A stretch of 64,000 nucleotides of DNA from Bacillota bacterium (GTDB lineage Bacteria > Bacillota > Clostridia > Oscillospirales > Oscillospiraceae). A model generated the notes under the pieces. That model ran no database searches, was not told the origin of the DNA, and saw only the letters and a list, made by a program, of their open reading frames with translations. Position 1 is the first letter of the stretch. Every line of letters begins with the position of its first letter. A program made the translations under genes and the position numbers. This document shows, one piece after another, positions 1-64,000 of this stretch. Location: NCBI GenBank assembly GCA_030535235.1, contig JAUNCL010000012.1:1-64000 (forward strand). The letters run 5' to 3'.

Positions 1-61
<61 letters not shown>

Positions 62-91
62 TTTCTTCACTGCTTAGCAAATTTTATATTT

Positions 92-169
<78 letters not shown>

Positions 170-178
170 GATCTCGAG

Positions 179-210
179 AGAGAGCCGGAGCAGCGGTTCC
201 GGCTCTCTTT
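179..210 (+). terminator. Hairpin between tRNA-His and tRNA-Gln
   Basis: An 11-bp stem (179-189 with 198-208) is followed by only a short T stretch. It may be a weak terminator or a processing hairpin inside the tRNA transcript. Confidence 0.45.
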
Positions 211-227
211 CATTAACACCTTCATAA

Positions 228-302
228 TGGGGTGTCGCCAAGTGGTAAGGCACGGGACTTTGACTCCCGCATTCGCTGGTTCGAGTCCGGCCACCCCAGC
301 CA
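228..302 (+). tRNA. tRNA-Gln (anticodon UUG)
   Basis: Acceptor tggggtg (228-234) pairs with caccccA (292-298). The anticodon loop ctttgac gives TTG, the T-loop is ttcgagt and CCA is encoded at 300-302. The U1-A72 first pair is typical of glutamine tRNAs. Confidence 0.95.
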
Positions 303-329
303 GACTTTTTCCTTCTTTTATATAGAGAT

Positions 330-405
330 GACCCAGTAGCTCAGTCGGCAGAGCACCTGCCTTTTAAGCAGGGTGTCCGGGGTTCGAATCCCCGCTGGGT
401 CACCA
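330..405 (+). tRNA. tRNA-Lys (anticodon UUU)
   Basis: Acceptor gacccag (330-336) pairs with ctgggtc (395-401). The anticodon loop is cttttaa (TTT), the T-arm is ggggttcgaatcccc and CCA is encoded at 403-405. The last A of CCA is also the first base of the terminator stem that follows. Confidence 0.95.
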
Positions 406-451
406 AAAATCAACCGCCCAACCCGTGTCCCGGGTTGGGCGGTTGATTTTT
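405..451 (+). terminator. Strong bidirectional terminator closing the tRNA cluster
   Basis: Perfect 21-bp inverted repeat: 405-425 pairs with 431-451 around the 5-nt loop tgtcc. Five As precede and five Ts end the stem, so it can terminate on both strands. It begins on the final base of tRNA-Lys. Confidence 0.9.
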
Positions 452-464
452 GGATGAACAGCTG

Positions 465-546
465 GATTCGAACAGCACGACGGCCCGCAGGCCGGCAAAA
501 ACAGTCCGGGGGACTGTTTTTGAGTGCGCGGGTAGAATCCCCGCTG
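465..546 (+). repeat. Palindromic intergenic repeat element with degenerate tRNA-Lys 3' end
   Basis: It holds an 11-bp hairpin (497-507 with 511-521, loop ggg) and a small ggcc/ggcc hairpin at 482-494. Its right edge carries aatccccgctg (536-546), identical to 387-397 in the T-arm of tRNA-Lys and preceded by a decayed gggta-ga version of gggttcga. The left side has ggattcgaacag. This looks like a short inserted or duplicated element beside the tRNA. I recall hairpins of this kind being frequent in related genomes but cannot verify it here. Confidence 0.5.
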
Positions 547-595
547 TACCTTCCTTGTGGCCATTTTCTGTTTGTCTGATAGATGGTTGGCTATG

Positions 596-628
596 AAAAA
601 AGACGGCTCCGAATAACGGAACCGTCTT
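596..628 (-). terminator. Terminator for the heptad-repeat pseudogene
   Basis: A 12-bp stem with one mismatch (600-611 with 617-628). Read on the minus strand it ends in a run of six T. It lies 13 bases past the stop of the minus-strand gene at 641-910. Confidence 0.75.
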
Positions 629-640
629 GGTCTGGTTTGT

Positions 641-910
641 TTACTTCACTTTGGGGAGGGGGAACTTAATGACGTTCCCACATTCTTCCGCCCACTCAAG
701 CAGGGCGTTCACGCCGCTTCTGGTTTCTTCATGGGCTTCCTTGAGTTCTTCGACATCTTCTTTCAATTCTTCGACGTCGTCTCTCAATTCTATGACGTCT
801 TCACTGAGTTAACCAATGTCTTCTTTGAGTTCTACAACGTCTTCCTTGAGTTCTGCTAAGTCTTTCTGCATGGCTTCCAGCAGTGCCAGAATCTTTTCCT
901 CACCGTTCAT
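641..910 (-). pseudogene. Heptad-repeat coiled-coil protein with an internal stop
   Basis: Read from ATG 910 this frame encodes 89 residues built mainly of seven-residue units of the type ELKEDVx, predicting a charged two-stranded coiled coil, then a short C-terminal segment (LLEWAEECGN). Codon 34 (809-811) is TAA exactly where the repeat register expects Glu, so a single GAA-to-TAA change explains it. Only 33 residues would be made, and no start codon with a ribosome site follows the stop. The promoter (932-961), a gaggtgat ribosome site and the terminator are intact, so decay looks recent. The original function is unknown. Confidence 0.7.
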
Positions 911-931
911 GTACTATCACCTCATACCGCT

Positions 932-961
932 ATTATAACGGTTCCGCTATTCGACTGTCAA
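932..961 (-). promoter_or_regulatory. Sigma-A promoter of the heptad-repeat gene
   Basis: On the minus strand a perfect TTGACA (961-956) and a perfect TATAAT (937-932) are separated by 18 bases, 22 bases before the ATG. Confidence 0.8.
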
Positions 962-1024
962 GGTGTTATGTCTGAGGGAGTGTCCTCTTGATGCTTAAAT
1001 AGTATCATTGATCGACGCAAAGCG

Positions 1025-1072
1025 AAAACACCAGGGAGAGGAGCGCAAGAGCATCCCCGTCCCTGGTGTTTT
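1025..1072. terminator. Hairpin terminator downstream of ppdK
   Basis: A 13-bp perfect stem, aaaacaccaggga (1025-1037) with its complement at 1060-1072, and a 22-base loop. The A and T ends allow use on either strand. It probably backs up termination of ppdK. Confidence 0.6.
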
Positions 1073-1107
1073 ATTTAAGGCTTCTGCTTATGTAAGACAT
1101 TTTACCC

Positions 1108-1145
1108 GCCGCCCCGGTTTGTCAGGAAGACACAGCCGGGGCGGC
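1108..1145 (-). terminator. GC-rich hairpin after ppdK
   Basis: A 10-bp perfect stem, gccgccccgg (1108-1117) with ccggggcggc (1136-1145), lies 23 bases past the ppdK stop. There is no clear T run on the minus strand, so it may protect the mRNA 3' end rather than terminate on its own. Confidence 0.4.
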
Positions 1146-1168
1146 TTTGGTTGTTGCTTGGAAGAATA

Positions 1169-3799
<2,631 letters not shown>

Positions 3800-3893
3800 T
3801 TCATACTCTCCTTTTGGTCCTGGTCCGGACGCCTGAGGGTCCGACAGACCGGGACCGGAATGTTTCGTTGATTCCTGTCTCTTTTCTGTGTAA

Positions 3894-3921
3894 ATTATAC
3901 TATATTTCTCTGGAAAAGCAA
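3894..3921 (-). promoter_or_regulatory. Probable ppdK promoter
   Basis: Minus-strand TTGCTT (3921-3916), 16-base spacer, TATAAT (3899-3894), about 95 bases upstream of the ppdK ATG. Confidence 0.5.
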
Positions 3922-3933
3922 GAAATTTTTGAG

Positions 3934-3958
3934 CCGGAATACCATGTTTTCATTCCGG
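3934..3958 (-). terminator. Weak hairpin after the 3-hydroxyacyl-CoA dehydrogenase gene
   Basis: A 7-bp stem ccggaat/attccgg with an 11-base loop, followed on the minus strand by ctcaaaaattt. The stem is too short for a confident terminator. Confidence 0.3.
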
Positions 3959-3976
3959 AAAAGGAGAGCGGGGGGA

Positions 3977-4915
3977 TCAGGACTTTTTCAGGATATCCCA
4001 CTGCTGCTGGAGCAGGTCGTTGCGCCGGCGGAGGAGGGCCTCTCCCTGGCCGGGTTCGTAGTCGTAAAAGCCCGCCCCGGTCTTGACTCCCAGGCGGCCC
4101 CGGTCGGCCAGGTCATTGAGGACGGGGCTGCGGGTTTCAGCACCCAGGTCCGCAAAGAGGTAGTTGCTCACTGCCCGGAAGATGTCCAGGCCCCCCAGGT
4201 CCACGGTCTCCAGGGGACCCAGGATGGAGTACCGGAAGCCGGGGCCGTACTTCATGGCGGCGTCCACCTCCCGGGGACCGGCGGCTCCCATCTGGATGAT
4301 GTGGAGGGCCTCCCGGAGGACGGCGTATTGGAGGCGGTTGCCGATGATGCCCAGGATATCCTTCTGCACGATGACCGGCTTTTTCTCCAGGTCTATGGCC
4401 AGGTCATGGACGATCTGGGCGGCCTCCTGGCTGGTCTGGTCGCCCCGGGTGATCTCTACCAGAGGGATCAGATCCGGGGGATTCCACCAGTGCATCCCGC
4501 AGAAGCGTTCGGGCCGCTCCACCGCCTGGGCGATGTCCGACACCCGCAGGCCGGAGGTGTTGGTGGACAGAACGGTGGTCTCCGGGACCAGGGCGGATAT
4601 TTTGCGGAAAAAGTCCTGCTTTACGGCCAGGTCCTCGGCGATGTTTTCAATGACGAAGTCGGCGGTGGTGTAGACGTCGAACTCGGTGGTGTATTGAATG
4701 CGGGACAGGATGGCCTCGGGGTATTCGGCCAGACGGCCCTGGTCCCGAAGATGGGTCAGATCCTTGGTGATGCGGTCCTGGGCCTTGTCCAGGGAGACCT
4801 GGCGGCGGTTCCAGAGGGTGACGGCGAAGCCGCTCTGGGCGAAGAGACGGGTCAGGGTGACGCCCATGGCCCCCGCCCCGGCCACCACCACGGCGTGAAT
4901 GTCAGCGTTCAGCAT
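3977..4915 (-). CDS. 3-hydroxyacyl-CoA dehydrogenase family protein
   Basis: NAD-dependent oxidoreductase of the 3-hydroxyacyl/3-hydroxybutyryl-CoA dehydrogenase family, 312 residues. The N-terminal Rossmann fold has GAGAMG near residue 13; ENIAED and NTSGL precede the catalytic histidine in CGMHWWNPP; the C-terminal helical domain ends with GVKTGAGFYDY. HWWNPP replaces the commoner H-F-x-P, so the substrate may differ from butyryl-type CoA esters. Start ATG 4915 is chosen because aaaggaggc lies just upstream; a longer frame to 5071 lacks a ribosome site. No thiolase, crotonase or acyl-CoA dehydrogenase gene is nearby, so the pathway is uncertain. Confidence 0.85.
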   Translation of the reverse strand: MLNADIHAVVVAGAGAMGVTLTRLFAQSGFAVTLWNRRQVSLDKAQDRITKDLTHLRDQGRLAEYPEAILSRIQYTTEFDVYTTADFVIENIAEDLAVKQDFFRKISALVPETTVLSTNTSGLRVSDIAQAVERPERFCGMHWWNPPDLIPLVEITRGDQTSQEAAQIVHDLAIDLEKKPVIVQKDILGIIGNRLQYAVLREALHIIQMGAAGPREVDAAMKYGPGFRYSILGPLETVDLGGLDIFRAVSNYLFADLGAETRSPVLNDLADRGRLGVKTGAGFYDYEPGQGEALLRRRNDLLQQQWDILKKS

Positions 4916-4949
4916 AGGGATGCCTCCTTTTATGAAGTTGGGTGATACC

Positions 4950-4978
4950 AGCGTACCACAGGCGGGAAAAAGAATCAA
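4950..4978 (-). promoter_or_regulatory. Possible promoter of the 3-hydroxyacyl-CoA dehydrogenase gene
   Basis: Minus-strand TTGATT (4978-4973), 17-base spacer, TACGCT (4955-4950), 35 bases before the ATG. The -10 is imperfect. Confidence 0.4.
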
Positions 4979-5055
4979 TATGTCCGTTGATGGCGCCGGT
5001 TCCGGTGCTGGGTGGAGGATGGTCCGGTATTTCTGTGCTTTTTCGGAGTTGTCGC

Positions 5056-5084
5056 TTGTTATTCCACCCAATTATTGATATAAT
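5056..5084 (+). promoter_or_regulatory. Promoter of the secreted NlpC/P60 gene
   Basis: TTGTTA (5056-5061), 17-base spacer, TATAAT (5079-5084), about 55 bases before the ATG at 5140. Confidence 0.7.
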
Positions 5085-5139
5085 AATTTCATAGTATCCC
5101 CATTGGCTGGAAAGAGAACAGATAAAGGAGAGATCCAGT

Positions 5140-7047
5140 ATGAGAAAACGAGTTTTATCTCTGGCCCTGGCGTTGGTCCTGGCGGTTTCCCTGCTGCCTG
5201 GAACCAAGGCGGAGGCGGCGGGGTCGGCCACCGGACAGCAGATTGTCAACTGCGCCATGCAGTACCTGGGCAAGGTTCCCTATGTCTGGGGCGGCACGAA
5301 AATCGACGGCTCCAACCCCGGGGCGGACTGCTCCGGATTTATCTGCCGTATCTATGAGAAGTTTGGCTTCAACTTCTGGGCCAATCGCACCAAGCTGCGC
5401 AACTGCGGCACCAACCTGGGCACCGATCTGAGTGTGGCCCAGTTGGGCGACATCATCTGGTTTGACGGCCACGTGGCCATCTACGCCGGCAAAAGCAACG
5501 GCAGCCACATGATCGTCCATGAGACCGGCGGCGACTTCCAGAACGTAGTCTACACCAAGGTCAGCGTGGTCAAAGCGGAGTTGAAGGGCATCATCCGGAT
5601 TCCCGGCGTGACCAACAGCGGAAGCATCGGCCCCGAACCCACGCCCAACGTGAAGTTCGCCCTGCCCACCAACGGGACCTACACCGCCAAGCAGAAGATC
5701 ACCAACACCAACGCGGTGGTGGTCAATCAGATCACCAAGCCTTCCGGGGTGAAGGTCACGAAGATGGGTGTGATTCTCTGCGACGCCAACGGAACCCAGA
5801 TCAAAAAGTACACCGAGAGCGTCTCCAACGTGGCCAACAGCACCACGACGTATCACTCCTGGTACGATATGAACGCCGAGGTGGGTATCACCCTGACCCC
5901 TGGCACGACCTACAAGTATCAGTTCTTTGGCGTCTTTAACGGGGTGGAGGTGAAGGGCGGCACCTACTCCTTCACCACCACCGGCACCGCCCCGGTGAAG
6001 ACCTTCTCCGCAACCTTCCGGCTGAATGAGGATGGCTCCGCCGTGGCGATTCGGTCGGTCACCCAGGGCAAGGCCTACGGCGACCTGCCCACCCCCTATG
6101 CCAGAGAGGGCTATACCTTCGACGGCTGGTACACCGCTGCCTCCGGCGGCGCCCAGATCACCGCCACCACTGTTTTCAACGGCTCGGCTGATATCACCCT
6201 CTATCCCCACTATACGGAAAATTCTGTGGAGATGGTGACCACACATTACTACATGGACGGCAAAGAGGTCATCACCCAGACCTCTGAAATCGGTTCCACC
6301 TATAACAGAGATTACTTCATCAAGGAGGGTTACACCTTCGTGGGCTGGTATTCCTCGGAGACCGGCGGCACCCGGTACGACGGCACCATCATCACCGCCA
6401 CCAGCCCCCGCACCCTGTATGCCCGGTATGAGCCCGTGGCCGCCCAGCAGTACACGGTGTACCTTTATGTGAACGGCGCGGTCCTCAAGACCCTGACCGT
6501 CACCAACGGCGGGACCTATGGCACGCTGCCCACCCCCAGCCTGTCCGGTTACACCTTTGACGGCTGGTACACCGCCGCCACCGGCGGCACCAAGGTCACC
6601 GGTTCCACCACCGTGAACCTGACGGCCAACCAGACCCTGTACGCCCGCTTTACTGCTGTCACAGAGACCGGCATTGTTCTGCAGATCGGCAACCCCAAGA
6701 TGTACGTCAACGGCAGCGCCAGAAACATCGACGAGAACGGCACGGTGCCGGTCATCCGCAACAGCCGTACTCTGCTGCCTGTCCGGGCGGTCTTTGAGGC
6801 CATGGGCGGCACTGTGGGTTGGGATAACGCCAGCCGTGTGGTCAGCCTGACCAAGGGCGGCAAGACCCTGTACCTGGGCATCGACAATGCGCTGAGCTGG
6901 GACAGCCAGGGCAAGTATTACACTCTGGATTCGGCCCCGGTCATCATCAACAGCCGCACCATGCTTCCCATCCGCTTTGTGGTGGAGTACTTCGGCGGCA
7001 CCGTGGGCTGGGATGGGGCCACCCAGAAAGTGACCGTTCACTACTGA
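5140..7047 (+). CDS. Secreted NlpC/P60 peptidase with InlB-type repeats and copper-amine-oxidase-like domain
   Basis: Predicted extracellular cysteine endopeptidase acting on peptidoglycan stem peptides, 635 residues. A signal peptide (KR, hydrophobic run, AEAA near residue 27) is followed by an NlpC/P60 domain with Cys64 in GADCSGF, His111 in DGHVAIYAG and His127 as probable third catalytic residue. A beta-rich linker (about 165-285) leads to three InlB/Listeria-Bacteroides-type repeats (YTFDGWYTAASGG and variants, about 288-505). The last 120 residues are a copper-amine-oxidase N-terminal-like domain (SRTLLPVRAVFEAMGGTVGW, then a second SRTMLPIRFVVEYFGGTVGW), common on clostridial surface proteins. 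Single gene with its own promoter and terminator. Confidence 0.88.
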   Translation: MRKRVLSLALALVLAVSLLPGTKAEAAGSATGQQIVNCAMQYLGKVPYVWGGTKIDGSNPGADCSGFICRIYEKFGFNFWANRTKLRNCGTNLGTDLSVAQLGDIIWFDGHVAIYAGKSNGSHMIVHETGGDFQNVVYTKVSVVKAELKGIIRIPGVTNSGSIGPEPTPNVKFALPTNGTYTAKQKITNTNAVVVNQITKPSGVKVTKMGVILCDANGTQIKKYTESVSNVANSTTTYHSWYDMNAEVGITLTPGTTYKYQFFGVFNGVEVKGGTYSFTTTGTAPVKTFSATFRLNEDGSAVAIRSVTQGKAYGDLPTPYAREGYTFDGWYTAASGGAQITATTVFNGSADITLYPHYTENSVEMVTTHYYMDGKEVITQTSEIGSTYNRDYFIKEGYTFVGWYSSETGGTRYDGTIITATSPRTLYARYEPVAAQQYTVYLYVNGAVLKTLTVTNGGTYGTLPTPSLSGYTFDGWYTAATGGTKVTGSTTVNLTANQTLYARFTAVTETGIVLQIGNPKMYVNGSARNIDENGTVPVIRNSRTLLPVRAVFEAMGGTVGWDNASRVVSLTKGGKTLYLGIDNALSWDSQGKYYTLDSAPVIINSRTMLPIRFVVEYFGGTVGWDGATQKVTVHY

Positions 7048-7059
7048 CACAGAGCCATA

Positions 7060-7089
7060 AAAAAGAGACGCCCTCGGGCGTCTCTTTTT
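7060..7089. terminator. Bidirectional terminator between the NlpC/P60 gene and icd
   Basis: A 13-bp stem, aaaaagagacgcc with ggcgtctcttttt, and loop ctcg. The A and T flanks serve both converging genes. Confidence 0.9.
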
Positions 7090-7103
7090 CGCGTTCTGTG
7101 AAC

Positions 7104-8324
7104 TTACGCGCTGAGCAGCTCTTCCAGCCGGGCGCGGATGAGCTTCATGAATTTGCCGTTTTCGGGCATCTCCTTGTATTCGGAGGGGTCGCACAGCATG
7201 GCCAGATCTTCGGAGAAGTAACCCTCCTCGAAGACGTCCAGGCCGGCCTGGAACAGGCAGTCGGCGAAGCGGACCAGGTCGGAATTGCCGTCCAGCTCGC
7301 CCCGCTTCTTCAGGGCGCCAGACCAGGCGGCCATGGTGGCCAGGGGGTTGGAGGACATGGCCTCTCCCTTCTGGTAGCGGCGATAGTGGTCGGTGATGGT
7401 GCCGTGGGCGGCCTCGTACTCGAAGTTGCCGTCGGGGCTGACCAGGACGCTGGTCATCATGGGCAGGGAGCCGGAGGCGGCGGCGATGAGGTCGCTCATC
7501 ACGTCACCGTCGTAGTTCTTGCAGGCCCAGATCATGCCGCCCTGGGAGCGGATGACCTTGGCGGCCACGTCATCGATGAGGGCGTAGCGGTAGGTGAGGC
7601 CGGCCTTTTCGAACTTCTCCTTATATTCCTCGTCGAAGACCTTCTGGAACAGGAGTTTGAAGGTCTGGTCGTAGTCCTTGGAGATGGTGTCCTTGGTGGA
7701 GAACCACACATCCTGACCCACCTCCAGGGCGTAGGTGAAGCAGCTCCGGGCGAAGGACAGGATGGAGTCATCCCGGTTGTGCATCCCCTGGAGAACGCCG
7801 GGGCCTTTGAAGTCAAAGATGGTCTGGCGGGAGGTCTCGTTTCCCTTGTCGTCGGTGAAGACCAGCTCGGCCTTGCCCGGGCCGGGGACCCGGTACTCCA
7901 CGGCCTTGTAGATATCGCCGTAGGCGTGGCGGGCGATGGTGATGGGCTTTTTCCAGCAGGAGACCACGGGCTTGACCTTGGAGATCAGGATGGGAGCCCG
8001 GAAGACCGTGCCGTCCAGAGCGGCGCGGATGGTGGCGTTGGGGGACTTCCACATCTGCTTCAGGTTGTACTCCTCCATCCGCTGGAGATTGGGGGTGATG
8101 GTGGCGCACTTGACGCCCACGTGGAGGCGCTTGATGGCCTCGGCGGCCTGGACGGTGATCTGGTCGTCGGTGGCGTCCCGGTTGGGCAGGCAGAGGTCGT
8201 AGTACTCGGTGTTCAGCTCCACAAAGGGCTTGATCAGCTCGTCCTTGATCATGGCCCACAGGATGCGGGTCATCTCATCGCCGTCAATCTCCACGATGGG
8301 GTTGGGCATTTTGATCTTTTCCAT
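7104..8324 (-). CDS. icd: Isocitrate dehydrogenase, eukaryotic-like type II
   Basis: Oxidative decarboxylation of isocitrate to 2-oxoglutarate. The 406 residues match the homodimeric type II family (IVEIDGDEMTRILW at the N-terminus, SPNATIRAALDGTVFRAPI for isocitrate binding, YDGDVMSD for the metal). In the cofactor loop the sequence is HGTITDHYRRYQKG: Asp312 stands where NADP-dependent enzymes such as human IDH1 have Arg314, while the next His is kept. Loss of that Arg and gain of Asp suggest NAD rather than NADP preference (inference). Transcribed after acn with a 12-base gap; the ribosome site is gggggagga. Confidence 0.94.
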   Translation of the reverse strand: MEKIKMPNPIVEIDGDEMTRILWAMIKDELIKPFVELNTEYYDLCLPNRDATDDQITVQAAEAIKRLHVGVKCATITPNLQRMEEYNLKQMWKSPNATIRAALDGTVFRAPILISKVKPVVSCWKKPITIARHAYGDIYKAVEYRVPGPGKAELVFTDDKGNETSRQTIFDFKGPGVLQGMHNRDDSILSFARSCFTYALEVGQDVWFSTKDTISKDYDQTFKLLFQKVFDEEYKEKFEKAGLTYRYALIDDVAAKVIRSQGGMIWACKNYDGDVMSDLIAAASGSLPMMTSVLVSPDGNFEYEAAHGTITDHYRRYQKGEAMSSNPLATMAAWSGALKKRGELDGNSDLVRFADCLFQAGLDVFEEGYFSEDLAMLCDPSEYKEMPENGKFMKLIRARLEELLSA

Positions 8325-8336
8325 GGTTCCTCCCCC

Positions 8337-10577
8337 TTACGCGTTTTGTGCGGCGTAGTGATTCATCAGGCAGCCGGTGAGCAGCATCTCCCGCTCCTCA
8401 CCGGTGGTGTTCTTCAGATACAGGGTCAGGTCCTTCACGCCCTCCGCAGTGACCGCCTTGGCGGGGAAGACGTCGTCGCCCTGTTCCACCTTGGCCTTCA
8501 CGTCGGGGACGTAGATGAAGTCGCCGGGCTGGCAGGTAAATTCATCGCCCTCGGCCAGGGTGAAGGGGAGCATGCCCCAGTTGACGCAGTTGGAGCGGTA
8601 GCGCTTGGTGGCGAACTCATAGCAGATGTTGGCGCAGCCCCCCAGGACCCGCTGGCAGGAGGCGGCCTGCTCCCGGGCGGAGCCGTCGCCGGGCTTGTTG
8701 GCGAAGATGACCGAGCCGATCTGCATGGTGGCCAGGGCGTTGTCATCCAGCCCCAGCTTGGTCAAGGCGCCCTTCACCGCGGGGGCGGCGGAACCGGCCT
8801 GACGGGCGGTCTCCATCTCCTGGGTGGCCAGGGCCCGGGGGACGTAGTCGGGGTCCCGGCGGGACAGGGCGAAGGAGGCCAGCTTCATGGGGTTGGAGCG
8901 GTAGGAGGAGGTCTCGCCGGAGGGGATCAGCTCGTCGGTGGTGGTGACGGGGTCCCGGAGGACGGAGGCCACCTGCATCAGCATGTTGTCGGCCAGGGCG
9001 GGGATCTTGGGCCACTCGGCGATGTTGGGGCCGAACTTCAGGTCGGACTGGGGCTGGGGATGGCCGAAGCCGAAGTACACCCGGCGGTCATAGACCCGGG
9101 CGTCGAAGGTGCGCTTGCCCTGCTTGGGCTGGGTGTAGGACACCTCGGTGGCGGGAGTCAGCACGCCGTGGTTCCGGGCGGTGGCGGCGATGGAGCGGGC
9201 GTCCATGAGGACCACCCCGGCCAGCTGGCCGTCGCCGGGCTTGGAGCCCTCCCGGTTGGGGAAGTTGCGGGTGGTGTGGCGGATGGACAGGCCGTTGTTG
9301 GAGGGGACGTCGCCGGCGCCGAAGCAGGGGCCGCAGAAGCAGGGCTTGAACAGAGCGCCGGCCTCCAGCAGGGACTGCTGAACCCCGTTCTGGATGAGCT
9401 CCAGGTTTACCGGGACGGAGGGGGGATAGATGGACAGGGAGAAGTAGCCGCTGCCCACGTCGTGGCCCTCCAGGATGGCGGCGGCCTCGGCGATGTTGTC
9501 ATACATGCCGCCGGCGCAGCCTGCGATGACCCCCTGGTCCACCATAATTTTGCCATCCACCAGCTTGTCGGTGAGCTTCAGGCTGACCTTGCCCCCGAAC
9601 TGCTCGGCGGCCTGCTTTTCCACGGACTCCAGGATGTCACCGGGGTTGGCCAGCAGTTCCCGGATGGGATAGGCCTCGGAGGGATGGAAGGGCAGGGCGG
9701 CCATGGGCTCCACCTTGGACAGGTCGATGGTGATCATGCTGTCGTAGTAAGCGCCCTCCTGGGGGTGGAGGGATTCATAGGCGTCGGGGCGGCCGTGGAT
9801 GGCCAGGTATTCCTCCACCGCGCCGTCGGTCTCCCAGATGGAGGACAGGCAGGCGGTCTCGGTGGTCATCACGTCGATGCCGATGCGGTAGTCCATGGGC
9901 AGGTTCTTGATGCCGGGGCCGGCAAACTCCAGGACCTTGTTCTTGACAAACCCGTTCTTGTAGACCTCACCGCAGAGGGCGATGGCCACGTCGTGGGGGC
10001 CAACCCCCTGGGCGGGCTCGCCGGTGAGGTAGACCAGCACCACCTGGGGGGTGGCGATGTCGTAGGTGTTTTTCAGCAGCTGTTTGACGATCTCGGGGCC
10101 GCCCTCGCCCACGCCCATGGTGCCCAGGGCGCCGTAGCGGGTGTGGCTGTCGGAGCCCAGGATCATCCGGCCGCAGCCGGACATCATTTCCCGGGCGTAC
10201 TGGTGGATGACCGCCTGGTTGGCGGGGACGAAGTTGCCGCCGTACTTCATGGCGGCGGACAGGCCGAAGACGTGGTCGTCCTCGTTGATGGTGCCGCCCA
10301 CGGCGCACAGACTGTTGTGGCAGTTGGTCATGACGTAGGGGACGGGGAACTCCGTGAGGCCACTGGCCTTGGCGGTCTGGATGATGCCCACGTAGGTGAT
10401 GTCGTGGGAGATGAGACTGTCAAACTTCAGATGGAGATGACCGGCCTCCTCCCGGAGGTTGTGGCGGCGGAAGATCTGGTAGGCCATGGTCTTCTCCCGG
10501 TCGGCGGGGGAGGCCACAGGGGCAGGGACGGGGGCGCCCTTCTGCCAGAACACGCCGGAGGACTGCAATGTGATCAT
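8337..10577 (-). CDS. Aconitase family hydratase (YbhJ-like), probable aconitate hydratase
   Basis: Predicted [4Fe-4S] enzyme isomerising citrate to isocitrate. 746 residues from ATG 10577, chosen for aaagggtg 11 bases upstream (an in-frame GTG at 10589 is also open). It has GSDSHTRYGALGTMGVGEGG, the cluster ligands CFCGPCFG plus an upstream Cys (TTETACLSS), and a C-terminal swivel domain with the substrate-binding segment YRSNCVNWGMLPF. It resembles the E. coli YbhJ branch rather than AcnA/AcnB, but sits between citrate synthase and icd, which argues that it is the working aconitase here. Confidence 0.88.
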   Translation of the reverse strand: MITLQSSGVFWQKGAPVPAPVASPADREKTMAYQIFRRHNLREEAGHLHLKFDSLISHDITYVGIIQTAKASGLTEFPVPYVMTNCHNSLCAVGGTINEDDHVFGLSAAMKYGGNFVPANQAVIHQYAREMMSGCGRMILGSDSHTRYGALGTMGVGEGGPEIVKQLLKNTYDIATPQVVLVYLTGEPAQGVGPHDVAIALCGEVYKNGFVKNKVLEFAGPGIKNLPMDYRIGIDVMTTETACLSSIWETDGAVEEYLAIHGRPDAYESLHPQEGAYYDSMITIDLSKVEPMAALPFHPSEAYPIRELLANPGDILESVEKQAAEQFGGKVSLKLTDKLVDGKIMVDQGVIAGCAGGMYDNIAEAAAILEGHDVGSGYFSLSIYPPSVPVNLELIQNGVQQSLLEAGALFKPCFCGPCFGAGDVPSNNGLSIRHTTRNFPNREGSKPGDGQLAGVVLMDARSIAATARNHGVLTPATEVSYTQPKQGKRTFDARVYDRRVYFGFGHPQPQSDLKFGPNIAEWPKIPALADNMLMQVASVLRDPVTTTDELIPSGETSSYRSNPMKLASFALSRRDPDYVPRALATQEMETARQAGSAAPAVKGALTKLGLDDNALATMQIGSVIFANKPGDGSAREQAASCQRVLGGCANICYEFATKRYRSNCVNWGMLPFTLAEGDEFTCQPGDFIYVPDVKAKVEQGDDVFPAKAVTAEGVKDLTLYLKNTTGEEREMLLTGCLMNHYAAQNA

Positions 10578-10616
10578 GTGTATCGACACCCTTTCTGGGA
10601 AAAGTTCTGCATGTTA

Positions 10617-10644
10617 AGTATAGCATAAACCTGCAAAGAAGCAA
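10617..10644 (-). promoter_or_regulatory. Probable promoter of the acn-icd operon
   Basis: Minus-strand TTGCTT (10644-10639), 16-base spacer, TATACT (10622-10617), 40 bases before the acn ATG. It is divergent from the citrate synthase promoter, with about 110 bases of spacer between them where a shared regulator could bind; no clear operator was recognised. Confidence 0.5.
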
Positions 10645-10754
10645 AGTAAAAAGAATGAACTTTATAACTTCTTGCAGTGTGACCTAAAATGAAGGGGAAA
10701 ATGCAGGACATCGGTGGAGATTTCCCAAAAGGAATGGGGGGCAGGAATTTTTTC

Positions 10755-10783
10755 TTGCATAATAAGTGAAAGGGGAGTATAAT
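10755..10783 (+). promoter_or_regulatory. Promoter of citrate synthase
   Basis: TTGCAT (10755-10760), 17-base spacer, TATAAT (10778-10783), 80 bases upstream of the ATG at 10863. Confidence 0.7.
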
Positions 10784-10862
10784 AAACTTGCGTATGAAAT
10801 CATCAGGCGGTTTGGCCTTCTGCCAGAGAACCGTCAGTCTGACAGAAGGGGGAGCCATACCT

Positions 10863-12245
10863 ATGACAGAACATGAGACCGGGATCCTGGAACAATACAC
10901 AGGTTCCCTGAGACGGAACATCCAGAAGGAGTACTCCATTGAGAAGGAGTATTACCGGGGGGATATCAAGCGGGGCCTGCGAAACAGCGACGGCACCGGC
11001 GTTCCCATCGGCGTGACCAAGGTGGGCTCGGTTATGGGCTACATGATCGAGGACGGCATCCGGGTCCCTGTGCCCGGCCAGCTCTACTACCGGGGCATCG
11101 AGCTCAACGAGATCGTGGAGGCCCACCGGAAGGCCAACACCTTCGGCTTTGAGGAGGTGGCCTTCCTGCTGATCATGGGCCACCTGCCCACCCGGACGGA
11201 GATGGCACGGTTCACCGATATCATGAACCAGGCCAAGCGGCTGCCTAAGAACTTCACGGAAGACATGATCATGAAAAGTCCCAGTAAGGACATCATGAAC
11301 AAGCTGGCCCGCAGCGTGCTGTCCCTCTACTCCTACGACGACAACCCCGACGACACCTCGGTGGAGAACCTGCTACTCCAGTCCATCCGCCTGATCGGGG
11401 CGTTCCCCTCCATCGTGGCCAATGCCTACATGGTCAAGCGCCACTACTTCGAGGGCCGCTCCTTACATATCCACTACCCCAAGGAGAACCTCTCCACGGC
11501 GGAGAACTTCCTGCGGATGGTCCGCAACCACAAGAACTACACCGAGGAGGAGGCCCACCTGCTGGATATCATGCTGATGATCCATGCCGAGCACGGCGGC
11601 GGCAACAACTCCACCTTTGTCTGCCGTGCCCTGTCCTCCAGCGGCACCGATACCTACAGCGCCATCGCCGGGGCCGTGGGCTCCCTGAAGGGTCCCCTCC
11701 ACGGCGGCGCCAACGCCAAGGTCATGGAGATGTTCCACTATGTAAAGGAGAACGTGGACCCCAAGGACGACGGCTCCATCAAGGATTATCTGCAAAAGAT
11801 CCTGAACAAGGAGGCCGGCGACAAGTCCGGCAAGATCTACGGCCTGGGCCACGCGGTCTACACCATCTCCGACCCCCGTGCCATCCTCATCAAGAAGTAC
11901 GCCCAGCATGTGGCGGAGATGAAGGGCTACGGCGACGATTTCCAGCTTCTCCAGAAGATCGAGGAGCTGGGCATCCCCATGATCCAGGAGCGGCGGAAGG
12001 ACGGCACCCCCATGTGCGCCAACGTGGACATGTATTCCGGCATGGTCTACGCCATGCTGGGCATCCCCCAGGATGTGTTCACCCCCATCTTCGCTTCCGC
12101 CCGTATCGCCGGTTGGTGCGCCAACCGGATCGAGGAGGTCCTCACCGGCAACCGCATCATGCGTCCCGCCTACCGGGCCGTGGTGAAGAAGGTCCACTAT
12201 GAGCCCATCGAGAACCGGGGTACCAACCGCTTTGACATGGGATAA
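10863..12245 (+). CDS. gltA: Citrate synthase
   Basis: Condenses acetyl-CoA and oxaloacetate to citrate, 460 residues. The catalytic histidine region is IHAEHGGGNNSTF, followed by LHGGANAKVMEM, and GLGHAVYTISDPRA carries the second catalytic histidine; FASARIAGWCANRIEEV and the RPAYRAV tail follow. The extended N-terminus (about 60 residues before the core) is typical of the long clostridial form. Start ATG 10863 has aaggggga upstream; an upstream in-frame start near 10788 lacks a ribosome site. Divergent from acn-icd; together they form the oxidative TCA branch. Confidence 0.95.
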   Translation: MTEHETGILEQYTGSLRRNIQKEYSIEKEYYRGDIKRGLRNSDGTGVPIGVTKVGSVMGYMIEDGIRVPVPGQLYYRGIELNEIVEAHRKANTFGFEEVAFLLIMGHLPTRTEMARFTDIMNQAKRLPKNFTEDMIMKSPSKDIMNKLARSVLSLYSYDDNPDDTSVENLLLQSIRLIGAFPSIVANAYMVKRHYFEGRSLHIHYPKENLSTAENFLRMVRNHKNYTEEEAHLLDIMLMIHAEHGGGNNSTFVCRALSSSGTDTYSAIAGAVGSLKGPLHGGANAKVMEMFHYVKENVDPKDDGSIKDYLQKILNKEAGDKSGKIYGLGHAVYTISDPRAILIKKYAQHVAEMKGYGDDFQLLQKIEELGIPMIQERRKDGTPMCANVDMYSGMVYAMLGIPQDVFTPIFASARIAGWCANRIEEVLTGNRIMRPAYRAVVKKVHYEPIENRGTNRFDMG

Positions 12246-12258
12246 CAGAACAAAATCA

Positions 12259-12290
12259 GGGAACGCGAACCGCCGGGTTCGCGTTCCTTT
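12259..12290 (+). terminator. Terminator of citrate synthase
   Basis: 12-bp stem (12260-12271 with 12276-12287), tetraloop gccg, then ttttgt. Confidence 0.85.
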
Positions 12291-12329
12291 TGTCTGTCCG
12301 AAAAAAATTTTTGAAAAAGTTTAGAATGG

Positions 12330-12362
12330 GTGTCACATTTTGGCCCTCTCGTGCGTTTATAA
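12330..12362 (+). promoter_or_regulatory. Possible alternative-sigma promoter motif
   Basis: gtgtcacatttt, then after 11 bases gtgcgtttataag, in the 240-base gap before the next gene. The pattern resembles autoregulated ECF-sigma promoters I recall upstream of sigma factor genes in related genomes, but no sigma gene follows; the nearest gene starts 125 bases away. The gap also contains a tttataag/cttataaa inverted repeat (12355-12379). Confidence 0.3.
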
Positions 12363-12487
12363 GATAAGAGGACTTATAAAACATAATAAAATCTTAAGAA
12401 ATTTTTCACCACTTTGAAATGGAAGCGGCCGGAAAGATATGGTATAGTTGCGGGAGAAAGAACTCCGCCGGAAAAGGAGGATGTGCC

Positions 12488-12856
12488 ATGAATGAGACCT
12501 TTGCCGTTGTGGTGTTGTTGTACCTGGTCCCCGTGCTGGCCCTCTTTCGCACCTGGAGGGGGCCTTTGGGCCGTGCCCTGAAAGGGATCGTGACGGCCAC
12601 GGCGTCGGCCATGGTCCTCTACTTCCCCGTGTACGCCCTGGTGGACATGCTCCGCTGGCGGTGGCTGGACTGGGGAAGCATGAACGTAGGGGACCTGGTG
12701 AGCTACTGGATGGGCGACGCGGCCCACGCGGCCATGTGGCTGGTCCCCTGCCTGTGGGAGCTGGCCCTGGTGCTTACCGCCCGGTGGGTGGTGGAACGAG
12801 TCCGGCGGCGCATCCGGCAGGCGGAATATGAGGCGGTGATCCGGCCGCGAAAGTGA
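12488..12856 (+). CDS. Small membrane protein of unknown function
   Basis: 122 residues, not recognised. Three hydrophobic segments (about 4-20, 30-55 and 80-104) suggest three membrane spans, and the C-terminus is Arg-rich (VVERVRRRIRQAEY), probably cytoplasmic. ATG 12488 is preceded by aaaggagg at ideal distance. It is followed after 29 bases by another single-span protein, so the two probably form a bicistronic unit. No enzymatic motif is visible. Confidence 0.7.
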   Translation: MNETFAVVVLLYLVPVLALFRTWRGPLGRALKGIVTATASAMVLYFPVYALVDMLRWRWLDWGSMNVGDLVSYWMGDAAHAAMWLVPCLWELALVLTARWVVERVRRRIRQAEYEAVIRPRK

Positions 12857-12885
12857 CACAGACAGAGAGAGGGAAAGGATGGACC

Positions 12886-13407
12886 ATGAAGCGGCAGACC
12901 CGGCAAAAAAAGAAGACACCCCCGATGCTCCGGCAGACCACAGCCGGTATTCTGACCATGGCGGCGGCCTCGGCGGCGCTGCTCTTTGCGGCATGGCTCA
13001 CCACGCCGGTCCCTCTGGTGAAGGACGCGGTCCAGACCGAGCTGCTCTATGTGACGGTCTATCTCTCCCGGAATGAGTGCGTGACCTGGCATCCCCGGTC
13101 CATGGTGGACAGGCAGACCGCCCGGGCCATCGTGGACTACATGGCGGACTGCCGGGAGCGGCCCACCCTCCGGCCGGCGGAAGAGGTTCTGGACACCCGA
13201 CCCAGGATGGAGGTCCACTTCCGGACGGAGGACATCTACCGGGAGGTCTGCCTGGGGGACTGGACGGCGGCCGGGGAGGAGACCGGCTGGGCGGGCAACC
13301 AGGACTGCACCGGCCTGGCCGCCCGGGTGTTAAACGCAGGCATCCTGATGGACTACATTTCAGAACAGATCGGCGACGGCCTGGCCCTGCCGGGAGAAAA
13401 CGGATAA
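12886..13407 (+). CDS. Membrane-anchored protein of unknown function
   Basis: 173 residues, not recognised. A basic start (KRQTRQKKK) and one hydrophobic span (about 15-38) precede a roughly 135-residue soluble domain, presumably outside the membrane, containing YVTVYLSRNECVTW, TARAIVDYM and EVHFRTEDIYREVCLGDW. Three cysteines in the soluble part could form a disulfide. ATG 12886 is chosen for gggaaagga just upstream; a GTG at 12853 overlapping the previous stop is the alternative. Likely partner of the preceding membrane protein. Confidence 0.65.
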   Translation: MKRQTRQKKKTPPMLRQTTAGILTMAAASAALLFAAWLTTPVPLVKDAVQTELLYVTVYLSRNECVTWHPRSMVDRQTARAIVDYMADCRERPTLRPAEEVLDTRPRMEVHFRTEDIYREVCLGDWTAAGEETGWAGNQDCTGLAARVLNAGILMDYISEQIGDGLALPGENG

Positions 13408-13415
13408 AAATAAAC

Positions 13416-13592
13416 GCAGCACAGCGTGTTGCCCCCCCTGAGAATCCCCTCTTTGTGGGTTGGGCCGATGTGGTCATCGGCCCCTACATGGGGTGGGATA
13501 CAACACACGCTGTCGCACAGAACAGTTGCAAAGGACACCCGTCAAAAAGCCCCCCTTGTCAAAGCTGGCCCTCCCACTTTGACAAGGGGGCC
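13416..13592 (+). repeat. Palindromic MITE-like repeat region
   Basis: This fills most of the 300-base gap before yqfC. Imperfect terminal inverted repeats (gcagcacagcgtgttg at 13416-13431; caacacacgctgtcgc at 13501-13516) enclose a perfect 9-bp hairpin gggccgatg-tggt-catcggccc (13462-13483). A second element follows: a 14-bp stem cccccttgtcaaag/ctttgacaaggggg (13551-13564 with 13577-13590). No open frame of note. It looks like one or two non-autonomous palindromic repeats; copy number cannot be judged from this window. Confidence 0.5.
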
Positions 13593-13707
13593 TTGTGTTG
13601 CCTGGGGCTTTCCTTTTTTGTGTTATAAGGGAAAATCGGAGGGACAGGCAAGGCGGGGGGAAACCCCTCATACACATAAACCACGACAGCGCGGGAGGAG
13701 GATGCCC

Positions 13708-13998
13708 ATGGAGGAGACTGGAAAAAAGCCCCGGAAGGAGAGTTTTCGGGAAAAGACCTCCCATACCCTGGCTCTGCCCGGGGAGGCGGTGGCGGGGATG
13801 CCCCGGCTGGAGCTGACGGGGGACCGGGAGCTGTACCTGGAGCATTACAAGGACATCCTCTCCTACAGCAAGGAGGAGATCTGCGTGGACGGGGGCCGGT
13901 GGATGCTGCGGCTCACCGGCCGGGATCTGGAGATCAAGGCTATGCGGGAGGGGGAGCTGCGGCTCTTCGGCTGGGTCCACAGCCTGGAACTGCTGTAG
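13708..13998 (+). CDS. yqfC: Sporulation protein YqfC (YabP/YqfC family)
   Basis: 96 residues, close to the family length. The beta-rich YabP/YqfC fold is visible in LYLEHYKDILSYSKEEICV and GRDLEIKAMREGELRLFGWVHSLEL. Members are mother-cell (sigma-E) sporulation proteins; the exact role is unclear. ATG 13708 has ggaggagg six bases upstream; the frame is open far upstream, but through repeat DNA. It leads the conserved order yqfC-yqfD-phoH-ybeY-era. Confidence 0.9.
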   Translation: MEETGKKPRKESFREKTSHTLALPGEAVAGMPRLELTGDRELYLEHYKDILSYSKEEICVDGGRWMLRLTGRDLEIKAMREGELRLFGWVHSLELL

Positions 13999-14019
13999 GG
14001 GGAAAGGGGAGACGGGGTC

Positions 14020-15300
14020 ATGAACAGACTGGTTGGCTGGCTCTTCGGCACGGTGACTGCCCGGGTGGTGGGGGCCCAGCCGGAGGATTTCCTCAACCTC
14101 TGCGCCAGGGAGAACCTCATCCTCTGGCGGATGGAGCGGCTGGACCCCTTTACCCTCCTGGTCCGGGTCAGCGGCCGGCAGTACCCCCGGATGTGCCGTC
14201 TGGCGGAGACCTGCCAGTGTACGGTCCAGGGGCCCAAGCGCCGGGGCCTGCCCTTTTTCCTGCTGGGCTTTCGCCGGCGGTACGCCCTGCTGGCGGGACT
14301 GATCCTGTGCCTGGTCCTGGGCCTGGTGGGGGGACAGGTGGTGCTGACGGTGGAGGTCTCCGGCAATGAGAAGATTCCGGAGGAGGTCATCATCAGCCAG
14401 CTCCGCCTGTGCGGGGTGAGCACGGGAACCTGGGGACCCTCGGTCCCCATTCGGGCGGTGGAGAACCGGATGATGCGGTTCAGCGATGACCTGGCTTTCT
14501 TTTCTCTGAACCTGCGGGGGACCCGGGCGGAGGTCATCGTCCGGGAGCGGGACCCGGCCCCCAAGCGGAAGGAGGAGAAGGTCCCCACCAACATCGTGGC
14601 CACCGCCGACGGGGTCATCACCCACCTGGAGCCCTGGCGGGGGGACGCCCAGTTCGTGGAAGGGGATCCGGTTCAGAAAGGAGATATCCTCATCTCCGGC
14701 CGCATCCGCCTGGACCCGCCCCCCAATGTGGAGTCCGAGCTGGGCACCGCCCTGGTCCATGCCGACGGCAAGGTGCTGGCCCGGACCCAGCGGACCCTGA
14801 CGGCGGAGCTCTCCTTGACCGCCCCGGGCAAGAACTACACCGGGGAGAAGGTCACCCGCCGGTTTCTCTCTGTCATGGGACGCCGGATTAATTTTTACAA
14901 AAACAGTGGAATCCCCTATGAGAAATATGATATAATATCTCAATTAAAGTCCTGGACCCCCGCCCCGGGCAGAACCCTGCCGGTGATCTGGGGGAAGGAG
15001 ACGGTGCAGGAATACACCGACGCAGCCGTCCGGCTGGACGGGACCCGGGCGGAGGAGCTGCTGCGGCAGAAGCTGCTGGAGGCCCTGGAGGAATCCCTGG
15101 ACCAGGGAGAGATCCTCCAGACCGAATTCTCCACGGAGCAGACGGGAGAGGTCCTCCGGGTGACCCTCCAGGCCCAGTGCGACGAGCAGATCGGCCGGAT
15201 GGAGAAGATGGACACCCAAGAGATCGTGCTCGGCCCCCTGCACCCGGACAAGGGGACCTACGGCCAGGACGAGACGAATACAAAGGAGCAAAGCCCATGA
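14020..15300 (+). CDS. yqfD: Sporulation protein YqfD
   Basis: 426 residues. A cytoplasmic N-terminal domain of about 85 residues is followed by one membrane span (YALLAGLILCLVLGLVGG) and an extracytoplasmic part with a POTRA-like segment (VEVSGNEKIPEEVIISQL) and GVITHLEPWRGDAQFVEGDPVQKGDILISG, a lipoyl/barrel-like module. It is linked with yqfC in sporulation and stops on the ATG of phoH (ATGA overlap). A local AT-rich stretch at 14885-14950 containing tataat is unlike the rest of the gene and could hold an internal promoter for phoH. Confidence 0.92.
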   Translation: MNRLVGWLFGTVTARVVGAQPEDFLNLCARENLILWRMERLDPFTLLVRVSGRQYPRMCRLAETCQCTVQGPKRRGLPFFLLGFRRRYALLAGLILCLVLGLVGGQVVLTVEVSGNEKIPEEVIISQLRLCGVSTGTWGPSVPIRAVENRMMRFSDDLAFFSLNLRGTRAEVIVRERDPAPKRKEEKVPTNIVATADGVITHLEPWRGDAQFVEGDPVQKGDILISGRIRLDPPPNVESELGTALVHADGKVLARTQRTLTAELSLTAPGKNYTGEKVTRRFLSVMGRRINFYKNSGIPYEKYDIISQLKSWTPAPGRTLPVIWGKETVQEYTDAAVRLDGTRAEELLRQKLLEALEESLDQGEILQTEFSTEQTGEVLRVTLQAQCDEQIGRMEKMDTQEIVLGPLHPDKGTYGQDETNTKEQSP

Positions 15301-16304
15301 TCGAACAGACAGTCAGCATTGAACGGATGGAGGAAGCCATCGCCATTTTCGGTTCCTTTGACGAGAATATCCGCCTCATCGAGAAGGAGCTGGGGGTCCG
15401 CGTGGTGGGACGGGATGACCAATTAAAAATCTCCGGCGAGCCCGAGGCGGTGATGTATGGGACCAAGGTGATTGAGTCCCTCATCGGTCTGTCCGGCCGG
15501 GGAGAGGCCATCAACGAGCAGACCATCCGCTACCTCATCCAACTGGTGAAGTCGGGCAACGAAGACAAGATCCAGACGCTGGCTGCCGATGTGCTCTGCG
15601 TCACCGCCAAGGGCAAGCCCATCAAGGCCAAGACCGTGGGCCAGAAGAAGTATATCGAGGCCATTCAGAAAAACACCATCACCCTGGGGGTGGGGCCGGC
15701 GGGCACCGGCAAGACCTACCTGGCCGTGGCCGCCGCCGTGGCCGACTTCCGGGCCAAGAAGGTCAACCGCATCATCCTCACCCGCCCGGCGGTGGAGGCC
15801 GGCGAGCACCTGGGCTTCCTCCCCGGCGACCTCCAGAGCAAGGTGGACCCCTACCTGCGGCCCCTGTACGACGCCCTCTTTGAGATGCTGGGGGCCGAGA
15901 GCTACGCCAAGTATGTGGAGCGGGGGAACATCGAGGTAGCCCCCCTGGCCTACATGCGGGGCCGCACCCTGGACGACTCCTTCATCATCCTGGACGAGGC
16001 CCAGAACACCTCCCGGGAGCAGATGAAGATGTTCCTGACCCGCCTGGGCTTCGGGTCCAAAATCGTCATCACCGGCGATATCACCCAGATCGACCTGCCC
16101 GGCGAAAAGGTCTCCGGCCTGAAGGAGGCCATGCGGGTTCTCAACGGGGTGGAGGACATCGCCATCTGCCGCCTGAACGAGAGCGACGTGGTCCGTCATG
16201 TCATCGTCCAGCGGATCATCAAGGCCTACGAGGACGACGAAAAGGCCAGAAACCGGGCCGCCGGTCCCAACGGCTACAAACGGAGCGAGCACAACAAAAA
16301 ATAA
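15297..16304 (+). CDS. phoH: PhoH-like P-loop ATPase
   Basis: 335 residues. A short KH-like N-terminal region (about 1-70) precedes the PhoH ATPase domain with Walker A GPAGTGKTYLA, Walker B FIILDEAQN and KIVITGDITQIDLP. Family members are RNA-associated ATPases, often beside ybeY and era, so a role in rRNA processing or turnover is plausible. The start ATG 15297 overlaps the yqfD stop and has aaaggagc upstream. Confidence 0.95.
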   Translation: MIEQTVSIERMEEAIAIFGSFDENIRLIEKELGVRVVGRDDQLKISGEPEAVMYGTKVIESLIGLSGRGEAINEQTIRYLIQLVKSGNEDKIQTLAADVLCVTAKGKPIKAKTVGQKKYIEAIQKNTITLGVGPAGTGKTYLAVAAAVADFRAKKVNRIILTRPAVEAGEHLGFLPGDLQSKVDPYLRPLYDALFEMLGAESYAKYVERGNIEVAPLAYMRGRTLDDSFIILDEAQNTSREQMKMFLTRLGFGSKIVITGDITQIDLPGEKVSGLKEAMRVLNGVEDIAICRLNESDVVRHVIVQRIIKAYEDDEKARNRAAGPNGYKRSEHNKK

Positions 16305-16343
16305 TCCTTTCCTTCAGAAAGGTCAACAAAGAGGAAGAACACT

Positions 16344-17783
16344 ATGAAACATGATATCTATATCGACTGGGAGCTGAACGGCCCCAATCCCTATAAGCCC
16401 CTGCTGACCCGGGTCATCACCACCGCCTTAGAGGCGGAGAAGGTATCCATCCCCTGCGGGGTGGACGTGCTTCTGACCACCGACCAGGGCATCCGGGAGA
16501 TCAACTTAGAGCAGCGGGAGATCGACGCAGCCACCGATGTGCTCTCCTTCCCCATGCTGGAGCTCACCCCCGGCGTGCCCCCCACCGGCCAGGGGGAGGA
16601 CGAGCTGGACCCGGAGACCGGCCTGTGTCCCCTGGGGGACATGGTCATCTCCGTGGAGCGGGCTCAGGCCCAGGCGGAGGAGTTCGGCCACAGCGTCCAG
16701 CGGGAGATCGCCTATCTGGCGGTCCACTCGGTCCTCCACCTGCTGGGCTATGACCACCTGGACGAAGGCCCCCAGAAGGCACAGATGCGGGCTCGGGAGG
16801 AGGCCATCCTGGAGGGCCTGGGGGTCACCCGGGACACCTGGAACGAGGAACTGGACAAGCCTCTGGAGCCTGCCATGGAGGAGGCGGTGGAGGTCAGGCG
16901 CTGCGGCATGATCACCATCTGCGGCCGGCCCAACGTGGGCAAGTCCACCCTGACCAACGCCCTGGTGGGGGAGAAGATCGCCATCGTCAGCAACAAGCCC
17001 CAGACCACCCGCAACCGCATCTGCGCCGTCCTCACCCGGGGGGACAGTCAGTTTGTCTTTCTGGATACCCCCGGTCTCCACCGGGCCTCCAACCGCCTGG
17101 GGGACTACATGGTGGATGTGGTGAAGAAGAGCGTGGCCGACGTGGACGGCGTCCTCCTGCTGGTGGAGCCTATCCCCAACGTGGGCGGCCCCGAGCGGGA
17201 GCTCATCGACCGGATCAAGAGCCTCAACTGCCCCGCCGTCCTGGTCATCAACAAGATCGACACCGTGGAGAAGCCCGAGCTGCTGGCGGTCATCGACGCC
17301 TACCGCAAGGTCCACGATTTTGACGCGATCGTGCCCATCTCCGCCAAGCGCAGGGACGGGCTGGAGGAGCTGATGGACCTGCTCTCCGGCTACCTGCCCG
17401 AAGGCCCCCAGCTCTTCCCCCGGGACGTGGTCACCGACCAGCCCGAGCGGCAGATCTGCGCCGAGATCGTCCGGGAAAAGCTCCTTTACTGCCTGGACAA
17501 GGAAATCCCCCACGGCACCGCCGTGGAGGTCACAAAGTTCTCTGAGCGGGACAACGGCATCATCGACCTCCATGTGACCATCTATTGCGAAAAGGCGTCC
17601 CATAAGGGGATCATCATCGGCAAGCAGGGGTCCATGCTCAAGAAGATCTCCTCCATGGCCCGGGCCGACGTGGAGCGGTTCATGGGCACCAAGGTGTACC
17701 TGGAGACCTGGGTGAAGGTCAAGGAGAACTGGCGGGATAACCTGAACCTCATTCGCAGCTTCGGCTTTGACGAGCGGGAGTGA
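16344..17783 (+). CDS. Fusion protein: YbeY rRNA endonuclease plus Era GTPase
   Basis: One uninterrupted 479-residue frame. Residues 1-165 are YbeY, with the zinc motif His128-x3-His132-x5-His138 (HSVLHLLGYDH). Residues about 185-479 are a complete Era: G1 GRPNVGKS (194-201), KPQTTRN switch, DTPG (241-244), NKID (303-306), and a C-terminal KH domain with GIIIGKQGSMLKKI. Both families act in 16S rRNA 3'-end maturation and 30S assembly and are normally separate neighbouring genes, often with dgkA and cdd between; here those are absent and a linker of about 20 residues joins them. Met189 (16908) could permit internal initiation of Era, although its nearest ggagg is 14 bases away. Confidence 0.93.
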   Translation: MKHDIYIDWELNGPNPYKPLLTRVITTALEAEKVSIPCGVDVLLTTDQGIREINLEQREIDAATDVLSFPMLELTPGVPPTGQGEDELDPETGLCPLGDMVISVERAQAQAEEFGHSVQREIAYLAVHSVLHLLGYDHLDEGPQKAQMRAREEAILEGLGVTRDTWNEELDKPLEPAMEEAVEVRRCGMITICGRPNVGKSTLTNALVGEKIAIVSNKPQTTRNRICAVLTRGDSQFVFLDTPGLHRASNRLGDYMVDVVKKSVADVDGVLLLVEPIPNVGGPERELIDRIKSLNCPAVLVINKIDTVEKPELLAVIDAYRKVHDFDAIVPISAKRRDGLEELMDLLSGYLPEGPQLFPRDVVTDQPERQICAEIVREKLLYCLDKEIPHGTAVEVTKFSERDNGIIDLHVTIYCEKASHKGIIIGKQGSMLKKISSMARADVERFMGTKVYLETWVKVKENWRDNLNLIRSFGFDERE

Positions 17784-17797
17784 GCCTGAAACACAGA

Positions 17798-17830
17798 CAG
17801 GCGGCTCAGAGTATCCTGAGCCGCCTGCTT
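17798..17830. terminator. Hairpin between era and the toxin gene
   Basis: 12-bp perfect stem caggcggctcag/ctgagccgcctg (17798-17809 with 17816-17827) followed by cttt. It lies between converging genes. Confidence 0.6.
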
Positions 17831-17850
17831 TGGTGATGTGAAATGGAAGG

Positions 17851-18129
17851 TCAGAATTGACTGGGGGAATAGCGGACGGTGACGATGAGCGCGGTTTTGC
17901 TCTCCTCGTCCACCCGATAGATTACCGTATAATGCTTGATAAAAAGCTGCCGGTATCCCTTGTTGGCATAGACGCCGGTCCGCCGCTCCGGGCATCGGTA
18001 CGGCATGGAGTCCAAAGACAGGATGGCCTCTTCGATGGAGAGGGCCAGCCTGCGGGCGGTCTCTGGTTCGGCCAGATTTTTGGAGATATATCCATAGATG
18101 GCGTCCAAGTCGTCCAGGGCGCGTTTCAT
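17851..18129 (-). CDS. RelE/ParE-type toxin of a type II toxin-antitoxin pair
   Basis: 92 residues from ATG 18129, with ParE/RelE features: ALDDLDAIYGYISKNLAEP helices and the C-terminal strands QLFIKHYTVIYRVDEESKTALIVTVRY. The frame continues upstream of this ATG as LAGEYQVKL, which looks like the usual first beta strand, but no ATG, GTG or TTG lies between it and the TGA above, and ggaggaag sits about 30 bases from the ATG. The toxin either uses a non-canonical start (around 18144-18150) or is truncated. Second gene after the antitoxin, which ends at 18146. Confidence 0.75.
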   Translation of the reverse strand: MKRALDDLDAIYGYISKNLAEPETARRLALSIEEAILSLDSMPYRCPERRTGVYANKGYRQLFIKHYTVIYRVDEESKTALIVTVRYSPSQF

Positions 18130-18145
18130 CAGCTTGACTTGATAT

Positions 18146-18412
18146 TCACCGGCTAAAGTGCTTCCTCCTCAAGGCAGCGAGCCCTTCCTGGGCGTCGATG
18201 AGTGGTCCGCCGACGGCAAGCTGAGCCTCGGCTTCCGCAATGGCCCTGTCGGCAGCCAGCGTGTCCAGCAGCTCCTCATAGGCTTCGATGCTCATGATGA
18301 CCAGATCGCCGTAGCCGTTTTTCGTGATGAATACGGGCTCCTGGCGGGCGTGACAGAGTTCGGAGATTTCCGAGGTGTTTCTCAAGTCCGTAATGGGTCT
18401 GATCTGCGGCAT
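18146..18412 (-). CDS. Phd/YefM-family antitoxin
   Basis: 88 residues. The N-terminal DNA-binding fold IRPITDLRNTSEISELCHARQEPVFITKNGYGDLVIMS is diagnostic of Phd/YefM antitoxins, and the charged C-terminal tail would wrap the RelE-like toxin. ATG 18412 has gagggag upstream. The promoter lies inside a TTGTACA inverted repeat, probably the autoregulatory operator. The pair sits between era and recO, a junction normally occupied only by yqzL. Confidence 0.88.
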   Translation of the reverse strand: MPQIRPITDLRNTSEISELCHARQEPVFITKNGYGDLVIMSIEAYEELLDTLAADRAIAEAEAQLAVGGPLIDAQEGLAALRRKHFSR

Positions 18413-18426
18413 AGCGCTCCCTCCTT

Positions 18427-18464
18427 TTGTACAGGATTATATCATTATTATGTACAAAGAGCAA
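18427..18464 (-). promoter_or_regulatory. Promoter and palindromic operator of the toxin-antitoxin operon
   Basis: Minus-strand TTGCTC (18464-18459), 17-base spacer, TATAAT (18441-18436). A perfect inverted repeat TTGTACA (18427-18433) / TGTACAA (18451-18457) brackets the -10, consistent with repression by the antitoxin or toxin-antitoxin complex. Confidence 0.7.
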
Positions 18465-18484
18465 GGGAATCCCCAGAGTTTGCG

Positions 18485-18513
18485 TTGCACCCTCCGGCCC
18501 GTTGTGATACAAT
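18485..18513 (+). promoter_or_regulatory. Promoter for yqzL-recO-mutS2
   Basis: TTGCAC (18485-18490), 17-base spacer, TACAAT (18508-18513), 87 bases before the small gene at 18600. It is divergent from the toxin-antitoxin promoter and separates recO from era transcription. Confidence 0.6.
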
Positions 18514-18599
18514 CGAGAGGTGCCATTGCAAAACTTACCACCCATAAAACGGCTATTCTCCCGTCATGCTAACCAAAAACACAGACAGGAGGGTCGGCC

Positions 18600-18758
18600 A
18601 TGACGTCACAACAGCTGCGGGACCTGTTTTTTCGGACAGGCCTGCCGGAAGCCTACGTCCTCTCCCGTCAGGTTCAGCGGCGGGAGCGGGAAAGGGAGAG
18701 AAGGGAAGACCATGCAGCTCATCACCCAGGGGATCGTCCTCCGGGAAGTCAACTATAA
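18600..18758 (+). CDS. YqzL-like small protein
   Basis: 52 residues. The N-terminal half, QQLRDLFFRTGLPEAYVLSR, fits the YqzL family pattern (a short helix with TG-PE-Y), and YqzL genes normally sit between era and recO, as here. ATG 18600 has aggaggg six bases upstream. The C-terminal half is Arg/Glu-rich and then read from DNA overlapping the start of recO by 47 bases in another frame, so the last 15 residues may be non-functional. The function of YqzL is unknown. Confidence 0.65.
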   Translation: MTSQQLRDLFFRTGLPEAYVLSRQVQRRERERERREDHAAHHPGDRPPGSQL

Positions 18759-19464
18759 GGAGGCCGACAAGATCCTCACCGTCCTCACCCGGGACCTGGG
18801 GAAGCGGACAGTGAAGGCCCGGGGCTGCCGCCGGAAGAACAGCCGGCTCACTGCGGGCAGTCAGCTCCTGGTCTATTCGGAAATGACCATCCACGAGCGG
18901 GGGGAGTTCCTCACCCTCAGCGAGTCCGACCCCCAGCAGCAGTTCTGGTCGGTTCGGCAGGACCTGGAGCTGCTGGCTTTGGCCTCCTACTTCGCTGAGG
19001 TAACAGAGAGCGCCTGTCAGGAGGGGGAGGAGTCCTCCGAGATCCTCTCCCTGCTGCTCAACTGCCTTTACGCCCTGGACACCCTGAAAAAGCCCCAGGC
19101 GTTGGTGAAGGCCGCCTTTGAGCTGCGGCTGCTGGCCCTGACCGGCTACGAGCCCCTCCTGGACGGCTGTGCCGTCTGCGGGCTGCCCCAGCCGGAGGAG
19201 TCCCGGCTCCATCTGTCCCAGGGAGTCCTCCACTGCGCCCGGTGCAAGGGGCAGGTGGGACCCGGCGTGTCCATGCCCCTGTCCCCAGCGGCCCTGGCGG
19301 CGGCCCGGCACATCGTCCTGGGCAACCCCAAGAAGCTCTTTTCCTTTTCCCTGGCCCCGGAGAGCATGGCCCTGCTGGGGGACGCCGCCGAGGCCTTCCT
19401 GATGACCCAGCACGAGCGGGGCTTCCGTACATTAGATTACTATAAACAACTTCTGCGATACTGA
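18712..19464 (+). CDS. recO: DNA repair protein RecO
   Basis: 250 residues. N-terminal OB fold (GIVLREVNYKEADKILTVLTRDLGK), then a helical domain with the zinc site CAVCG...CARCKG (near residues 145-175). It anneals ssDNA and, with RecR, loads RecA onto SSB-coated ssDNA. ATG 18712 has aaggga upstream and overlaps the yqzL-like gene, suggesting translational coupling. mutS2 follows after 37 bases. Confidence 0.95.
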   Translation: MQLITQGIVLREVNYKEADKILTVLTRDLGKRTVKARGCRRKNSRLTAGSQLLVYSEMTIHERGEFLTLSESDPQQQFWSVRQDLELLALASYFAEVTESACQEGEESSEILSLLLNCLYALDTLKKPQALVKAAFELRLLALTGYEPLLDGCAVCGLPQPEESRLHLSQGVLHCARCKGQVGPGVSMPLSPAALAAARHIVLGNPKKLFSFSLAPESMALLGDAAEAFLMTQHERGFRTLDYYKQLLRY

Positions 19465-19501
19465 GCCTGCCCCGGGAGGACAGGCTCTAAGGAGATATCC
19501 T

Positions 19502-21877
19502 ATGACAGAACTTTTTGAAAAATCCATCCATACACTGGAACTGCCCAAGGTTTTGGAGCTGCTGGCCGCCCAGGCGGTCACCGAGGAGGGCAAGCGCCGG
19601 GCCAGGGAGCTTCGCCCGGAGACCGACCCCGACGAGGTGGCCAAGCGCCTGAAGGAGACCTCCGCCGCGGTGGACATGATGGTCCTCCGGGGCAGCCCCT
19701 CCTTCAGCGGCATCCGACCGGTGGCGGGCTCCCTCCAGAGAGCCGACATGGGGGGCAGCCTGAACACCCGGGAGCTGATGGACATCGCCCGGGTCCTGGG
19801 GGCCGCCCGGTCGGTGAAGGACTACGGCGATGGAGACAGCGACAAGAAGACGGTCATCGACTACCTCTTCCGCTCCCTCCACCCCAACCGGTTCCTGGAG
19901 GATAAGATCACCACCTCCATCGTGGGGGACGGGGAGCTGGCCGACTCGGCCAGCCCGGAGCTGGCCTCTATCCGCCGGCACATGCGGGCCACCGAGAGCA
20001 AGGTCCGGGACATCCTCCAAAAGATCATTTCCTCCTCCCAGGCCAAGTACCTCCAGGAGAGCATCATCACCATGCGCTCCGGCCGGTATGTGGTCCCGGT
20101 GAAGTCCGAGCACAAGAACGAGATCCCCGGCCTGGTCCACGATTTGTCCGGCTCCGGCTCCACCTTTTTCATCGAGCCCATGGGGGTGGTGAAGGCCAAC
20201 AACGAGCTGCGGGAGCTTCAGGCCCGGGAGGAAAAGGAGATCGACCGCATCCTGGCGGAACTATCCGCCGAGGCGGCCGCCTTCAAGGAGGACATCAACC
20301 AGGACTACGACCTGCTGGTCTTCCTGGACGGCATCTTCGCCCGGGCCCGCCTGTCCATGAACATGCACGCCATGGAGCCCAAACTCTCCGCCAAAAGCAC
20401 GGTTCTGCGCCGGGCCCGGCACCCCCTGCTGGACCAGAAGACCGCCGTGGCCAACGACCTCTCCCTGGGGGAGACCTTCGACACTCTGGTTATCACCGGC
20501 CCCAACACCGGCGGCAAGACGGTCACCTTAAAGACCATCGGCCTGCTGACCCTCATGGCCCAGTGCGGCCTCCACATCCCCGCCGGGGATGGCAGCGTCA
20601 TCCGGGTCTTTGAACGGGTGCTGGCGGACATCGGCGACGAGCAGTCCATTGCCCAGAACCTGTCCACCTTCTCCTCCCACATGAGCAACATCGTGGGGAT
20701 GCTGGAGGAGACCGACGGGGAAACCCTCATCCTCTTCGACGAGCTGGGGGGCGGCACCGACCCGGTGGAGGGCGCGGCCCTGGCCGCCGCCATCATCGAG
20801 TATGCCCGGGCCTGCGGCGCCCTGGTGGCCGCCACCACCCACTACGCCGAGCTGAAGGTTTACGCCATGACCACCCAGGGGGTGGAAAACGCCTCCTGCG
20901 AGTTTGACGTGGAGACCCTGGCCCCCACCTACCGTCTGCTGGTGGGCATCCCCGGCAAGTCCAACGCCTTTGCCATCTCCAAGCGACTGGGTCTGCCCGA
21001 CCACATCATCCAGGCGGCCAACGAGCGCATCAACGCCGAGAACATCCGCTTCGAGGACGTGCTGACCAAGCTGGACCAGCAGCGGCAGGAGATGGAGCGG
21101 GAGCAGCAGGAGGCCGCCAAGCTCCGTCAGGAGATGGAGCAGGCCGCCGCCAAGGCCCAGGAGTACCGGGACTCCCTCCAGAAGGAGAAGGAGAAGAACA
21201 CCGCCGCCGCCAAGGCGGAGGCCCGGGCCATCATCGAGGACGCCCGCCGCACCGCCGACCAGATCTTCTATGAGCTCAACGACATGAAGAAGAAGGCCAA
21301 GAAGGAGGGCGACTTCCAGTCGGTGAACGACCAGCGGGCCGACCTGCGCCGCCGGCTCAACGAGGCCGAGAGCAAGCTGGGAGCCAGGGAGGAGGCCGCG
21401 CCGCCCCCCATGGTCCGTCCCGCCCAGAAGGGGGACACGGTCACGATCCTAAAGACCGGCACCCAGGCTACCGTCCTGTCGGTGAACAAGGAGGGAGTCC
21501 TCCAGCTCCAGGCGGGCATCCTGCGGATCAGCGCCAAGCAGGAGGAGGTCCGCATCGTCCAGGGGGAGACCCAGGCCCAGAAGGAGGCCAAGAAGTACAT
21601 CCAGCGGTCTGAGCACAAGCTCCGCTCCCTGGGGGCCAAGGCCGAGGTGGACCTGCGGGGCATGATGACCGACGAGGCTGAGATGGTCCTGAGCCAGTTC
21701 ATCGACCGGGCCATCATGGGCAACCTGACCCAGGTCACCGTCATCCACGGCAAGGGGACCGGCGCGGTGCGAAAGGCCGTCCACGCCTACCTCAAGCGGT
21801 GCAAGGGAGTGGCCAGCTTCCGCCTGGGCCGCTACGGCGAGGGAGAGAGCGGCGTGACCATCGTGGACCTGAAATAA
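19502..21877 (+). CDS. mutS2: MutS2 / endonuclease-ATPase (Smr domain)
   Basis: 791 residues. Core and clamp region, then the ABC-type ATPase with Walker A GPNTGGKTVTLKT, FSSHMSNI signature and LILFDELGGGTDP Walker B, a long coiled-coil (about 520-625), and a C-terminal Smr nuclease domain VDLRGMMTDEAEMVL...VTVIHGKGTGAVRK. It lacks the MutS mismatch-recognition domain. Known roles are suppression of recombination and, in Bacillus, rescue of collided ribosomes. ATG 19502 has aaggag upstream. Confidence 0.95.
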   Translation: MTELFEKSIHTLELPKVLELLAAQAVTEEGKRRARELRPETDPDEVAKRLKETSAAVDMMVLRGSPSFSGIRPVAGSLQRADMGGSLNTRELMDIARVLGAARSVKDYGDGDSDKKTVIDYLFRSLHPNRFLEDKITTSIVGDGELADSASPELASIRRHMRATESKVRDILQKIISSSQAKYLQESIITMRSGRYVVPVKSEHKNEIPGLVHDLSGSGSTFFIEPMGVVKANNELRELQAREEKEIDRILAELSAEAAAFKEDINQDYDLLVFLDGIFARARLSMNMHAMEPKLSAKSTVLRRARHPLLDQKTAVANDLSLGETFDTLVITGPNTGGKTVTLKTIGLLTLMAQCGLHIPAGDGSVIRVFERVLADIGDEQSIAQNLSTFSSHMSNIVGMLEETDGETLILFDELGGGTDPVEGAALAAAIIEYARACGALVAATTHYAELKVYAMTTQGVENASCEFDVETLAPTYRLLVGIPGKSNAFAISKRLGLPDHIIQAANERINAENIRFEDVLTKLDQQRQEMEREQQEAAKLRQEMEQAAAKAQEYRDSLQKEKEKNTAAAKAEARAIIEDARRTADQIFYELNDMKKKAKKEGDFQSVNDQRADLRRRLNEAESKLGAREEAAPPPMVRPAQKGDTVTILKTGTQATVLSVNKEGVLQLQAGILRISAKQEEVRIVQGETQAQKEAKKYIQRSEHKLRSLGAKAEVDLRGMMTDEAEMVLSQFIDRAIMGNLTQVTVIHGKGTGAVRKAVHAYLKRCKGVASFRLGRYGEGESGVTIVDLK

Positions 21878-21948
21878 CAGAGAAAAAAGTTTTGACGACA
21901 TAAATAAAATTTTGTGACAAATTATGCAGGCTGCCATGAAAAATGGGA

Positions 21949-21977
21949 TTGACGGCATGGAGGAAATTTGCTACACT
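21949..21977 (+). promoter_or_regulatory. Promoter of ptsH
   Basis: TTGACG (21949-21954), 17-base spacer, TACACT (21972-21977), 42 bases before the ATG. Confidence 0.65.
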
Positions 21978-22019
21978 ATTTGTAGTATATCCAAGGGAAA
22001 GAACATGGAGGGAATGTCT

Positions 22020-22283
22020 ATGTATATCAAGCAGGCAACTGTCAATAACCAGGTCGGCCTCCACGCAAGACCTGCCACCTTCTTTATTCAGAAGGCAAAC
22101 GAATTCAAGAGCACCATTTGGGTCGAGAAGGACGAGCAGAGAGTCAACGCGAAGAGCCTGCTCGGCGTCCTCTCCCTTGGTATCATCAAGGGCAGCACCA
22201 TCGACCTGATCGCCGACGGCACCGATGAAAAGGACGCGGTGGATGCACTGGTTGAGCTCATCAGCTCCGATTTTGCTGACTGA
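22020..22283 (+). CDS. ptsH: Phosphocarrier protein HPr
   Basis: 87 residues with both control sites: His15 in GLHARPAT, the phosphate acceptor from enzyme I, and Ser46 in NAKSLLGVLSLG, the HPr kinase site used in carbon catabolite control. It is not linked to ptsI here and has its own promoter and terminator. ATG 22020 is preferred (ggaggga at a 7-base distance) over the in-frame ATG at 22014. Confidence 0.95.
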   Translation: MYIKQATVNNQVGLHARPATFFIQKANEFKSTIWVEKDEQRVNAKSLLGVLSLGIIKGSTIDLIADGTDEKDAVDALVELISSDFAD

Positions 22284-22300
22284 TTCCCACAAAGAAGCAG

Positions 22301-22331
22301 AAAAGCGCCGCAGCTTCGCGGCGCTTTTTTT
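22301..22331 (+). terminator. Terminator of ptsH
   Basis: Stem aaaagcgccgc/gcggcgctttt (22301-22311 with 22318-22328), loop agcttc, followed by further T. Confidence 0.92.
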
Positions 22332-22371
22332 CTAAACAAAATGGATCAGAGCTCTTAAGGAGGCAGGCGGA

Positions 22372-24198
22372 TTGACCTTTGATGAACTGAAAGACAAGGC
22401 CCTGAGCCTGCCCTTGAAACCGGGGGTCTACCTGATGATGGACAAGACCGGCACGGTGATCTACGTGGGCAAGGCCAAGGCCCTGAAAAACCGGGTGTCC
22501 CAGTACTTCCACGACCAGGCCTCCCACAACGGGAAGACCCGGGCTATGGTGGCCCAGATCGACCACTTCGACACCATTGTGGCGGGGTCGGAGTTCGAGG
22601 CCCTGGTGCTGGAAAATTCCCTCATCAAGCGGCACAAGCCCCGGTATAATATTTTGCTGAAGGATGACAAAGGCTATCCCTATATCCGGCTGTCCGTGAA
22701 GGACCGGTACCCCCGGTTTTCCATTGCGGGCCGCATGGCCGACGACGGTGCCCGGTATTTTGGACCCTTCGGCGGTCGGGGGGATACCCAGTCCATCATC
22801 GACGCCCTGCGGAACGCCCTAAAGCTGCCCTCCTGCGGGAAAAAGTTCCCCCGGGATATCGGCAAGGAGCGGCCCTGCCTGAACCACCACATGGGTCTCT
22901 GCGACGGCTACTGCCGGAAGGAGGTCCCCTGGGAGCAGCACCACCAGGCCATGGGCCAGGCCATCCGTCTGCTGGAGGGCAAGCTCAGCGAGGTGGAAAA
23001 GGACCTGTCCGACCAGATGATGGCGGCGGCGGACAACCTGGAGTTTGAAAAGGCCGCCGCCCTGCGGGACCGGCTGAAGGCCATCTCCCTGCTGGGGAAA
23101 CGGCAGAAGGTGGTGGCCGGGTATCTGGCCGACACCGACGTGCTGGGCCTCTTCTGCGGGGAGGTCCGCTCCGGTGTGGCCGTCCTCCACTTCCGGGAGG
23201 GAGAACTCACCGGCCGGGACCTGGAACTCTTTCAGACGGAAGGGGAGAGCCCTGAGGAGATCCTGTCGGCCTTCCTGGTCCAGTATTACGGCAGCCGGGG
23301 CCTGCTGCCCAGGCAGATCCTTCTGCCGGAGAATCTGGAGGACACAGCGGATATCGGCCGCTTTCTGTCCCACCAGGCCGGGCGGAAGGTGGAGCTGGTC
23401 ACCCCCCAGCGGGGAGCCAAGATGGACCTGATCCGCATGGCCCGGGAGAACGCCCAGGAGGAGGTCCGGCGGGTCACCACCCGGGAGGAGCGCACCACCA
23501 AGGTGCTCACGCTTCTGGCCGACCGATTGGAGCTGCCCCAACCGCCCCGGCGGATCGAGGCCTATGATATCTCCAATACGGGGGCCTCGGACATCGTGGC
23601 GGCCATGACGGTCTTTGAGGACGGCAAGCCCAGGAAAGGGGCCTATCGGTACTTTAAAATGAAGGGCCTGGACGGTCCTGACGACTACGCCTCCATGGAC
23701 CAGACCATCCGCCGCCGGTTCCAGCGGGACCGGGAGGGGGACGAGCAGTTCGCCAGCCGTCCCGACCTGCTTCTCATCGACGGCGGTGATACCCACGCGG
23801 CGGTGGCCCGGCGGGTGCTGGAGGAGTTCGGCCTGTCCATCCCCGTCTACGGCATGGTGAAGGACGACCGCCACCGGACCCGGGCCCTGGTCACCCCAGA
23901 CGGCCGGGAGATCGGCATCCAGGGGGTTCCCGCCCTCTTTGCCTTCATCGGGCAGATCCAGGAGGAGACCCACCGGTCCGCCGTGGGCTTCCACCACAAG
24001 CAGCACACCAAGTCCGGCACCGGGTCGGTGTTGGAGAAGATCCCCGGCATCGGGGAGACCCGGCGAAAGAAGCTGCTGAAGACCTTCGGCAGCGTAAAGG
24101 CCATCAAGGGGGCCGACCTGCAGGCCCTGGAAAAGGTCCTGCCCAGGAATGCGGCCCTGTCGGTATACCATTATTTCAGAACACCAGAGGAGGAATGA
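22372..24198 (+). CDS. uvrC: UvrABC nuclease subunit C
   Basis: 608 residues. GIY-YIG nuclease (GVYLMMDKTGTVIYVGKAKALKNRV) makes the 3' incision; a UvrB-interacting segment (near 205-235) follows; the RNase H-like domain has AYDISNTGASDIVAAMTVFEDG; and the C-terminal helix-hairpin-helix is IPGIGETRRKKLLKTFGS. The start is TTG 22372, with taaggagg eight bases upstream. Only 40 bases separate it from the ptsH terminator and no good promoter was seen, so it may depend on readthrough. rsmD follows after 3 bases. Confidence 0.95.
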   Translation: MTFDELKDKALSLPLKPGVYLMMDKTGTVIYVGKAKALKNRVSQYFHDQASHNGKTRAMVAQIDHFDTIVAGSEFEALVLENSLIKRHKPRYNILLKDDKGYPYIRLSVKDRYPRFSIAGRMADDGARYFGPFGGRGDTQSIIDALRNALKLPSCGKKFPRDIGKERPCLNHHMGLCDGYCRKEVPWEQHHQAMGQAIRLLEGKLSEVEKDLSDQMMAAADNLEFEKAAALRDRLKAISLLGKRQKVVAGYLADTDVLGLFCGEVRSGVAVLHFREGELTGRDLELFQTEGESPEEILSAFLVQYYGSRGLLPRQILLPENLEDTADIGRFLSHQAGRKVELVTPQRGAKMDLIRMARENAQEEVRRVTTREERTTKVLTLLADRLELPQPPRRIEAYDISNTGASDIVAAMTVFEDGKPRKGAYRYFKMKGLDGPDDYASMDQTIRRRFQRDREGDEQFASRPDLLLIDGGDTHAAVARRVLEEFGLSIPVYGMVKDDRHRTRALVTPDGREIGIQGVPALFAFIGQIQEETHRSAVGFHHKQHTKSGTGSVLEKIPGIGETRRKKLLKTFGSVKAIKGADLQALEKVLPRNAALSVYHYFRTPEEE

Positions 24199-24201
24199 CC
24201 C

Positions 24202-24750
24202 ATGCGAGTGATCACCGGTCTGGCCCGGGGTAAGCGACTGAAGGAGCCCAGCGGCCTGGAGACCCGTCCCACCACCGACCGGGTGAAGGAGGGGATCTTC
24301 TCCAGCATCCAGTTTGAGATCGAGGGGAGAAAGGTTCTGGACCTGTTCGGCGGCACCGGGCAGATGGGCATCGAGGCCCTGTCCCGGGGGGCGGCGGCCT
24401 GCACCTTCGTGGACCTGCGGAAGGAGGCCGTGGGCATCATCCGGGACAACCTGGCCATCACCGGCTTCACCGGGCAGGCCCAGGTCATCCAGGGGGATTA
24501 CCAGACCTTCCTGTCCCGGTGCCGGGAGAAGTTCGACATCATCTTTCTGGACCCGCCCTATGGGACCGGTTTGCTGGAAAAGGCGTTGGAAACCATCACA
24601 ACGATTGACATTGTGTCTGAACATGGTATAATAGTTTGCGAAAATGGGTCCGGTGTCGTCTGGCCCACCCTTTCAGAGCCCTACCGGATGCAGAAAGAGT
24701 ACCGGTACGGTAAAATCAGAACAGCCCTGTATCGGCGTTCCGCCGATTGA
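24202..24750 (+). CDS. rsmD: 16S rRNA (guanine966-N2)-methyltransferase RsmD
   Basis: 182 residues. It starts MRVITGLARGKRLKEP, then the TRPTTDRVKEGIFSS segment, SAM site VLDLFGGTGQMGIEALSRGA and catalytic DPPY in IIFLDPPYGTG. It methylates G966 of 16S rRNA during 30S assembly. The gene is tightly coupled to uvrC. Its 3' part (24600-24640) is AT-rich and contains a near-consensus promoter for coaD. Confidence 0.94.
   Translation: MRVITGLARGKRLKEPSGLETRPTTDRVKEGIFSSIQFEIEGRKVLDLFGGTGQMGIEALSRGAAACTFVDLRKEAVGIIRDNLAITGFTGQAQVIQGDYQTFLSRCREKFDIIFLDPPYGTGLLEKALETITTIDIVSEHGIIVCENGSGVVWPTLSEPYRMQKEYRYGKIRTALYRRSAD
24605..24632 (+). promoter_or_regulatory. Internal promoter in rsmD, driving coaD
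   Basis: TTGACA (24605-24610), 16-base spacer, TATAAT (24627-24632): both hexamers match the consensus, inside the rsmD coding region and 160 bases before coaD. Confidence 0.55.
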
Positions 24751-24792
24751 ACATCGGAAAAACGGGCACGGAACAAAGAGAGGAACAAGGTT

Positions 24793-25281
24793 ATGAAGAC
24801 CGCAATTTACCCCGGCAGCTTTGACCCCGTCACACTGGGACACATCAACATCATCAAGCGGGCGGCCAACGCCTTCGACAAGGTCATCGTCTGTGTGATG
24901 GTGAACTCTGAAAAGAACGGCGGCTTGTTTGCGCCGGAAGAGCGGCTGGAGCTGCTGCGCAAGAGCATCCAGGTGGAAAATGTGGAGGTGGACGTATACC
25001 GGGGTCTTGTGGCGGAGTATGCCAGGGAAAAGGGTGCGCGGGTCCTGGTGAAGGGTCTGCGGGCCGTGTCCGACTATGAGCAGGAGGTCCAGATGGCGAT
25101 GATCAACAGCAAGCTCAACCCCGATCTGGACACGGTGTTCTTCCCCTCCAGCGAGAAGTACACCTACCTGAGCTCTTCCGTGGCCAAGGAGATGGCACGG
25201 TACAACGCCGACCTGAGCGAGTTCCTGCCCCGGGAGATCCTGGAGGACGTAAAGAAGCGGCTGAAGGCAAACTGTAAATAA
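24793..25281 (+). CDS. coaD: Phosphopantetheine adenylyltransferase
   Basis: 162 residues. It transfers AMP from ATP to 4'-phosphopantetheine, the penultimate step of coenzyme A synthesis. The nucleotidyltransferase motif is YPGSFDPVTLGHINII (TxGH-type), with LVKGLRAVSDYEQE and the ISSS-like YTYLSSSVAKE later. ATG 24793 follows gagagga. It is next to rsmD, as in many Firmicutes. Confidence 0.96.
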   Translation: MKTAIYPGSFDPVTLGHINIIKRAANAFDKVIVCVMVNSEKNGGLFAPEERLELLRKSIQVENVEVDVYRGLVAEYAREKGARVLVKGLRAVSDYEQEVQMAMINSKLNPDLDTVFFPSSEKYTYLSSSVAKEMARYNADLSEFLPREILEDVKKRLKANCK

Positions 25282-25299
25282 AGTAAGGAGAAGATGGCC

Positions 25300-25848
25300 A
25301 TGGCAGGCAGCATTGAAGAATTACTGGATATCTTATATACCGAGATCGAAGAGGCCAAGAACATGCCTCTCAACAACGACAAGTGCGTCGTGGAGCGGGA
25401 CCGGGTCCTGGACATGATCGACGACGTGAAGGCAGAGCTGCCCGTGGAGATCAAGCGGGCCAAGGATCTGGTGGCAAACAAGAACGACTACATTGCCTCC
25501 GCCAAGCGGGAGGCCGACGGGATGCGTCAGCAGGCCGAGGACTACGCCAGACGCCTGATCAACGAGGACGCCATCGTCCGGGAGGCCGAGGCCCGGGCCG
25601 CTGAGATCATCGCCGAGGCCGAGGACCAGTGCCGGATGCTCAAGCACGCCGCCAGCGAGTACTGCGAGGACGCTCTGCGCCGGGTGGAGGAGGCCGTGGC
25701 CGACGCCTACGACGAGGTGAAGCACTCCCGCGCTAAGTTCCGCAGCGCTCTGGGCGCCGCCGAGGGAGCCCCTCAGCAGCGGCAGGACAACCGCCGGGCC
25801 ATGTATGACGCCGAGGCCGACGAGGACGAGTACGAAGACGAAGATTGA
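25300..25848 (+). CDS. Coiled-coil protein of unknown function
   Basis: 182 residues, mostly long amphipathic helix (about 35-150) rich in Ala, Glu and Arg, ending in an acidic tail (EADEDEYEDED). No catalytic motif. It resembles proteins loosely annotated as ATPase-subunit-like or DivIVA-like that follow coaD in related Clostridia; a scaffold or membrane-curvature role is only a guess. ATG 25300 is chosen because aaggag lies nine bases upstream; the in-frame ATG 25294 is too close. Confidence 0.8.
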   Translation: MAGSIEELLDILYTEIEEAKNMPLNNDKCVVERDRVLDMIDDVKAELPVEIKRAKDLVANKNDYIASAKREADGMRQQAEDYARRLINEDAIVREAEARAAEIIAEAEDQCRMLKHAASEYCEDALRRVEEAVADAYDEVKHSRAKFRSALGAAEGAPQQRQDNRRAMYDAEADEDEYEDED

Positions 25849-25852
25849 TGTA

Positions 25853-25887
25853 AAAAAAGAGGTTGCCCGGCGGGCAGCCTCTTTTTT
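25853..25887. terminator. Bidirectional terminator
   Basis: 16-bp stem with one T-G wobble (25853-25868 with 25872-25887) and loop ggc. A and T runs lie on either side, so it ends both the coiled-coil gene and the converging minus-strand genes. Confidence 0.9.
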
Positions 25888-25894
25888 GTGAGAA

Positions 25895-26179
25895 TTATGG
25901 GTTGGTCTTTTTCCGCCAGAGGGCAAGAAGGCAGCGAAAAAGGAGGCCCAGGGCGGCCAGCAGGTCGGAGCCGTAGATAAACAGCAGGACCACTGTGCCG
26001 TGGCTGTCCCCCCGGAAAAAGTCCCTGGCGGAAAGGCCGTTGGTCCCGCAGTAAAGGATGGACAGTCCGGCCTGAATTCCAACCACCCACAGGGCGCACT
26101 CCCACAGAGGACGTTTTCTGGTGAGGAAAAGGGTGGCCAGGGGGGCGAGAATGGTGAAGAGGATGATGAGCCGGGCCAT
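25895..26179 (-). CDS. Small membrane protein of unknown function
   Basis: 94 residues with about three hydrophobic spans (3-20, 28-45, 62-85), a few basic loops and a WRKKTNP tail. Not recognised. ATG 26179 has aaaggagg seven bases upstream. It lies 31 bases behind the decayed antiporter gene on the same strand and was probably co-transcribed with it, but its own frame is intact. Confidence 0.65.
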   Translation of the reverse strand: MARLIILFTILAPLATLFLTRKRPLWECALWVVGIQAGLSILYCGTNGLSARDFFRGDSHGTVVLLFIYGSDLLAALGLLFRCLLALWRKKTNP

Positions 26180-26210
26180 AACGGGCCTCCTTTCTAAGGA
26201 TGGGGACGGA

Positions 26211-27188
26211 TCAGGTCAGGGGGTCGCCGTCCATGTCGTTGATGAGGAGGACGTCTCCCTCCGCCAGGACGGTGTCTCCGCCGGGGATGATGACATCTCC
26301 CACCCGGCGGATCATGATGATAAGCTTTTCGCCGGTGTCCAGGTCGGATAGGGCGCGGTGGAGCCAGGGGTCCCGCTTTTTGAGGGTCTTTTCGTAGAGA
26401 TGGACCCCCTCGGTCTCCCCGCCGGCCCGGCCGCTGAGGATGAGCTGGTCGCCGGGCTCCAGGACGGTGGAGCCGTTGGGTACTAACTTTTCCTCCCCGC
26501 GGGTCAGCAGGACCATGAGGCATTCCGGAGGCAGGGCCAGGTCCCGGATGGCCTTTCCGACCCAAGGGTGGCCGGGGGCGAGGGTGCACCGGAGGAACTG
26601 GACGGGGACCTCGTCAGTGTAGTCGGTAAAGATCTTCATGACGTCGGATTCGCTGTCGGTCATGCCCAGCTTGCGGGCTGCCACGGGGAGAAGGGCCCCC
26701 TGGATGAGGATGGAAAAGAGGACGATGAAGAACACGATGTGGTAAATATCCAGGGCCATCACTGCCGGGCTGGTGATGGCCAAGATGGAGAAGACTGAGG
26801 CCGCATCAGTAGAGCTGATGACCGAGCCCAGCAGGAAGCTCTCCAGCAGAGGGAACTTCAGCACCAGCCAGGCAAACAGACCCACCAGGACTGCCGTGGC
26901 CACGGTGCCCAGGGAGGAAAGGAGGACGGCTTTTCCCGCCACCGGCCTGGCCTCGCTCCATTTGGTGCCGAAACCGCCGTAGAACATGATGAAGATCAGG
27001 GCCACGGTGCAGATGTCCTAGGCCAGCAGGTAGTTGTCAAAGGGGATTTTTACCAGACCGTCGGAGCCGAAAAACATGCCCAGCAGGATAAAGGCAAGCA
27101 GGGTGGGAACCCCCAGCTTGCTGGAGACCTTGCTGCACAGGACGCAGGCAATGATGACAGTGGCGGCCATGAGTAAGAACCGGGTCAC
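26211..27188 (-). pseudogene. Decayed K+(Na+)/H+ antiporter, NhaP2/CvrA type
   Basis: From GTG 27188 (good aaggagg site) the frame reads SSKLGVPTLLAFILLGMFFGSDGL, typical of CPA1 antiporters with RCK-C domains, then hits TAG at codon 57 (27018-27020) in LLA-stop-DICTVALIF. Beyond it, ISSTDAASVFSIL is joined directly to AITSPAVMALDIYHIVFFIVLF, skipping roughly 200 residues of the usual transmembrane core. The C-terminal TrkA-C-like regions (VGKAIRDLALPPECLMVLL, DVIIPGGDTVLAEGDVLL) remain. One nonsense change plus a large in-frame deletion make a working transporter very unlikely. The extent of the deletion is judged from memory of the family. Confidence 0.82.
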
Positions 27189-27313
27189 AGAAGCACCTCC
27201 TTAGAAAGATTCATGATACAATCAGTATACTGGAAAGAAGAGGAAAAAGAAAGGGTTTGGCCGGTGAAATCTTACAATTCCGTGATGAATTCGGGTGTGA
27301 TACGAAAAAACGG

Positions 27314-27342
27314 TTGCTTTTTACATGGGGTTATCCTATAAT
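27314..27342 (+). promoter_or_regulatory. Promoter of the division/cell-wall cluster
   Basis: TTGCTT (27314-27319), 17-base spacer, TATAAT (27337-27342), 73 bases before rsmH. The leader holds a near-palindrome (27365-27386). No mraZ gene is present. Confidence 0.7.
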
Positions 27343-27414
27343 TTAGACACGAACGCCATGTTCGGTCTCTCCCCCGGGGGAGACCGGGACAGGCGGGAAG
27401 GGATGTGGAAGCCC

Positions 27415-28362
27415 ATGAGCGGAGCCTACCTACACCGCCCGGTCCTGCTGGATGAATGCATCGACGCGCTGAACATCCGGCCCGACGGGGTCTATATCGA
27501 CGGGACCCTGGGCCGGGGCGGGCACTCGGAGCAGATCGCCCGGCGTCTGACCGAGGGCGGCCGGCTGATCTGCATCGACCGGGACGCCCAGGCTCTGGAA
27601 GAGGGCGGCGTCCGTTTGGCCCCCTGGGCAGACCGCATCACCTTCCTCCACGGAAACTTCGGCGACCTGGACAGCCTGCTCTCCCAGGCCGGCATTCCCG
27701 GGGCCGACGGGATGCTTTTCGATTTAGGGGTCTCCTCTCCCCAGCTGGACGACCCGGAGCGGGGCTTTTCCTATCGGAACGACGCCCCCCTGGACATGCG
27801 AATGGACCGGGGAGACACCCTGACCGCCTGGACGGTGGTGAACCAGTGGCCCAAGGAGGAGATCCGCCGCATCCTCTACCAGTACGGAGAGGAGCGGTAC
27901 GCCCCTGCCATTGCCGCCGCTATTGAGCGGACCCGGGAGGCCAAGCCCATCGAGACCACCCTGGAGCTGGTGGAGGTGATCCGCTCCGCCATGCCCGCCG
28001 CCGCCCTGCGGGAGAAGCAGCACCCGGCCAAGCGGTCCTTCCAGGGCATCCGCATCGCGGTGAACGATGAGCTCACCGCCATTTCCCGCATGCTGCAGGC
28101 GGCCATCCCCCGGCTGAACCCCGGCGGCCGTCTGGCGGTTATCTCCTTCCACTCCCTGGAGGACCGCATTGTGAAAAGCGAGCTGGCCGCCGCCGCCAAG
28201 GGCTGCGACTGCCCCCCCTCCTTCCCGGTGTGCGTCTGCGGCAAGACGCCCCAGGTGAAGCTGACCCCGAAAAAGCCCATCCTGCCCGGGAAGCAGGAAC
28301 TGGAGGAAAACCCCCGGGCCCGCAGCGCCAAGCTCCGGGTGGCGGAGAAGATTGGAACCTAA
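27415..28362 (+). CDS. rsmH: 16S rRNA (cytosine1402-N4)-methyltransferase RsmH
   Basis: 315 residues. HRPVLLDECIDAL, the SAM site YIDGTLGRGGHSEQI, DLGVSSPQLDDPERGFSYRNDAPLDMRMD and NPGGRLAVISFHSLEDRIVK are all hallmarks. It methylates C1402 of 16S rRNA and classically opens the dcw cluster. ATG 27415 gives the usual length; in-frame starts at 27403 and 27325 lack well-placed ribosome sites. Confidence 0.95.
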   Translation: MSGAYLHRPVLLDECIDALNIRPDGVYIDGTLGRGGHSEQIARRLTEGGRLICIDRDAQALEEGGVRLAPWADRITFLHGNFGDLDSLLSQAGIPGADGMLFDLGVSSPQLDDPERGFSYRNDAPLDMRMDRGDTLTAWTVVNQWPKEEIRRILYQYGEERYAPAIAAAIERTREAKPIETTLELVEVIRSAMPAAALREKQHPAKRSFQGIRIAVNDELTAISRMLQAAIPRLNPGGRLAVISFHSLEDRIVKSELAAAAKGCDCPPSFPVCVCGKTPQVKLTPKKPILPGKQELEENPRARSAKLRVAEKIGT

Positions 28363-28395
28363 GGATGAATCAGACAGGATGAGGTGGACGAAACC

Positions 28396-28908
28396 GTGAC
28401 AGAATTAGCCTTTGATGGAAACGCGGCCCTGAAAATGGCCCCTCCGGAAGCCCCGACCCAGGCGGGCGCCGGCAGGGAGGAAAAGAAGGGCGCGGGTATT
28501 GGCGCCGGCAGGCCCGAGGCAAAGGACAAACCCAAACGGAGCTGGAAGACCGCCCCCAAGGCCGTGGCCACCATCCTGTTTGTGGCGGCCTTCGTGGTGA
28601 TGATCCTGATCAGCTACGCGCAGCTGGTCATGGTCAACGACCAGGTGGTCAGCCTGCGCAGTGAGCTGAACCGGCTCCAGACGGAGGAGACCAAGCTGAT
28701 GGCCCAGTATGAGCTGTCCTACGACCTGCAGGAGATCGAGGCCCAGATGCTCTCCAGCGGGCAGATGACCAAGATCCAGAACTGGCAGACCTATACCCTG
28801 GAGCTGTCCGAGCCGGACAGCGTGGAGTATTACCAGGGCTGGGATCTCAAGGAGCGCGTGGTATCCTTTGGCAAGAACCTGGTCACCGCTGTCAGGGAAT
28901 ATTTCTGA
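28396..28908 (+). CDS. ftsL: FtsL-like septum protein
   Basis: 170 residues from GTG 28396. A charged, Gly/Ala-rich cytoplasmic region of about 55 residues, one membrane span (VATILFVAAFVVMILISYAQLV), then a coiled coil (VSLRSELNRLQTEETKLMAQYEL). Position between rsmH and the PBP gene, plus topology, identify it as FtsL, a bitopic division protein that recruits DivIB and DivIC. The sequence itself is weakly conserved. GTG 28384 is an alternative start; aggtgg eight bases upstream favours 28396. Confidence 0.75.
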   Translation: MTELAFDGNAALKMAPPEAPTQAGAGREEKKGAGIGAGRPEAKDKPKRSWKTAPKAVATILFVAAFVVMILISYAQLVMVNDQVVSLRSELNRLQTEETKLMAQYELSYDLQEIEAQMLSSGQMTKIQNWQTYTLELSEPDSVEYYQGWDLKERVVSFGKNLVTAVREYF

Positions 28909-29028
28909 GCGGCGGCCTCATAAGATAGGAAAGAGAGCGTGAGGGCGTGAGAAAACCGATTTCTTGCGCCCTCATTCCAACACATGCAGAAACAAACCCT
29001 CAAGGCAAAAAGGCAGGAGGAAATCAAC

Positions 29029-31449
29029 ATGGCTTTCAACAATCGTTCCGACAGACCCCGATCCCGCCGGCTCAGCGGACGCGGGATGCAGCGCATCCTG
29101 CTTCTGGCTGTGCTCTTCGGCGTGGTGACGTTTGCGGTCCTCTTTGGCAAGCTCTGGCAGCTCCAGGTGGTCCAGCACGAGACCCTGGAGAAAAAGGCCA
29201 TCTCCCAGCAGACCCGGGAGGTGTCCTCTTCGGCCAACCGGGGCACCATCTACGATTCCAACGGCGCCATCCTGGCCATCAGCGGCTCGGTGCAGAACGT
29301 GATCCTCTCTCCCCGGGATGTGCTGGCCAGCGTGGAGGTGGAGGAGAAGGATGAGTTCGGCAATCCCCGCTCCCTGACGGTCATCGAGGCCGAAAAGCAG
29401 CAGAAGGTCCAGTCCACCTATGATCTCATCGCCGACGGCCTGTCGGAGATCCTGGGGATAGACCGGGAGGATATCATGAACCGCCTGAAGAAGACCAACT
29501 CCGCCTACCAGATCCTGGCCAAGAAGGTGGAGGACGATGTGGCCGATCAGGTCCGGGACTTTATCGAGGAGAACGACCTCCAGGGCGCCGTCTACCTCAC
29601 CGATGACTCCAAGCGGTACTATCCCTACTCCACTACCGCCTCCCAGGTGGTGGGCTTCGTCAACGGACAGAACGAGGGCTCCTACGGTCTGGAGGCCCTG
29701 TATGAGACCGAGCTCTCCGGCGAGGATGGCCGCACCATCTTCGCCAAGAACGCCTCCGGCAAGGAGATGCCCTCGGCCTACTCCACCTATGCCGACGCCA
29801 TCGACGGCTACAACGTACATACCACCATCGACGCCACCATCCAGATGTTCGCCGAGAAGACGGTGGAGGAGGGCATTCAGAAATTCGACGTGACCAACGG
29901 CGCCTTCTGCATCGTCATGGAGCCGGACACCGGCGCGGTGCGGGCCATGGTCAGCTACCCGGACTTCGACCTGAACGACCCCAACGCCGTGGTGGACGCC
30001 ACAGAGTCCGCCAAGCTGCAGAGACTGAAGAACGACCCCTCAGTGAGCAAGGAGGCGTACGCCGATGCCCTCAGCCAGGCCCAGTTCAAGCAGTGGAGCA
30101 ACAAGTGCCTGAACACCTCCTATGAGCCCGGCTCTACCTTCAAGCCCATCGTGGTGGCCGCCGGCCTGGAGGAGGGGGTCATCAGCGAGGATGACACCTT
30201 CAACTGCATCGGCTATGTGCAGATGGATCAGTGGAAGATCCGATGCAGCGCCCGAAGAGGTCACGGTACCCAGACCCTGCGGAAGGCCGTGATGAACTCC
30301 TGCAACCCGGCCCTCATCGCCATCGGCCAGCGGTTGGGCGCCGACAAGTTCTATGAATACTGGGAGAACTTCGGCTTCACCGAGACCACCGGCATTGAAT
30401 TGCCCGGGGAATACCCCAGCGTGTTCTGGTCCAAGGAGGAGTTCGTGAGCCCGGCAGGCGCTGTCTCCCTGGCCACCGCCTCCTTCGGTCAGCGTTTCAC
30501 CACCACCCCCATTCAGCTCATCACCGCCCTGTCCGCCTGTATCAACGGCGGCCACCTGATGGAGCCCTATGTGGTCCAGTCGGTCACCGACAACGAGGGC
30601 AACGTGGTCAGCTACCATGAGCCCAGCGAGGTCCGCCAGGTCATCAGCCAGGAGACCTCCGATCTGGTCCGTTCCTTCATGGAGAGCGTGGTGGGCGGCG
30701 CCGGCGGCACCGGTAAGAACGCCTATGTGGCCGGCTACCGCATCGGCGGCAAGACCGGCTCCTCCCAGACTCTGGACAGCACCGATCATATCATCGTCTC
30801 CTTCGTGGGCTTTGCCCCCGCCGACGACCCGGAGGTCATCGTGCTGCTGGCCTACGACTGGCCCCAGCCCTCCGCCCCCGGTCAGAACACCACCGCCAGC
30901 GGCGTCTACATCAGCGGCGGTAACATGGCCGCCCCCATGGCCGGCGAGCTCATCGCCAACATTCTGGATTACCTGGGCTATGAGAAGTCCGGCGCCAGCA
31001 CCGAGTCCAACGGGGTGACCATCCCCCGGCTCACCGGCAAGACCCTGGCCGATGCCCAGGCCACCCTGAGCAATCTGGGGCTGAACTACCGGACCTCCGG
31101 CGAGGGCGACGTGGTCACCGACCAGTCCCCCAACCCCGGCAGCTCGGTACCCAATGGGAGCACCATCGTGCTCTACATGGGCTCGGAGAAGCCCGGTGAG
31201 ACGGTGGCCATGCCCGACCTTACCGACATGACCTACGACCAGGCCAAGAAGGCGCTGGAGGACGTGGGTCTTTATCTGGACGTCAGCGGCTCCGGCACGG
31301 CGGGCACGGTCTTCAGCCAGACGGTGGAGCCCGGCGTGATCCTGGATGTGGGCACCGCCGTGGAAGTGAAGTTCGCCGAAAACAGCGGCGAGGAGCAGGC
31401 CATCAACCAGCAGGATCTGTGGAAGAAAAACAACACGACGTCTAACTGA
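29029..31449 (+). CDS. Class B penicillin-binding protein with PASTA domains (PBP2x/SpoVD-like)
   Basis: 806 residues. One N-terminal membrane anchor (RILLLAVLFGVVTFAVLFG), dimerisation domain (NRGTIYDSNGAILA), then the transpeptidase with Ser369-x-x-Lys372 (STFK), Ser424-Cys-Asn426 and Lys575-Thr-Gly (KTG). Two C-terminal PASTA domains (IPRLTGKTLADAQATLSNLGL and MPDLTDMTYDQAKKALEDVGL) follow, as in PBP2x; SpoVD usually has one. It cross-links septal peptidoglycan with the FtsW partner encoded downstream. ATG 29029 has aggagg; a longer frame from 28984 lacks a site. Confidence 0.94.
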   Translation: MAFNNRSDRPRSRRLSGRGMQRILLLAVLFGVVTFAVLFGKLWQLQVVQHETLEKKAISQQTREVSSSANRGTIYDSNGAILAISGSVQNVILSPRDVLASVEVEEKDEFGNPRSLTVIEAEKQQKVQSTYDLIADGLSEILGIDREDIMNRLKKTNSAYQILAKKVEDDVADQVRDFIEENDLQGAVYLTDDSKRYYPYSTTASQVVGFVNGQNEGSYGLEALYETELSGEDGRTIFAKNASGKEMPSAYSTYADAIDGYNVHTTIDATIQMFAEKTVEEGIQKFDVTNGAFCIVMEPDTGAVRAMVSYPDFDLNDPNAVVDATESAKLQRLKNDPSVSKEAYADALSQAQFKQWSNKCLNTSYEPGSTFKPIVVAAGLEEGVISEDDTFNCIGYVQMDQWKIRCSARRGHGTQTLRKAVMNSCNPALIAIGQRLGADKFYEYWENFGFTETTGIELPGEYPSVFWSKEEFVSPAGAVSLATASFGQRFTTTPIQLITALSACINGGHLMEPYVVQSVTDNEGNVVSYHEPSEVRQVISQETSDLVRSFMESVVGGAGGTGKNAYVAGYRIGGKTGSSQTLDSTDHIIVSFVGFAPADDPEVIVLLAYDWPQPSAPGQNTTASGVYISGGNMAAPMAGELIANILDYLGYEKSGASTESNGVTIPRLTGKTLADAQATLSNLGLNYRTSGEGDVVTDQSPNPGSSVPNGSTIVLYMGSEKPGETVAMPDLTDMTYDQAKKALEDVGLYLDVSGSGTAGTVFSQTVEPGVILDVGTAVEVKFAENSGEEQAINQQDLWKKNNTTSN

Positions 31450-31490
31450 CGAACAAAGATTGAAAATCAGGATAGATGGGAGGCAGACCA

Positions 31491-32939
31491 TTGAAGTTAT
31501 CCCGGATGACCCGGGGCATTGCCCTGACAGACCATGTCGGTCAGGACGTTGAAATCACTTCTCTTACCTGCGATACCCGCGATCTGCTCCCCGGCGGCCT
31601 CTTTGCCGCCCTGAAGGGGAGCCAGCGGGACGGAAACCAATTTATCCGAGAAGCCCTGGACAAAGGGGCTGCGGCGGTCCTCTGTGAGGAGCCGCCGGAT
31701 GATCCCGGCCCCTGGCTGATCGCCGGGGACCCCCGGGAGGCCTACGGTCGGCTCTGCGCCAATTGGTTCGGCCGGCCGGGGGAGGCCATGACTTTGGTGG
31801 GAGTCACCGGCACCAACGGGAAAACCACCACGACCTATCTGCTCAAGCATGTGCTGGAGAAGGTCCTCCACGCCAAGGTGGGCCTTATCGGCACCAATCA
31901 GGTTATGATCGGGGAGAAGATCCTGCCGGCCAGTCGGACCACCCCGGCCCCCTACGTGCTCCAGTGCCTGCTGGGCCAGATGAAGGGGGAGGGCTGCACC
32001 CATGTGGTGATGGAGGTCTCCTCCCACGCCCTGGACCAGCGGCGGACGGCCGGTCTGGACTTCGCCTGCGGAATCTTTACCAACCTGACCCGGGATCACT
32101 TGGATTACCATGGGTCTATGGAAGACTACTACCGGGCCAAGGCGCGGCTCTTTGACCAGTGCCGGGCGGGATTTTTTAACCTGGACGATCCCGCTGGGCG
32201 GAGGCTGGCGCAGTCGGCCCTCTGCTCCCGCCACACCTTCGGCCAGACCAGAGGTGAGGCCCAGGTTTTGGGAAAAAACGTGCGGCTGACCCCACGGGGG
32301 GTGGAGTTTGAGGTTCTGACCCAGGGGAAGAGCTGCCCTGTGTCCCTGCCCATCCCCGGCTCCTTTTCGGTGTACAACGCCCTTGGGATCATTGCCTGTT
32401 GCCTGCAGCTGGGGTGTCCCCTGGAAGAGATCGCGGCGGCCCTGGCCACCGTACCCGGGGTCAAGGGGAGGGTGGAGGTGGTCCCCGTCCCCGCCCCCTA
32501 CACGGTCATCATCGACTACGCCCACACCCCCGACGCCCTGGAAAAAATCCTGAAAACTGCCCGGGATGTGACCCGCTGCCGTCTGCTCTGCCTCTTCGGC
32601 TGCGGCGGCGACCGGGACAGAACCAAGCGGCCCATCATGGGGGAGATCGCCGCGGAGCTGGCCGACCTGGTGATCCTCACCTCGGATAATCCCCGCACCG
32701 AGGACCCGGAGGGGATCATGGAGGAGGTGGCCCGGGGCTTTCCCCCGGGGTTTACCGCCTGGGTTTCTCAGCCGGACCGGCGGAAGGCCATCCGGGAGGC
32801 GCTGGCCATGGGCCGGGCCGGAGATGTGATCCTTTTGGCCGGAAAGGGCCACGAGACCTACCAGGAAATCGGTCGGGAACGAATCCATTTGGACGAACGG
32901 GAAGAAATTGCTTCCTTTTTCCGCGAGAATACGTTATAA
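31491..32939 (+). CDS. murE: UDP-MurNAc-tripeptide synthetase MurE (meso-diaminopimelate type)
   Basis: 482 residues. ATP site GVTGTNGKTTTTYLL, SRTTPAP for UDP-MurNAc-dipeptide binding, VMEVSSHALDQRR, and the amino-acid-selecting DNPRTEDP motif, where Arg marks meso-DAP enzymes. It adds DAP to UDP-MurNAc-L-Ala-D-Glu in the cytoplasm. The start is TTG 31491 with gggagg seven bases upstream. The usual next gene, murF, is missing; a spacer hairpin and mraY follow. Confidence 0.95.
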   Translation: MKLSRMTRGIALTDHVGQDVEITSLTCDTRDLLPGGLFAALKGSQRDGNQFIREALDKGAAAVLCEEPPDDPGPWLIAGDPREAYGRLCANWFGRPGEAMTLVGVTGTNGKTTTTYLLKHVLEKVLHAKVGLIGTNQVMIGEKILPASRTTPAPYVLQCLLGQMKGEGCTHVVMEVSSHALDQRRTAGLDFACGIFTNLTRDHLDYHGSMEDYYRAKARLFDQCRAGFFNLDDPAGRRLAQSALCSRHTFGQTRGEAQVLGKNVRLTPRGVEFEVLTQGKSCPVSLPIPGSFSVYNALGIIACCLQLGCPLEEIAAALATVPGVKGRVEVVPVPAPYTVIIDYAHTPDALEKILKTARDVTRCRLLCLFGCGGDRDRTKRPIMGEIAAELADLVILTSDNPRTEDPEGIMEEVARGFPPGFTAWVSQPDRRKAIREALAMGRAGDVILLAGKGHETYQEIGRERIHLDEREEIASFFRENTL

Positions 32940-32949
32940 TCATTGCTTG

Positions 32950-32986
32950 GCGGTGAAGCCCTTTGAGAGGAAGGGGATTCCACCGC
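32950..32986 (+). other. Hairpin in the murE-mraY spacer
   Basis: gcggtg (32950-32955) pairs with caccgc (32981-32986), enclosing ccctt/aagggg. There is no T run. It could be an RNA processing or stability element, or a trace of the excised murF. A tataat overlapping the murE stop (32935-32940) is a possible -10 without a good -35. Confidence 0.35.
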
Positions 32987-33023
32987 GAAAAATGAAGTTG
33001 AAAAATTGCGGAGGTGCAAACCA

Positions 33024-34049
33024 ATGGATCCCATTTTCCTGAAGATAGCGGCGGCTGCCGTCCTTGGCTTTGTCATCAGCGCGGCCCTGGGCAAGGTCAT
33101 CATTCCGGCTCTGCGGCGGCTGAAGGCAGGGCAGTCCATCAAGGAGGACGGCCCCACCTGGCACATGTCGAAGCAGGGGACTCCCACCATGGGCGGTCTG
33201 ATGTTCATCGCCGCCACCATCGTGGTGGTGCTGGCTCTCAACGGACCGGCCATTCTGGCAGGGGATTTCACCTCTGTGTTCGTCCTGCTGTTCTCCCTGG
33301 TCTTTGGGGTCATCGGGTTCCTCGACGACTACGCCAAGGTGAAGAAAAAGCAGAACACCGGCCTGACCGCCAGCCAGAAGTTCCTTCTCCAGCTGGCGGC
33401 CGCCATTCTGTTTATCGTGCTGCTGCGGGGCAGCGGCATTCTGTCCCCCAACCTCTACGTTCCCTTCTTCGGCGTGGAGTGGAAGCTGCCCTGGGTGGTG
33501 TACATGATCTTTGCGGCCTTCGTCATCGTGGGCTGCGTCAACGCGGTGAACATCACCGACGGCGTGGACGGCTTAGCCACCGGCGTCACCATGCCGGTGT
33601 GCGCCTTCTTTGCGGCCTCCTTTGTGTACGCCTACCTGTACTGGGACCGCCCCGGCAGCGGGGGGATGACCATCTTTGCCGCAGCCCTCTTCGGGGCTCT
33701 GGCCGGTTTTCTGGTCCATAATTTCCATCCCGCCAAGGTGTTCATGGGGGACACTGGCTCCCTGTTTCTTGGGGGAGCGGTCTGCGGCATGGCCTTTGCC
33801 CTGGACCTGCCCCTGATCCTCATCCTGGTGGGCATCATCTACATCGCGGAGACCCTGTCCGACATCATCCAGGTGGCCTACTTCAAGGCCACCCACGGCA
33901 AGCGGATCTTCCGCATGGCTCCCCTCCACCATCACTTTGAGATGGGGGGCTGGAGCGAAGCAAAGCTGTTTTTCGTCTTTTCCGGCATCACACTGGTCTG
34001 CTGCGTAGCGGCCTTTTTCGGCGTCATGGGCCGGTTCCCCGTGCTGTAA
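33024..34049 (+). CDS. mraY: Phospho-MurNAc-pentapeptide transferase MraY
   Basis: 341 residues, about ten membrane spans. Signature segments: GPTWHMSKQGTPTMGGLMF, FGVIGFLDDYAKV with the catalytic Asp pair, NAVNITDGVDGLATG, and PLHHHFEMGGWSE with the HHH motif. It makes lipid I from UDP-MurNAc-pentapeptide and undecaprenyl phosphate. ATG 33024 follows ggaggtg. murD, usually next, is absent and ftsW follows directly. Confidence 0.96.
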   Translation: MDPIFLKIAAAAVLGFVISAALGKVIIPALRRLKAGQSIKEDGPTWHMSKQGTPTMGGLMFIAATIVVVLALNGPAILAGDFTSVFVLLFSLVFGVIGFLDDYAKVKKKQNTGLTASQKFLLQLAAAILFIVLLRGSGILSPNLYVPFFGVEWKLPWVVYMIFAAFVIVGCVNAVNITDGVDGLATGVTMPVCAFFAASFVYAYLYWDRPGSGGMTIFAAALFGALAGFLVHNFHPAKVFMGDTGSLFLGGAVCGMAFALDLPLILILVGIIYIAETLSDIIQVAYFKATHGKRIFRMAPLHHHFEMGGWSEAKLFFVFSGITLVCCVAAFFGVMGRFPVL

Positions 34050-34091
34050 CCAGAAGGGGAAGACACTGCGATCATCTGGGAGGTAGTATCC

Positions 34092-35315
34092 GTGGCAAGA
34101 ACTCTGAAACGACCACTGAGAAGAAAAGAGCATACGGAAAAACCCCGGCAGAAGATCCAGGGTGAGATCGACATGCCCTTCCTGCTGCTGACCGTGCTGC
34201 TGGTGGTCATTGGTCTGGTGATGCTGCTGTCGGCCTCCTACCCCTCGGCCTACTATGACGTCAGCAACATCACCGGCGGTGACGCCTTCTACTATTTCAA
34301 GCGGCAGGCGGTCTTTGCGCTGCTGGGCTTCGGCGTCATGTACATCATCTCCAAGCTCAACTACCGGGGGCTTCAGGGTCTGGCCCTGACCATCCTGATG
34401 GTGGCCTTTGTGCTGATGTTGGCGGTCAAGGTCCCCGGCCTGGGCGTCAGTGTCAACGGCGCCACCCGCTGGCTGAAGTACCCCATGCGCTGGCAGCCCT
34501 CGGAGCTGGGCAAGTTCGGCCTGATCCTGTACTTTTCCGCCCGGCTGTCCAAGCGTGACGAGCGGGTCCCCCTGAGCTTCAATCCCCGCACCGGGATTGG
34601 CCGGCTTGGGAACCTGTTGGAGCGCTCCGGCTTCTTCGAGCTGGTGCCCTACGGCATCGTGATCGTGATCATGATCGGCCTGCTGGCCATCGAGCCCCAC
34701 ATGTCCGCCTCCATCCAGATGATCGTCATCGCCGCCGCCATCCTCTTCGCCGGCGGCATCGCAGCGGGATGGTTCATCGCCGGCGGCAGTCTGGCGGTGG
34801 GGGCCCTGACCGTGATCATTCTGGCCACCGACTACATGACCTCCCGCATCACCATGTGGCTGGACCCCTGGAGCGATCCCCTGAACAAGGGGATGCAGGC
34901 CATCCAGTCCATGCTGGCCATCGGCTCCGGCGGCCTCTTCGGTGTGGGCCTGGGCAACAGCCGGCAGAAGTTTCTGTACCTGCCGGAATCCCAGAACGAC
35001 TTTATCTTCGCTGTGGTCTGTGAGGAGCTGGGTCTGGTGGGGGCCACCCTCATCCTGGCGATTTTCGCCCTGCTGATCATCCGGGGCTATTGGCTGGCCC
35101 TCCACGCCAGAGACAAGTTCGGCTCTCTGGTTATCGTGGGCATCACGACCCTGTTTGCCTTCCAGGTGTTTGCCAACGTGGCCGTGGTGAGCAACCTCTT
35201 CCCCGTGACGGGCATCTCCCTGCCCTTCTTCAGCTACGGCGGCACGGCCTTGCTCATCCAGATGGCGGAAATGGGGTTGGTCCTTGGTATATCCCGACAA
35301 AATCCGATCAATTAG
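34092..35315 (+). CDS. ftsW: SEDS-family peptidoglycan polymerase FtsW
   Basis: 407 residues, about ten spans. Conserved features: FYYFKRQAVFALLG, VNGATRWLKYPMRWQPSELGKFGLILYFS, then PESQNDFIFAVVCEELGLVG and FPVTGISLPFFSYGGTALL. It polymerises glycans at the septum with the class B PBP encoded upstream. A basic cytoplasmic N-terminus (RPLRRKEHTEKPRQK) precedes the first span. The start is GTG 34092 after gggaggt. SpoVE would look similar; dcw position favours FtsW. Confidence 0.93.
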   Translation: MARTLKRPLRRKEHTEKPRQKIQGEIDMPFLLLTVLLVVIGLVMLLSASYPSAYYDVSNITGGDAFYYFKRQAVFALLGFGVMYIISKLNYRGLQGLALTILMVAFVLMLAVKVPGLGVSVNGATRWLKYPMRWQPSELGKFGLILYFSARLSKRDERVPLSFNPRTGIGRLGNLLERSGFFELVPYGIVIVIMIGLLAIEPHMSASIQMIVIAAAILFAGGIAAGWFIAGGSLAVGALTVIILATDYMTSRITMWLDPWSDPLNKGMQAIQSMLAIGSGGLFGVGLGNSRQKFLYLPESQNDFIFAVVCEELGLVGATLILAIFALLIIRGYWLALHARDKFGSLVIVGITTLFAFQVFANVAVVSNLFPVTGISLPFFSYGGTALLIQMAEMGLVLGISRQNPIN

Positions 35316-35371
35316 AAAAATCTTGGGCGGCGAAACTCTGCGAGGCTTTTGGGCCGTGAAAAGGAGCGTCA

Positions 35372-36487
35372 ATGATGAAAGTGTTATTTACCTGCGGCGG
35401 CACGGCGGGGCATATCAACCCCGCCGTGGCCTTGGCCCGCATGTTTCAGGAGAGAAATGACGGCTGCCGGGTCCTCTTTGTGGGGGCTAAGGGCGGTATG
35501 GAGGAGCGGCTGGTGCCGAAGGAGGGCTTCCCTCTGGAGACGGTGACCATCAGCTCCTTTTGGCGTACCCTGAGCCCTTCCGGGGTCAGGCACAACCTGA
35601 AAACCCTGCGGAATCTCTCCGTATCCAAGAAGGAGGCCGCCCAGATCCTGGACGACTTCCGGCCTGACCTGGTGGTGGGGACCGGGGGTTATGCCTCTTT
35701 CCCGGTGGTGAATGCCGCCGCCCACCGTGGGATCCCCACGGCGGTCCACGAGTCCAACGCGGTGCCCGGCCTTACCACCAAGCGGCTGTCCAAGGTGGCC
35801 GACCGGGTGATGGTGGGGTATGAGGAGTCCCGGGCCTACTATGACCACCCGGAGAAGGTGGTGGTCACTGGTACCCCGGTCCGGGGAGCCTTTTTTGAGA
35901 AAACCCGGGAGGAGGCCCGGCTGGCCCTGGGGATCACCGATGACCGCCCCCTCCTTCTGTCCTACTGGGGCAGCCTGGGGGCCGAGGTGATGAACGGCTA
36001 CATGACCGACTTCATCCGCCGGGAGGTCCGGGACGGGGCGCCCTTCCATCACATCCACGGCGCGGGCCGCAATTTCCAGTCCATGACCGAGGCCCTGGGC
36101 GACACGAAGCTGCCCGGGGAGATTCGGCTGCGGGAGTATATCTACGATATGCCAACGGTGATGGCGGCGGCCGACCTGGTCCTGTGCCGGGGCGGCGCCT
36201 CCACCCTATCAGAGCTCACCGCCATCGGGAAGCCCGCAGTCATCGTCCCCTCGCCCAACGTGACCAACAACCACCAGGAGAAGAACGCCAACGTCCTGGG
36301 CAGCCAGGGCGGGGCGGTGGTCCTGCTGGAGCCGGTCTGCAGCGGGGAGACCCTGTATCAGACGGCCTCCGACCTGCTGAAGGACGGGGCGCGGCGGGCC
36401 GCCATGTCCCAGACCATGACCGGTCTGGGCATCCCGGAGGCCGCAGAGAAGATCTACGAGACCCTCCTCGCCCTGATGAAGGCCTGA
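35372..36487 (+). CDS. murG: UDP-GlcNAc:lipid I GlcNAc transferase MurG
   Basis: 371 residues, GT-B fold. First glycine loop GGTAGHINPAVALA; acceptor region VVGTGGYASFPVVNAAAHRGIPTAVHESNAVPGLTTK; donor site CRGGASTLSELTAIGKPAVIVPSP and NNHQEKNA. The second glycine loop reads YWGSLGAEVMN instead of the usual GGSQGA. It makes lipid II on the inner membrane face. ATG 35372 follows aaggagc. Confidence 0.95.
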   Translation: MMKVLFTCGGTAGHINPAVALARMFQERNDGCRVLFVGAKGGMEERLVPKEGFPLETVTISSFWRTLSPSGVRHNLKTLRNLSVSKKEAAQILDDFRPDLVVGTGGYASFPVVNAAAHRGIPTAVHESNAVPGLTTKRLSKVADRVMVGYEESRAYYDHPEKVVVTGTPVRGAFFEKTREEARLALGITDDRPLLLSYWGSLGAEVMNGYMTDFIRREVRDGAPFHHIHGAGRNFQSMTEALGDTKLPGEIRLREYIYDMPTVMAAADLVLCRGGASTLSELTAIGKPAVIVPSPNVTNNHQEKNANVLGSQGGAVVLLEPVCSGETLYQTASDLLKDGARRAAMSQTMTGLGIPEAAEKIYETLLALMKA

Positions 36488-36545
36488 GAACCTCCCGCTT
36501 CTTTTCCGCATAGGATGGCGTAAAAAGCCTGATGGGGGAGAGAAG

Positions 36546-37799
36546 ATGGAATTTTTTGCAGTGAAGGGCGGGCGCCCCCTGGAGGGGACCGTCGCCGTCC
36601 ACGGGGCGAAGAACAGCGCCCTGCCCATTTTGGCGGCTACCCTGCTGGCCCGAGGAGAGAGTGTCCTACATAACTGCCCGGACCTTACCGATATCCAAAC
36701 CGCCCTGGAGATTCTGGCCGCCCTGGGCTGCCGGGTGCGGCGGGAGGGGCGGACCGTTTTGGTGGACACCACCGACTGCACCGGCACGGCAGTGCCCGAT
36801 GAACTCATGGGCCGGATGCGGGCCTCGGTCCTCTTTTTGGGGAGTCTGCTGGCCCGGGGCGGAGAGGCTGCCGCCAGCTGGCCGGGGGGCTGCGCCCTGG
36901 GGGCTCGCCCCATCGACCTGCACATCCGGGCCTTCCAGGCATTGGGGACGGAGGTCCTGGACCGGGAGGGCAGGCTGCTCTGCCGGACCCGGGGCCTGCG
37001 GGGCTGCCGGATGGCCCTGCCCTTTCCCAGTGTGGGGGCTACGGAGAACGCCATGCTGGCGGCCTGCGGCGCCGCCGGGGTCACCATCATCCACAACGCC
37101 GCCCGGGAGCCGGAGATCCAGGACCTTCAGGGGTTCCTGCGGAGCCTGGGGGCCGACGTCCGGGGAGCGGGGACCGGTGAGATCGTCATTCGGGGCGGCG
37201 TCCCCCTCCACCCCGGGGAGTATACCATCATGGCCGACCGGATCGTGACGGCCACTTACCTCTGCGCGGTGGCAGCCGCCGGGGGAGAGGGGGAGTTTTT
37301 CGGCAGCGACGGCGCTGCCCTGCTCCCGGTGCTCGACGCTCTGGAGCAGACCGGCTGCCGGATCCGGCGGGAGCCGGATCGGGTCCGAATTTGGCAGGCG
37401 GGCAAAGCTGCCGGCATCGGCAGCGTGACCACCGGGCCCTACCCGGGCTTTCCCACCGACGCCCAGCCCCTGCTGGCGGCGGTCCTGGCCGGCGGCCGGG
37501 GGGAGACCCGTATCACGGAAACCATATTTGACAGTCGGTTTCGCTACGTAGAGAGCCTGCGGACCATGGGGGCCAGAATTCGGGTGGAGGGAACCACCGC
37601 CTGGATCACCGGGACCCCGCTCCGGGGGGCCGACCTGGAGGCCGACGACCTGCGGGGCGGCGCGGCCCTGACCATTGCCGCCCTGGGGGCGGAGGGGGAG
37701 AGTCGGATCCTGTCCCCCTTCCACATTGACCGAGGATACGAGCGCCTGGAGAAGGCATTCCAGGCCCTGGGGGGCCGGATCCGGCGCATGAATGAATAG
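36546..37799 (+). CDS. murA: UDP-GlcNAc 1-carboxyvinyltransferase MurA
   Basis: 417 residues. Lys22-Asn23 in GAKNSALPILAATLL, catalytic loop with Cys116 in WPGGCALGARPIDLH (the Cys alkylated by fosfomycin), FPSVGATENAMLAA and FPTDAQPLLAAVLA. First committed step of peptidoglycan synthesis. Placement inside the dcw cluster between murG and ftsQ is seen in some Clostridia. Codon use is very GC-rich. Start ATG 36546, preceded by gggggaga. Confidence 0.95.
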   Translation: MEFFAVKGGRPLEGTVAVHGAKNSALPILAATLLARGESVLHNCPDLTDIQTALEILAALGCRVRREGRTVLVDTTDCTGTAVPDELMGRMRASVLFLGSLLARGGEAAASWPGGCALGARPIDLHIRAFQALGTEVLDREGRLLCRTRGLRGCRMALPFPSVGATENAMLAACGAAGVTIIHNAAREPEIQDLQGFLRSLGADVRGAGTGEIVIRGGVPLHPGEYTIMADRIVTATYLCAVAAAGGEGEFFGSDGAALLPVLDALEQTGCRIRREPDRVRIWQAGKAAGIGSVTTGPYPGFPTDAQPLLAAVLAGGRGETRITETIFDSRFRYVESLRTMGARIRVEGTTAWITGTPLRGADLEADDLRGGAALTIAALGAEGESRILSPFHIDRGYERLEKAFQALGGRIRRMNE

Positions 37800-37811
37800 A
37801 GGAACGGTAGT

Positions 37812-38618
37812 ATGGCGAAGAAGAAAAAGGATAAGGAAAAGAAGGCCCGCAAGGGAAAGGCGGGGGTGGTCTACGGACTGGTGATGGTGATCCTCATCGT
37901 TGTGTCCGTGGTGCTGGCCTGCACGGTGTTCTTCCGGGTGGAGGAGGTGGAGGTAGAGGGCAACGAGCGCTACTCCGCCGAGCAGATCCTGGAGGTGGCC
38001 GACGTGGAACAGGGGGCTAACCTGATCCTGACGCCGGGGGACCAGATCGCCAACCGCATCTGCAAGAACCTGCCCTATGTGGACCGGGTGCAGGTTCGGA
38101 AGCGGTTCCCCACCACCATCCGGCTGCGAATCACCGAGTCCCAGCCGGTGGCTGTCCTGCCCGCTGCCGTGGTGGTGACCACTGAAGAGGGGGAGGAGAC
38201 CACCGCGGAGACCGGAGAATTCTGGATCATCGACGCCAAGGGAAAGCTTTTGGAAAAGGCTGATGAGAGCCTGGCCCTGCAGTACATCTCGGTGACCGGC
38301 CTTCAGGTCATCGACCCGGCGCAGGGGGAAATTGCCCAGGTCCCGCCGGTGGCGCAGCATCGGATGGAGAACTTCCTGCGGCTCCTCCAGACCCTGGAGG
38401 ACCGGGGGCTGGTGGAAAAGGTCACCGCCATCGACGCCACCCTGACCACGGAGATCTCCCTGGTCTATGACGGACGGATCACCGGCAAGCTGCTGAGCAG
38501 CTCGGACTTTAACCGAAAGCTGCAGATTTTCGAGGAGATCGTGGCCCTCACCGGGGACTACGAATACCGCACGGTGAACCTGAAAACCGACGTGGCCTAC
38601 GATTCCCCCAGCACCTGA
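37812..38618 (+). CDS. ftsQ: Cell division protein FtsQ/DivIB
   Basis: 268 residues. A Lys-rich cytoplasmic tail (KKKKDKEKKARKGKAG), one membrane span, then a POTRA domain beginning FRVEEVEVEGNERYSAEQIL and a beta domain including RKRFPTTIRLRITESQPVAVL. It bridges early and late division proteins. Start ATG 37812 lies 12 bases after murA. A promoter for ftsZ follows. Confidence 0.88.
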   Translation: MAKKKKDKEKKARKGKAGVVYGLVMVILIVVSVVLACTVFFRVEEVEVEGNERYSAEQILEVADVEQGANLILTPGDQIANRICKNLPYVDRVQVRKRFPTTIRLRITESQPVAVLPAAVVVTTEEGEETTAETGEFWIIDAKGKLLEKADESLALQYISVTGLQVIDPAQGEIAQVPPVAQHRMENFLRLLQTLEDRGLVEKVTAIDATLTTEISLVYDGRITGKLLSSSDFNRKLQIFEEIVALTGDYEYRTVNLKTDVAYDSPST

Positions 38619-38690
38619 CAGGAAGGGGCAGGAGGCCGGGAAAAGGGAAAGTTTTTTTCAAAAAGATGAAGAATAATTCCAAGTTTTCTA

Positions 38691-38719
38691 TTGACCTGCC
38701 GCTGAAAGGGAGATACAAT
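38691..38719 (+). promoter_or_regulatory. Promoter of ftsZ
   Basis: TTGACC (38691-38696), 17-base spacer, TACAAT (38714-38719), 57 bases before the ftsZ ATG, in an AT-rich gap. Confidence 0.7.
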
Positions 38720-38775
38720 AAAGGAAAACAGAATTTTATACACATTTCAGATAAACACACTTAGGAGGATAGAGC

Positions 38776-39879
38776 ATGGCTTTTGGATTGGATACCGGAG
38801 CAGAATCCGTCGTTAATATTAAGGTGATCGGTGTGGGCGGCGCTGGCAGCAATGTCGTCAACCGCATGGTGGAGTCCGGCGTGAAGGGGGTCGACTTCAT
38901 CGCCGTGAACACCGACAAGCAGGCGCTGGCCATCTCCAGCGCCAACCAGAAAGTGCAGATCGGCGAGAAGCTGACCGCAGGTCAGGGCGCCGGTTCTAAC
39001 CCCGAGGTGGGCCGTCAGTCCGCCGAGGAAAGTCGTTCCCAGGTCTCCAAGATCCTGGAGGGTACCGACATGGTCTTCATCACCGCCGGCATGGGCGGCG
39101 GCACCGGCACCGGCGCAGCCCCCATCCTGGCTGACCTGGCCAAGGAAATGGATATTCTGACCGTGGGCGTTGTGACCAAGCCCTTCTCCTTTGAGGGCCG
39201 CCGCCGTATGCAGCAGGCCGAGCTGGGCATCGAAAACCTGCGCACCAAGGTGGACTCCCTGGTCATCATCCCCAACGACCGGCTGAAGTTCGCCACCGAG
39301 CAGAAGATCACCCTGTCCAACGCCTTTGAAGTGGCCGACGATGTGCTGCAGCAGGCCGTCCAGTCCATTTCCGACCTGATCAAGAACACCGGCTTCATCA
39401 ACCTGGACTTCGCCGACGTGTCCGCCGTCATGAAGGACGCCGGCATGGCTCACATGGGTGTGGGCCGGGCCAACGGCAAGAGCAAGGCCGAGGAAGCTGC
39501 CCGCCGGGCCGTTTCCAGCCCCCTGCTGGAGACCTCCATCAACGGTGCGCGCGGCGTGCTGGTGAACGTCACCGGCTCCACCGACGTGGGTCTGGAGGAA
39601 GTGGAGATCGCCGCCAACCTGGTTCAGGAGGCTGCCGATCCCAACGCCCTCATCATCTTCGGCGCAACCTTCGACGAGACTCTGGAGGACGAGATCGTGG
39701 TCACCGTCATTGCCACCGGCTTTGACGAGAAGATCATGAACAACAAGATGGGTTCCTCCTCCGCCGAAAAGCCCAGCAAGAGCGCAGGCCGTCCCTCCTC
39801 CTCCGCCTCCGCACCCGCCCCCGAGTCCGATGACGACCCCTACAAGGAGATCTTTAAGATTTTTAACCGGGATCGCTAA
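38776..39879 (+). CDS. ftsZ: Cell division GTPase FtsZ
   Basis: 367 residues. VIGVGGAGSNVVNRM, FITAGMGGGTGTGAAPILA (tubulin signature loop), NDRLKFATEQ and FADVSAVMKDAGMAHMG for the T7 loop. A Ser/Ala/Pro-rich linker (about 330-352) leads to the tail DDDPYKEIFKIFNRDR, which differs from the usual DIPxFLRxR peptide that binds FtsA and SepF. Codons are more biased toward highly expressed choices than in the upstream mur genes. ATG follows taggaggat. ftsA is absent. Confidence 0.97.
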   Translation: MAFGLDTGAESVVNIKVIGVGGAGSNVVNRMVESGVKGVDFIAVNTDKQALAISSANQKVQIGEKLTAGQGAGSNPEVGRQSAEESRSQVSKILEGTDMVFITAGMGGGTGTGAAPILADLAKEMDILTVGVVTKPFSFEGRRRMQQAELGIENLRTKVDSLVIIPNDRLKFATEQKITLSNAFEVADDVLQQAVQSISDLIKNTGFINLDFADVSAVMKDAGMAHMGVGRANGKSKAEEAARRAVSSPLLETSINGARGVLVNVTGSTDVGLEEVEIAANLVQEAADPNALIIFGATFDETLEDEIVVTVIATGFDEKIMNNKMGSSSAEKPSKSAGRPSSSASAPAPESDDDPYKEIFKIFNRDR

Positions 39880-39904
39880 ATCACAATTATCACGCAAAAC
39901 GAAT

Positions 39905-39936
39905 CCCCCGCTGTGTAAAAACAGCGGGGGGTTTTT
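39905..39936. terminator. Terminator after ftsZ
   Basis: 10-bp stem cccccgctgt/acagcggggg (39905-39914 with 39921-39930), then gttttt. It ends three bases before the stop of the converging gene and probably acts only on ftsZ. Confidence 0.88.
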
Positions 39937-39938
39937 CG

Positions 39939-40442
39939 TCATTCCACGTCCAGGATCACGGTCTCCACCCCCTGGCGCATGGCGTAGGTAAGGGTGTTCA
40001 GGGTTCCGCCGTGGGGCTGACCGTCGTAGACGGCGATGAGCAGGGAGGACCGGTCCACCATGTAGCGGTTCCGCCGGGCCATGCAGCCGGTGGTATAGTG
40101 GTGCTGGACCACGGTCTCGTAGTTGCACCGGTCCAGCAGGGCCTCGCGGCGGAGCTGATCGGCCTCAGGCCAGCGCCGGGCCTGGTCCACAAAGGGGATG
40201 GCGGCCTCGATGGTGACCTCCGGGTGCCGGTCCCGCAGGGCCAGAACGGCCTCGCAGAAGTACAGGTCCGCGCCCTGGGCCATGCCGCAGAGGAAGTGAC
40301 GGTAGCCCCGGCGATAGGCTCCCTCCACCTCGGCCTGGAGCCTGGATTTCAGGGCCAGACAGCGGGGGTCCGTTTCCCTGTCCTGCCAGGGCAGACGATT
40401 GGTCCGGTGGCCGGTGAAGCAACAGCTTACGGTGGGGTCCAT
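39939..40442 (-). CDS. SLOG-family protein (DUF1273/YpsA-like)
   Basis: 167 residues. CCFTGHRTNRL at the N-terminus, FLCGMAQGADLYFCEAVL and the later YMVDRSSLLIAVYDGQPHGGTLNT fit the YpsA/DUF1273 branch of the SLOG (SMF/DprA-LOG) Rossmann superfamily, thought to bind nucleotide-like ligands. YpsA affects cell division in Bacillus; here the gene lies next to ftsZ but on the opposite strand. ATG 40442 is chosen for agaggaggg upstream; a start at 40460 would precede that site. Confidence 0.8.
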   Translation of the reverse strand: MDPTVSCCFTGHRTNRLPWQDRETDPRCLALKSRLQAEVEGAYRRGYRHFLCGMAQGADLYFCEAVLALRDRHPEVTIEAAIPFVDQARRWPEADQLRREALLDRCNYETVVQHHYTTGCMARRNRYMVDRSSLLIAVYDGQPHGGTLNTLTYAMRQGVETVILDVE

Positions 40443-40472
40443 GGGTTGCCCTCCTCTCATTTTGATGAGAAA

Positions 40473-40501
40473 ATCTTATAACGAAGCCGGGATAAAGTCA
40501 A
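40473..40501 (-). promoter_or_regulatory. Probable promoter of the SLOG-family gene
   Basis: Minus-strand TTGACT (40501-40496), 17-base spacer, TAAGAT (40478-40473), 30 bases before the ATG. Confidence 0.5.
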
Positions 40502-40545
40502 CGCCTATCCCCACAAAGCCATGGGAGAAGTCCGCATTTTGGGTC

Positions 40546-40573
40546 TTGTATTTCCTGCAAAAGTCGATATAAT
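40546..40573 (+). promoter_or_regulatory. Promoter of the riboflavin transporter gene
   Basis: TTGTAT (40546-40551), 16-base spacer, TATAAT (40568-40573). Only about 30 bases lie between it and the ATG, leaving no room for an FMN riboswitch. Confidence 0.6.
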
Positions 40574-40612
40574 AGGGATAGAACAGACTGGAATTTTGGA
40601 GTGTATTTTACT

Positions 40613-41173
40613 ATGAACCCGAAGATTCGCAAACTCACCATCATGGCTATGCTGGTGGCTATCTCCGTTGTGCTGGTGTATCTCATCCACTTCCCTATTT
40701 TCCCGGCAGCTGCCTTTCTGGAGTATGACCCTGCTGATATCCCCATTCTGGTGGGCACCTTCGCCTTCGGCCCCGCCGCCGGTTTCCTGCTGACTGTAGT
40801 GACCTGCGTGCTCCAGGGGGTTACCGTCAGCGCGGGCAGCGGCCCCTATGGCATCATCATGCACCTGATCGCCACCTCCACCATGGTCCTGGTGGCCGGC
40901 AACATCTATCGGGTGAAGCATACCAGATCCGGCGCTGCCGTCGGTCTGGTGGTGGGAACCATCTGCTGGGGGATCGTGATGGTCATTGCCAACCACTTTA
41001 TCACCCCCCTGTTTATGGGTGTGCCCGTGGACGTGGTGGACGCCATGCTCCTCCCCGTGATCCTGCCCTTCAACCTGATCAAGGCGGGGGTCAACGCTCT
41101 CATCACCTTCCTGATCTACAAGACCATTTCCCGCCATATCATCCACCGGGGCGAGGCCCGGAAGGAACCCTGA
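40613..41173 (+). CDS. ECF transporter substrate-binding subunit, RibU-type (riboflavin)
   Basis: 186 residues with about six membrane spans. HFPIFPAAAFLEYDPADIPILVGTFAFGP is the RibU signature; the Ala motif region lies near the N-terminus (IMAMLVAISVVLVYL). It would bind riboflavin and use a shared EcfAAT energising module encoded elsewhere. Start ATG 40613 with ggag 11 bases upstream; a GTG at 40601 is the alternative. Its own promoter and terminator indicate a single-gene unit. Confidence 0.85.
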   Translation: MNPKIRKLTIMAMLVAISVVLVYLIHFPIFPAAAFLEYDPADIPILVGTFAFGPAAGFLLTVVTCVLQGVTVSAGSGPYGIIMHLIATSTMVLVAGNIYRVKHTRSGAAVGLVVGTICWGIVMVIANHFITPLFMGVPVDVVDAMLLPVILPFNLIKAGVNALITFLIYKTISRHIIHRGEARKEP

Positions 41174-41213
41174 AAAAGAGGCTGCGCCCAGGGGTGCGGC
41201 AAATTCCAAATAG

Positions 41214-41255
41214 AAGAAAGAAGCGACGGGAAAGCTCTCGCCGCTTCTTTCTTTT
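41214..41255 (+). terminator. Terminator after the RibU gene
   Basis: Stem aagaaagaagcg (41214-41225) with cgcttctttctt (41242-41253), inner extension cg/cg, T-rich 3' side. It lies 41 bases before dinB. Confidence 0.8.
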
Positions 41256-41295
41256 CCCACCCTCCAGTTTGCAGGAGGGAGAAAGGGGGGCATCC

Positions 41296-42561
41296 GTGGA
41301 CCGGATCATTTTTCACTGTGATTTGAACGCCTTTTACGCCTCGGTGGAGCTGCTGAGCTATCCTCACCTGCGTCAGCTCCCTGTGGCGGTGTGCGGAGAT
41401 CCCGGCTCCCGCCATGGCATTATCCTGGCCAAGAACGAGCCGGCCAAGGCCCTTGGGGTCAAGACCGCCGAGACCATCTGGCAGGCCCGCCGGAAGGCTC
41501 CGGACCTGGTCCTCCTGCCTGCCCATCATGACAAATACCGGTACTATTCCAAGCTGGCCGGGGAGATCTACCGCCGCTACACCGACCTGGTGGAGCCCTT
41601 CGGCATCGACGAGAGCTGGCTGGATGTGACAGGGACCATCCATCTCTTCGGGGGCGACCCGGTGGCCCTGGCAAACCGGATCCGGGAGGAGATGAAACAG
41701 GAACTGGGACTGACCATCTCTGTGGGGGTCTCCTTTAATAAGGTCTTTGCCAAGCTGGGCAGTGACTATAAAAAGCCTGATGCGGTGACAGTAATCAGCC
41801 GGGAGAACTACCGTGATCTGGTTTGGCCCCTGCCGGTGACCGACCTGCTCTTTGTGGGCCGGGCCTCGGCCAGGACCCTGGAGGCCCACAACATTTCCAC
41901 CATCGGGGAGCTGGCGGCGGCCGATCGGGAGGAGCTCATCCGCCTGCTTGGCAAGCACGGCGGGCAGCTCCACGACTATGCCACCGGGGCGGAGCGCAGT
42001 CCTGTCCGCCCGGCGGGGACTGCGCCGCCCCCCAAGTCGGTGGGCAAAGGCTTGACTTTTCGCCGGAACCTCACCGGGGAGGAGGAGATCCGGGCGGGAG
42101 TCCGGATGCTGTCGGAGCGGGTGGCCATGGGCCTGCGCCGCCACGGGATGAAGTGCACTACCGTCCAAGTGGCTGTCCGCAGCCCGGAGTTCAAGACCAT
42201 CAGCCGGCAAAGGGGGACCGACGCCCCCACCAACGTGTCCCGGGAGATCATGGCCTGCGCCATGGACCTGATCGGGCGGTGCTGGAGCTGGACCTCTCCC
42301 GTCCGGGCCATCACCGTCACCGCCTCCGGGCTGCTGCCTGAGGAGGAGGCGGGGGATCAACTGGATCTCTTCACCCCCGGGGCCTCAGAAAAACGGGAGA
42401 AGCAGGAAAAGCTGGAGCGGGCCATGGACCGGCTCCGGGACAAATACGGCCGGCATGTGGTCCGCTTCGCCTCCAACCAGACCGAAGCCGCCCGGGAGAT
42501 CCGGGGAGACCGGACCGGGGAGGAGCCGGAAGATCTGTCAGGGGAAAGGAGAATGGAATGA
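41296..42561 (+). CDS. dinB: DNA polymerase IV (Y family)
   Basis: 421 residues. Catalytic DLNAFYASVE and FGIDESWLDVTGT carry the palm acidic residues; SVGVSFNKVFAKLGSDYKKP and helix-hairpin-helix LFVGRASARTLEAHNISTIGEL follow, then the little-finger domain. A clamp-binding pentapeptide QLDLF sits at 355-359. After it comes an unusual charged tail of about 60 residues ending GEEPEDLSGERRME. Low-fidelity lesion bypass polymerase. No LexA-like box was recognised. The start is GTG 41296; the stop overlaps the next gene by 4 bases. Confidence 0.94.
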   Translation: MDRIIFHCDLNAFYASVELLSYPHLRQLPVAVCGDPGSRHGIILAKNEPAKALGVKTAETIWQARRKAPDLVLLPAHHDKYRYYSKLAGEIYRRYTDLVEPFGIDESWLDVTGTIHLFGGDPVALANRIREEMKQELGLTISVGVSFNKVFAKLGSDYKKPDAVTVISRENYRDLVWPLPVTDLLFVGRASARTLEAHNISTIGELAAADREELIRLLGKHGGQLHDYATGAERSPVRPAGTAPPPKSVGKGLTFRRNLTGEEEIRAGVRMLSERVAMGLRRHGMKCTTVQVAVRSPEFKTISRQRGTDAPTNVSREIMACAMDLIGRCWSWTSPVRAITVTASGLLPEEEAGDQLDLFTPGASEKREKQEKLERAMDRLRDKYGRHVVRFASNQTEAAREIRGDRTGEEPEDLSGERRME

Positions 42562-42836
42562 CGAAGCTGTTGATCTGGGTCCTGATCTGGACCGTGGTAT
42601 CCTTCGCCCTTATGGGCCTGGATAAGTGGAAGGCGATCCATCACCACCGCCGCATCCCGGAAAAGGTGCTGTTTTTCACGGCGGCCCTGGGTGGCAGCGT
42701 GGGGGCCATGGTGGGCATGAGCCTCTTCCGCCACAAGACCCGGCACTGGTCCTTCAAGCTGGGGATGCCCGCCATCCTGACCGTCCAGCTGCTGCTGGCG
42801 CTGGCAGTGTCCGGCTGGAGCACCTTTGTCCATTAA
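42558..42836 (+). CDS. DUF1294 membrane protein
   Basis: 92 residues. Two or three hydrophobic spans and the family pattern FALMGLDKWKAIHHHRRIPEKVLFFTAALGGSVGAMVGM...FRHKTRHWSFKLG identify DUF1294, whose function is unknown. It overlaps the dinB stop by ATGA, so translation is probably coupled and the two belong to one operon. Confidence 0.85.
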   Translation: MTKLLIWVLIWTVVSFALMGLDKWKAIHHHRRIPEKVLFFTAALGGSVGAMVGMSLFRHKTRHWSFKLGMPAILTVQLLLALAVSGWSTFVH

Positions 42837-42903
42837 CTGGGGACAAGAGAAAAATGGACAAGATATGGTGGGAAAAAGGGGAATCTTAGAACAAAGTCAC
42901 TAC

Positions 42904-42932
42904 TTGACGGGGAAGGGAAAGTGTGCTAAAAT
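42904..42932 (+). promoter_or_regulatory. Promoter of the L7Ae-rpsL-rpsG-fusA operon
   Basis: TTGACG (42904-42909), 17-base spacer, TAAAAT (42927-42932), 86 bases before the L7Ae-like gene. Confidence 0.7.
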
Positions 42933-43017
42933 GCGAAATTGCGGTGAACTGTAAACGGCCCCTTTGGAGCCGGAAACCAGCCGCAAGAAAATCTGCCGGA
43001 GGAGAGAGGGACACGCT

Positions 43018-43260
43018 ATGCTGACTGACCTGAAAACAGCAAAAAAAGTCACAGGAGTCAAGCAGGTGACCCGCGCTCTAAAGAACGGAAGCGCCCGCCG
43101 GGTCTTCCTGGCAGACAACGCCGACCCCCGGGTCACCGAACCCGTGGAGGACCTCTGCCGTGAGCAGGGGGTGGAGACGGTGAATGTCCCCACCATGGCC
43201 GCCCTGGGAGCCGCCTGCGGCATCGCCGTGGGAAGCGCTGTGGCCGCCGTTGTGGAATAA
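43018..43260 (+). CDS. L7Ae/L30e-family kink-turn RNA-binding protein (YbxF-like)
   Basis: 80 residues. The L7Ae fold is visible in TGVKQVTRALKNGSARRVFLADNADPRVTEPVEDLCREQGVETVNVPTMAALGAACGI. YbxF/YlxQ-type proteins bind K-turns and the ribosome, and ybxF precedes rpsL in Bacillus, as here. ATG 43018 is preceded by ggaggaga. A small hairpin (43273-43296) lies between it and rpsL. rpoB/rpoC, the usual upstream genes, are not here. Confidence 0.88.
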   Translation: MLTDLKTAKKVTGVKQVTRALKNGSARRVFLADNADPRVTEPVEDLCREQGVETVNVPTMAALGAACGIAVGSAVAAVVE

Positions 43261-43343
43261 TTTCGGTATTCGCCGTATGAGCAGCCGCTCAAACGGATAG
43301 AATATAAATTAAACTGTATTATCCAAGGAAAGGAGGAACATCC

Positions 43344-43766
43344 ATGCCTACTTTTAATCAGCTGGTTCGTAAGGGCAGAGAGCAGGCTACCTACAAGTCC
43401 AACTCTCCCGCCATGCAGAAGGGCCTGAACACCCTGAAGAACAAGGAGACCAATCAGCCCTCCCCCCAGAAGAGAGGCGTCTGCACCGCAGTCCGTACTT
43501 CTACTCCTAAGAAGCCCAACTCCGCACTGCGTAAGATTGCCCGTGTGCGCCTGACCAACGGCTACGAAGTCACCGCTTACATTCCCGGTGTCGGCCACAA
43601 CCTGCAGGAGCACTCCGTGGTCATGATCCGCGGCGGCCGTGTTAAGGACCTGCCCGGCGTTCGTTACCACATCATCCGCGGCAGCCTGGACACCCAGGGC
43701 GTGAACGGCCGTATGCAGGCTCGCTCCAAGTATGGCGCCAAGAGACCCAAGGCCGGCAAGAAGTAA
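43344..43766 (+). CDS. rpsL: Small ribosomal subunit protein S12
   Basis: 140 residues. Highly conserved [62 protein letters not shown] and [12 protein letters not shown]. Lys residues at the streptomycin-relevant positions (PKKPN and RVKDLPG) are wild type. ATG follows aaaggagga. Codons (CGT, GGT, CGC) show strong expression bias. Confidence 0.98.
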
Positions 43767-43981
43767 GCTTCGCTGACCAACCAATTTTGACGTATTTTTG
43801 CGCTCAAGCGCAAAGCAATCGCTTTGCCGCGAGTCGCTTTACCATAGAAACAGTACACAGTACCGTTTTGGGTAAGCTCTCAAGGCAGGCACTGGACAAG
43901 TGGCACCTTGTCCGACACGGAAAGCCCAAGCGGCTTTTCGAGTACCTATGAAATCATTATTTTGTGAAGGAGGGAAGCAAA
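43767..43981 (+). other. Structured rpsL-rpsG spacer with mutually exclusive hairpins
   Basis: 215 bases without a gene. Hairpin A: tttgcgct/agcgcaaa (43797-43814). Hairpin B: gcaaagc-aatc-gctttgc (43810-43827), sharing five bases with A so that only one can form. Hairpin C: ggacaag/cttgtcc (43894-43913). Hairpin D: cggaaagcc/ggcttttcg (43918-43940, one G-U pair), 41 bases before the rpsG start. No promoter is obvious. It may serve S7 feedback, RNA processing or stability control; alternatively it is a palindromic repeat insertion. Confidence 0.5.
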
Positions 43982-44452
43982 GTGCCCAGAAGAGGAAACG
44001 TACCCAAGCGGGAAGTGTTGCCCGATCCCATGTACCGTTCCGTACTGGTTACTAAGCTGATCAACAGCATCATGCTGGACGGCAAGAAGGGCGTAGCACA
44101 GAAGGTTGTCTACGGCGCCTTTGATATCGTCAAGGAGCAGACCGGCAAGGATCCCCTGGAGGTGTTCACCGCCGCCATGGAGAATGTCATGCCTTCTCTG
44201 GAGGTTAAGGCCCGTCGTGTGGGCGGCGCCACCTACCAGGTCCCCATGGAGGTTCGCCCTGAGCGCCGCCAGACTCTGGCTCTGCGCTGGCTGACCGCTT
44301 ATTCCCGTAAGCGCAGCGAGAGAACCATGAAGGAGCGTCTGGCAGGCGAGCTGATGGACGCAGCCAACAACCTGGGTAGCGCCGTGAAGAAGCGCGAAGA
44401 GATGCACAAGAACGCTGAGGCCAACAAGGCATTCGCACACTTCCGCTGGTAA
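43982..44452 (+). CDS. rpsG: Small ribosomal subunit protein S7
   Basis: 156 residues. [54 protein letters not shown] and the C-terminal [11 protein letters not shown] are typical. It nucleates assembly of the 16S rRNA 3' domain. The start is GTG 43982 with gaaggagg upstream; reading from 43964 would begin inside the ribosome site. fusA follows after 15 bases. Confidence 0.98.
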
Positions 44453-44467
44453 CCAGGAGGGAAAAGA

Positions 44468-46576
44468 ATGGCACGTAAAGTTACCCTGGAAAACACCAGA
44501 AATATCGGTATCATGGCTCACATCGATGCCGGTAAGACCACCACCACCGAGCGTATCCTGTACTACACCGGCGTTAACTACAAGCTGGGTGAGACCCATG
44601 ACGGCACCGCCACCATGGACTGGATGGCTCAGGAGCAGGAGCGTGGTATCACCATCACCTCCGCAGCTACCACCTGCTACTGGAGCGGCACCAACGGCCA
44701 GTTCCCCCAGACCCGTATCAACATCATCGATACCCCCGGTCACGTGGACTTCACCGTTGAGGTCGAGCGTTCCCTGCGCGTGCTGGACGGTTCCGTGACC
44801 GTCATGTGCGCCAAGGGCGGCGTGGAGCCCCAGTCCGAGACTGTGTGGCGTCAGGCCGATAACTACAAGGTCCCCCGCATGATCTACGTCAACAAGATGG
44901 ACATCATGGGCGCGGACTTCTACAATGTTCTGAATATGATCCACGACCGTCTGAAGTGTAACGCTGTGCCCATTCAGCTTCCCATTGGCAAGGAAGAGAC
45001 CTTCCAGGGCATCATCGACCTGGTGGAGATGAAGGCCGACGTTTACTACGACAACGTGGGTAAGGATATCCGCGTGGAAGAGATTCCCGAGGACATGATG
45101 GAGCTGGCTCAGGAGTACCGCACCAAGCTGATCGACGCTTGCGCCGACCTGGACGAGGAACTGATGATGCTGGCTCTGGAAGAAGAGGAGATCCCCACCG
45201 ATATGATCCGCGCCGCCCTGCGTAAGGGTACCATCGAGAACCTGCTGGTTCCCGTGACCTGCGGCACCTCCTATCGGAACAAGGGTGTTCAGAAGCTGCT
45301 GGACGCCATTGTGGATTACATGCCCTCCCCCCTGGACATTCCCGCCATCAAGGGAGTCAACCCCGACACCGACGAAGAGGACGAGCGTCCCGCAGACGAC
45401 AACGCTCCCTTCTCCGCTCTGGCCTTCAAGATCGCCGCTGACCCCTATGTGGGCCGTCTGTCCTTTATCCGTGTTTACTCCGGCGTGCTGAACACCGGTA
45501 CTGCTGTTATGAACTCCACCAAGAAGCAGAGAGAGCGTATCGGCCGTATCCTGCAGATGCACGCAAACCACCGGGAAGACATCGAGACCGTGTATTCCGG
45601 TGATATCGCCGCCGTCGTGGGTCTGAAGCACTCCACCACCGGCGACACCCTGTGCGACGACAAGGCTCCTATCATCCTGGAGTCCATGGAGTTCCCCGAA
45701 CCCGTGATCCGCGTCGCCATCGAGCCCAAGACCAAGGCTGGCCAGGAGAAGATGGGCGTTGCCCTGATGAAGCTGGCCGAAGAGGACCCCACCTTCAAGA
45801 CCTACACCGACGAGGAGACCGGCCAGACCATCATCGCCGGCATGGGCGAGCTCCATCTGGAGATCATCGTCGACCGTCTGCTCCGCGAGTACAAGGTCGA
45901 GGCAAACGTGGGCGCACCTCAGGTCGCTTACAAGGAAACCATCAAGAAGTCCGTCGAGCAGGACACCAAGTATGCCCGTCAGTCCGGTGGTAAGGGCCAG
46001 TACGGTCACTGTAAGATCCGTCTGGAGCCCAACGAGTCCGGCAAGGGCTACGAGTTCGTCAACGAGATCGTGGGCGGCGCCATTCCCAAGGAATACATCC
46101 CCGCCGTGGACGCCGGTATTCAGGGCGCCATGCAGGCAGGTATCCTGGCCGGCTACCCCGTGGTCGACGTCAAGGTCGTTCTGTATGATGGCTCCTATCA
46201 CGAGGTCGACTCCTCCGAAATGGCATTCAAGATCGCCGGTTCCATGGCCTTCAAGGAAGCCTGCCGCAAGGCAAACCCCTGCCTGCTGGAGCCCATCATG
46301 AAGGTTTCCGTCATTGTTCCCGAGGATTACATGGGCGACGTTATCGGCGACCTGAACTCCCGCCGTGGTCAGATCCAGGGCATGGAGGCTCGCCCCGGCG
46401 CTCAGCAGATCGACGCACTGGTTCCCCTGTCCGAGATGTTCGGCTACGCCACTGACCTGCGCAGCCGCACCCAGGGCCGCGGCCAGTACTCCATGGAGCC
46501 CCACAGCTATGTGGAGATCCCCAAGTCCATCACCGACAAGATCGTCGAGAAGCGCAACGGCGGCAACCAGGGCTGA
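44468..46576 (+). CDS. fusA: Translation elongation factor G
   Basis: 702 residues. G1 [16 protein letters not shown]2 RGITITSA, G3 DTPGHVDF, G4 NKMD; then domains II-V with [14 protein letters not shown] and [29 protein letters not shown]. It catalyses translocation and, with RRF, ribosome recycling. All catalytic elements are intact, so it is the canonical EF-G rather than a protection protein. Strong codon bias. A weak hairpin (46595-46613) follows before the tuf promoter. Confidence 0.98.
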
Positions 46577-46615
46577 TTTTCATCGTTTTTCACTGGAAAT
46601 TTCAGCAATTTCCCG

Positions 46616-46644
46616 TTGTAATTTCGGAGCATATCTTGTACAAT
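46616..46644 (+). promoter_or_regulatory. Promoter of tuf
   Basis: TTGTAA (46616-46621), 17-base spacer, TACAAT (46639-46644), 70 bases before the tuf ATG, in the fusA-tuf gap. It allows extra EF-Tu synthesis independent of the upstream operon. Confidence 0.65.
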
Positions 46645-46713
46645 AAGATTGCAACAAAACTCACACAGTAAAATTGAACGTTTTTACCTGTATTTTGAGG
46701 AGGATTATCAATC

Positions 46714-47916
46714 ATGGCCAAGCAGAAGTTTGAAAGAACTAAGCCCCACGTAAACATTGGTACCATCGGTCACGTTGACCATGGTAAGACCACCTTGACC
46801 GCTGCTATCACCAAGTACCTGGCAATGCAGGGCAAGGCTGAGATGCAGGACTACTCCGCAATCGATAAGGCTCCCGAGGAGCGCGAGCGCGGCATCACCA
46901 TCAACACCGCTCACGTCGAGTACGAGACCGACGCACGTCACTACGCTCACGTTGACTGCCCCGGCCACGCCGACTACATTAAGAACATGATCACCGGTGC
47001 TGCTCAGATGGACGGCGCTATCCTGGTCATCGCTGCTACCGACGGCCCCATGGCTCAGACCCGTGAGCACATCCTGCTGGCCCGTCAGGTCGGCGTGCCC
47101 GCAATCGTTGTCTTCCTGAACAAGGTTGACCTGCTGGACGACGAGGAGCTGCTGGAGCTGGTCGAGATGGAAGTCCGCGAGCTGCTGTCCACCTACGAGT
47201 TCCCCGGCGACGACCTGCCTGTTATCAAGGGTTCCGCTCTGCTGGCTCTGACCTGCGAGTCCAACGACCCCGCAGATCCCGACTATGCCTGCATCAAGGA
47301 GCTGATGGACGCTGTCGACGAGTATATCCCCACTCCCGACCGTAAGGCTGACATGCCCTTCCTGATGCCCGTCGAGGACGTCTTCACCATCACCGGCCGC
47401 GGCACCGTTGCTACCGGTCGTGTCGAGCGTGGCCAGATCAACATGGGCGACGCTGTCGAGATCGTCGGCCTGAACGACGAGCCCAAGAAGTCCGTCATCA
47501 CCGGCATCGAGATGTTCCGCAAGCTGCTGGACTATGCTGAGGCTGGCGACAACGTTGGTACCCTGCTGCGTGGTATCGACAAGAAGGAAATTGAGCGCGG
47601 CCAGGTTCTGGCTAAGCCCGGCTCCATCAAGCCCCTGACCAAGTTCTCCGGCCAGGTTTACGTCCTGTCCAAGGACGAAGGCGGCCGTCACACCCCCTTC
47701 TTCAACAACTATCGTCCTCAGTTCTACTTCCGTACCACCGACGTGACCGGCGTCATCTCCCTGCCCGAGGGCGTTGAGATGTGCATGCCCGGCGACAACG
47801 TCGTGATGAACGTTGAGCTGATCACTCCCATCGCTATCGAAGTTGGTCTGCGTTTCGCTATCCGTGAGGGTGGCCGTACCGTTGGTTCCGGCGTCGTTAC
47901 CGCTATCGAGGAGTAA
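46714..47916 (+). CDS. tuf: Translation elongation factor Tu
   Basis: 400 residues. [38 protein letters not shown] and NKVD G motifs; domain [25 protein letters not shown]; domain [26 protein letters not shown]. It delivers aminoacyl-tRNA to the ribosome. The highest codon bias in the window (CGT, GGT, GCT, GTT choices), clearly unlike the GC-ending codons of neighbours. ATG follows aggagga. Confidence 0.98.
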
Positions 47917-47941
47917 TTCTCACCCGATCATTTGATCCTGC

Positions 47942-47973
47942 AGAGGGCAGAGCTTTGGCTCTGCCCTCTTTTT
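47942..47973 (+). terminator. Terminator of tuf
   Basis: 12-bp stem agagggcagagc/gctctgccctct (47942-47953 with 47958-47969), loop tttg, then ttttc. Confidence 0.92.
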
Positions 47974-47997
47974 CATATTTCAAAAAGGAGAAAGCTT

Positions 47998-48840
47998 ATG
48001 CCAGAAATTGATGCTGAAAACCTGAGCGAAAGCGTAGATCAGGGTTTAAAAACCCTCTTTCGAGGGGGCTGGGAGGGGGCCCTGAAGACCGTCCTCTTTG
48101 CCCTTCTGGTCCTGATGATCTGTCTGATTGTCAAGCGTGTGATCCTCCGGATCTTGGATCGGGGGCTGGACCGGGGCCATGTGGACCGGAGCTTTCATGG
48201 CTTTATCCGCTCCGGGCTGAATGTGGTCCTCTGGTTCGTCACGATTATGATCGTGGCTGAGCTGCTGGGCATCAACGCCACCTCCCTGGTAGCCCTGGTG
48301 AGTATCGCCGGCTTGGCGGTCTCCCTGTCGGTGCAGGACACCCTGGCCAACCTGGCGGGGGGGCTGACCATCCTGGCCACCCACCCCTTCAAGGTGGGGG
48401 ACTATGTGGTGATTGGGTCCACCACCGGCACGATCCGGGAGATCGGCATGGTGTATACCAAGCTGACCACCCTGGACAACCGCCGCATCGTGGTGCCAAA
48501 CAGCATCGTGGCCGACGCGGAGGTGACGAACTATAGCACGGAGCCCCTGCGCCGGGTGGATCTGCTGGTCTCCGCCTCTTACGATGCACCGGTGGAGTTG
48601 GTCAAAAAGACCTTACAGGAGGTTATGGCTGCCCATGAGAAGGTTCTGCTGGATCCGCCTCCCTTTGCCCGTGTGAATCGCCACGGAGACAGTGCCATGG
48701 AGTACGCCGTCCGGGCCTGGTGCGAGAACGGGGACTACTGGGATGTATACCACGACCTGTTGGAGCAGATCAAAGAGGCCTTTGACCGGGAGGGGATCAC
48801 CATTCCCTATCCCCAGATGGAAGTGGCTATTAAAAAGTGA
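47998..48840 (+). CDS. Small-conductance mechanosensitive channel, MscS family
   Basis: 280 residues. Three N-terminal spans; the pore helix region LVALVSIAGLAVSLSVQDTLANLAGGLTILATHPFKVGDYVVI is diagnostic, then the cytoplasmic beta domain (GTTGTIREIGMVYTKLTTLDNRRIVVPNS) and an alpha/beta C-terminus. It acts as an osmotic safety valve. ATG 47998 has aaaaggag upstream and lies just after the tuf terminator; no distinct promoter was seen, so readthrough may contribute. Confidence 0.93.
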   Translation: MPEIDAENLSESVDQGLKTLFRGGWEGALKTVLFALLVLMICLIVKRVILRILDRGLDRGHVDRSFHGFIRSGLNVVLWFVTIMIVAELLGINATSLVALVSIAGLAVSLSVQDTLANLAGGLTILATHPFKVGDYVVIGSTTGTIREIGMVYTKLTTLDNRRIVVPNSIVADAEVTNYSTEPLRRVDLLVSASYDAPVELVKKTLQEVMAAHEKVLLDPPPFARVNRHGDSAMEYAVRAWCENGDYWDVYHDLLEQIKEAFDREGITIPYPQMEVAIKK

Positions 48841-48846
48841 AGAGAA

Positions 48847-48880
48847 AAGGGGTCGCTGTCTATCGCAGCGGCCCCTTCGT
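48847..48880. terminator. Terminator between the mscS-type and DUF4830-type genes
   Basis: 12-bp stem with one wobble (48847-48858 with 48866-48877), loop tctatcg. Modest T content on the plus side, four A (T on the minus strand) at 48845-48848. Confidence 0.65.
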
Positions 48881-48883
48881 TCT

Positions 48884-49384
48884 TTATGTTTGCCCGGTCT
48901 TCACCGGGTAGATGAGGCTCTGGATGAAGCCGTCCCCCTGATTGCAGAAGACCTCGCCGCCGATGACGGTTTTCTTGTGGATGAGCAGGCTGACCCAGAT
49001 GTTTTCCTGGAGACCGGGGTAGTTTTTTACCTGATAGGTGTAGCGTTTGACGGTTTTCCCGGTATAGTCCCGTAGGTCAAAGCCCATCTCCGACTGGAGG
49101 GTCAGGTAGTCGTCGTAGGAGGCATCGAAGGTCTCAGGGATCAGGACGTCCTCCACCGACGCCGGCTCCTCCACCACCAGCCACCCCAAGGCCTGGAGAT
49201 ATTCGAGCCGATCCTCGTTGGAGCGGACGCCAGTGGGGTCCGGCAGGGGCTCTGCCGGGGCCGAGGCGGCCTGGATGTCCTGGGCCAGGAAGGCGCCGGC
49301 GCTGGCCGCGATCAGGGTCAGGGCCAGCAAAAGGGCGCTGGCAGTCAGTCTGCCCCGGTGGACCTTTTTGGTGATGATGAACAT
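48884..49384 (-). CDS. Secreted or membrane-anchored DUF4830-type protein
   Basis: 166 residues. A basic N-terminus and hydrophobic segment (LTASALLLALTLIAASAGAFLA) form a signal anchor, followed by a domain with NEDRLEYLQALGWLVVEEPASVEDVLIPETFDASYDDYL, then DYTGKTVKRYTYQVKNYPG and ENIWVSLLIHKKTVIGGEVF. This matches my recollection of DUF4830, of unknown function. ATG 49384 has ggagaggag upstream; the upstream extension to 49453 has no support. Divergent from rsuA. Confidence 0.75.
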   Translation of the reverse strand: MFIITKKVHRGRLTASALLLALTLIAASAGAFLAQDIQAASAPAEPLPDPTGVRSNEDRLEYLQALGWLVVEEPASVEDVLIPETFDASYDDYLTLQSEMGFDLRDYTGKTVKRYTYQVKNYPGLQENIWVSLLIHKKTVIGGEVFCNQGDGFIQSLIYPVKTGQT

Positions 49385-49477
49385 GGAATACAGCTCCTCT
49401 CCTACACATCGCCGGGCCTCCGGGGAGGGCAGCGGCGGAAATCTTCTTCTCAAAGTATGTCCCCGGGGAGAAATTTA

Positions 49478-49486
49478 TGATACAAT
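49478..49486 (+). promoter_or_regulatory. Possible extended -10 promoter of rsuA
   Basis: TGaTACAAT at 49478-49486, 38 bases before the rsuA ATG, with no clear -35 at the expected distance. Confidence 0.4.
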
Positions 49487-49524
49487 AGGGACTCGAACCA
49501 TTGGAAGAAACGGAGGAGAAGGGG

Positions 49525-50226
49525 ATGGAACGACTGGACAAGCTCCTGGCGGCCACGGGACAGTGGTCCCGGAAGGAGGCCAAGGCCCTCATCAAAAGCG
49601 GACGGGTAAAGGTGGCGGGGGAGCTTCCCGCCGGCCCGGAGGAGAAAATTCCCGAGGGGGCAGCCGTCACGGTGGACGGGCGGCCCATTCTGACGGAGAA
49701 ATATGTGTACATTATGCTCCACAAACCCGCCGGGGTGATCTCCTCCACCGAGGATCCCCGGGAGGAGACCGTGCTGAGCCTGCTGCCCCGAGAGCTGCGG
49801 CGGATCGGGCTCTTCCCGGTGGGGCGGCTGGACAAGGACACCGAGGGCCTGCTGCTGCTGACCAACGACGGCCCCCTGGCCCACCAGCTTCTGGCCCCGG
49901 GGAAGCATGTGGACAAGGTGTACTATGTGGAGGTGGACGGGCAGTTGGATCAGGCGGACGGCGAGGCCTTCCGGGCGGGGATCACCCTGGGGGACGGCAC
50001 GGTCTGCCTGCCGGCGGAGCTGGAGTTGCTTCCCCCGGGGGACCGGGGACTGGTAACCCTGCGGGAGGGGAAGTACCACCAGGTCAAGCGGATGCTGGCC
50101 TCCCGGGGAAAGCCGGTGGTGTATCTGAAGCGCCTTTCCATGGGTCCCCTGGAGCTGGATCGGGGCCTCCCGCCGGGCCGCTGGCGGATGCTGACCCCGG
50201 CGGAGCGGGCCTCTTTGGGGCGCTGA
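49525..50226 (+). CDS. rsuA: 16S rRNA pseudouridine synthase, RsuA/RluB family
   Basis: 233 residues. N-terminal S4 domain (RLDKLLAATGQWSRKEAKALIKSGRVKVAG), then the catalytic GRLDKDTEGLLLLTNDG with the nucleophilic Asp, KVYYVEVDG and the C-terminal EGKYHQVKRMLASRGKPVVYLKR. It isomerises a specific uridine in rRNA; short length and single S4 favour RsuA over RluB. ATG 49525 has ggaggaga upstream; 49501 lacks a site. Confidence 0.92.
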   Translation: MERLDKLLAATGQWSRKEAKALIKSGRVKVAGELPAGPEEKIPEGAAVTVDGRPILTEKYVYIMLHKPAGVISSTEDPREETVLSLLPRELRRIGLFPVGRLDKDTEGLLLLTNDGPLAHQLLAPGKHVDKVYYVEVDGQLDQADGEAFRAGITLGDGTVCLPAELELLPPGDRGLVTLREGKYHQVKRMLASRGKPVVYLKRLSMGPLELDRGLPPGRWRMLTPAERASLGR

Positions 50227-50271
50227 CGGAAATGTTTTCGGCATTTTCCACAAAAATTCACGAAAACCCTA

Positions 50272-50300
50272 TTGAAATCCACGGGCGGAAACGGTATAAT
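50272..50300 (+). promoter_or_regulatory. Promoter of the regulator-ftsEX operon
   Basis: TTGAAA (50272-50277), 17-base spacer, perfect TATAAT (50295-50300), 80 bases before the ATG. Confidence 0.75.
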
Positions 50301-50379
50301 GTAGCCTATTGAAAATGCAGTTTCCCCATGATTGCTCAGGTTTTTCTGGGTTTGAGAGAAAGATAGAGGAGGAAAAGAC

Positions 50380-51471
50380 ATGTCCAGCAGAGTTTTTCAA
50401 AGCATTGTACTTCAGATGAAGGAGTGCACGGACCGCGTCATCGGCGTCGTGGATGACCAGGGAACCGTCGTGTCCTGCAATCAACTGACCTGGATCGGAG
50501 AGAAGTGGGAGGGCGCCGCCTCCGCCCTGAATGTGAATGAGTCGGCGGTCATCATCTACGGGGACAAGACCTTCAAGCCCCTGTCCAGCCGGGGCTCCCA
50601 CTTCGACTACGCGGCCTTTGTCCAGGGCAGCGACGAGCAGGCCAAGCTCATCTGCTCCATGGTCACCGTGGCCCTGAACAGCGCCAAGACCTATTATGAG
50701 GAAAAGCACGACAAGACCGCCTTTGTCAAGAGCATCATCTCCGACAACATTCTTCTGGGCGATATCTACGTCCGGGCCAAGGAGCTCCACTTTGCCTCCG
50801 AGGCTCAGCGGGCCGTCTTCCTGGTCCGCCAGGTGGGCTCTGCTGAGATCGCTGCTGTGGATGTGGTCCAGAACATGTTCTCCGACAACCAGGAGGATTT
50901 TGTGATCTCCATCAATGAAACCGACATCGCTGTGATCAAGATGCTCAGCGAGGGGGGCGACAGCAAGGAGATCTACAAGATTGCCAAGAGCATCGAGGAC
51001 AACCTGACCCAGGCGCTGAAGATCAAGGTCACCATCGGCATCGGCACCGTGGTCAGCCACATCCGCGACCTGGCCCGGGCCTATAAGGAGGCCGGCGTGG
51101 CCATCGACGTGGGCAAGGTCTTTGAAAACGAAAAGACCATCATCAACTATGAAAACCTGGGCATCGGCCGCCTGATCTATCAGCTGCCCACCGTCATGTG
51201 CGGGATGTTCCTCCAGGAGGTCTTTAAGAAGAACCCCATCGACGCCCTGGACCAGGAGACCCTGTTCACCATCAACAAGTTCTTTGAGAATAACCTGAAC
51301 GTCTCCGAAACTGCACGGAAGCTCTTCGTCCACCGGAACACCCTGGTGTACCGCCTGGAGAAGATCAAGAAACTGACCGGTTTGGACCTGCGGGAGTTTG
51401 ACGACGCCATCACCTTCAAGGTGGCCCTGATGGTCAAGAAGTATCTGGTGTCCCGGGGCATCGAGTCCTGA
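50380..51471 (+). CDS. PucR/CdaR-like transcriptional regulator
   Basis: 363 residues. An N-terminal sensor-like region (about 1-110, RVIGVVDDQGTVVSCNQ, reminiscent of CdaR diacid-binding domains), a central domain with ITIGIGT-like VTIGIGTVVSHIRDLARAYKEAGVAI, and a C-terminal PucR helix-turn-helix: FFENNLNVSETARKLFVHRNTLVYRLEKIKKLTGLDLREFDDA. The effector is unknown. It leads the operon with ftsE and ftsX (45-base gap), so it may regulate division or wall-hydrolase control genes or respond to a wall-related ligand (inference). Confidence 0.82.
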   Translation: MSSRVFQSIVLQMKECTDRVIGVVDDQGTVVSCNQLTWIGEKWEGAASALNVNESAVIIYGDKTFKPLSSRGSHFDYAAFVQGSDEQAKLICSMVTVALNSAKTYYEEKHDKTAFVKSIISDNILLGDIYVRAKELHFASEAQRAVFLVRQVGSAEIAAVDVVQNMFSDNQEDFVISINETDIAVIKMLSEGGDSKEIYKIAKSIEDNLTQALKIKVTIGIGTVVSHIRDLARAYKEAGVAIDVGKVFENEKTIINYENLGIGRLIYQLPTVMCGMFLQEVFKKNPIDALDQETLFTINKFFENNLNVSETARKLFVHRNTLVYRLEKIKKLTGLDLREFDDAITFKVALMVKKYLVSRGIES

Positions 51472-51516
51472 GAACCCCCAAGGGAAGTCCTCCGGCATTA
51501 AGTGAGGAGTGTTACA

Positions 51517-52203
51517 TTGATTCGTCTGAAAGATATCTACAAAGAGTATGAGAACGGGACCAAGGCCCTGAAAGGGGTCAGCCTGCAGATCGACGACGGC
51601 GACTTCGTTTTTCTGGTGGGCCCATCCGGTTCCGGGAAATCCACCATCATCAAGCTCATCACCGGTGAGATCCAGGCCACCGACGGCCGCCTGATGGTCA
51701 ACGGCTTCAACATGAACGACATCACGGAGAAGCAGATCCCCCTGATGCGCCGGACCCTGGGGGTGGTGTTTCAGGATTTCCGCCTCATTGAGAAGAAGAC
51801 CGTCACCGAGAATCTGGAGGTAGCCATGCGGGCCGTGGGCGCCACCACCCGGGAGATCCAGCGGCGCATCCCCTATGTCCTGGGTCTGGTGGGCCTGAGC
51901 GACAAGGCCAAGCAGTATCCCACCCAGCTCTCCGGCGGCGAGCAGCAGCGGGTGGCCATCGCCCGGGCTCTGGCCAACAACCCCAGCGTCATCATCGCCG
52001 ACGAGCCCACAGGCAACCTGGACCCCGCCCGCTCCCTGGAGATCATGTCCCTGCTGGAGAAGATCAACAGCATGGGCACCACCATTCTGGTGGTCACCCA
52101 CGAACGGGAGCTGGTCAACCGCTTCGACAAGCGCGTGATCGCCATCGAGAGCGGCAGAATTATCAGTGACGGCTCGGGAGGGTATTACGGCAATGTTCGC
52201 TAA
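51517..52203 (+). CDS. ftsE: Cell division ATP-binding protein FtsE
   Basis: 228 residues, the family length. Walker A GPSGSGKSTI, Q-loop VFQDFRL, signature LSGGEQQRVAIARAL, Walker B VIIADEPTGNLDP and H-loop VVTHERELV. With FtsX it activates peptidoglycan hydrolases at the septum or sidewall. The start is TTG 51517 with gaggag seven bases upstream. The gene overlaps ftsX by 11 bases. Confidence 0.95.
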   Translation: MIRLKDIYKEYENGTKALKGVSLQIDDGDFVFLVGPSGSGKSTIIKLITGEIQATDGRLMVNGFNMNDITEKQIPLMRRTLGVVFQDFRLIEKKTVTENLEVAMRAVGATTREIQRRIPYVLGLVGLSDKAKQYPTQLSGGEQQRVAIARALANNPSVIIADEPTGNLDPARSLEIMSLLEKINSMGTTILVVTHERELVNRFDKRVIAIESGRIISDGSGGYYGNVR

Positions 52204-53077
52204 TCTTTGGTATCATGTGAAGGAAGGTGTCCGCAGCATCTTCACCCACGGACTCATGTCCTTTGCGTCGGTGTGTATGATCGTGGCCTGCCTTCTCATT
52301 ATGGGTTCTTTCTCCCTGGTGGCCGTGAACATCAATGGGATGCTCGGCCAGCTGGAGGATGAGAACGAATTTCTGGCCTATGTGGACGACACGCTGGACA
52401 GCGAGCAGGCCGCCAGCCTGAAGACCAGGCTGGCGGAGATCCCCAACGTGTCCTCGGCCACCTACATCAGTAAGGAGGAGGCTCTGGAGGAGTTCAAGGC
52501 GGAGCAGGGATATTCGGAGCTGTTCAGTGATATCCCCGCCGAGACCCTGCGGGACCGCTACAGCATCCACGTGGAGAACATTGAGCTGATCTCCGACACC
52601 GTGGAGGCGGTCAAGGGCGTGGAGGGCATCGCCGAGGTCCGGGCGGCTATGGAGATCGCCGAGGGCTTCGTCATGCTCCGCAACGTGGCCTCGGCCATCG
52701 CGGTGATCCTGGTGGCCATGCTGGTGCTGATCTCGGTATTCATCATCGCCAACACCATCAAGCTGGCCACCTTCACCCGGCGGGAGGAGATCGCCATCAT
52801 GAAGATGTGCGGCGCCACCAACTGGTTCATCCGCTGGCCCTTCCTGGTGGAGGGCATCCTCCTGGGACTCTGCGGCGGCCTGTTGGCCTATGTGGCCCAG
52901 TGGGGGGTGTACGGCCTTATCGGCAAGGCTATGGCGGAGAGCGGCATTCTGGATATTATCACCATGATCCCCTTCCAGGATCTCAACGCCATGCTGCTGA
53001 CGGTCTTCCTGCTGGTGGGCTTCGTCATCGGCGGCGGCGGTTCGGCCCTGGCCATCCGTAAATTCCTGAAGGTGTAA
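52193..53077 (+). CDS. ftsX: Cell division protein FtsX
   Basis: 294 residues. First span (GLMSFASVCMIVACLLIMGSFSLVAVNI), a large extracellular loop (about 45-165) including NEFLAYVDDTLDSEQAASLKTRL, then three C-terminal spans with the conserved VFIIANTIKLATFTRREEIAIMKMCGATNWFIRWPFLVEG. Transmembrane half of the FtsEX transporter-like complex. The start overlaps the ftsE 3' end; ggaggg lies upstream inside ftsE. Confidence 0.94.
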   Translation: MFANLWYHVKEGVRSIFTHGLMSFASVCMIVACLLIMGSFSLVAVNINGMLGQLEDENEFLAYVDDTLDSEQAASLKTRLAEIPNVSSATYISKEEALEEFKAEQGYSELFSDIPAETLRDRYSIHVENIELISDTVEAVKGVEGIAEVRAAMEIAEGFVMLRNVASAIAVILVAMLVLISVFIIANTIKLATFTRREEIAIMKMCGATNWFIRWPFLVEGILLGLCGGLLAYVAQWGVYGLIGKAMAESGILDIITMIPFQDLNAMLLTVFLLVGFVIGGGGSALAIRKFLKV

Positions 53078-53089
53078 AAGGAGGAAGCC

Positions 53090-53209
53090 ATGAGCAAGAA
53101 GAAAGGCTGGGACGGACAGAAGTTCCAAAAACGCTTTGCGGCGGTGATCGCCGTTGTGCTGTGCCTGTCCCTGGTGCTCTCCCTGGTGGCCGGACTGCTG
53201 GCATATTGA
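53090..53209 (+). CDS. 39-residue single-span membrane peptide
   Basis: A basic head (MSKKKGWDGQKFQKRF) and one membrane span (AAVIAVVLCLSLVLSLVAGLLAY) up to the stop. A very strong ribosome site (aaaggagg) sits seven bases before ATG 53090. It follows ftsX by 12 bases and precedes the operon terminator, so it is co-transcribed with ftsEX. It is probably a real small protein, perhaps modulating FtsEX; the function is not known. Confidence 0.7.
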   Translation: MSKKKGWDGQKFQKRFAAVIAVVLCLSLVLSLVAGLLAY

Positions 53210-53221
53210 GAAACGATGTGG

Positions 53222-53250
53222 GAGAAGCGGCCTTCGTGCCGCTTCTCTTT
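53222..53250 (+). terminator. Terminator of the ftsEX operon
   Basis: 9-bp stem gagaagcgg/ccgcttctc (53222-53230 with 53239-53247), then tttg. Confidence 0.8.
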
Positions 53251-53330
53251 GTGTTATAACGGGCCGGGAGGGAATATCCTCCATAGAGACGGTCCGCAGC
53301 AAATGTGTTTTCCGGAAAGAAGGAATCCCC

Positions 53331-54521
53331 ATGAATATGGAAAACAAAAAACCTGTGAAGATGATCGCCCGGAGCAAAGCCCTGCTGGCCTGCGTCCTCT
53401 GCCTGCTGATCGGCGGCAGCGCGGCCCTGGGCGGCGTGTGGGCGGTTCTGGGGAAGAACGGCGTGGCCCTCCTCCAGGCTGACCGGCTCATCAGCCGGAA
53501 GTTTGTGGGGGAGGACGATGAGACCGCCCGCCGGGAGGCCGCCCTGGATGCTATGGTGAACGCCTTGGGGGACCGGTGGTCCTACTACCTGACCCCTCAG
53601 GAGTACCAGCGGCTCCGGGAGACCCGGAAAAATTCCTACATCGGCGTCGGCATCACGGTGGACAAGGGGGAGGGGGACGGCCTGCGGATCCTGGCGGTCA
53701 CCGAGGACAGCCCCGCCCTGGAGGCCGGCCTGCAGGCCGGGGAGATCATCCGGGCGGTGAACGGGACCCAGGTCACCCCGGAGACCAGAGAGGCGTGCCT
53801 TACCGCCATGAAAGGGGAGGAGGGCACGGCGGTCCGGCTGGAGGTGGAGGACGCCCAGGGGGCCTGCCGCACCGTAGAAGTGGTGTGCCGGGAGATTCGA
53901 TTCCAAGCCGTCCTCTGGGAGCTGCTGGAGGGGGACGTGGGCCTCATCACCATCCGGAACTTCTACTCCGGCGCCGCCGATCTGGTGCGGCAGGGGGTGG
54001 AGGAGCTCACCGACCAGGGGGCTAAGGCCCTGGTGCTGGATGTGCGGAACAACCCCGGGGGCTACGTGACAGAGCTGACCAGTATGCTGGACCTGCTGCT
54101 GCCCGAGGGGGACATCTTCATCAGCCGCAGCTATAACGGCAGGGAGAAGGTCTACACCTCCGACGCCGCCTGGGTGGACCTCCCTCTGGCGGTGCTGGTG
54201 AACGGGGAGAGCTACAGTGCGGCGGAGTTCCTGGCGGCCCAGCTCCGGGAGTCCGCCGGGGCGGTGGTGGTGGGGACCCGCACCTGCGGCAAGGGGTATT
54301 CCCAGAACCTCTTCCGGCTCAGTGACGGCAGTGCCATCGGCCTGTCCACCTCCCGGTACTACACCGGCAGCGGGGTCTCCCTCATTGGTGTGGGGGTGGA
54401 GCCGGAACCCTCGGTGGAGCTCACTGAGGAGGCCAGAGTCCAGCTCCAGGCGGGAGAGCTGCCCCGTGACCAGGACCTACAGCTCCAGGCGGCCATCCGG
54501 GCCCTGGGCCTGGACCGGTGA
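53331..54521 (+). CDS. C-terminal processing protease, S41 family (CtpA-like)
   Basis: 396 residues. Membrane anchor (ALLACVLCLLIGGSAALGGVWAVL), then a PDZ domain (NSYIGVGITVDKGEGDGLRILAVTEDSPALEAGLQAGEIIRAVNG) inserted before the S41 core with NFYSGAADLVRQGVEEL, VLDVRNNPGGYV, catalytic Ser in NGESYSAAEF and Lys in GTRTCGKGYSQ. It processes extracytoplasmic proteins, often wall hydrolases. It commonly follows ftsEX in Firmicutes, but here a terminator intervenes. Start ATG 53331 after gaaggaa; a longer frame from 53154 has no support. Confidence 0.92.
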   Translation: MNMENKKPVKMIARSKALLACVLCLLIGGSAALGGVWAVLGKNGVALLQADRLISRKFVGEDDETARREAALDAMVNALGDRWSYYLTPQEYQRLRETRKNSYIGVGITVDKGEGDGLRILAVTEDSPALEAGLQAGEIIRAVNGTQVTPETREACLTAMKGEEGTAVRLEVEDAQGACRTVEVVCREIRFQAVLWELLEGDVGLITIRNFYSGAADLVRQGVEELTDQGAKALVLDVRNNPGGYVTELTSMLDLLLPEGDIFISRSYNGREKVYTSDAAWVDLPLAVLVNGESYSAAEFLAAQLRESAGAVVVGTRTCGKGYSQNLFRLSDGSAIGLSTSRYYTGSGVSLIGVGVEPEPSVELTEEARVQLQAGELPRDQDLQLQAAIRALGLDR

Positions 54522-54561
54522 GCCAAAGAGGGGACCATCGACGAGAACTGACGGTATCCCC

Positions 54562-54590
54562 TTGACAGACCGGAGCAAACTACCTATAAT
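54562..54590 (+). promoter_or_regulatory. Consensus promoter of greA-lysS
   Basis: Perfect TTGACA (54562-54567), 17-base spacer, perfect TATAAT (54585-54590). A second TATAAT (54622-54627) without a good -35 lies in the 117-base leader. Confidence 0.85.
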
Positions 54591-54707
54591 ACTTAAACAT
54601 GTAAACTGATTTTTATTTTATTATAATGTATCGGAACCTCCCGTGGGCTGCCCAAAGGGTGACATGGCGGGGAACCGAATCATCAGAAAGATCGAGGTAT
54701 ATGACCC

Positions 54708-55178
54708 ATGGCAAAGGAATACAGACTCAGCGCAGAGCGCCTGGAGGAACTGAAGCAGGAACTGACCTACCTGAAGACCGTTCGTGAGAAGGAAGTGGCC
54801 GAGCTCATCAAGGAGGCCCGCTCTTTCGGCGACCTGTCCGAGAACAGCGAATACGACGAAGCGAAGAACGAGCAGGGCAAGCTCTACTCCCGCATTGCCG
54901 AGCTGGAGGAGATTCTGTCCAACTACACCATCATCGAGGAGACCGAGCGTCTGGACGCCGTCCACGTGGGCAACACCGTGGTGGTGGAGGATCTGGAATT
55001 CAACGAGGAGGAAACCTACGCCATCGTGGGCTCCCAGGAGGCCGACCCCATGAACGGCCGCATTTCCGAGGAATCCCCCTTCGGCCGGGCCCTGCTGGGC
55101 AAGCAGGTCGGCGAAGAGGTGGTGGTGGAGGCCCCCGCCGGCAACATCCGGTACAAGATCGTTGCCATTCAGAGATAA
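54708..55178 (+). CDS. greA: Transcription elongation factor GreA
   Basis: 156 residues. The N-terminal coiled coil has the acidic tip ARSFGDLSENSEYDEAKNEQ; the C-terminal FKBP-like domain has SPFGRALLGKQVGEEVVVEAPAG. It stimulates RNA polymerase cleavage of backtracked transcripts. A strong promoter and 117-base leader precede it; lysS follows after 21 bases, a pairing common in Firmicutes. Confidence 0.96.
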   Translation: MAKEYRLSAERLEELKQELTYLKTVREKEVAELIKEARSFGDLSENSEYDEAKNEQGKLYSRIAELEEILSNYTIIEETERLDAVHVGNTVVVEDLEFNEEETYAIVGSQEADPMNGRISEESPFGRALLGKQVGEEVVVEAPAGNIRYKIVAIQR

Positions 55179-55199
55179 AGAGAGAAGGAGCGGAACATC

Positions 55200-56705
55200 A
55201 TGGCTGAAAACAAGAAGAAGGAACCGGTCCAGGAGCAGGAACAGGATCTGTCCCAGATCCTGAAGGTTCGCAGAGACAAGCTGAAGACCCTGCAGGAGGC
55301 AGGCAAGGACCCCTTTGAGCAGACCAAGTTCGTGGTCTCCCACCACACCCAGGACATCAAGGACAACTTCGACGCCATGGAGGGCCAGGAGGTCACCGTG
55401 GCCGGCCGTCTCATGTCCAAGCGGGGTATGGGCAAGGTGAGCTTCTGCGACATGCAGGACAAGACCGGCCGCATCCAGCTCTACGCCCGCCGGGACGAGA
55501 TGGATGAGGCGGTCTACAGTGATTTCAAGAAGTACGACATCGGCGACATCGTGGGCGTGGTCGGCGAGGTCTTCCGCACCCAGCGGGGGGAGATGAGCGT
55601 CCGCTGCAAGACTGTGACCCTGCTGTCCAAGTCCCTGCGGCCCCTGCCCGAGAAGTTCCACGGCCTCACCGACAAGGAGCTGCGCTATCGTCAGCGCTAT
55701 GTGGACCTGATCGTGAACCCCGACTCCCGCCGCAACTTTGAGATCCGCAGCAAGCTGGTGAGCTACCTGCGGTCCTTCCTGGACGGCCGGGGCTATATGG
55801 AGGTGGAGACCCCCGTGCTGAACACCATCTCCGGCGGCGCCACCGCCCGGCCCTTCATCACCCACCACAACACCCTGGACATCGACATGTACATGCGTAT
55901 CGCCACCGAGCTGCACCTGAAGCGGCTCATCGTGGGCGGCCTGGAGCGGGTCTATGAGATCGGCCGCATCTTCCGCAACGAGGGCATGGACACCAAGCAC
56001 AACCCCGAGTTCACTACCGTGGAGCTGTATGAGGCCTATGCCGACTTCAACGACATGATGGACCTCTTTGAGGATTTCCTCTCCGGGGCCGCCATGGAGA
56101 TTCTGGGCACCTACGACGTGACCTGGCAGGGGGAGAACATCAGCCTGGCTCCCGGCTTCCGCCGCCTGACCATGGCCGAGGCCGTGAAGGAGTACCTGGG
56201 TGTGGACTTCATGTCCATCGAAGGGGACGAGGCCGCCGTGGCCGCTGCCAAGAGCGTGGGGGTGGACATGGACGGCGTGGAGCCCACCTGGGGCCACGCC
56301 CTCTACGAGTGCTTCGACCAGAAGGTGGAGGAGAAGCTCATCCAGCCCACCTTCATCACCATGCACCCCGTGGATGTGTCCCCCCTGGCCAAGCGCTCCC
56401 CCAAGGATCACCGGCTCACCGAGCGGTTCGAGCTCTTCATCTGCCGCAGCGAGATGGGCAACGCCTTCTCCGAGCTGAACGACCCCATCGACCAGAAGGA
56501 GCGGTTCCAGAAGCAGGTGGAGATGCGGGCCAAGGGCGACGAGGAGGCCGGCATGATGGACGAGGACTACATCAACGCCCTGGAGTACGGTCTGCCCCCC
56601 ACGGGCGGCCTGGGCATCGGCATCGACCGCTGCGTCATGCTCCTCACCGGCGCGGACTCCATCCGTGACGTCATCCTCTTCCCCACCATGAAGCCCATTG
56701 ACTAA
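55200..56705 (+). CDS. lysS: Lysyl-tRNA synthetase, class II
   Basis: 501 residues. N-terminal OB fold for anticodon binding (VTVAGRLMSKRGMGKVSFCDMQD), then class II motif 1 (SKLVSYLRSFLDGRGYMEVETPVLN), motif 2 (YEIGRIFRNEGMDTKHNPEFT) and motif 3 (GLPPTGGLGIGIDRCVMLL). It charges tRNA-Lys, one gene for which lies at the start of the window. No T-box leader was seen. Confidence 0.97.
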   Translation: MAENKKKEPVQEQEQDLSQILKVRRDKLKTLQEAGKDPFEQTKFVVSHHTQDIKDNFDAMEGQEVTVAGRLMSKRGMGKVSFCDMQDKTGRIQLYARRDEMDEAVYSDFKKYDIGDIVGVVGEVFRTQRGEMSVRCKTVTLLSKSLRPLPEKFHGLTDKELRYRQRYVDLIVNPDSRRNFEIRSKLVSYLRSFLDGRGYMEVETPVLNTISGGATARPFITHHNTLDIDMYMRIATELHLKRLIVGGLERVYEIGRIFRNEGMDTKHNPEFTTVELYEAYADFNDMMDLFEDFLSGAAMEILGTYDVTWQGENISLAPGFRRLTMAEAVKEYLGVDFMSIEGDEAAVAAAKSVGVDMDGVEPTWGHALYECFDQKVEEKLIQPTFITMHPVDVSPLAKRSPKDHRLTERFELFICRSEMGNAFSELNDPIDQKERFQKQVEMRAKGDEEAGMMDEDYINALEYGLPPTGGLGIGIDRCVMLLTGADSIRDVILFPTMKPID

Positions 56706-56715
56706 ATAAGGAATG

Positions 56716-56750
56716 ACAGCATACCGTCAGCCAGTCTGTCGGTATGCTGT
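56716..56750 (+). terminator. Hairpin after lysS
   Basis: 11-bp perfect stem acagcataccg/cggtatgctgt (56716-56726 with 56740-56750) with a 13-base loop; the downstream sequence tgtgcagttt is only moderately T-rich. Confidence 0.55.
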
Positions 56751-56784
56751 TGTGCAGTTTGCCGGACAGTGGGAGGCGGAGTCG

Positions 56785-58152
56785 TTGATACGGATCTGGA
56801 AAGAAAAAACCATGGCCTGGGGGGCCCGCCGGGGGATGAACGCCACCCGGCTGGCTGTGCTCTCCTTTGGGGGCATCCTCCTGCTGGGGACCCTCCTGCT
56901 GATGCTGCCGGGGATGTCCCGGAGCGGGGAGAGCGCCGGGCTTCTCGCCAGCCTCTTCACCGCCACCTCCGCCACCTGCGTCACCGGTCTGTCCCTGGCG
57001 GATACCCTGACCCAGTGGTCTTCGGCGGGGCAGGTGGTGATCCTGATCATGATCCAGCTGGGGGGCCTGGGCTTTATGACGGCCTACACCCTCCTGCTCA
57101 CCGTGTCCCGCCGGGAGATCCTGCTCTCCCAGCGGCTCATCCTGGCATCCACCCTGGGCCTGCGGAACACCGGCGGGGTGGTGCGTTTGGTCCGCCACGC
57201 CCTGCTGGGCACGGCCATTCTGGAGGGCACCGGGGCGGTCCTCCTGTCCCTCTGCTTCGTGCCGGAGTTTGGCCCGGTGGGGATCTGGTACGGGATCTTT
57301 CACGCGGTCTCCGCCTTCTGCAACGCCGGCTTTGACCTGATGGGACCACAAGGGGGCAGCCTGGCCCTCTTCGCTGACCGGCCGGCGGTGCTGGCCATCC
57401 ACGGCGCCCTGGTGATTTTAGGGGGCCTGGGCTTTTTCGTCTGGGAGGACATCTACCGCCAGCGGCGGTGGAAAAAGTTCTCCCTCTACACCCGGATGGT
57501 TCTGGTCATGACCGCCCTGCTGATCCTGATGGGCTGGGGGTATTTCCTCCTGGCCGAGTGGAGCAACCCGGCTACCCTGGGGCCTATGGCTGTGGGGGAC
57601 AAGGTGATGAACGCCCTCTTCCAGTCTGTGACCCTGCGGACGGCGGGCTTTGCCAGCATCCCCCAGGGGGGCCTGCGGGAGAGCTCTCAGGTGATGTGCC
57701 TGCTCTTCATGCTCATCGGCGGCAGCAGCGGCTCCACCGCCGGGGGCGTGAAGACCGTCACCATCCTGGTGCTGGCCGCCGCCCTGTGGAACGGACTCCG
57801 GGGGCGGCAGATGGTCCTCCTCCGGGGCAGGACCATCCCGGCCCGGCAGGTGTTCAACGCCTTTACCCTGACCCTCACGGTGCTGGTGGCCGTCTTTCTC
57901 TGCACCATGGGCATCTCCCTGGCAGAGGGCGGTCCCTTCCTGCCCATCCTCTACGAGGTGACCTCTGCGGTGGGTACTGTGGGCCTGAGCACCGGCCTCA
58001 CCGGGAGCCTGTCGGCGGGAAGCTGTCTGGTGATCATCGCCCTCATGTATATGGGCCGGGTGGGGATCCTCTCCTTCTCTCTGGCCTTCATGCTCCCCAA
58101 GGGCAGGGGAGACAAGGTGCGCTATCCCACCTGTGATGTGATGATTGGATAA
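56785..58152 (+). CDS. ktrB: Potassium uptake channel subunit, KtrB/TrkH family
   Basis: 455 residues from TTG 56785 (gggagg eight bases upstream; ATG 56812 is the alternative). Four repeated span-pore-span units with filter regions TATSATCVTGLSL, VSAFCNAGFDLMG, SVTLRTAGFASI and TSAVGTVGLSTGL, and GGSSGSTAGGVKT in the gating loop. It forms the K+ pore regulated by the RCK protein encoded 12 bases downstream. Confidence 0.92.
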   Translation: MIRIWKEKTMAWGARRGMNATRLAVLSFGGILLLGTLLLMLPGMSRSGESAGLLASLFTATSATCVTGLSLADTLTQWSSAGQVVILIMIQLGGLGFMTAYTLLLTVSRREILLSQRLILASTLGLRNTGGVVRLVRHALLGTAILEGTGAVLLSLCFVPEFGPVGIWYGIFHAVSAFCNAGFDLMGPQGGSLALFADRPAVLAIHGALVILGGLGFFVWEDIYRQRRWKKFSLYTRMVLVMTALLILMGWGYFLLAEWSNPATLGPMAVGDKVMNALFQSVTLRTAGFASIPQGGLRESSQVMCLLFMLIGGSSGSTAGGVKTVTILVLAAALWNGLRGRQMVLLRGRTIPARQVFNAFTLTLTVLVAVFLCTMGISLAEGGPFLPILYEVTSAVGTVGLSTGLTGSLSAGSCLVIIALMYMGRVGILSFSLAFMLPKGRGDKVRYPTCDVMIG

Positions 58153-58163
58153 GGAGGATTCCC

Positions 58164-58817
58164 ATGGAGACATTTGTGGTGATCGGCCTGGGCCGCTTCG
58201 GGTCGGCTGTGGCCGAGGAACTGTGCGCCCTGGGCCACCAGGTCCTGGCCATCGACACCGACGAGAAGGCTGTCCAGCGGATGGCCGACAAGGTCACCCA
58301 GGCGGTGGTAGGGGACTGTCAGGACCCGGAGGTCCTGGAGATGCTGGGGGTAAAAAATATGGACGGGGCGGTGGTGTCCTTCAGCAGCGACATCGGCACC
58401 AGCGTCCTCATCACCCTGAACCTGAAGGAGCTGGGCATCCCCCGGATCATCTGCAAGGCCAGGAACCACAGCCACCGGGAGGTCCTCCGCCGCATCGGCG
58501 CGGACCAGGTGGTCTTTCCCGAGCTGGAGAGCGGCCGGAACCTGGCCCGCACCCTGGCCAACCGGGAGATCCTGAACTATATCGAACTCACCGAGCGCTA
58601 CGGCATCGTGAAGCTGAAGGTCCCGCCCCCCTGGGTGGGAAAGACCCTGCGGGAGCTGAACGTCCGGGTGAACTATCGGGTGAATATCATCGCCATTCAG
58701 AGTGAGGACGAGGCCATCCAGCCGGTCCCTGCCCCGGACTATGCCTTCCGGGAGGGGGATCTGATCTTCACCCTGGGCGACAACGAGAGCAATGAGCGCA
58801 TCCTTGCGCTGGAGTGA
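58164..58817 (+). CDS. ktrA: Potassium uptake regulator, KtrA/TrkA (RCK domains)
   Basis: 217 residues. RCK-N Rossmann domain with GLGRFGSAVAEELCALGHQVLAID and later VVGDCQDPEVLEMLGVKNMDGAVV, then RCK-C (IVKLKVPPPWVGKTLRELNVRVNYRVNIIAI). It binds nucleotide (ATP/ADP or NAD) and gates KtrB. ATG 58164 has aaggagg upstream. The stop overlaps the GTG/ATG region of the next gene. Confidence 0.94.
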   Translation: METFVVIGLGRFGSAVAEELCALGHQVLAIDTDEKAVQRMADKVTQAVVGDCQDPEVLEMLGVKNMDGAVVSFSSDIGTSVLITLNLKELGIPRIICKARNHSHREVLRRIGADQVVFPELESGRNLARTLANREILNYIELTERYGIVKLKVPPPWVGKTLRELNVRVNYRVNIIAIQSEDEAIQPVPAPDYAFREGDLIFTLGDNESNERILALE

Positions 58818-58819
58818 CT

Positions 58820-59590
58820 ATGGAGAAAATCACAAGCAGAACCAACCCCCTTATGACCCACATCCGCAAGCTGTCCAACGACCGGAAGTACCGGCGGACC
58901 AGCGGGCAGATGGTCTGTGAGGGGCCGAAAATGCTGGCCGAGGCCCTGAAATGGGGGGCCAGGGTGGAGGTCCTGGTATGCGCCGAGGGGTATCAGCTCC
59001 CCCCGGACCTGCCCGGGGACCTGCGTCTGGTGGAGGTCCCCGCCGACCTGCTCAAGTCGGTGGCCCCCACGGAGACCCCCCAAAAGGTCCTCTTCCTCTG
59101 CGCCCTTCCCCCACGGGGACTGCCGGAGGCCCTCTCCGGCGGCCGGTATCTGGTCCTGGACGGGCTCCAGGACCCGGGCAACGTGGGGACCCTGTGGCGG
59201 ACGGCCGATGCCTTTGGGGCCGACGGCCTCTTTCTGCTGCCCGGCTGTGCCGACCCCTGGAACCCCAAGACCCTCCGGGCCACCATGGGGGCCTGCTTCC
59301 GCCTGCCGGTGTGGGAGGGGGAGCTGACCGCCCTGACCGGCCTGCTGGACCGCCACGGCCTGCCCCTGTACGCCACCGCCCTCCGGGAGGACACGGTGGA
59401 TATCCGGGCCCTGGACCTGACCCGGTCCGCTGTGGTCATCGGCAGCGAGGGGAGAGGGGTCTCCCGGGAAGTGCTGGAGGCCAGCGCGAAAACCGTCAAA
59501 ATTCCCATGACCGACCGGTGTGAGTCCCTCAACGCGGCCTCCGCCGGCACGGTGGTCCTGTGGCAGATGTGCCAGGGGACCTTTCAATGA
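58820..59590 (+). CDS. TrmH/SpoU-family RNA 2'-O-methyltransferase
   Basis: 256 residues. N-terminal substrate-binding domain (SRTNPLMTHIRKLSNDRKYRRTSGQMVCEGPKMLAEAL) and C-terminal trefoil-knot domain with LDGLQDPGNVGTLWRTADAFGADG, VVIGSEGRGVS and IPMTDRCESLNAASAGTVVLW. SAM-dependent ribose methylation of rRNA or tRNA; the exact site is not predictable. ATG 58820 follows ktrA by two bases with ggagtg upstream. Confidence 0.92.
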   Translation: MEKITSRTNPLMTHIRKLSNDRKYRRTSGQMVCEGPKMLAEALKWGARVEVLVCAEGYQLPPDLPGDLRLVEVPADLLKSVAPTETPQKVLFLCALPPRGLPEALSGGRYLVLDGLQDPGNVGTLWRTADAFGADGLFLLPGCADPWNPKTLRATMGACFRLPVWEGELTALTGLLDRHGLPLYATALREDTVDIRALDLTRSAVVIGSEGRGVSREVLEASAKTVKIPMTDRCESLNAASAGTVVLWQMCQGTFQ

Positions 59591-59611
59591 TCCAACAAGG
59601 AGAGGGCGAAC

Positions 59612-60892
59612 ATGAGTACCGTAAGACACTGGCTTTGGCTGAGCACCCGGGGCAAGAACCCGGAGCGGTATGCTGCCCGTATCCTGGCCCGCTTCGGCAC
59701 CCCGGAGGGGGCCTATCACGCCGACCGGGAGGCCTACGACTGGTTGGAGGACCTTCCTGAGACGGTGAAACAGACCCTGCTGGACAAAAGTCTGGCAGGG
59801 GCGGACAAGATCATAGAGGACTGCCGGCGGCTGGGCATCCGCATCCTCACCATGCAGGACGCGGACTACCCCGAGCGGCTGCGGCAGATCCAGGATCCGC
59901 CCTGCGTCCTCTATGTGAAGGGCAGCCTGCCTGCCCTGGACGAGGAGGCGGCGGTGGCCATCGTAGGCGCCCGGAAGGCCAGTCCCTATGGGATCATGGC
60001 CGCCCGGCGGCTGGGGTTGGACCTGGCCCGCCAGGGGGCTTTGGTGGTCAGTGGCTCCGCCTGGGGCATTGACGCCGCAGCCCTGGAGGGCGCCCTCAAG
60101 GGGGGCGGTCAGGTGATCTCCGTCCTGGGCAACGGGATCGATGTGATCTATCCCACCGGAAACCAGGCCCTCTATGAGGATGTGGCCGCCCGGGGGGCGC
60201 TGATCTCCGAGTATCCCCCGGGGACGGAACCCAAGGGGAGCCACTTCCCGGTGCGCAACCGCATCCTGGCCGGCCTGAGCCTGGGCGTGGTGGTGGTAGA
60301 GGGGACGGAGACCAGCGGATCCCTCATCACCGCCCGGTGGGCTCTGGAGGAGGACCGGGACATCTTCGCGGTACCGGGGAACATCGATGCCCCGCTGTCC
60401 CGAGGCCCCAACGGCCTCATCCGAAAGAACGAGGCCAAGCTGATCCTGGACGCCTGGGATATTCTAGAGGAATACGAATTCCTCTATCCGGAGAAGCTTC
60501 ACCCCAAGGGGGAGCTGCCCCAAAGGGCCCAGGCGGCCCGGCTGGGACCGCCGCCGCCCCCGGCAGAACCGGAAGAGGAACCGGAGGAGCGGGTGGAGCG
60601 GCCGCCCCGTAAGATGCCCCGGCTCAGGACAGCGCCGAAACCGGAGCCGGAAGAGGAGGAGCCGACCCTGGTGGTGGACCTGCGAAAGGACCCGGAGGCC
60701 TTCACCGACGATGAGGCCGCCCTCATCCGCGCCCTTCAGGGCGGCGGGGCCCGCACGGCCGATGACCTGGTGGAGGACACCGGCATCCCCGCCCGGCGGG
60801 TGATGTCCGCCCTGACCATGCTCCAGGTCCGTCAGCTGGTGGGCCAGGAGCCGGGCAAGGGGTTTTCCACCCCGGTCCGATTGAAGGAGTAA
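59612..60892 (+). CDS. dprA: DNA-processing protein DprA (Smf)
   Basis: 426 residues. Short N-terminal helical domain, Rossmann core with AIVGARKASPYGIMAARRLGLDLARQGALVVSGSAWGIDAAA, GSHFPVRNRILAGLSLGVVVVEGTETSGSLITARWALEEDRDIFAVPG, a Pro/Glu/Arg-rich linker (about 300-350) and a C-terminal winged helix (DEAALIRALQGGGARTADDLVEDTGI). It loads RecA onto incoming ssDNA in natural transformation and is widespread even where competence is unknown. Usual order dprA-topA-trmFO. Confidence 0.95.
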   Translation: MSTVRHWLWLSTRGKNPERYAARILARFGTPEGAYHADREAYDWLEDLPETVKQTLLDKSLAGADKIIEDCRRLGIRILTMQDADYPERLRQIQDPPCVLYVKGSLPALDEEAAVAIVGARKASPYGIMAARRLGLDLARQGALVVSGSAWGIDAAALEGALKGGGQVISVLGNGIDVIYPTGNQALYEDVAARGALISEYPPGTEPKGSHFPVRNRILAGLSLGVVVVEGTETSGSLITARWALEEDRDIFAVPGNIDAPLSRGPNGLIRKNEAKLILDAWDILEEYEFLYPEKLHPKGELPQRAQAARLGPPPPPAEPEEEPEERVERPPRKMPRLRTAPKPEPEEEEPTLVVDLRKDPEAFTDDEAALIRALQGGGARTADDLVEDTGIPARRVMSALTMLQVRQLVGQEPGKGFSTPVRLKE

Positions 60893-60950
60893 ACGACATC
60901 CCTTTGGATGAAACCATACATGGAACAGCAAGAGACACGGAGGTTGCAAC

Positions 60951-63308
60951 GTGGCAAAAACGAATCTGGTGATCGTGGAATCACCGGCTAAGGCAAAGAC
61001 CATCGGAAAATATCTGGGGCCGGACTACAAGGTGCTGGCCTCCATGGGGCATGTCCGGGACCTGCCCAAGAGCAAGATGGGCGTGGATCTGGAACACGGC
61101 TTCCAGCCGGACTACCAGCCCATCAAAGGAAAGGAGGAGACCATCGCTGCGCTGAAGTCCGCCGCCGACGCCAGCCAGAAGGTGTACCTGGCCACCGACC
61201 CGGACCGGGAAGGAGAGGCCATTTCCTGGCACCTGAAGGAGCTGCTGGAGCTGCCCGACGACAAGACCAGCCGGGTCACCTTCAATGAGATCACGAAAAA
61301 GGTCGTCACCGAGAGCATCGCCGCTCCCCGGGAGATCGACCAGAACCTGGTGGACGCCCAGCAGGCCCGCCGGATCCTGGACCGGATCGTGGGCTATGAG
61401 CTGTCCCCCCTGCTGTGGAAGAAGATCCGCCGGGGCCTGTCCGCCGGCCGGGTCCAGTCCGTGGCCACCCGTCTGGTGGCCGAGCGGGAGGCGGAGATCC
61501 GGGCCTTCGTGCCGGAGGAATACTGGACCCTGGAGGCCTCCTTCGACCGCATCGCCCCCAACCTGGGCTCCTTCAAGGCCCAGTTCTGGGGCCGGGAGAA
61601 GAAGATGGAGCTCAAGTCCCGGGAGCAGGTGGATGAGGTGCTCAATGCCATCCAGAACGCCCCCTTTGCCGTCAGCAAGATCAAGCGGCAGGACAAGAGC
61701 CGGGCCCCCGCGCCCCCCTTTATCACCAGTTCCCTCCAGCAGGAGGCCAGCCGGAAGCTGAACATGAGCCCCCGGCGGACCATGTCCATCGCCCAGCAGC
61801 TCTACGAGGGCGTGGACATCGAGGGCGAGGGCACCGTGGGTCTCATCACCTACATGCGTACCGACTCCCTGCGAATCTCCGAGGAGGCCATCGCCGCAGC
61901 CAACTCCTTCGTGTCCGCCCGGTACGGCCAGCAGTATCTGCCCGACACCCCCCGGCGGTTCAAGACCAAGGCGGGAGCCCAGGATGCCCACGAGGCCATC
62001 CGTCCCTCCAATGTGGAGCTCACCCCCGAGTCCATCAAGAAGGACCTGACCGCCGAGCAGTTCCGCCTGTATAAGCTCATCTGGAGCCGGTTCCTGGCCA
62101 GCCAGATGGCCTCTGCCATCTATGACAGCGTGGGCATCGAGGTGGAGAGCGCCGGGTATCTCTTCAAGACCAGCCGGTCCGAGGTGAAGTTCCCCGGCTT
62201 CCTGGCGGTCTATGAGGAGGGCAAGGACGAGGAGACCAACGAGATCTCCACCCCCCTGCCCAACCTGAAGGAGGGGGAGCCCCTCAAGTGCGCCGCCACC
62301 AAGCCCGACCAGAAGTTCACCCAGCCCCCTGCCCGGTACACCGAGGCCACCCTCATCCGGGCCCTGGAGGAAAAGGGCATTGGCCGGCCCTCCACCTATG
62401 CCCCCACCATCAGCACCATCATGGCCCGGGAGTACGTGGTGAAGGACGGCAAGTACCTCCACACCACACCCCTGGGAGAGGTGGTCACCGACCTGATGAA
62501 GGACAAGTTCCACGACGTGGCCGACTACGACTTCACCGCCACCATGGAGAACCGACTGGACAAGGTAGAGAGCGGCGAGGAGTACTGGAAGGATGTTCTG
62601 AACGACTTCTATGGCGGTTTCCAGAAGGAGATGACCAAGGCCGAGGAGGACCTGGAGGGCGTCCGCATCAAGGTGCCTGACGAGGTCTCCGAGGAGGTCT
62701 GCGACGTCTGCGGCCGCCAGATGGTGGTGAAATCCGGCCGGTTTGGCCGGTTCCTGGCCTGCCCCGGGTTCCCCGAATGTACGTTCACGAAGCCTCTGGT
62801 CATCGAGATGCCCGGCAAATGCCCCAAGTGCGGCAGCCGGTTGCTGAAGAAGACCTCCCGGAACGGCTACACCTACTACGGCTGTGAGCACAACGGCGAC
62901 AAGCTGGGCCGGGCCTGCGACTTCATGACCTGGGACGTGCCGGTGAAGGACTGCTGCCCCGAGTGCGGCTGGACCATGTTCAAGAAATCCGGCCGTGGCT
63001 TCAAAAAGCCCTTCTGCATCAACGAGGCCTGCGCCGCTTTTGTCCCTGAGGAAAAGCGGGGCGGCTACCGGAAGAAAAAGACCGAGGAGACCGCCCAGGG
63101 GACCGAGGCCGGGGCCGAGACCACAGCAGAGGAGAAGCCCGCCGCCAAGAAGACCACCAAAAAGACGACGGCGAAAAAGACCACGAAGAAGGCTGTCAAG
63201 GAGGAGGGCGAGGAAAAGCCCGCCAAAAAGGCCGCCAGGAAGACCACCACGGCCAAGAAAACCGCCAAAAAGGCGGCGGCCGAGACGCCCACGGAGGAAG
63301 AGGAATGA
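60951..63308 (+). CDS. topA: DNA topoisomerase I
   Basis: 785 residues. Toprim domain (VIVESPAKAKTIGKYLG, ATDPDREGEAISWHLKE), catalytic Tyr301 in GLITYMRTDSLRIS, then two or three zinc-ribbon modules (CDVCGRQMVVKSGRFGRFLACPGFPEC, CPKCGSRLLKKTSRNGYTYYGC, CPECGWTMFKKSGRGFKKPFC). The last 60 residues are a Lys/Ala/Thr-rich, histone-H1-like tail. It relaxes negative supercoils. The start is GTG 60951 with ggagg upstream; the stop overlaps the trmFO start. Confidence 0.97.
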   Translation: MAKTNLVIVESPAKAKTIGKYLGPDYKVLASMGHVRDLPKSKMGVDLEHGFQPDYQPIKGKEETIAALKSAADASQKVYLATDPDREGEAISWHLKELLELPDDKTSRVTFNEITKKVVTESIAAPREIDQNLVDAQQARRILDRIVGYELSPLLWKKIRRGLSAGRVQSVATRLVAEREAEIRAFVPEEYWTLEASFDRIAPNLGSFKAQFWGREKKMELKSREQVDEVLNAIQNAPFAVSKIKRQDKSRAPAPPFITSSLQQEASRKLNMSPRRTMSIAQQLYEGVDIEGEGTVGLITYMRTDSLRISEEAIAAANSFVSARYGQQYLPDTPRRFKTKAGAQDAHEAIRPSNVELTPESIKKDLTAEQFRLYKLIWSRFLASQMASAIYDSVGIEVESAGYLFKTSRSEVKFPGFLAVYEEGKDEETNEISTPLPNLKEGEPLKCAATKPDQKFTQPPARYTEATLIRALEEKGIGRPSTYAPTISTIMAREYVVKDGKYLHTTPLGEVVTDLMKDKFHDVADYDFTATMENRLDKVESGEEYWKDVLNDFYGGFQKEMTKAEEDLEGVRIKVPDEVSEEVCDVCGRQMVVKSGRFGRFLACPGFPECTFTKPLVIEMPGKCPKCGSRLLKKTSRNGYTYYGCEHNGDKLGRACDFMTWDVPVKDCCPECGWTMFKKSGRGFKKPFCINEACAAFVPEEKRGGYRKKKTEETAQGTEAGAETTAEEKPAAKKTTKKTTAKKTTKKAVKEEGEEKPAKKAARKTTTAKKTAKKAAAETPTEEEE

Positions 63309-64000
63309 GCCATCCTGTGACTGTCATCGGCGGGGGCCTGGCCGGGTGCGAGGCCGCCTGGCAGCTGGCCAAGCGGGGGATCCCCGTGACCCTCCACGAA
63401 ATGAAGCCCGCCAAGAGGACCCCCGCCCACCACACCGACCTCTTCGGGGAGCTGGTTTGCTCCAACTCCCTCCGGTCCGACCAGCTGGAAAACGCCGTGG
63501 GCCTGCTGAAGGAGGAGATGCGGCGGCTGGACTCCCTGATCCTCCGGTGTGCGGATACCCACCGGGTGGCCGCCGGCGGCGCCCTGGCGGTGGACCGGCT
63601 GGGCTTTGCCCAGGCCGTCACCGACGCCATCCGCAGCCACCCCCTCATTGAGGTGGTGGAGGGGGAGGTCACGGCCATCCCTGAGGAGGGAGAGGTCATC
63701 GTGGCCTCCGGCCCCCTGACCTCCGACGCCCTGGCGGAGGCCATTGCCCAGCGGTATCCCCAGAGCGGCTACCTGCACTTCTACGACGCGGCGGCCCCTC
63801 TTGTGACCTTTGAGAGCGTGGACATGGAGAGCGCCTATTTTGCTTCCCGCTACGACAAGGGGACCCCGGACTACATCAACTGCCCCATGACCCAGGAGGA
63901 ATACCTGGACTTCTGGAAGGAGCTGTGCGCCGCCAAGGAGGCCGGCGTCCACGGCTTTGAGGATAAGAATGTCTTCGAGGGCTGTATGCCCGTGGAGGTC
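63305..64000 (+). CDS. trmFO: Methylenetetrahydrofolate-tRNA-(uracil-54) methyltransferase TrmFO, 3' end outside the window
   Basis: 232 codons are present and the frame is still open at the window end. The FAD-binding start is HPVTVIGGGLAGCEAAWQLAKRGIPVTLHEMKPAKRTPAH, followed by FGELVCSNSLRSDQLENAVGLLKEEMRRLDSLIL and YFASRYDKGTPDYINCPMTQEEY, all characteristic. It makes T54 in tRNA using methylene-THF and FAD. ATG 63305 overlaps the topA TGA (ATGA). Confidence 0.95.
   Translation, partial: MSHPVTVIGGGLAGCEAAWQLAKRGIPVTLHEMKPAKRTPAHHTDLFGELVCSNSLRSDQLENAVGLLKEEMRRLDSLILRCADTHRVAAGGALAVDRLGFAQAVTDAIRSHPLIEVVEGEVTAIPEEGEVIVASGPLTSDALAEAIAQRYPQSGYLHFYDAAAPLVTFESVDMESAYFASRYDKGTPDYINCPMTQEEYLDFWKELCAAKEAGVHGFEDKNVFEGCMPVEV

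Follow-up and report, generated by a model that had tools for sequence, protein, structure and literature searches.

A fused ybeY-era gene in the Oscillospiraceae, its distribution and its likely origin

The window considered here, that is, the whole stretch of 64,000 nucleotides that was analysed, carries ybeY and era as one gene between phoH/ybeZ and recO. The genes of the locus and the parts of the fused gene are as follows.

14020..15300, + strand: yqfD, upstream of phoH
15297..16304, + strand: phoH/ybeZ, a separate gene immediately upstream of the fused gene (Pfam PhoH, 323 bits)
16344..17783, + strand: fused ybeY-era gene, 479 aa, with an ATG start and a single frame open over 479 codons
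16389..16817, + strand: YbeY domain, residues 16-158 (Pfam PF02130)
16725..16757, + strand: histidine triad H128, H132 and H138 (HSVLHLLGYDH), read from the translation
16830..16901, + strand: linker, residues 163-186 (mean pLDDT 76 at residues 171-180, against 94.4 overall)
16908..17780, + strand: Era part, with GTPase domain (190-304) and KH domain (387-464), from Pfam, NCBIfam and the AlphaFold model
18712..19464, + strand: recO, downstream of the fused gene

The gene mutS2 also lies downstream. Between the fused gene and recO, Pfam detects genes for a ParE-type toxin and a Phd/YefM antitoxin on the reverse strand (17851-18412), and this pair is likely an insertion into the ybeY-era gene cluster.

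The gene is one open frame with a complete YbeY and a complete Era. Pfam PF02130 matches the YbeY part with 132.9 bits against a cut-off of 25, NCBIfam TIGR00043 (rRNA maturation RNase YbeY) scores 132.5 bits against 45, and NF000908 (GTPase Era) scores 365.1 bits against 237. In the Era part, MMR_HSR1 (PF01926) and KH_2 (PF07650) are both above the Pfam cut-off, and the translation contains GRPNVGKS (194-201), DTPG (241-244) and NKID (303-306), which we take to be the G motifs of the GTPase. The three histidines of the YbeY triad, presumably zinc-binding, belong to an HxxxHxxxxxH motif that is invariant in 20 of 20 aligned fused proteins. The sequence-only reading, that a single frame holds a full YbeY with its triad at 128/132/138 and a full Era, is thus borne out by curated cut-offs and intact motifs alike. 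Its linker of about 20 residues is right in that the linker is short, but about 30 residues separate the Pfam matches to YbeY and to the GTPase. The match to YbeY exceeds the length of the Pfam profile by about 20 residues, and an acidic, proline-rich stretch (the LELTPGVPPTGQGEDELDPETGLCP region, residues 72-96, 16557-16631) is common to the 20 aligned fused proteins.

The AlphaFold model of the fused protein (pLDDT 94.4, pTM 0.71) is least confident in the linker. Its Era part superposes on 3iev with a TM-score of 0.91, normalised by the target, and its YbeY part on 7y7o and 1oz9 with 0.88 and 0.89. Stand-alone YbeY proteins (E. coli 1xm5, S. aureus 7y7o and A. aeolicus 1oz9) have the same fold and family score, whereas here the C-terminus continues into the linker and Era. 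Stand-alone Era proteins (A. aeolicus 3iev and S. aureus 9jkp) likewise share the GTPase and KH domains, the family score and the fold; here, in contrast, YbeY extends the N-terminus, and a start codon is no longer conserved at the old position. The search of the genome, which is 97.7% complete, gave no further YbeY or Era: eight of nine matches covered the GTPase domain only, and the ninth was the fused gene itself.

A sequencing or assembly error might conceal a stop codon between the two parts, and nothing was found in favour of this. An uninterrupted ybeY-era frame is present in 12 of 16 genomes of the genus, the other four being unfused; in one of the 12, G160, the contig starts within the gene, so that residues 47-479 are visible. 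The same join occurs in contigs JABUSR010000262.1, JAFSFC010000034.1 and CACZKM010000023.1; these contigs may come from some of the 11 other fused members of the genus. At the protein level, a search of 5.8 billion proteins gave the two-domain architecture in all 120 clusters listed (the best 120 of 8000 scored), with lengths of 440-493 aa and identities of 81-94%. Because independent genomes carry the same join, we regard such an error as ruled out.

The architecture is already in print. A 2023 review, "GTPase Era at the heart of ribosome assembly," lists YbeY-Era fusions in several Clostridia, some Selenomonadales and Thermoleophilum album, describes an N-terminal YbeY as by far the most frequent fusion partner of Era, and leaves the function of these fusions as a question (PMC10582724). 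In those fusions, as here, YbeY is N-terminal to Era in one polypeptide. In the portions of the review at hand they come without analysis of origin, linker or start site, whereas here a genus has unfused beside fused members. Thus, what is new here is the history of the fusion, not the architecture.

In the family, 139 of 150 genomes gave a match, and only the genome of the window was found to be fused. Many fusions within the family were considered and rejected, since the matches that span both genes read through stops: the 21 such matches besides the window, G028 included, all have a stop codon in between. Two family Era matches (G050 and G103) run off the ends of their contigs. Fusions were also looked for behind Era-only matches with long open frames; among the 16 stretches read (14 from the family, G265 and G694), none has a YbeY motif in the Era frame, and the two with the longest Era frames, L240 and L228, have no YbeY by Pfam. 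The Era frame of L240 (genome G694, 1020-2489, + strand) is 490 aa long. Some 195 residues precede its GTPase domain and have no Pfam match at E 0.001; they may be an unexplained N-terminal extension, or the true start may lie further downstream in a frame that happens to be open. Beyond the family, at least 15 fused genomes were found in the class sample (n = 391), namely this one, ten from one other genus (g169) and a single genome from each of four other families (G176, G245, G525 and G406). The phylum sample (n = 398) added at least one more, G899. In the fusion of G525 (L164), GYEH replaces GYDH at the last triad histidine.

The relationships of these genes were inferred from YbeY and Era without the linker. 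The first tree (109 rows, LG+G4, quick search) excluded 12 loci that were duplicates or doubtful, and roughly three quarters of the loci L057-L130; the second used a mixture model on 45 rows picked by hand from the 109. On the first, the 12 fused genes of the genus form one clade (SH-aLRT 100) with the four unfused members as sisters (99), and the mixture-model tree gives the two groupings 99 and 98 support. Accounting for all fusions takes five changes on the first tree and four on the second, and well-supported branches force at least three on each. A single origin of all YbeY-Era fusions was rejected with a p-AU of 1.8e-88, a value that comes from the 45 hand-picked rows, with long branches present and the group named after the first tree. 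The review's definition of such fusions does not call for a common origin. Our trees thus imply three or more origins of the fusion within the phylum. A precise count is uncertain, given the long branches of several fused rows and a group that was named only after the first tree.

How the join came about in this genus can be approached from the unfused members and from the junction itself, which contains the following features.

16877..16884, + strand: GGAGGAGG, a Shine-Dalgarno-like string before GTG182 (duplex -9.3 kcal/mol), not present in all fused relatives
16887..16889, + strand: GTG of Val182, in the column of the former era start codon by alignment with unfused relatives
16908..16910, + strand: ATG of Met189, raised earlier as a candidate start within the gene; the residue is replaced by Ile in 5 of the 12 fused genes

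In the 12 fused genes, 198 or 204 nt separate the histidine motif from the P-loop. The corresponding distances in the four unfused sisters are 195, 198, 196 and 161 nt, and two of these sisters have both genes in the same frame. MEIKKSG, the start of Era in unfused relatives, aligns with VEVRRCG in the fused protein, and the former era start codon therefore corresponds to Val182. Because the unfused members keep the two genes adjacent, in three cases at almost unchanged spacing, loss of the ybeY stop codon is the likely origin of the fusion, a step that we infer. Translation would then have run through the gap, which became a weakly constrained linker, and the era start codon would have decayed. 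The loss of dgkA and cdd from between ybeY and era had also been pointed out. It is true that dgkA was not found in this genome, by a search whose control was positive in 8 of 14 known genomes, and that cdd is located on another contig. However, this loss was rejected as the cause of the fusion, because ybeY already adjoins era in all four unfused members of the genus.

The linker itself appears to be read as protein. Among the 12 fused genes (66 pairs), dN/dS is 0.55 for the linker, 0.24 for YbeY and 0.20 for Era, and in the six closest pairs pooled the values are 0.18, 0.09 and 0.07. Length differences in the linker are of whole codons only. Since dN/dS falls below 1 and codons are gained or lost whole, the comparison suggests a translated linker under weaker constraint than the domains. 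This weak purifying selection would also be indirect support for a joined product in the cell. In one close pair, L041/L043, silent and non-silent changes in the linker are equal, with no silent excess.

Such a history is compatible with a neutral fusion, in which adjacent in-frame genes lost a stop and the joined protein is no better or worse than two. Adjacent in-frame genes with a stop between them are common in relatives, as seen in the 21 of 150 family genomes with a match across both; spacing is nearly unchanged in three of the four sisters, and the linker is weakly constrained. On the other hand, the same gene order was fused at least three times on the trees, and the join is kept by all 12 members of the clade. 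The neighbouring pair phoH-ybeY, by comparison, is fused in none of the 109 loci in which phoH was found (46 more loci have no phoH in the flank), a comparison biased by the deliberate search for fused ybeY-era loci. On balance, we consider neutrality rather unlikely.

Whether the fused gene still yields a free Era bears on how the join should be read. Met189 had been raised as a possible start of such a product. The old start aligns with Val182 and not with Met189, and an internal start at Met189 was rejected as not conserved. Free Era from Met189 is unlikely, because five of the 12 fused genes have Ile in its place and because four of the 12 (L039, L040, L041 and L043) have no in-frame ATG, GTG or TTG from the C-terminal helix of YbeY to the P-loop. 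In this genome, GGAGGAGG with GTG182 is possibly a weak internal ribosome site: its duplex energy compares with a median of -4.7 kcal/mol for in-frame start codons inside Era of fused genes (n = 275). Some free Era may thus be made here, since GTG182 has a good Shine-Dalgarno string, but not as a conserved feature. A stronger version of this idea is that free Era is still produced, via internal initiation (GTG182 or ATG178/189) or cleavage of the linker, and that the fusion is a minor or transient form. This would agree with the string before GTG182, with the in-frame junction start codon retained in 8 of 12 fused genes, the one in the window included, and with the low confidence of the linker in the AlphaFold model. 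We nevertheless consider it improbable, given that a third of the fused genes have no junction start, that L038 has as its sole junction start codon an ATG at -17, that Met189 is not kept, and that the former start position is not kept as a start codon.

What the joined protein may do can be considered from what is known of its separate parts. In E. coli two-hybrid tests, stand-alone YbeY and Era bind each other and S11 (PMC5101352). According to the review, Era sits on h45 and the GAUCA/anti-SD tail, Era and YbeY are suggested to cooperate on uS11, and a direct role of Era in final 3' processing is argued against (PMC10582724). The earlier view of YbeY and Era as partners on the 30S subunit thus agrees with interactions of the separate proteins (PMC5101352; PMC10582724). 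By analogy, the polypeptide with a complete YbeY linked to a complete Era is likely, with a probability of roughly 0.6, a single 30S-platform assembly factor that brings nuclease and GTPase to the 3' end of 16S rRNA at a fixed 1:1 ratio. In the fused protein, as we infer, the KH domain of Era would bind h45 and the GAUCACCUCC tail of 16S rRNA and so keep the tethered YbeY close to uS11 and the 3' end for as long as Era stays. The gain would then be co-recruitment and stoichiometry rather than direct gating of cleavage by GTP hydrolysis. Co-recruitment at fixed stoichiometry on the platform is favoured over GTP-gated cleavage because of the position that the review assigns to Era, the suggested cooperation of Era and YbeY on uS11 and the argument on 3' processing (PMC10582724).

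A stoichiometric link between an rRNA nuclease and Era has other forms, as the same review describes. Gammaproteobacterial rnc-era genes are translationally coupled, and RNase III-Era fusions occur in Rickettsia; there the nuclease is a different one, and the coupling is via overlap or via fusion with RNase III (PMC10582724). That the fusion arose independently three or more times on our trees is in keeping with a shared site and moment of action of YbeY and Era. A genus with 12 fused and 4 unfused genomes and little change in spacing also offers matched natural pairs for testing the function of the fusion.

Unfused relatives also carry a conserved stretch before the era start, typically TTGCTCAAGAAAGTTGAGGATCACCTATG. 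It was found in 44 of 99 unfused family loci, counted after nine duplicates were dropped; a strict pattern gave 42, and L125 and L132 were added by hand. The leader has the form GCTC-loop-GAGGATCACCT and lies just before the era start, for example in L029 (1484-1512, + strand), L013 (2395-2423, - strand) and L112 (5499-5527, + strand), with 41 more loci. Mean identity over the last 25 nt before the start is 0.495 for era, 0.357 for ybeY and 0.339 for phoH. AAGAAAGTTGAGGATNA is present once each in 17 of 150 family genomes, every site agreeing with an era start, whereas the reversed control gave none. Over both strands of the 44 loci, 366 kb in all, GAGGATCA[CT]CT occurs 28 times at era and nowhere else, whereas the shorter GATCACCT occurs 15 times at era and 16 times elsewhere.

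This stretch resembles the rRNA site that Era occupies. GGATCACCT equals the tail of the 16S rRNA, GGATCACCTCCTTTCT, in Clostridiales bacterium CCNA10, a relative. According to the review, Era recognises above all the two adenines in GAUCA (PMC10582724). Within the leaders, the second adenine of GAUCA is kept in 42 of 44, the U in 39 and the C in 34, and the first adenine in all 44, the last being required by the search pattern. A model built on 23 short-loop leaders chosen by hand matched two of the four unfused sisters, at 43.5 and 43.7 bits, and gave no match in the other two, in the 12 fused loci or in the window. In the 150 family genomes its eleven strongest matches are at era and most later ones are weak; the thirteenth, in G147 with 25.7 bits, lies elsewhere. 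Across the 391 genomes of the class, it gave seven weak matches at E 0.001 or less; in the five that were examined, no Era gene was found. No Rfam family was found for the leader in 10 loci, the only matches, to RF02855 and RF01395, being below threshold, and no such era leader was met in the literature listings searched or in passages of PMC10582724. The leader finding may be more novel than the fusion itself.

Tentatively, the leader GCTC-loop-GAGGATCACCT-ATG could copy the Era-binding site of 16S rRNA, a helix with GAUCACCU directly after it. Era would bind it and repress its own translation, and the fusion would have removed this feedback, substituting a fixed 1:1 ratio with YbeY; we hold this to be possible, though we lean against it. 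The conserved GAGG is also a likely ribosome binding site, and the leader is absent from over half of the unfused family loci. The hairpin is not demonstrated, because covariation was not found (98% of cells are paired and no pair type changes, in an alignment fitted to the structure) and because the folding energy of three leaders is no better than that of shuffles (z -0.01, -0.42 and 0.37). If the feedback reading is correct, the genus would be a natural before-and-after experiment in the dosing of an essential ribosome-assembly GTPase, and a leader bound by Era would give an assembly factor a direct route for sensing unfinished 16S 3' ends. In the fused clade, since the leader of the relatives was not found and the old start is not conserved, the level of Era is likely set mainly by the ybeY start.

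In one family genome, G125, the leader occurs twice (L211, 2142-2171 and 2700-2729), at era and about 560 nt upstream, after ybeY and before an inserted gene, this upstream copy being the twelfth match of the leader model. The inserted gene looks, by eye only, like a GNAT acetyltransferase, and the pair of leaders appears as if the insertion had duplicated the leader.
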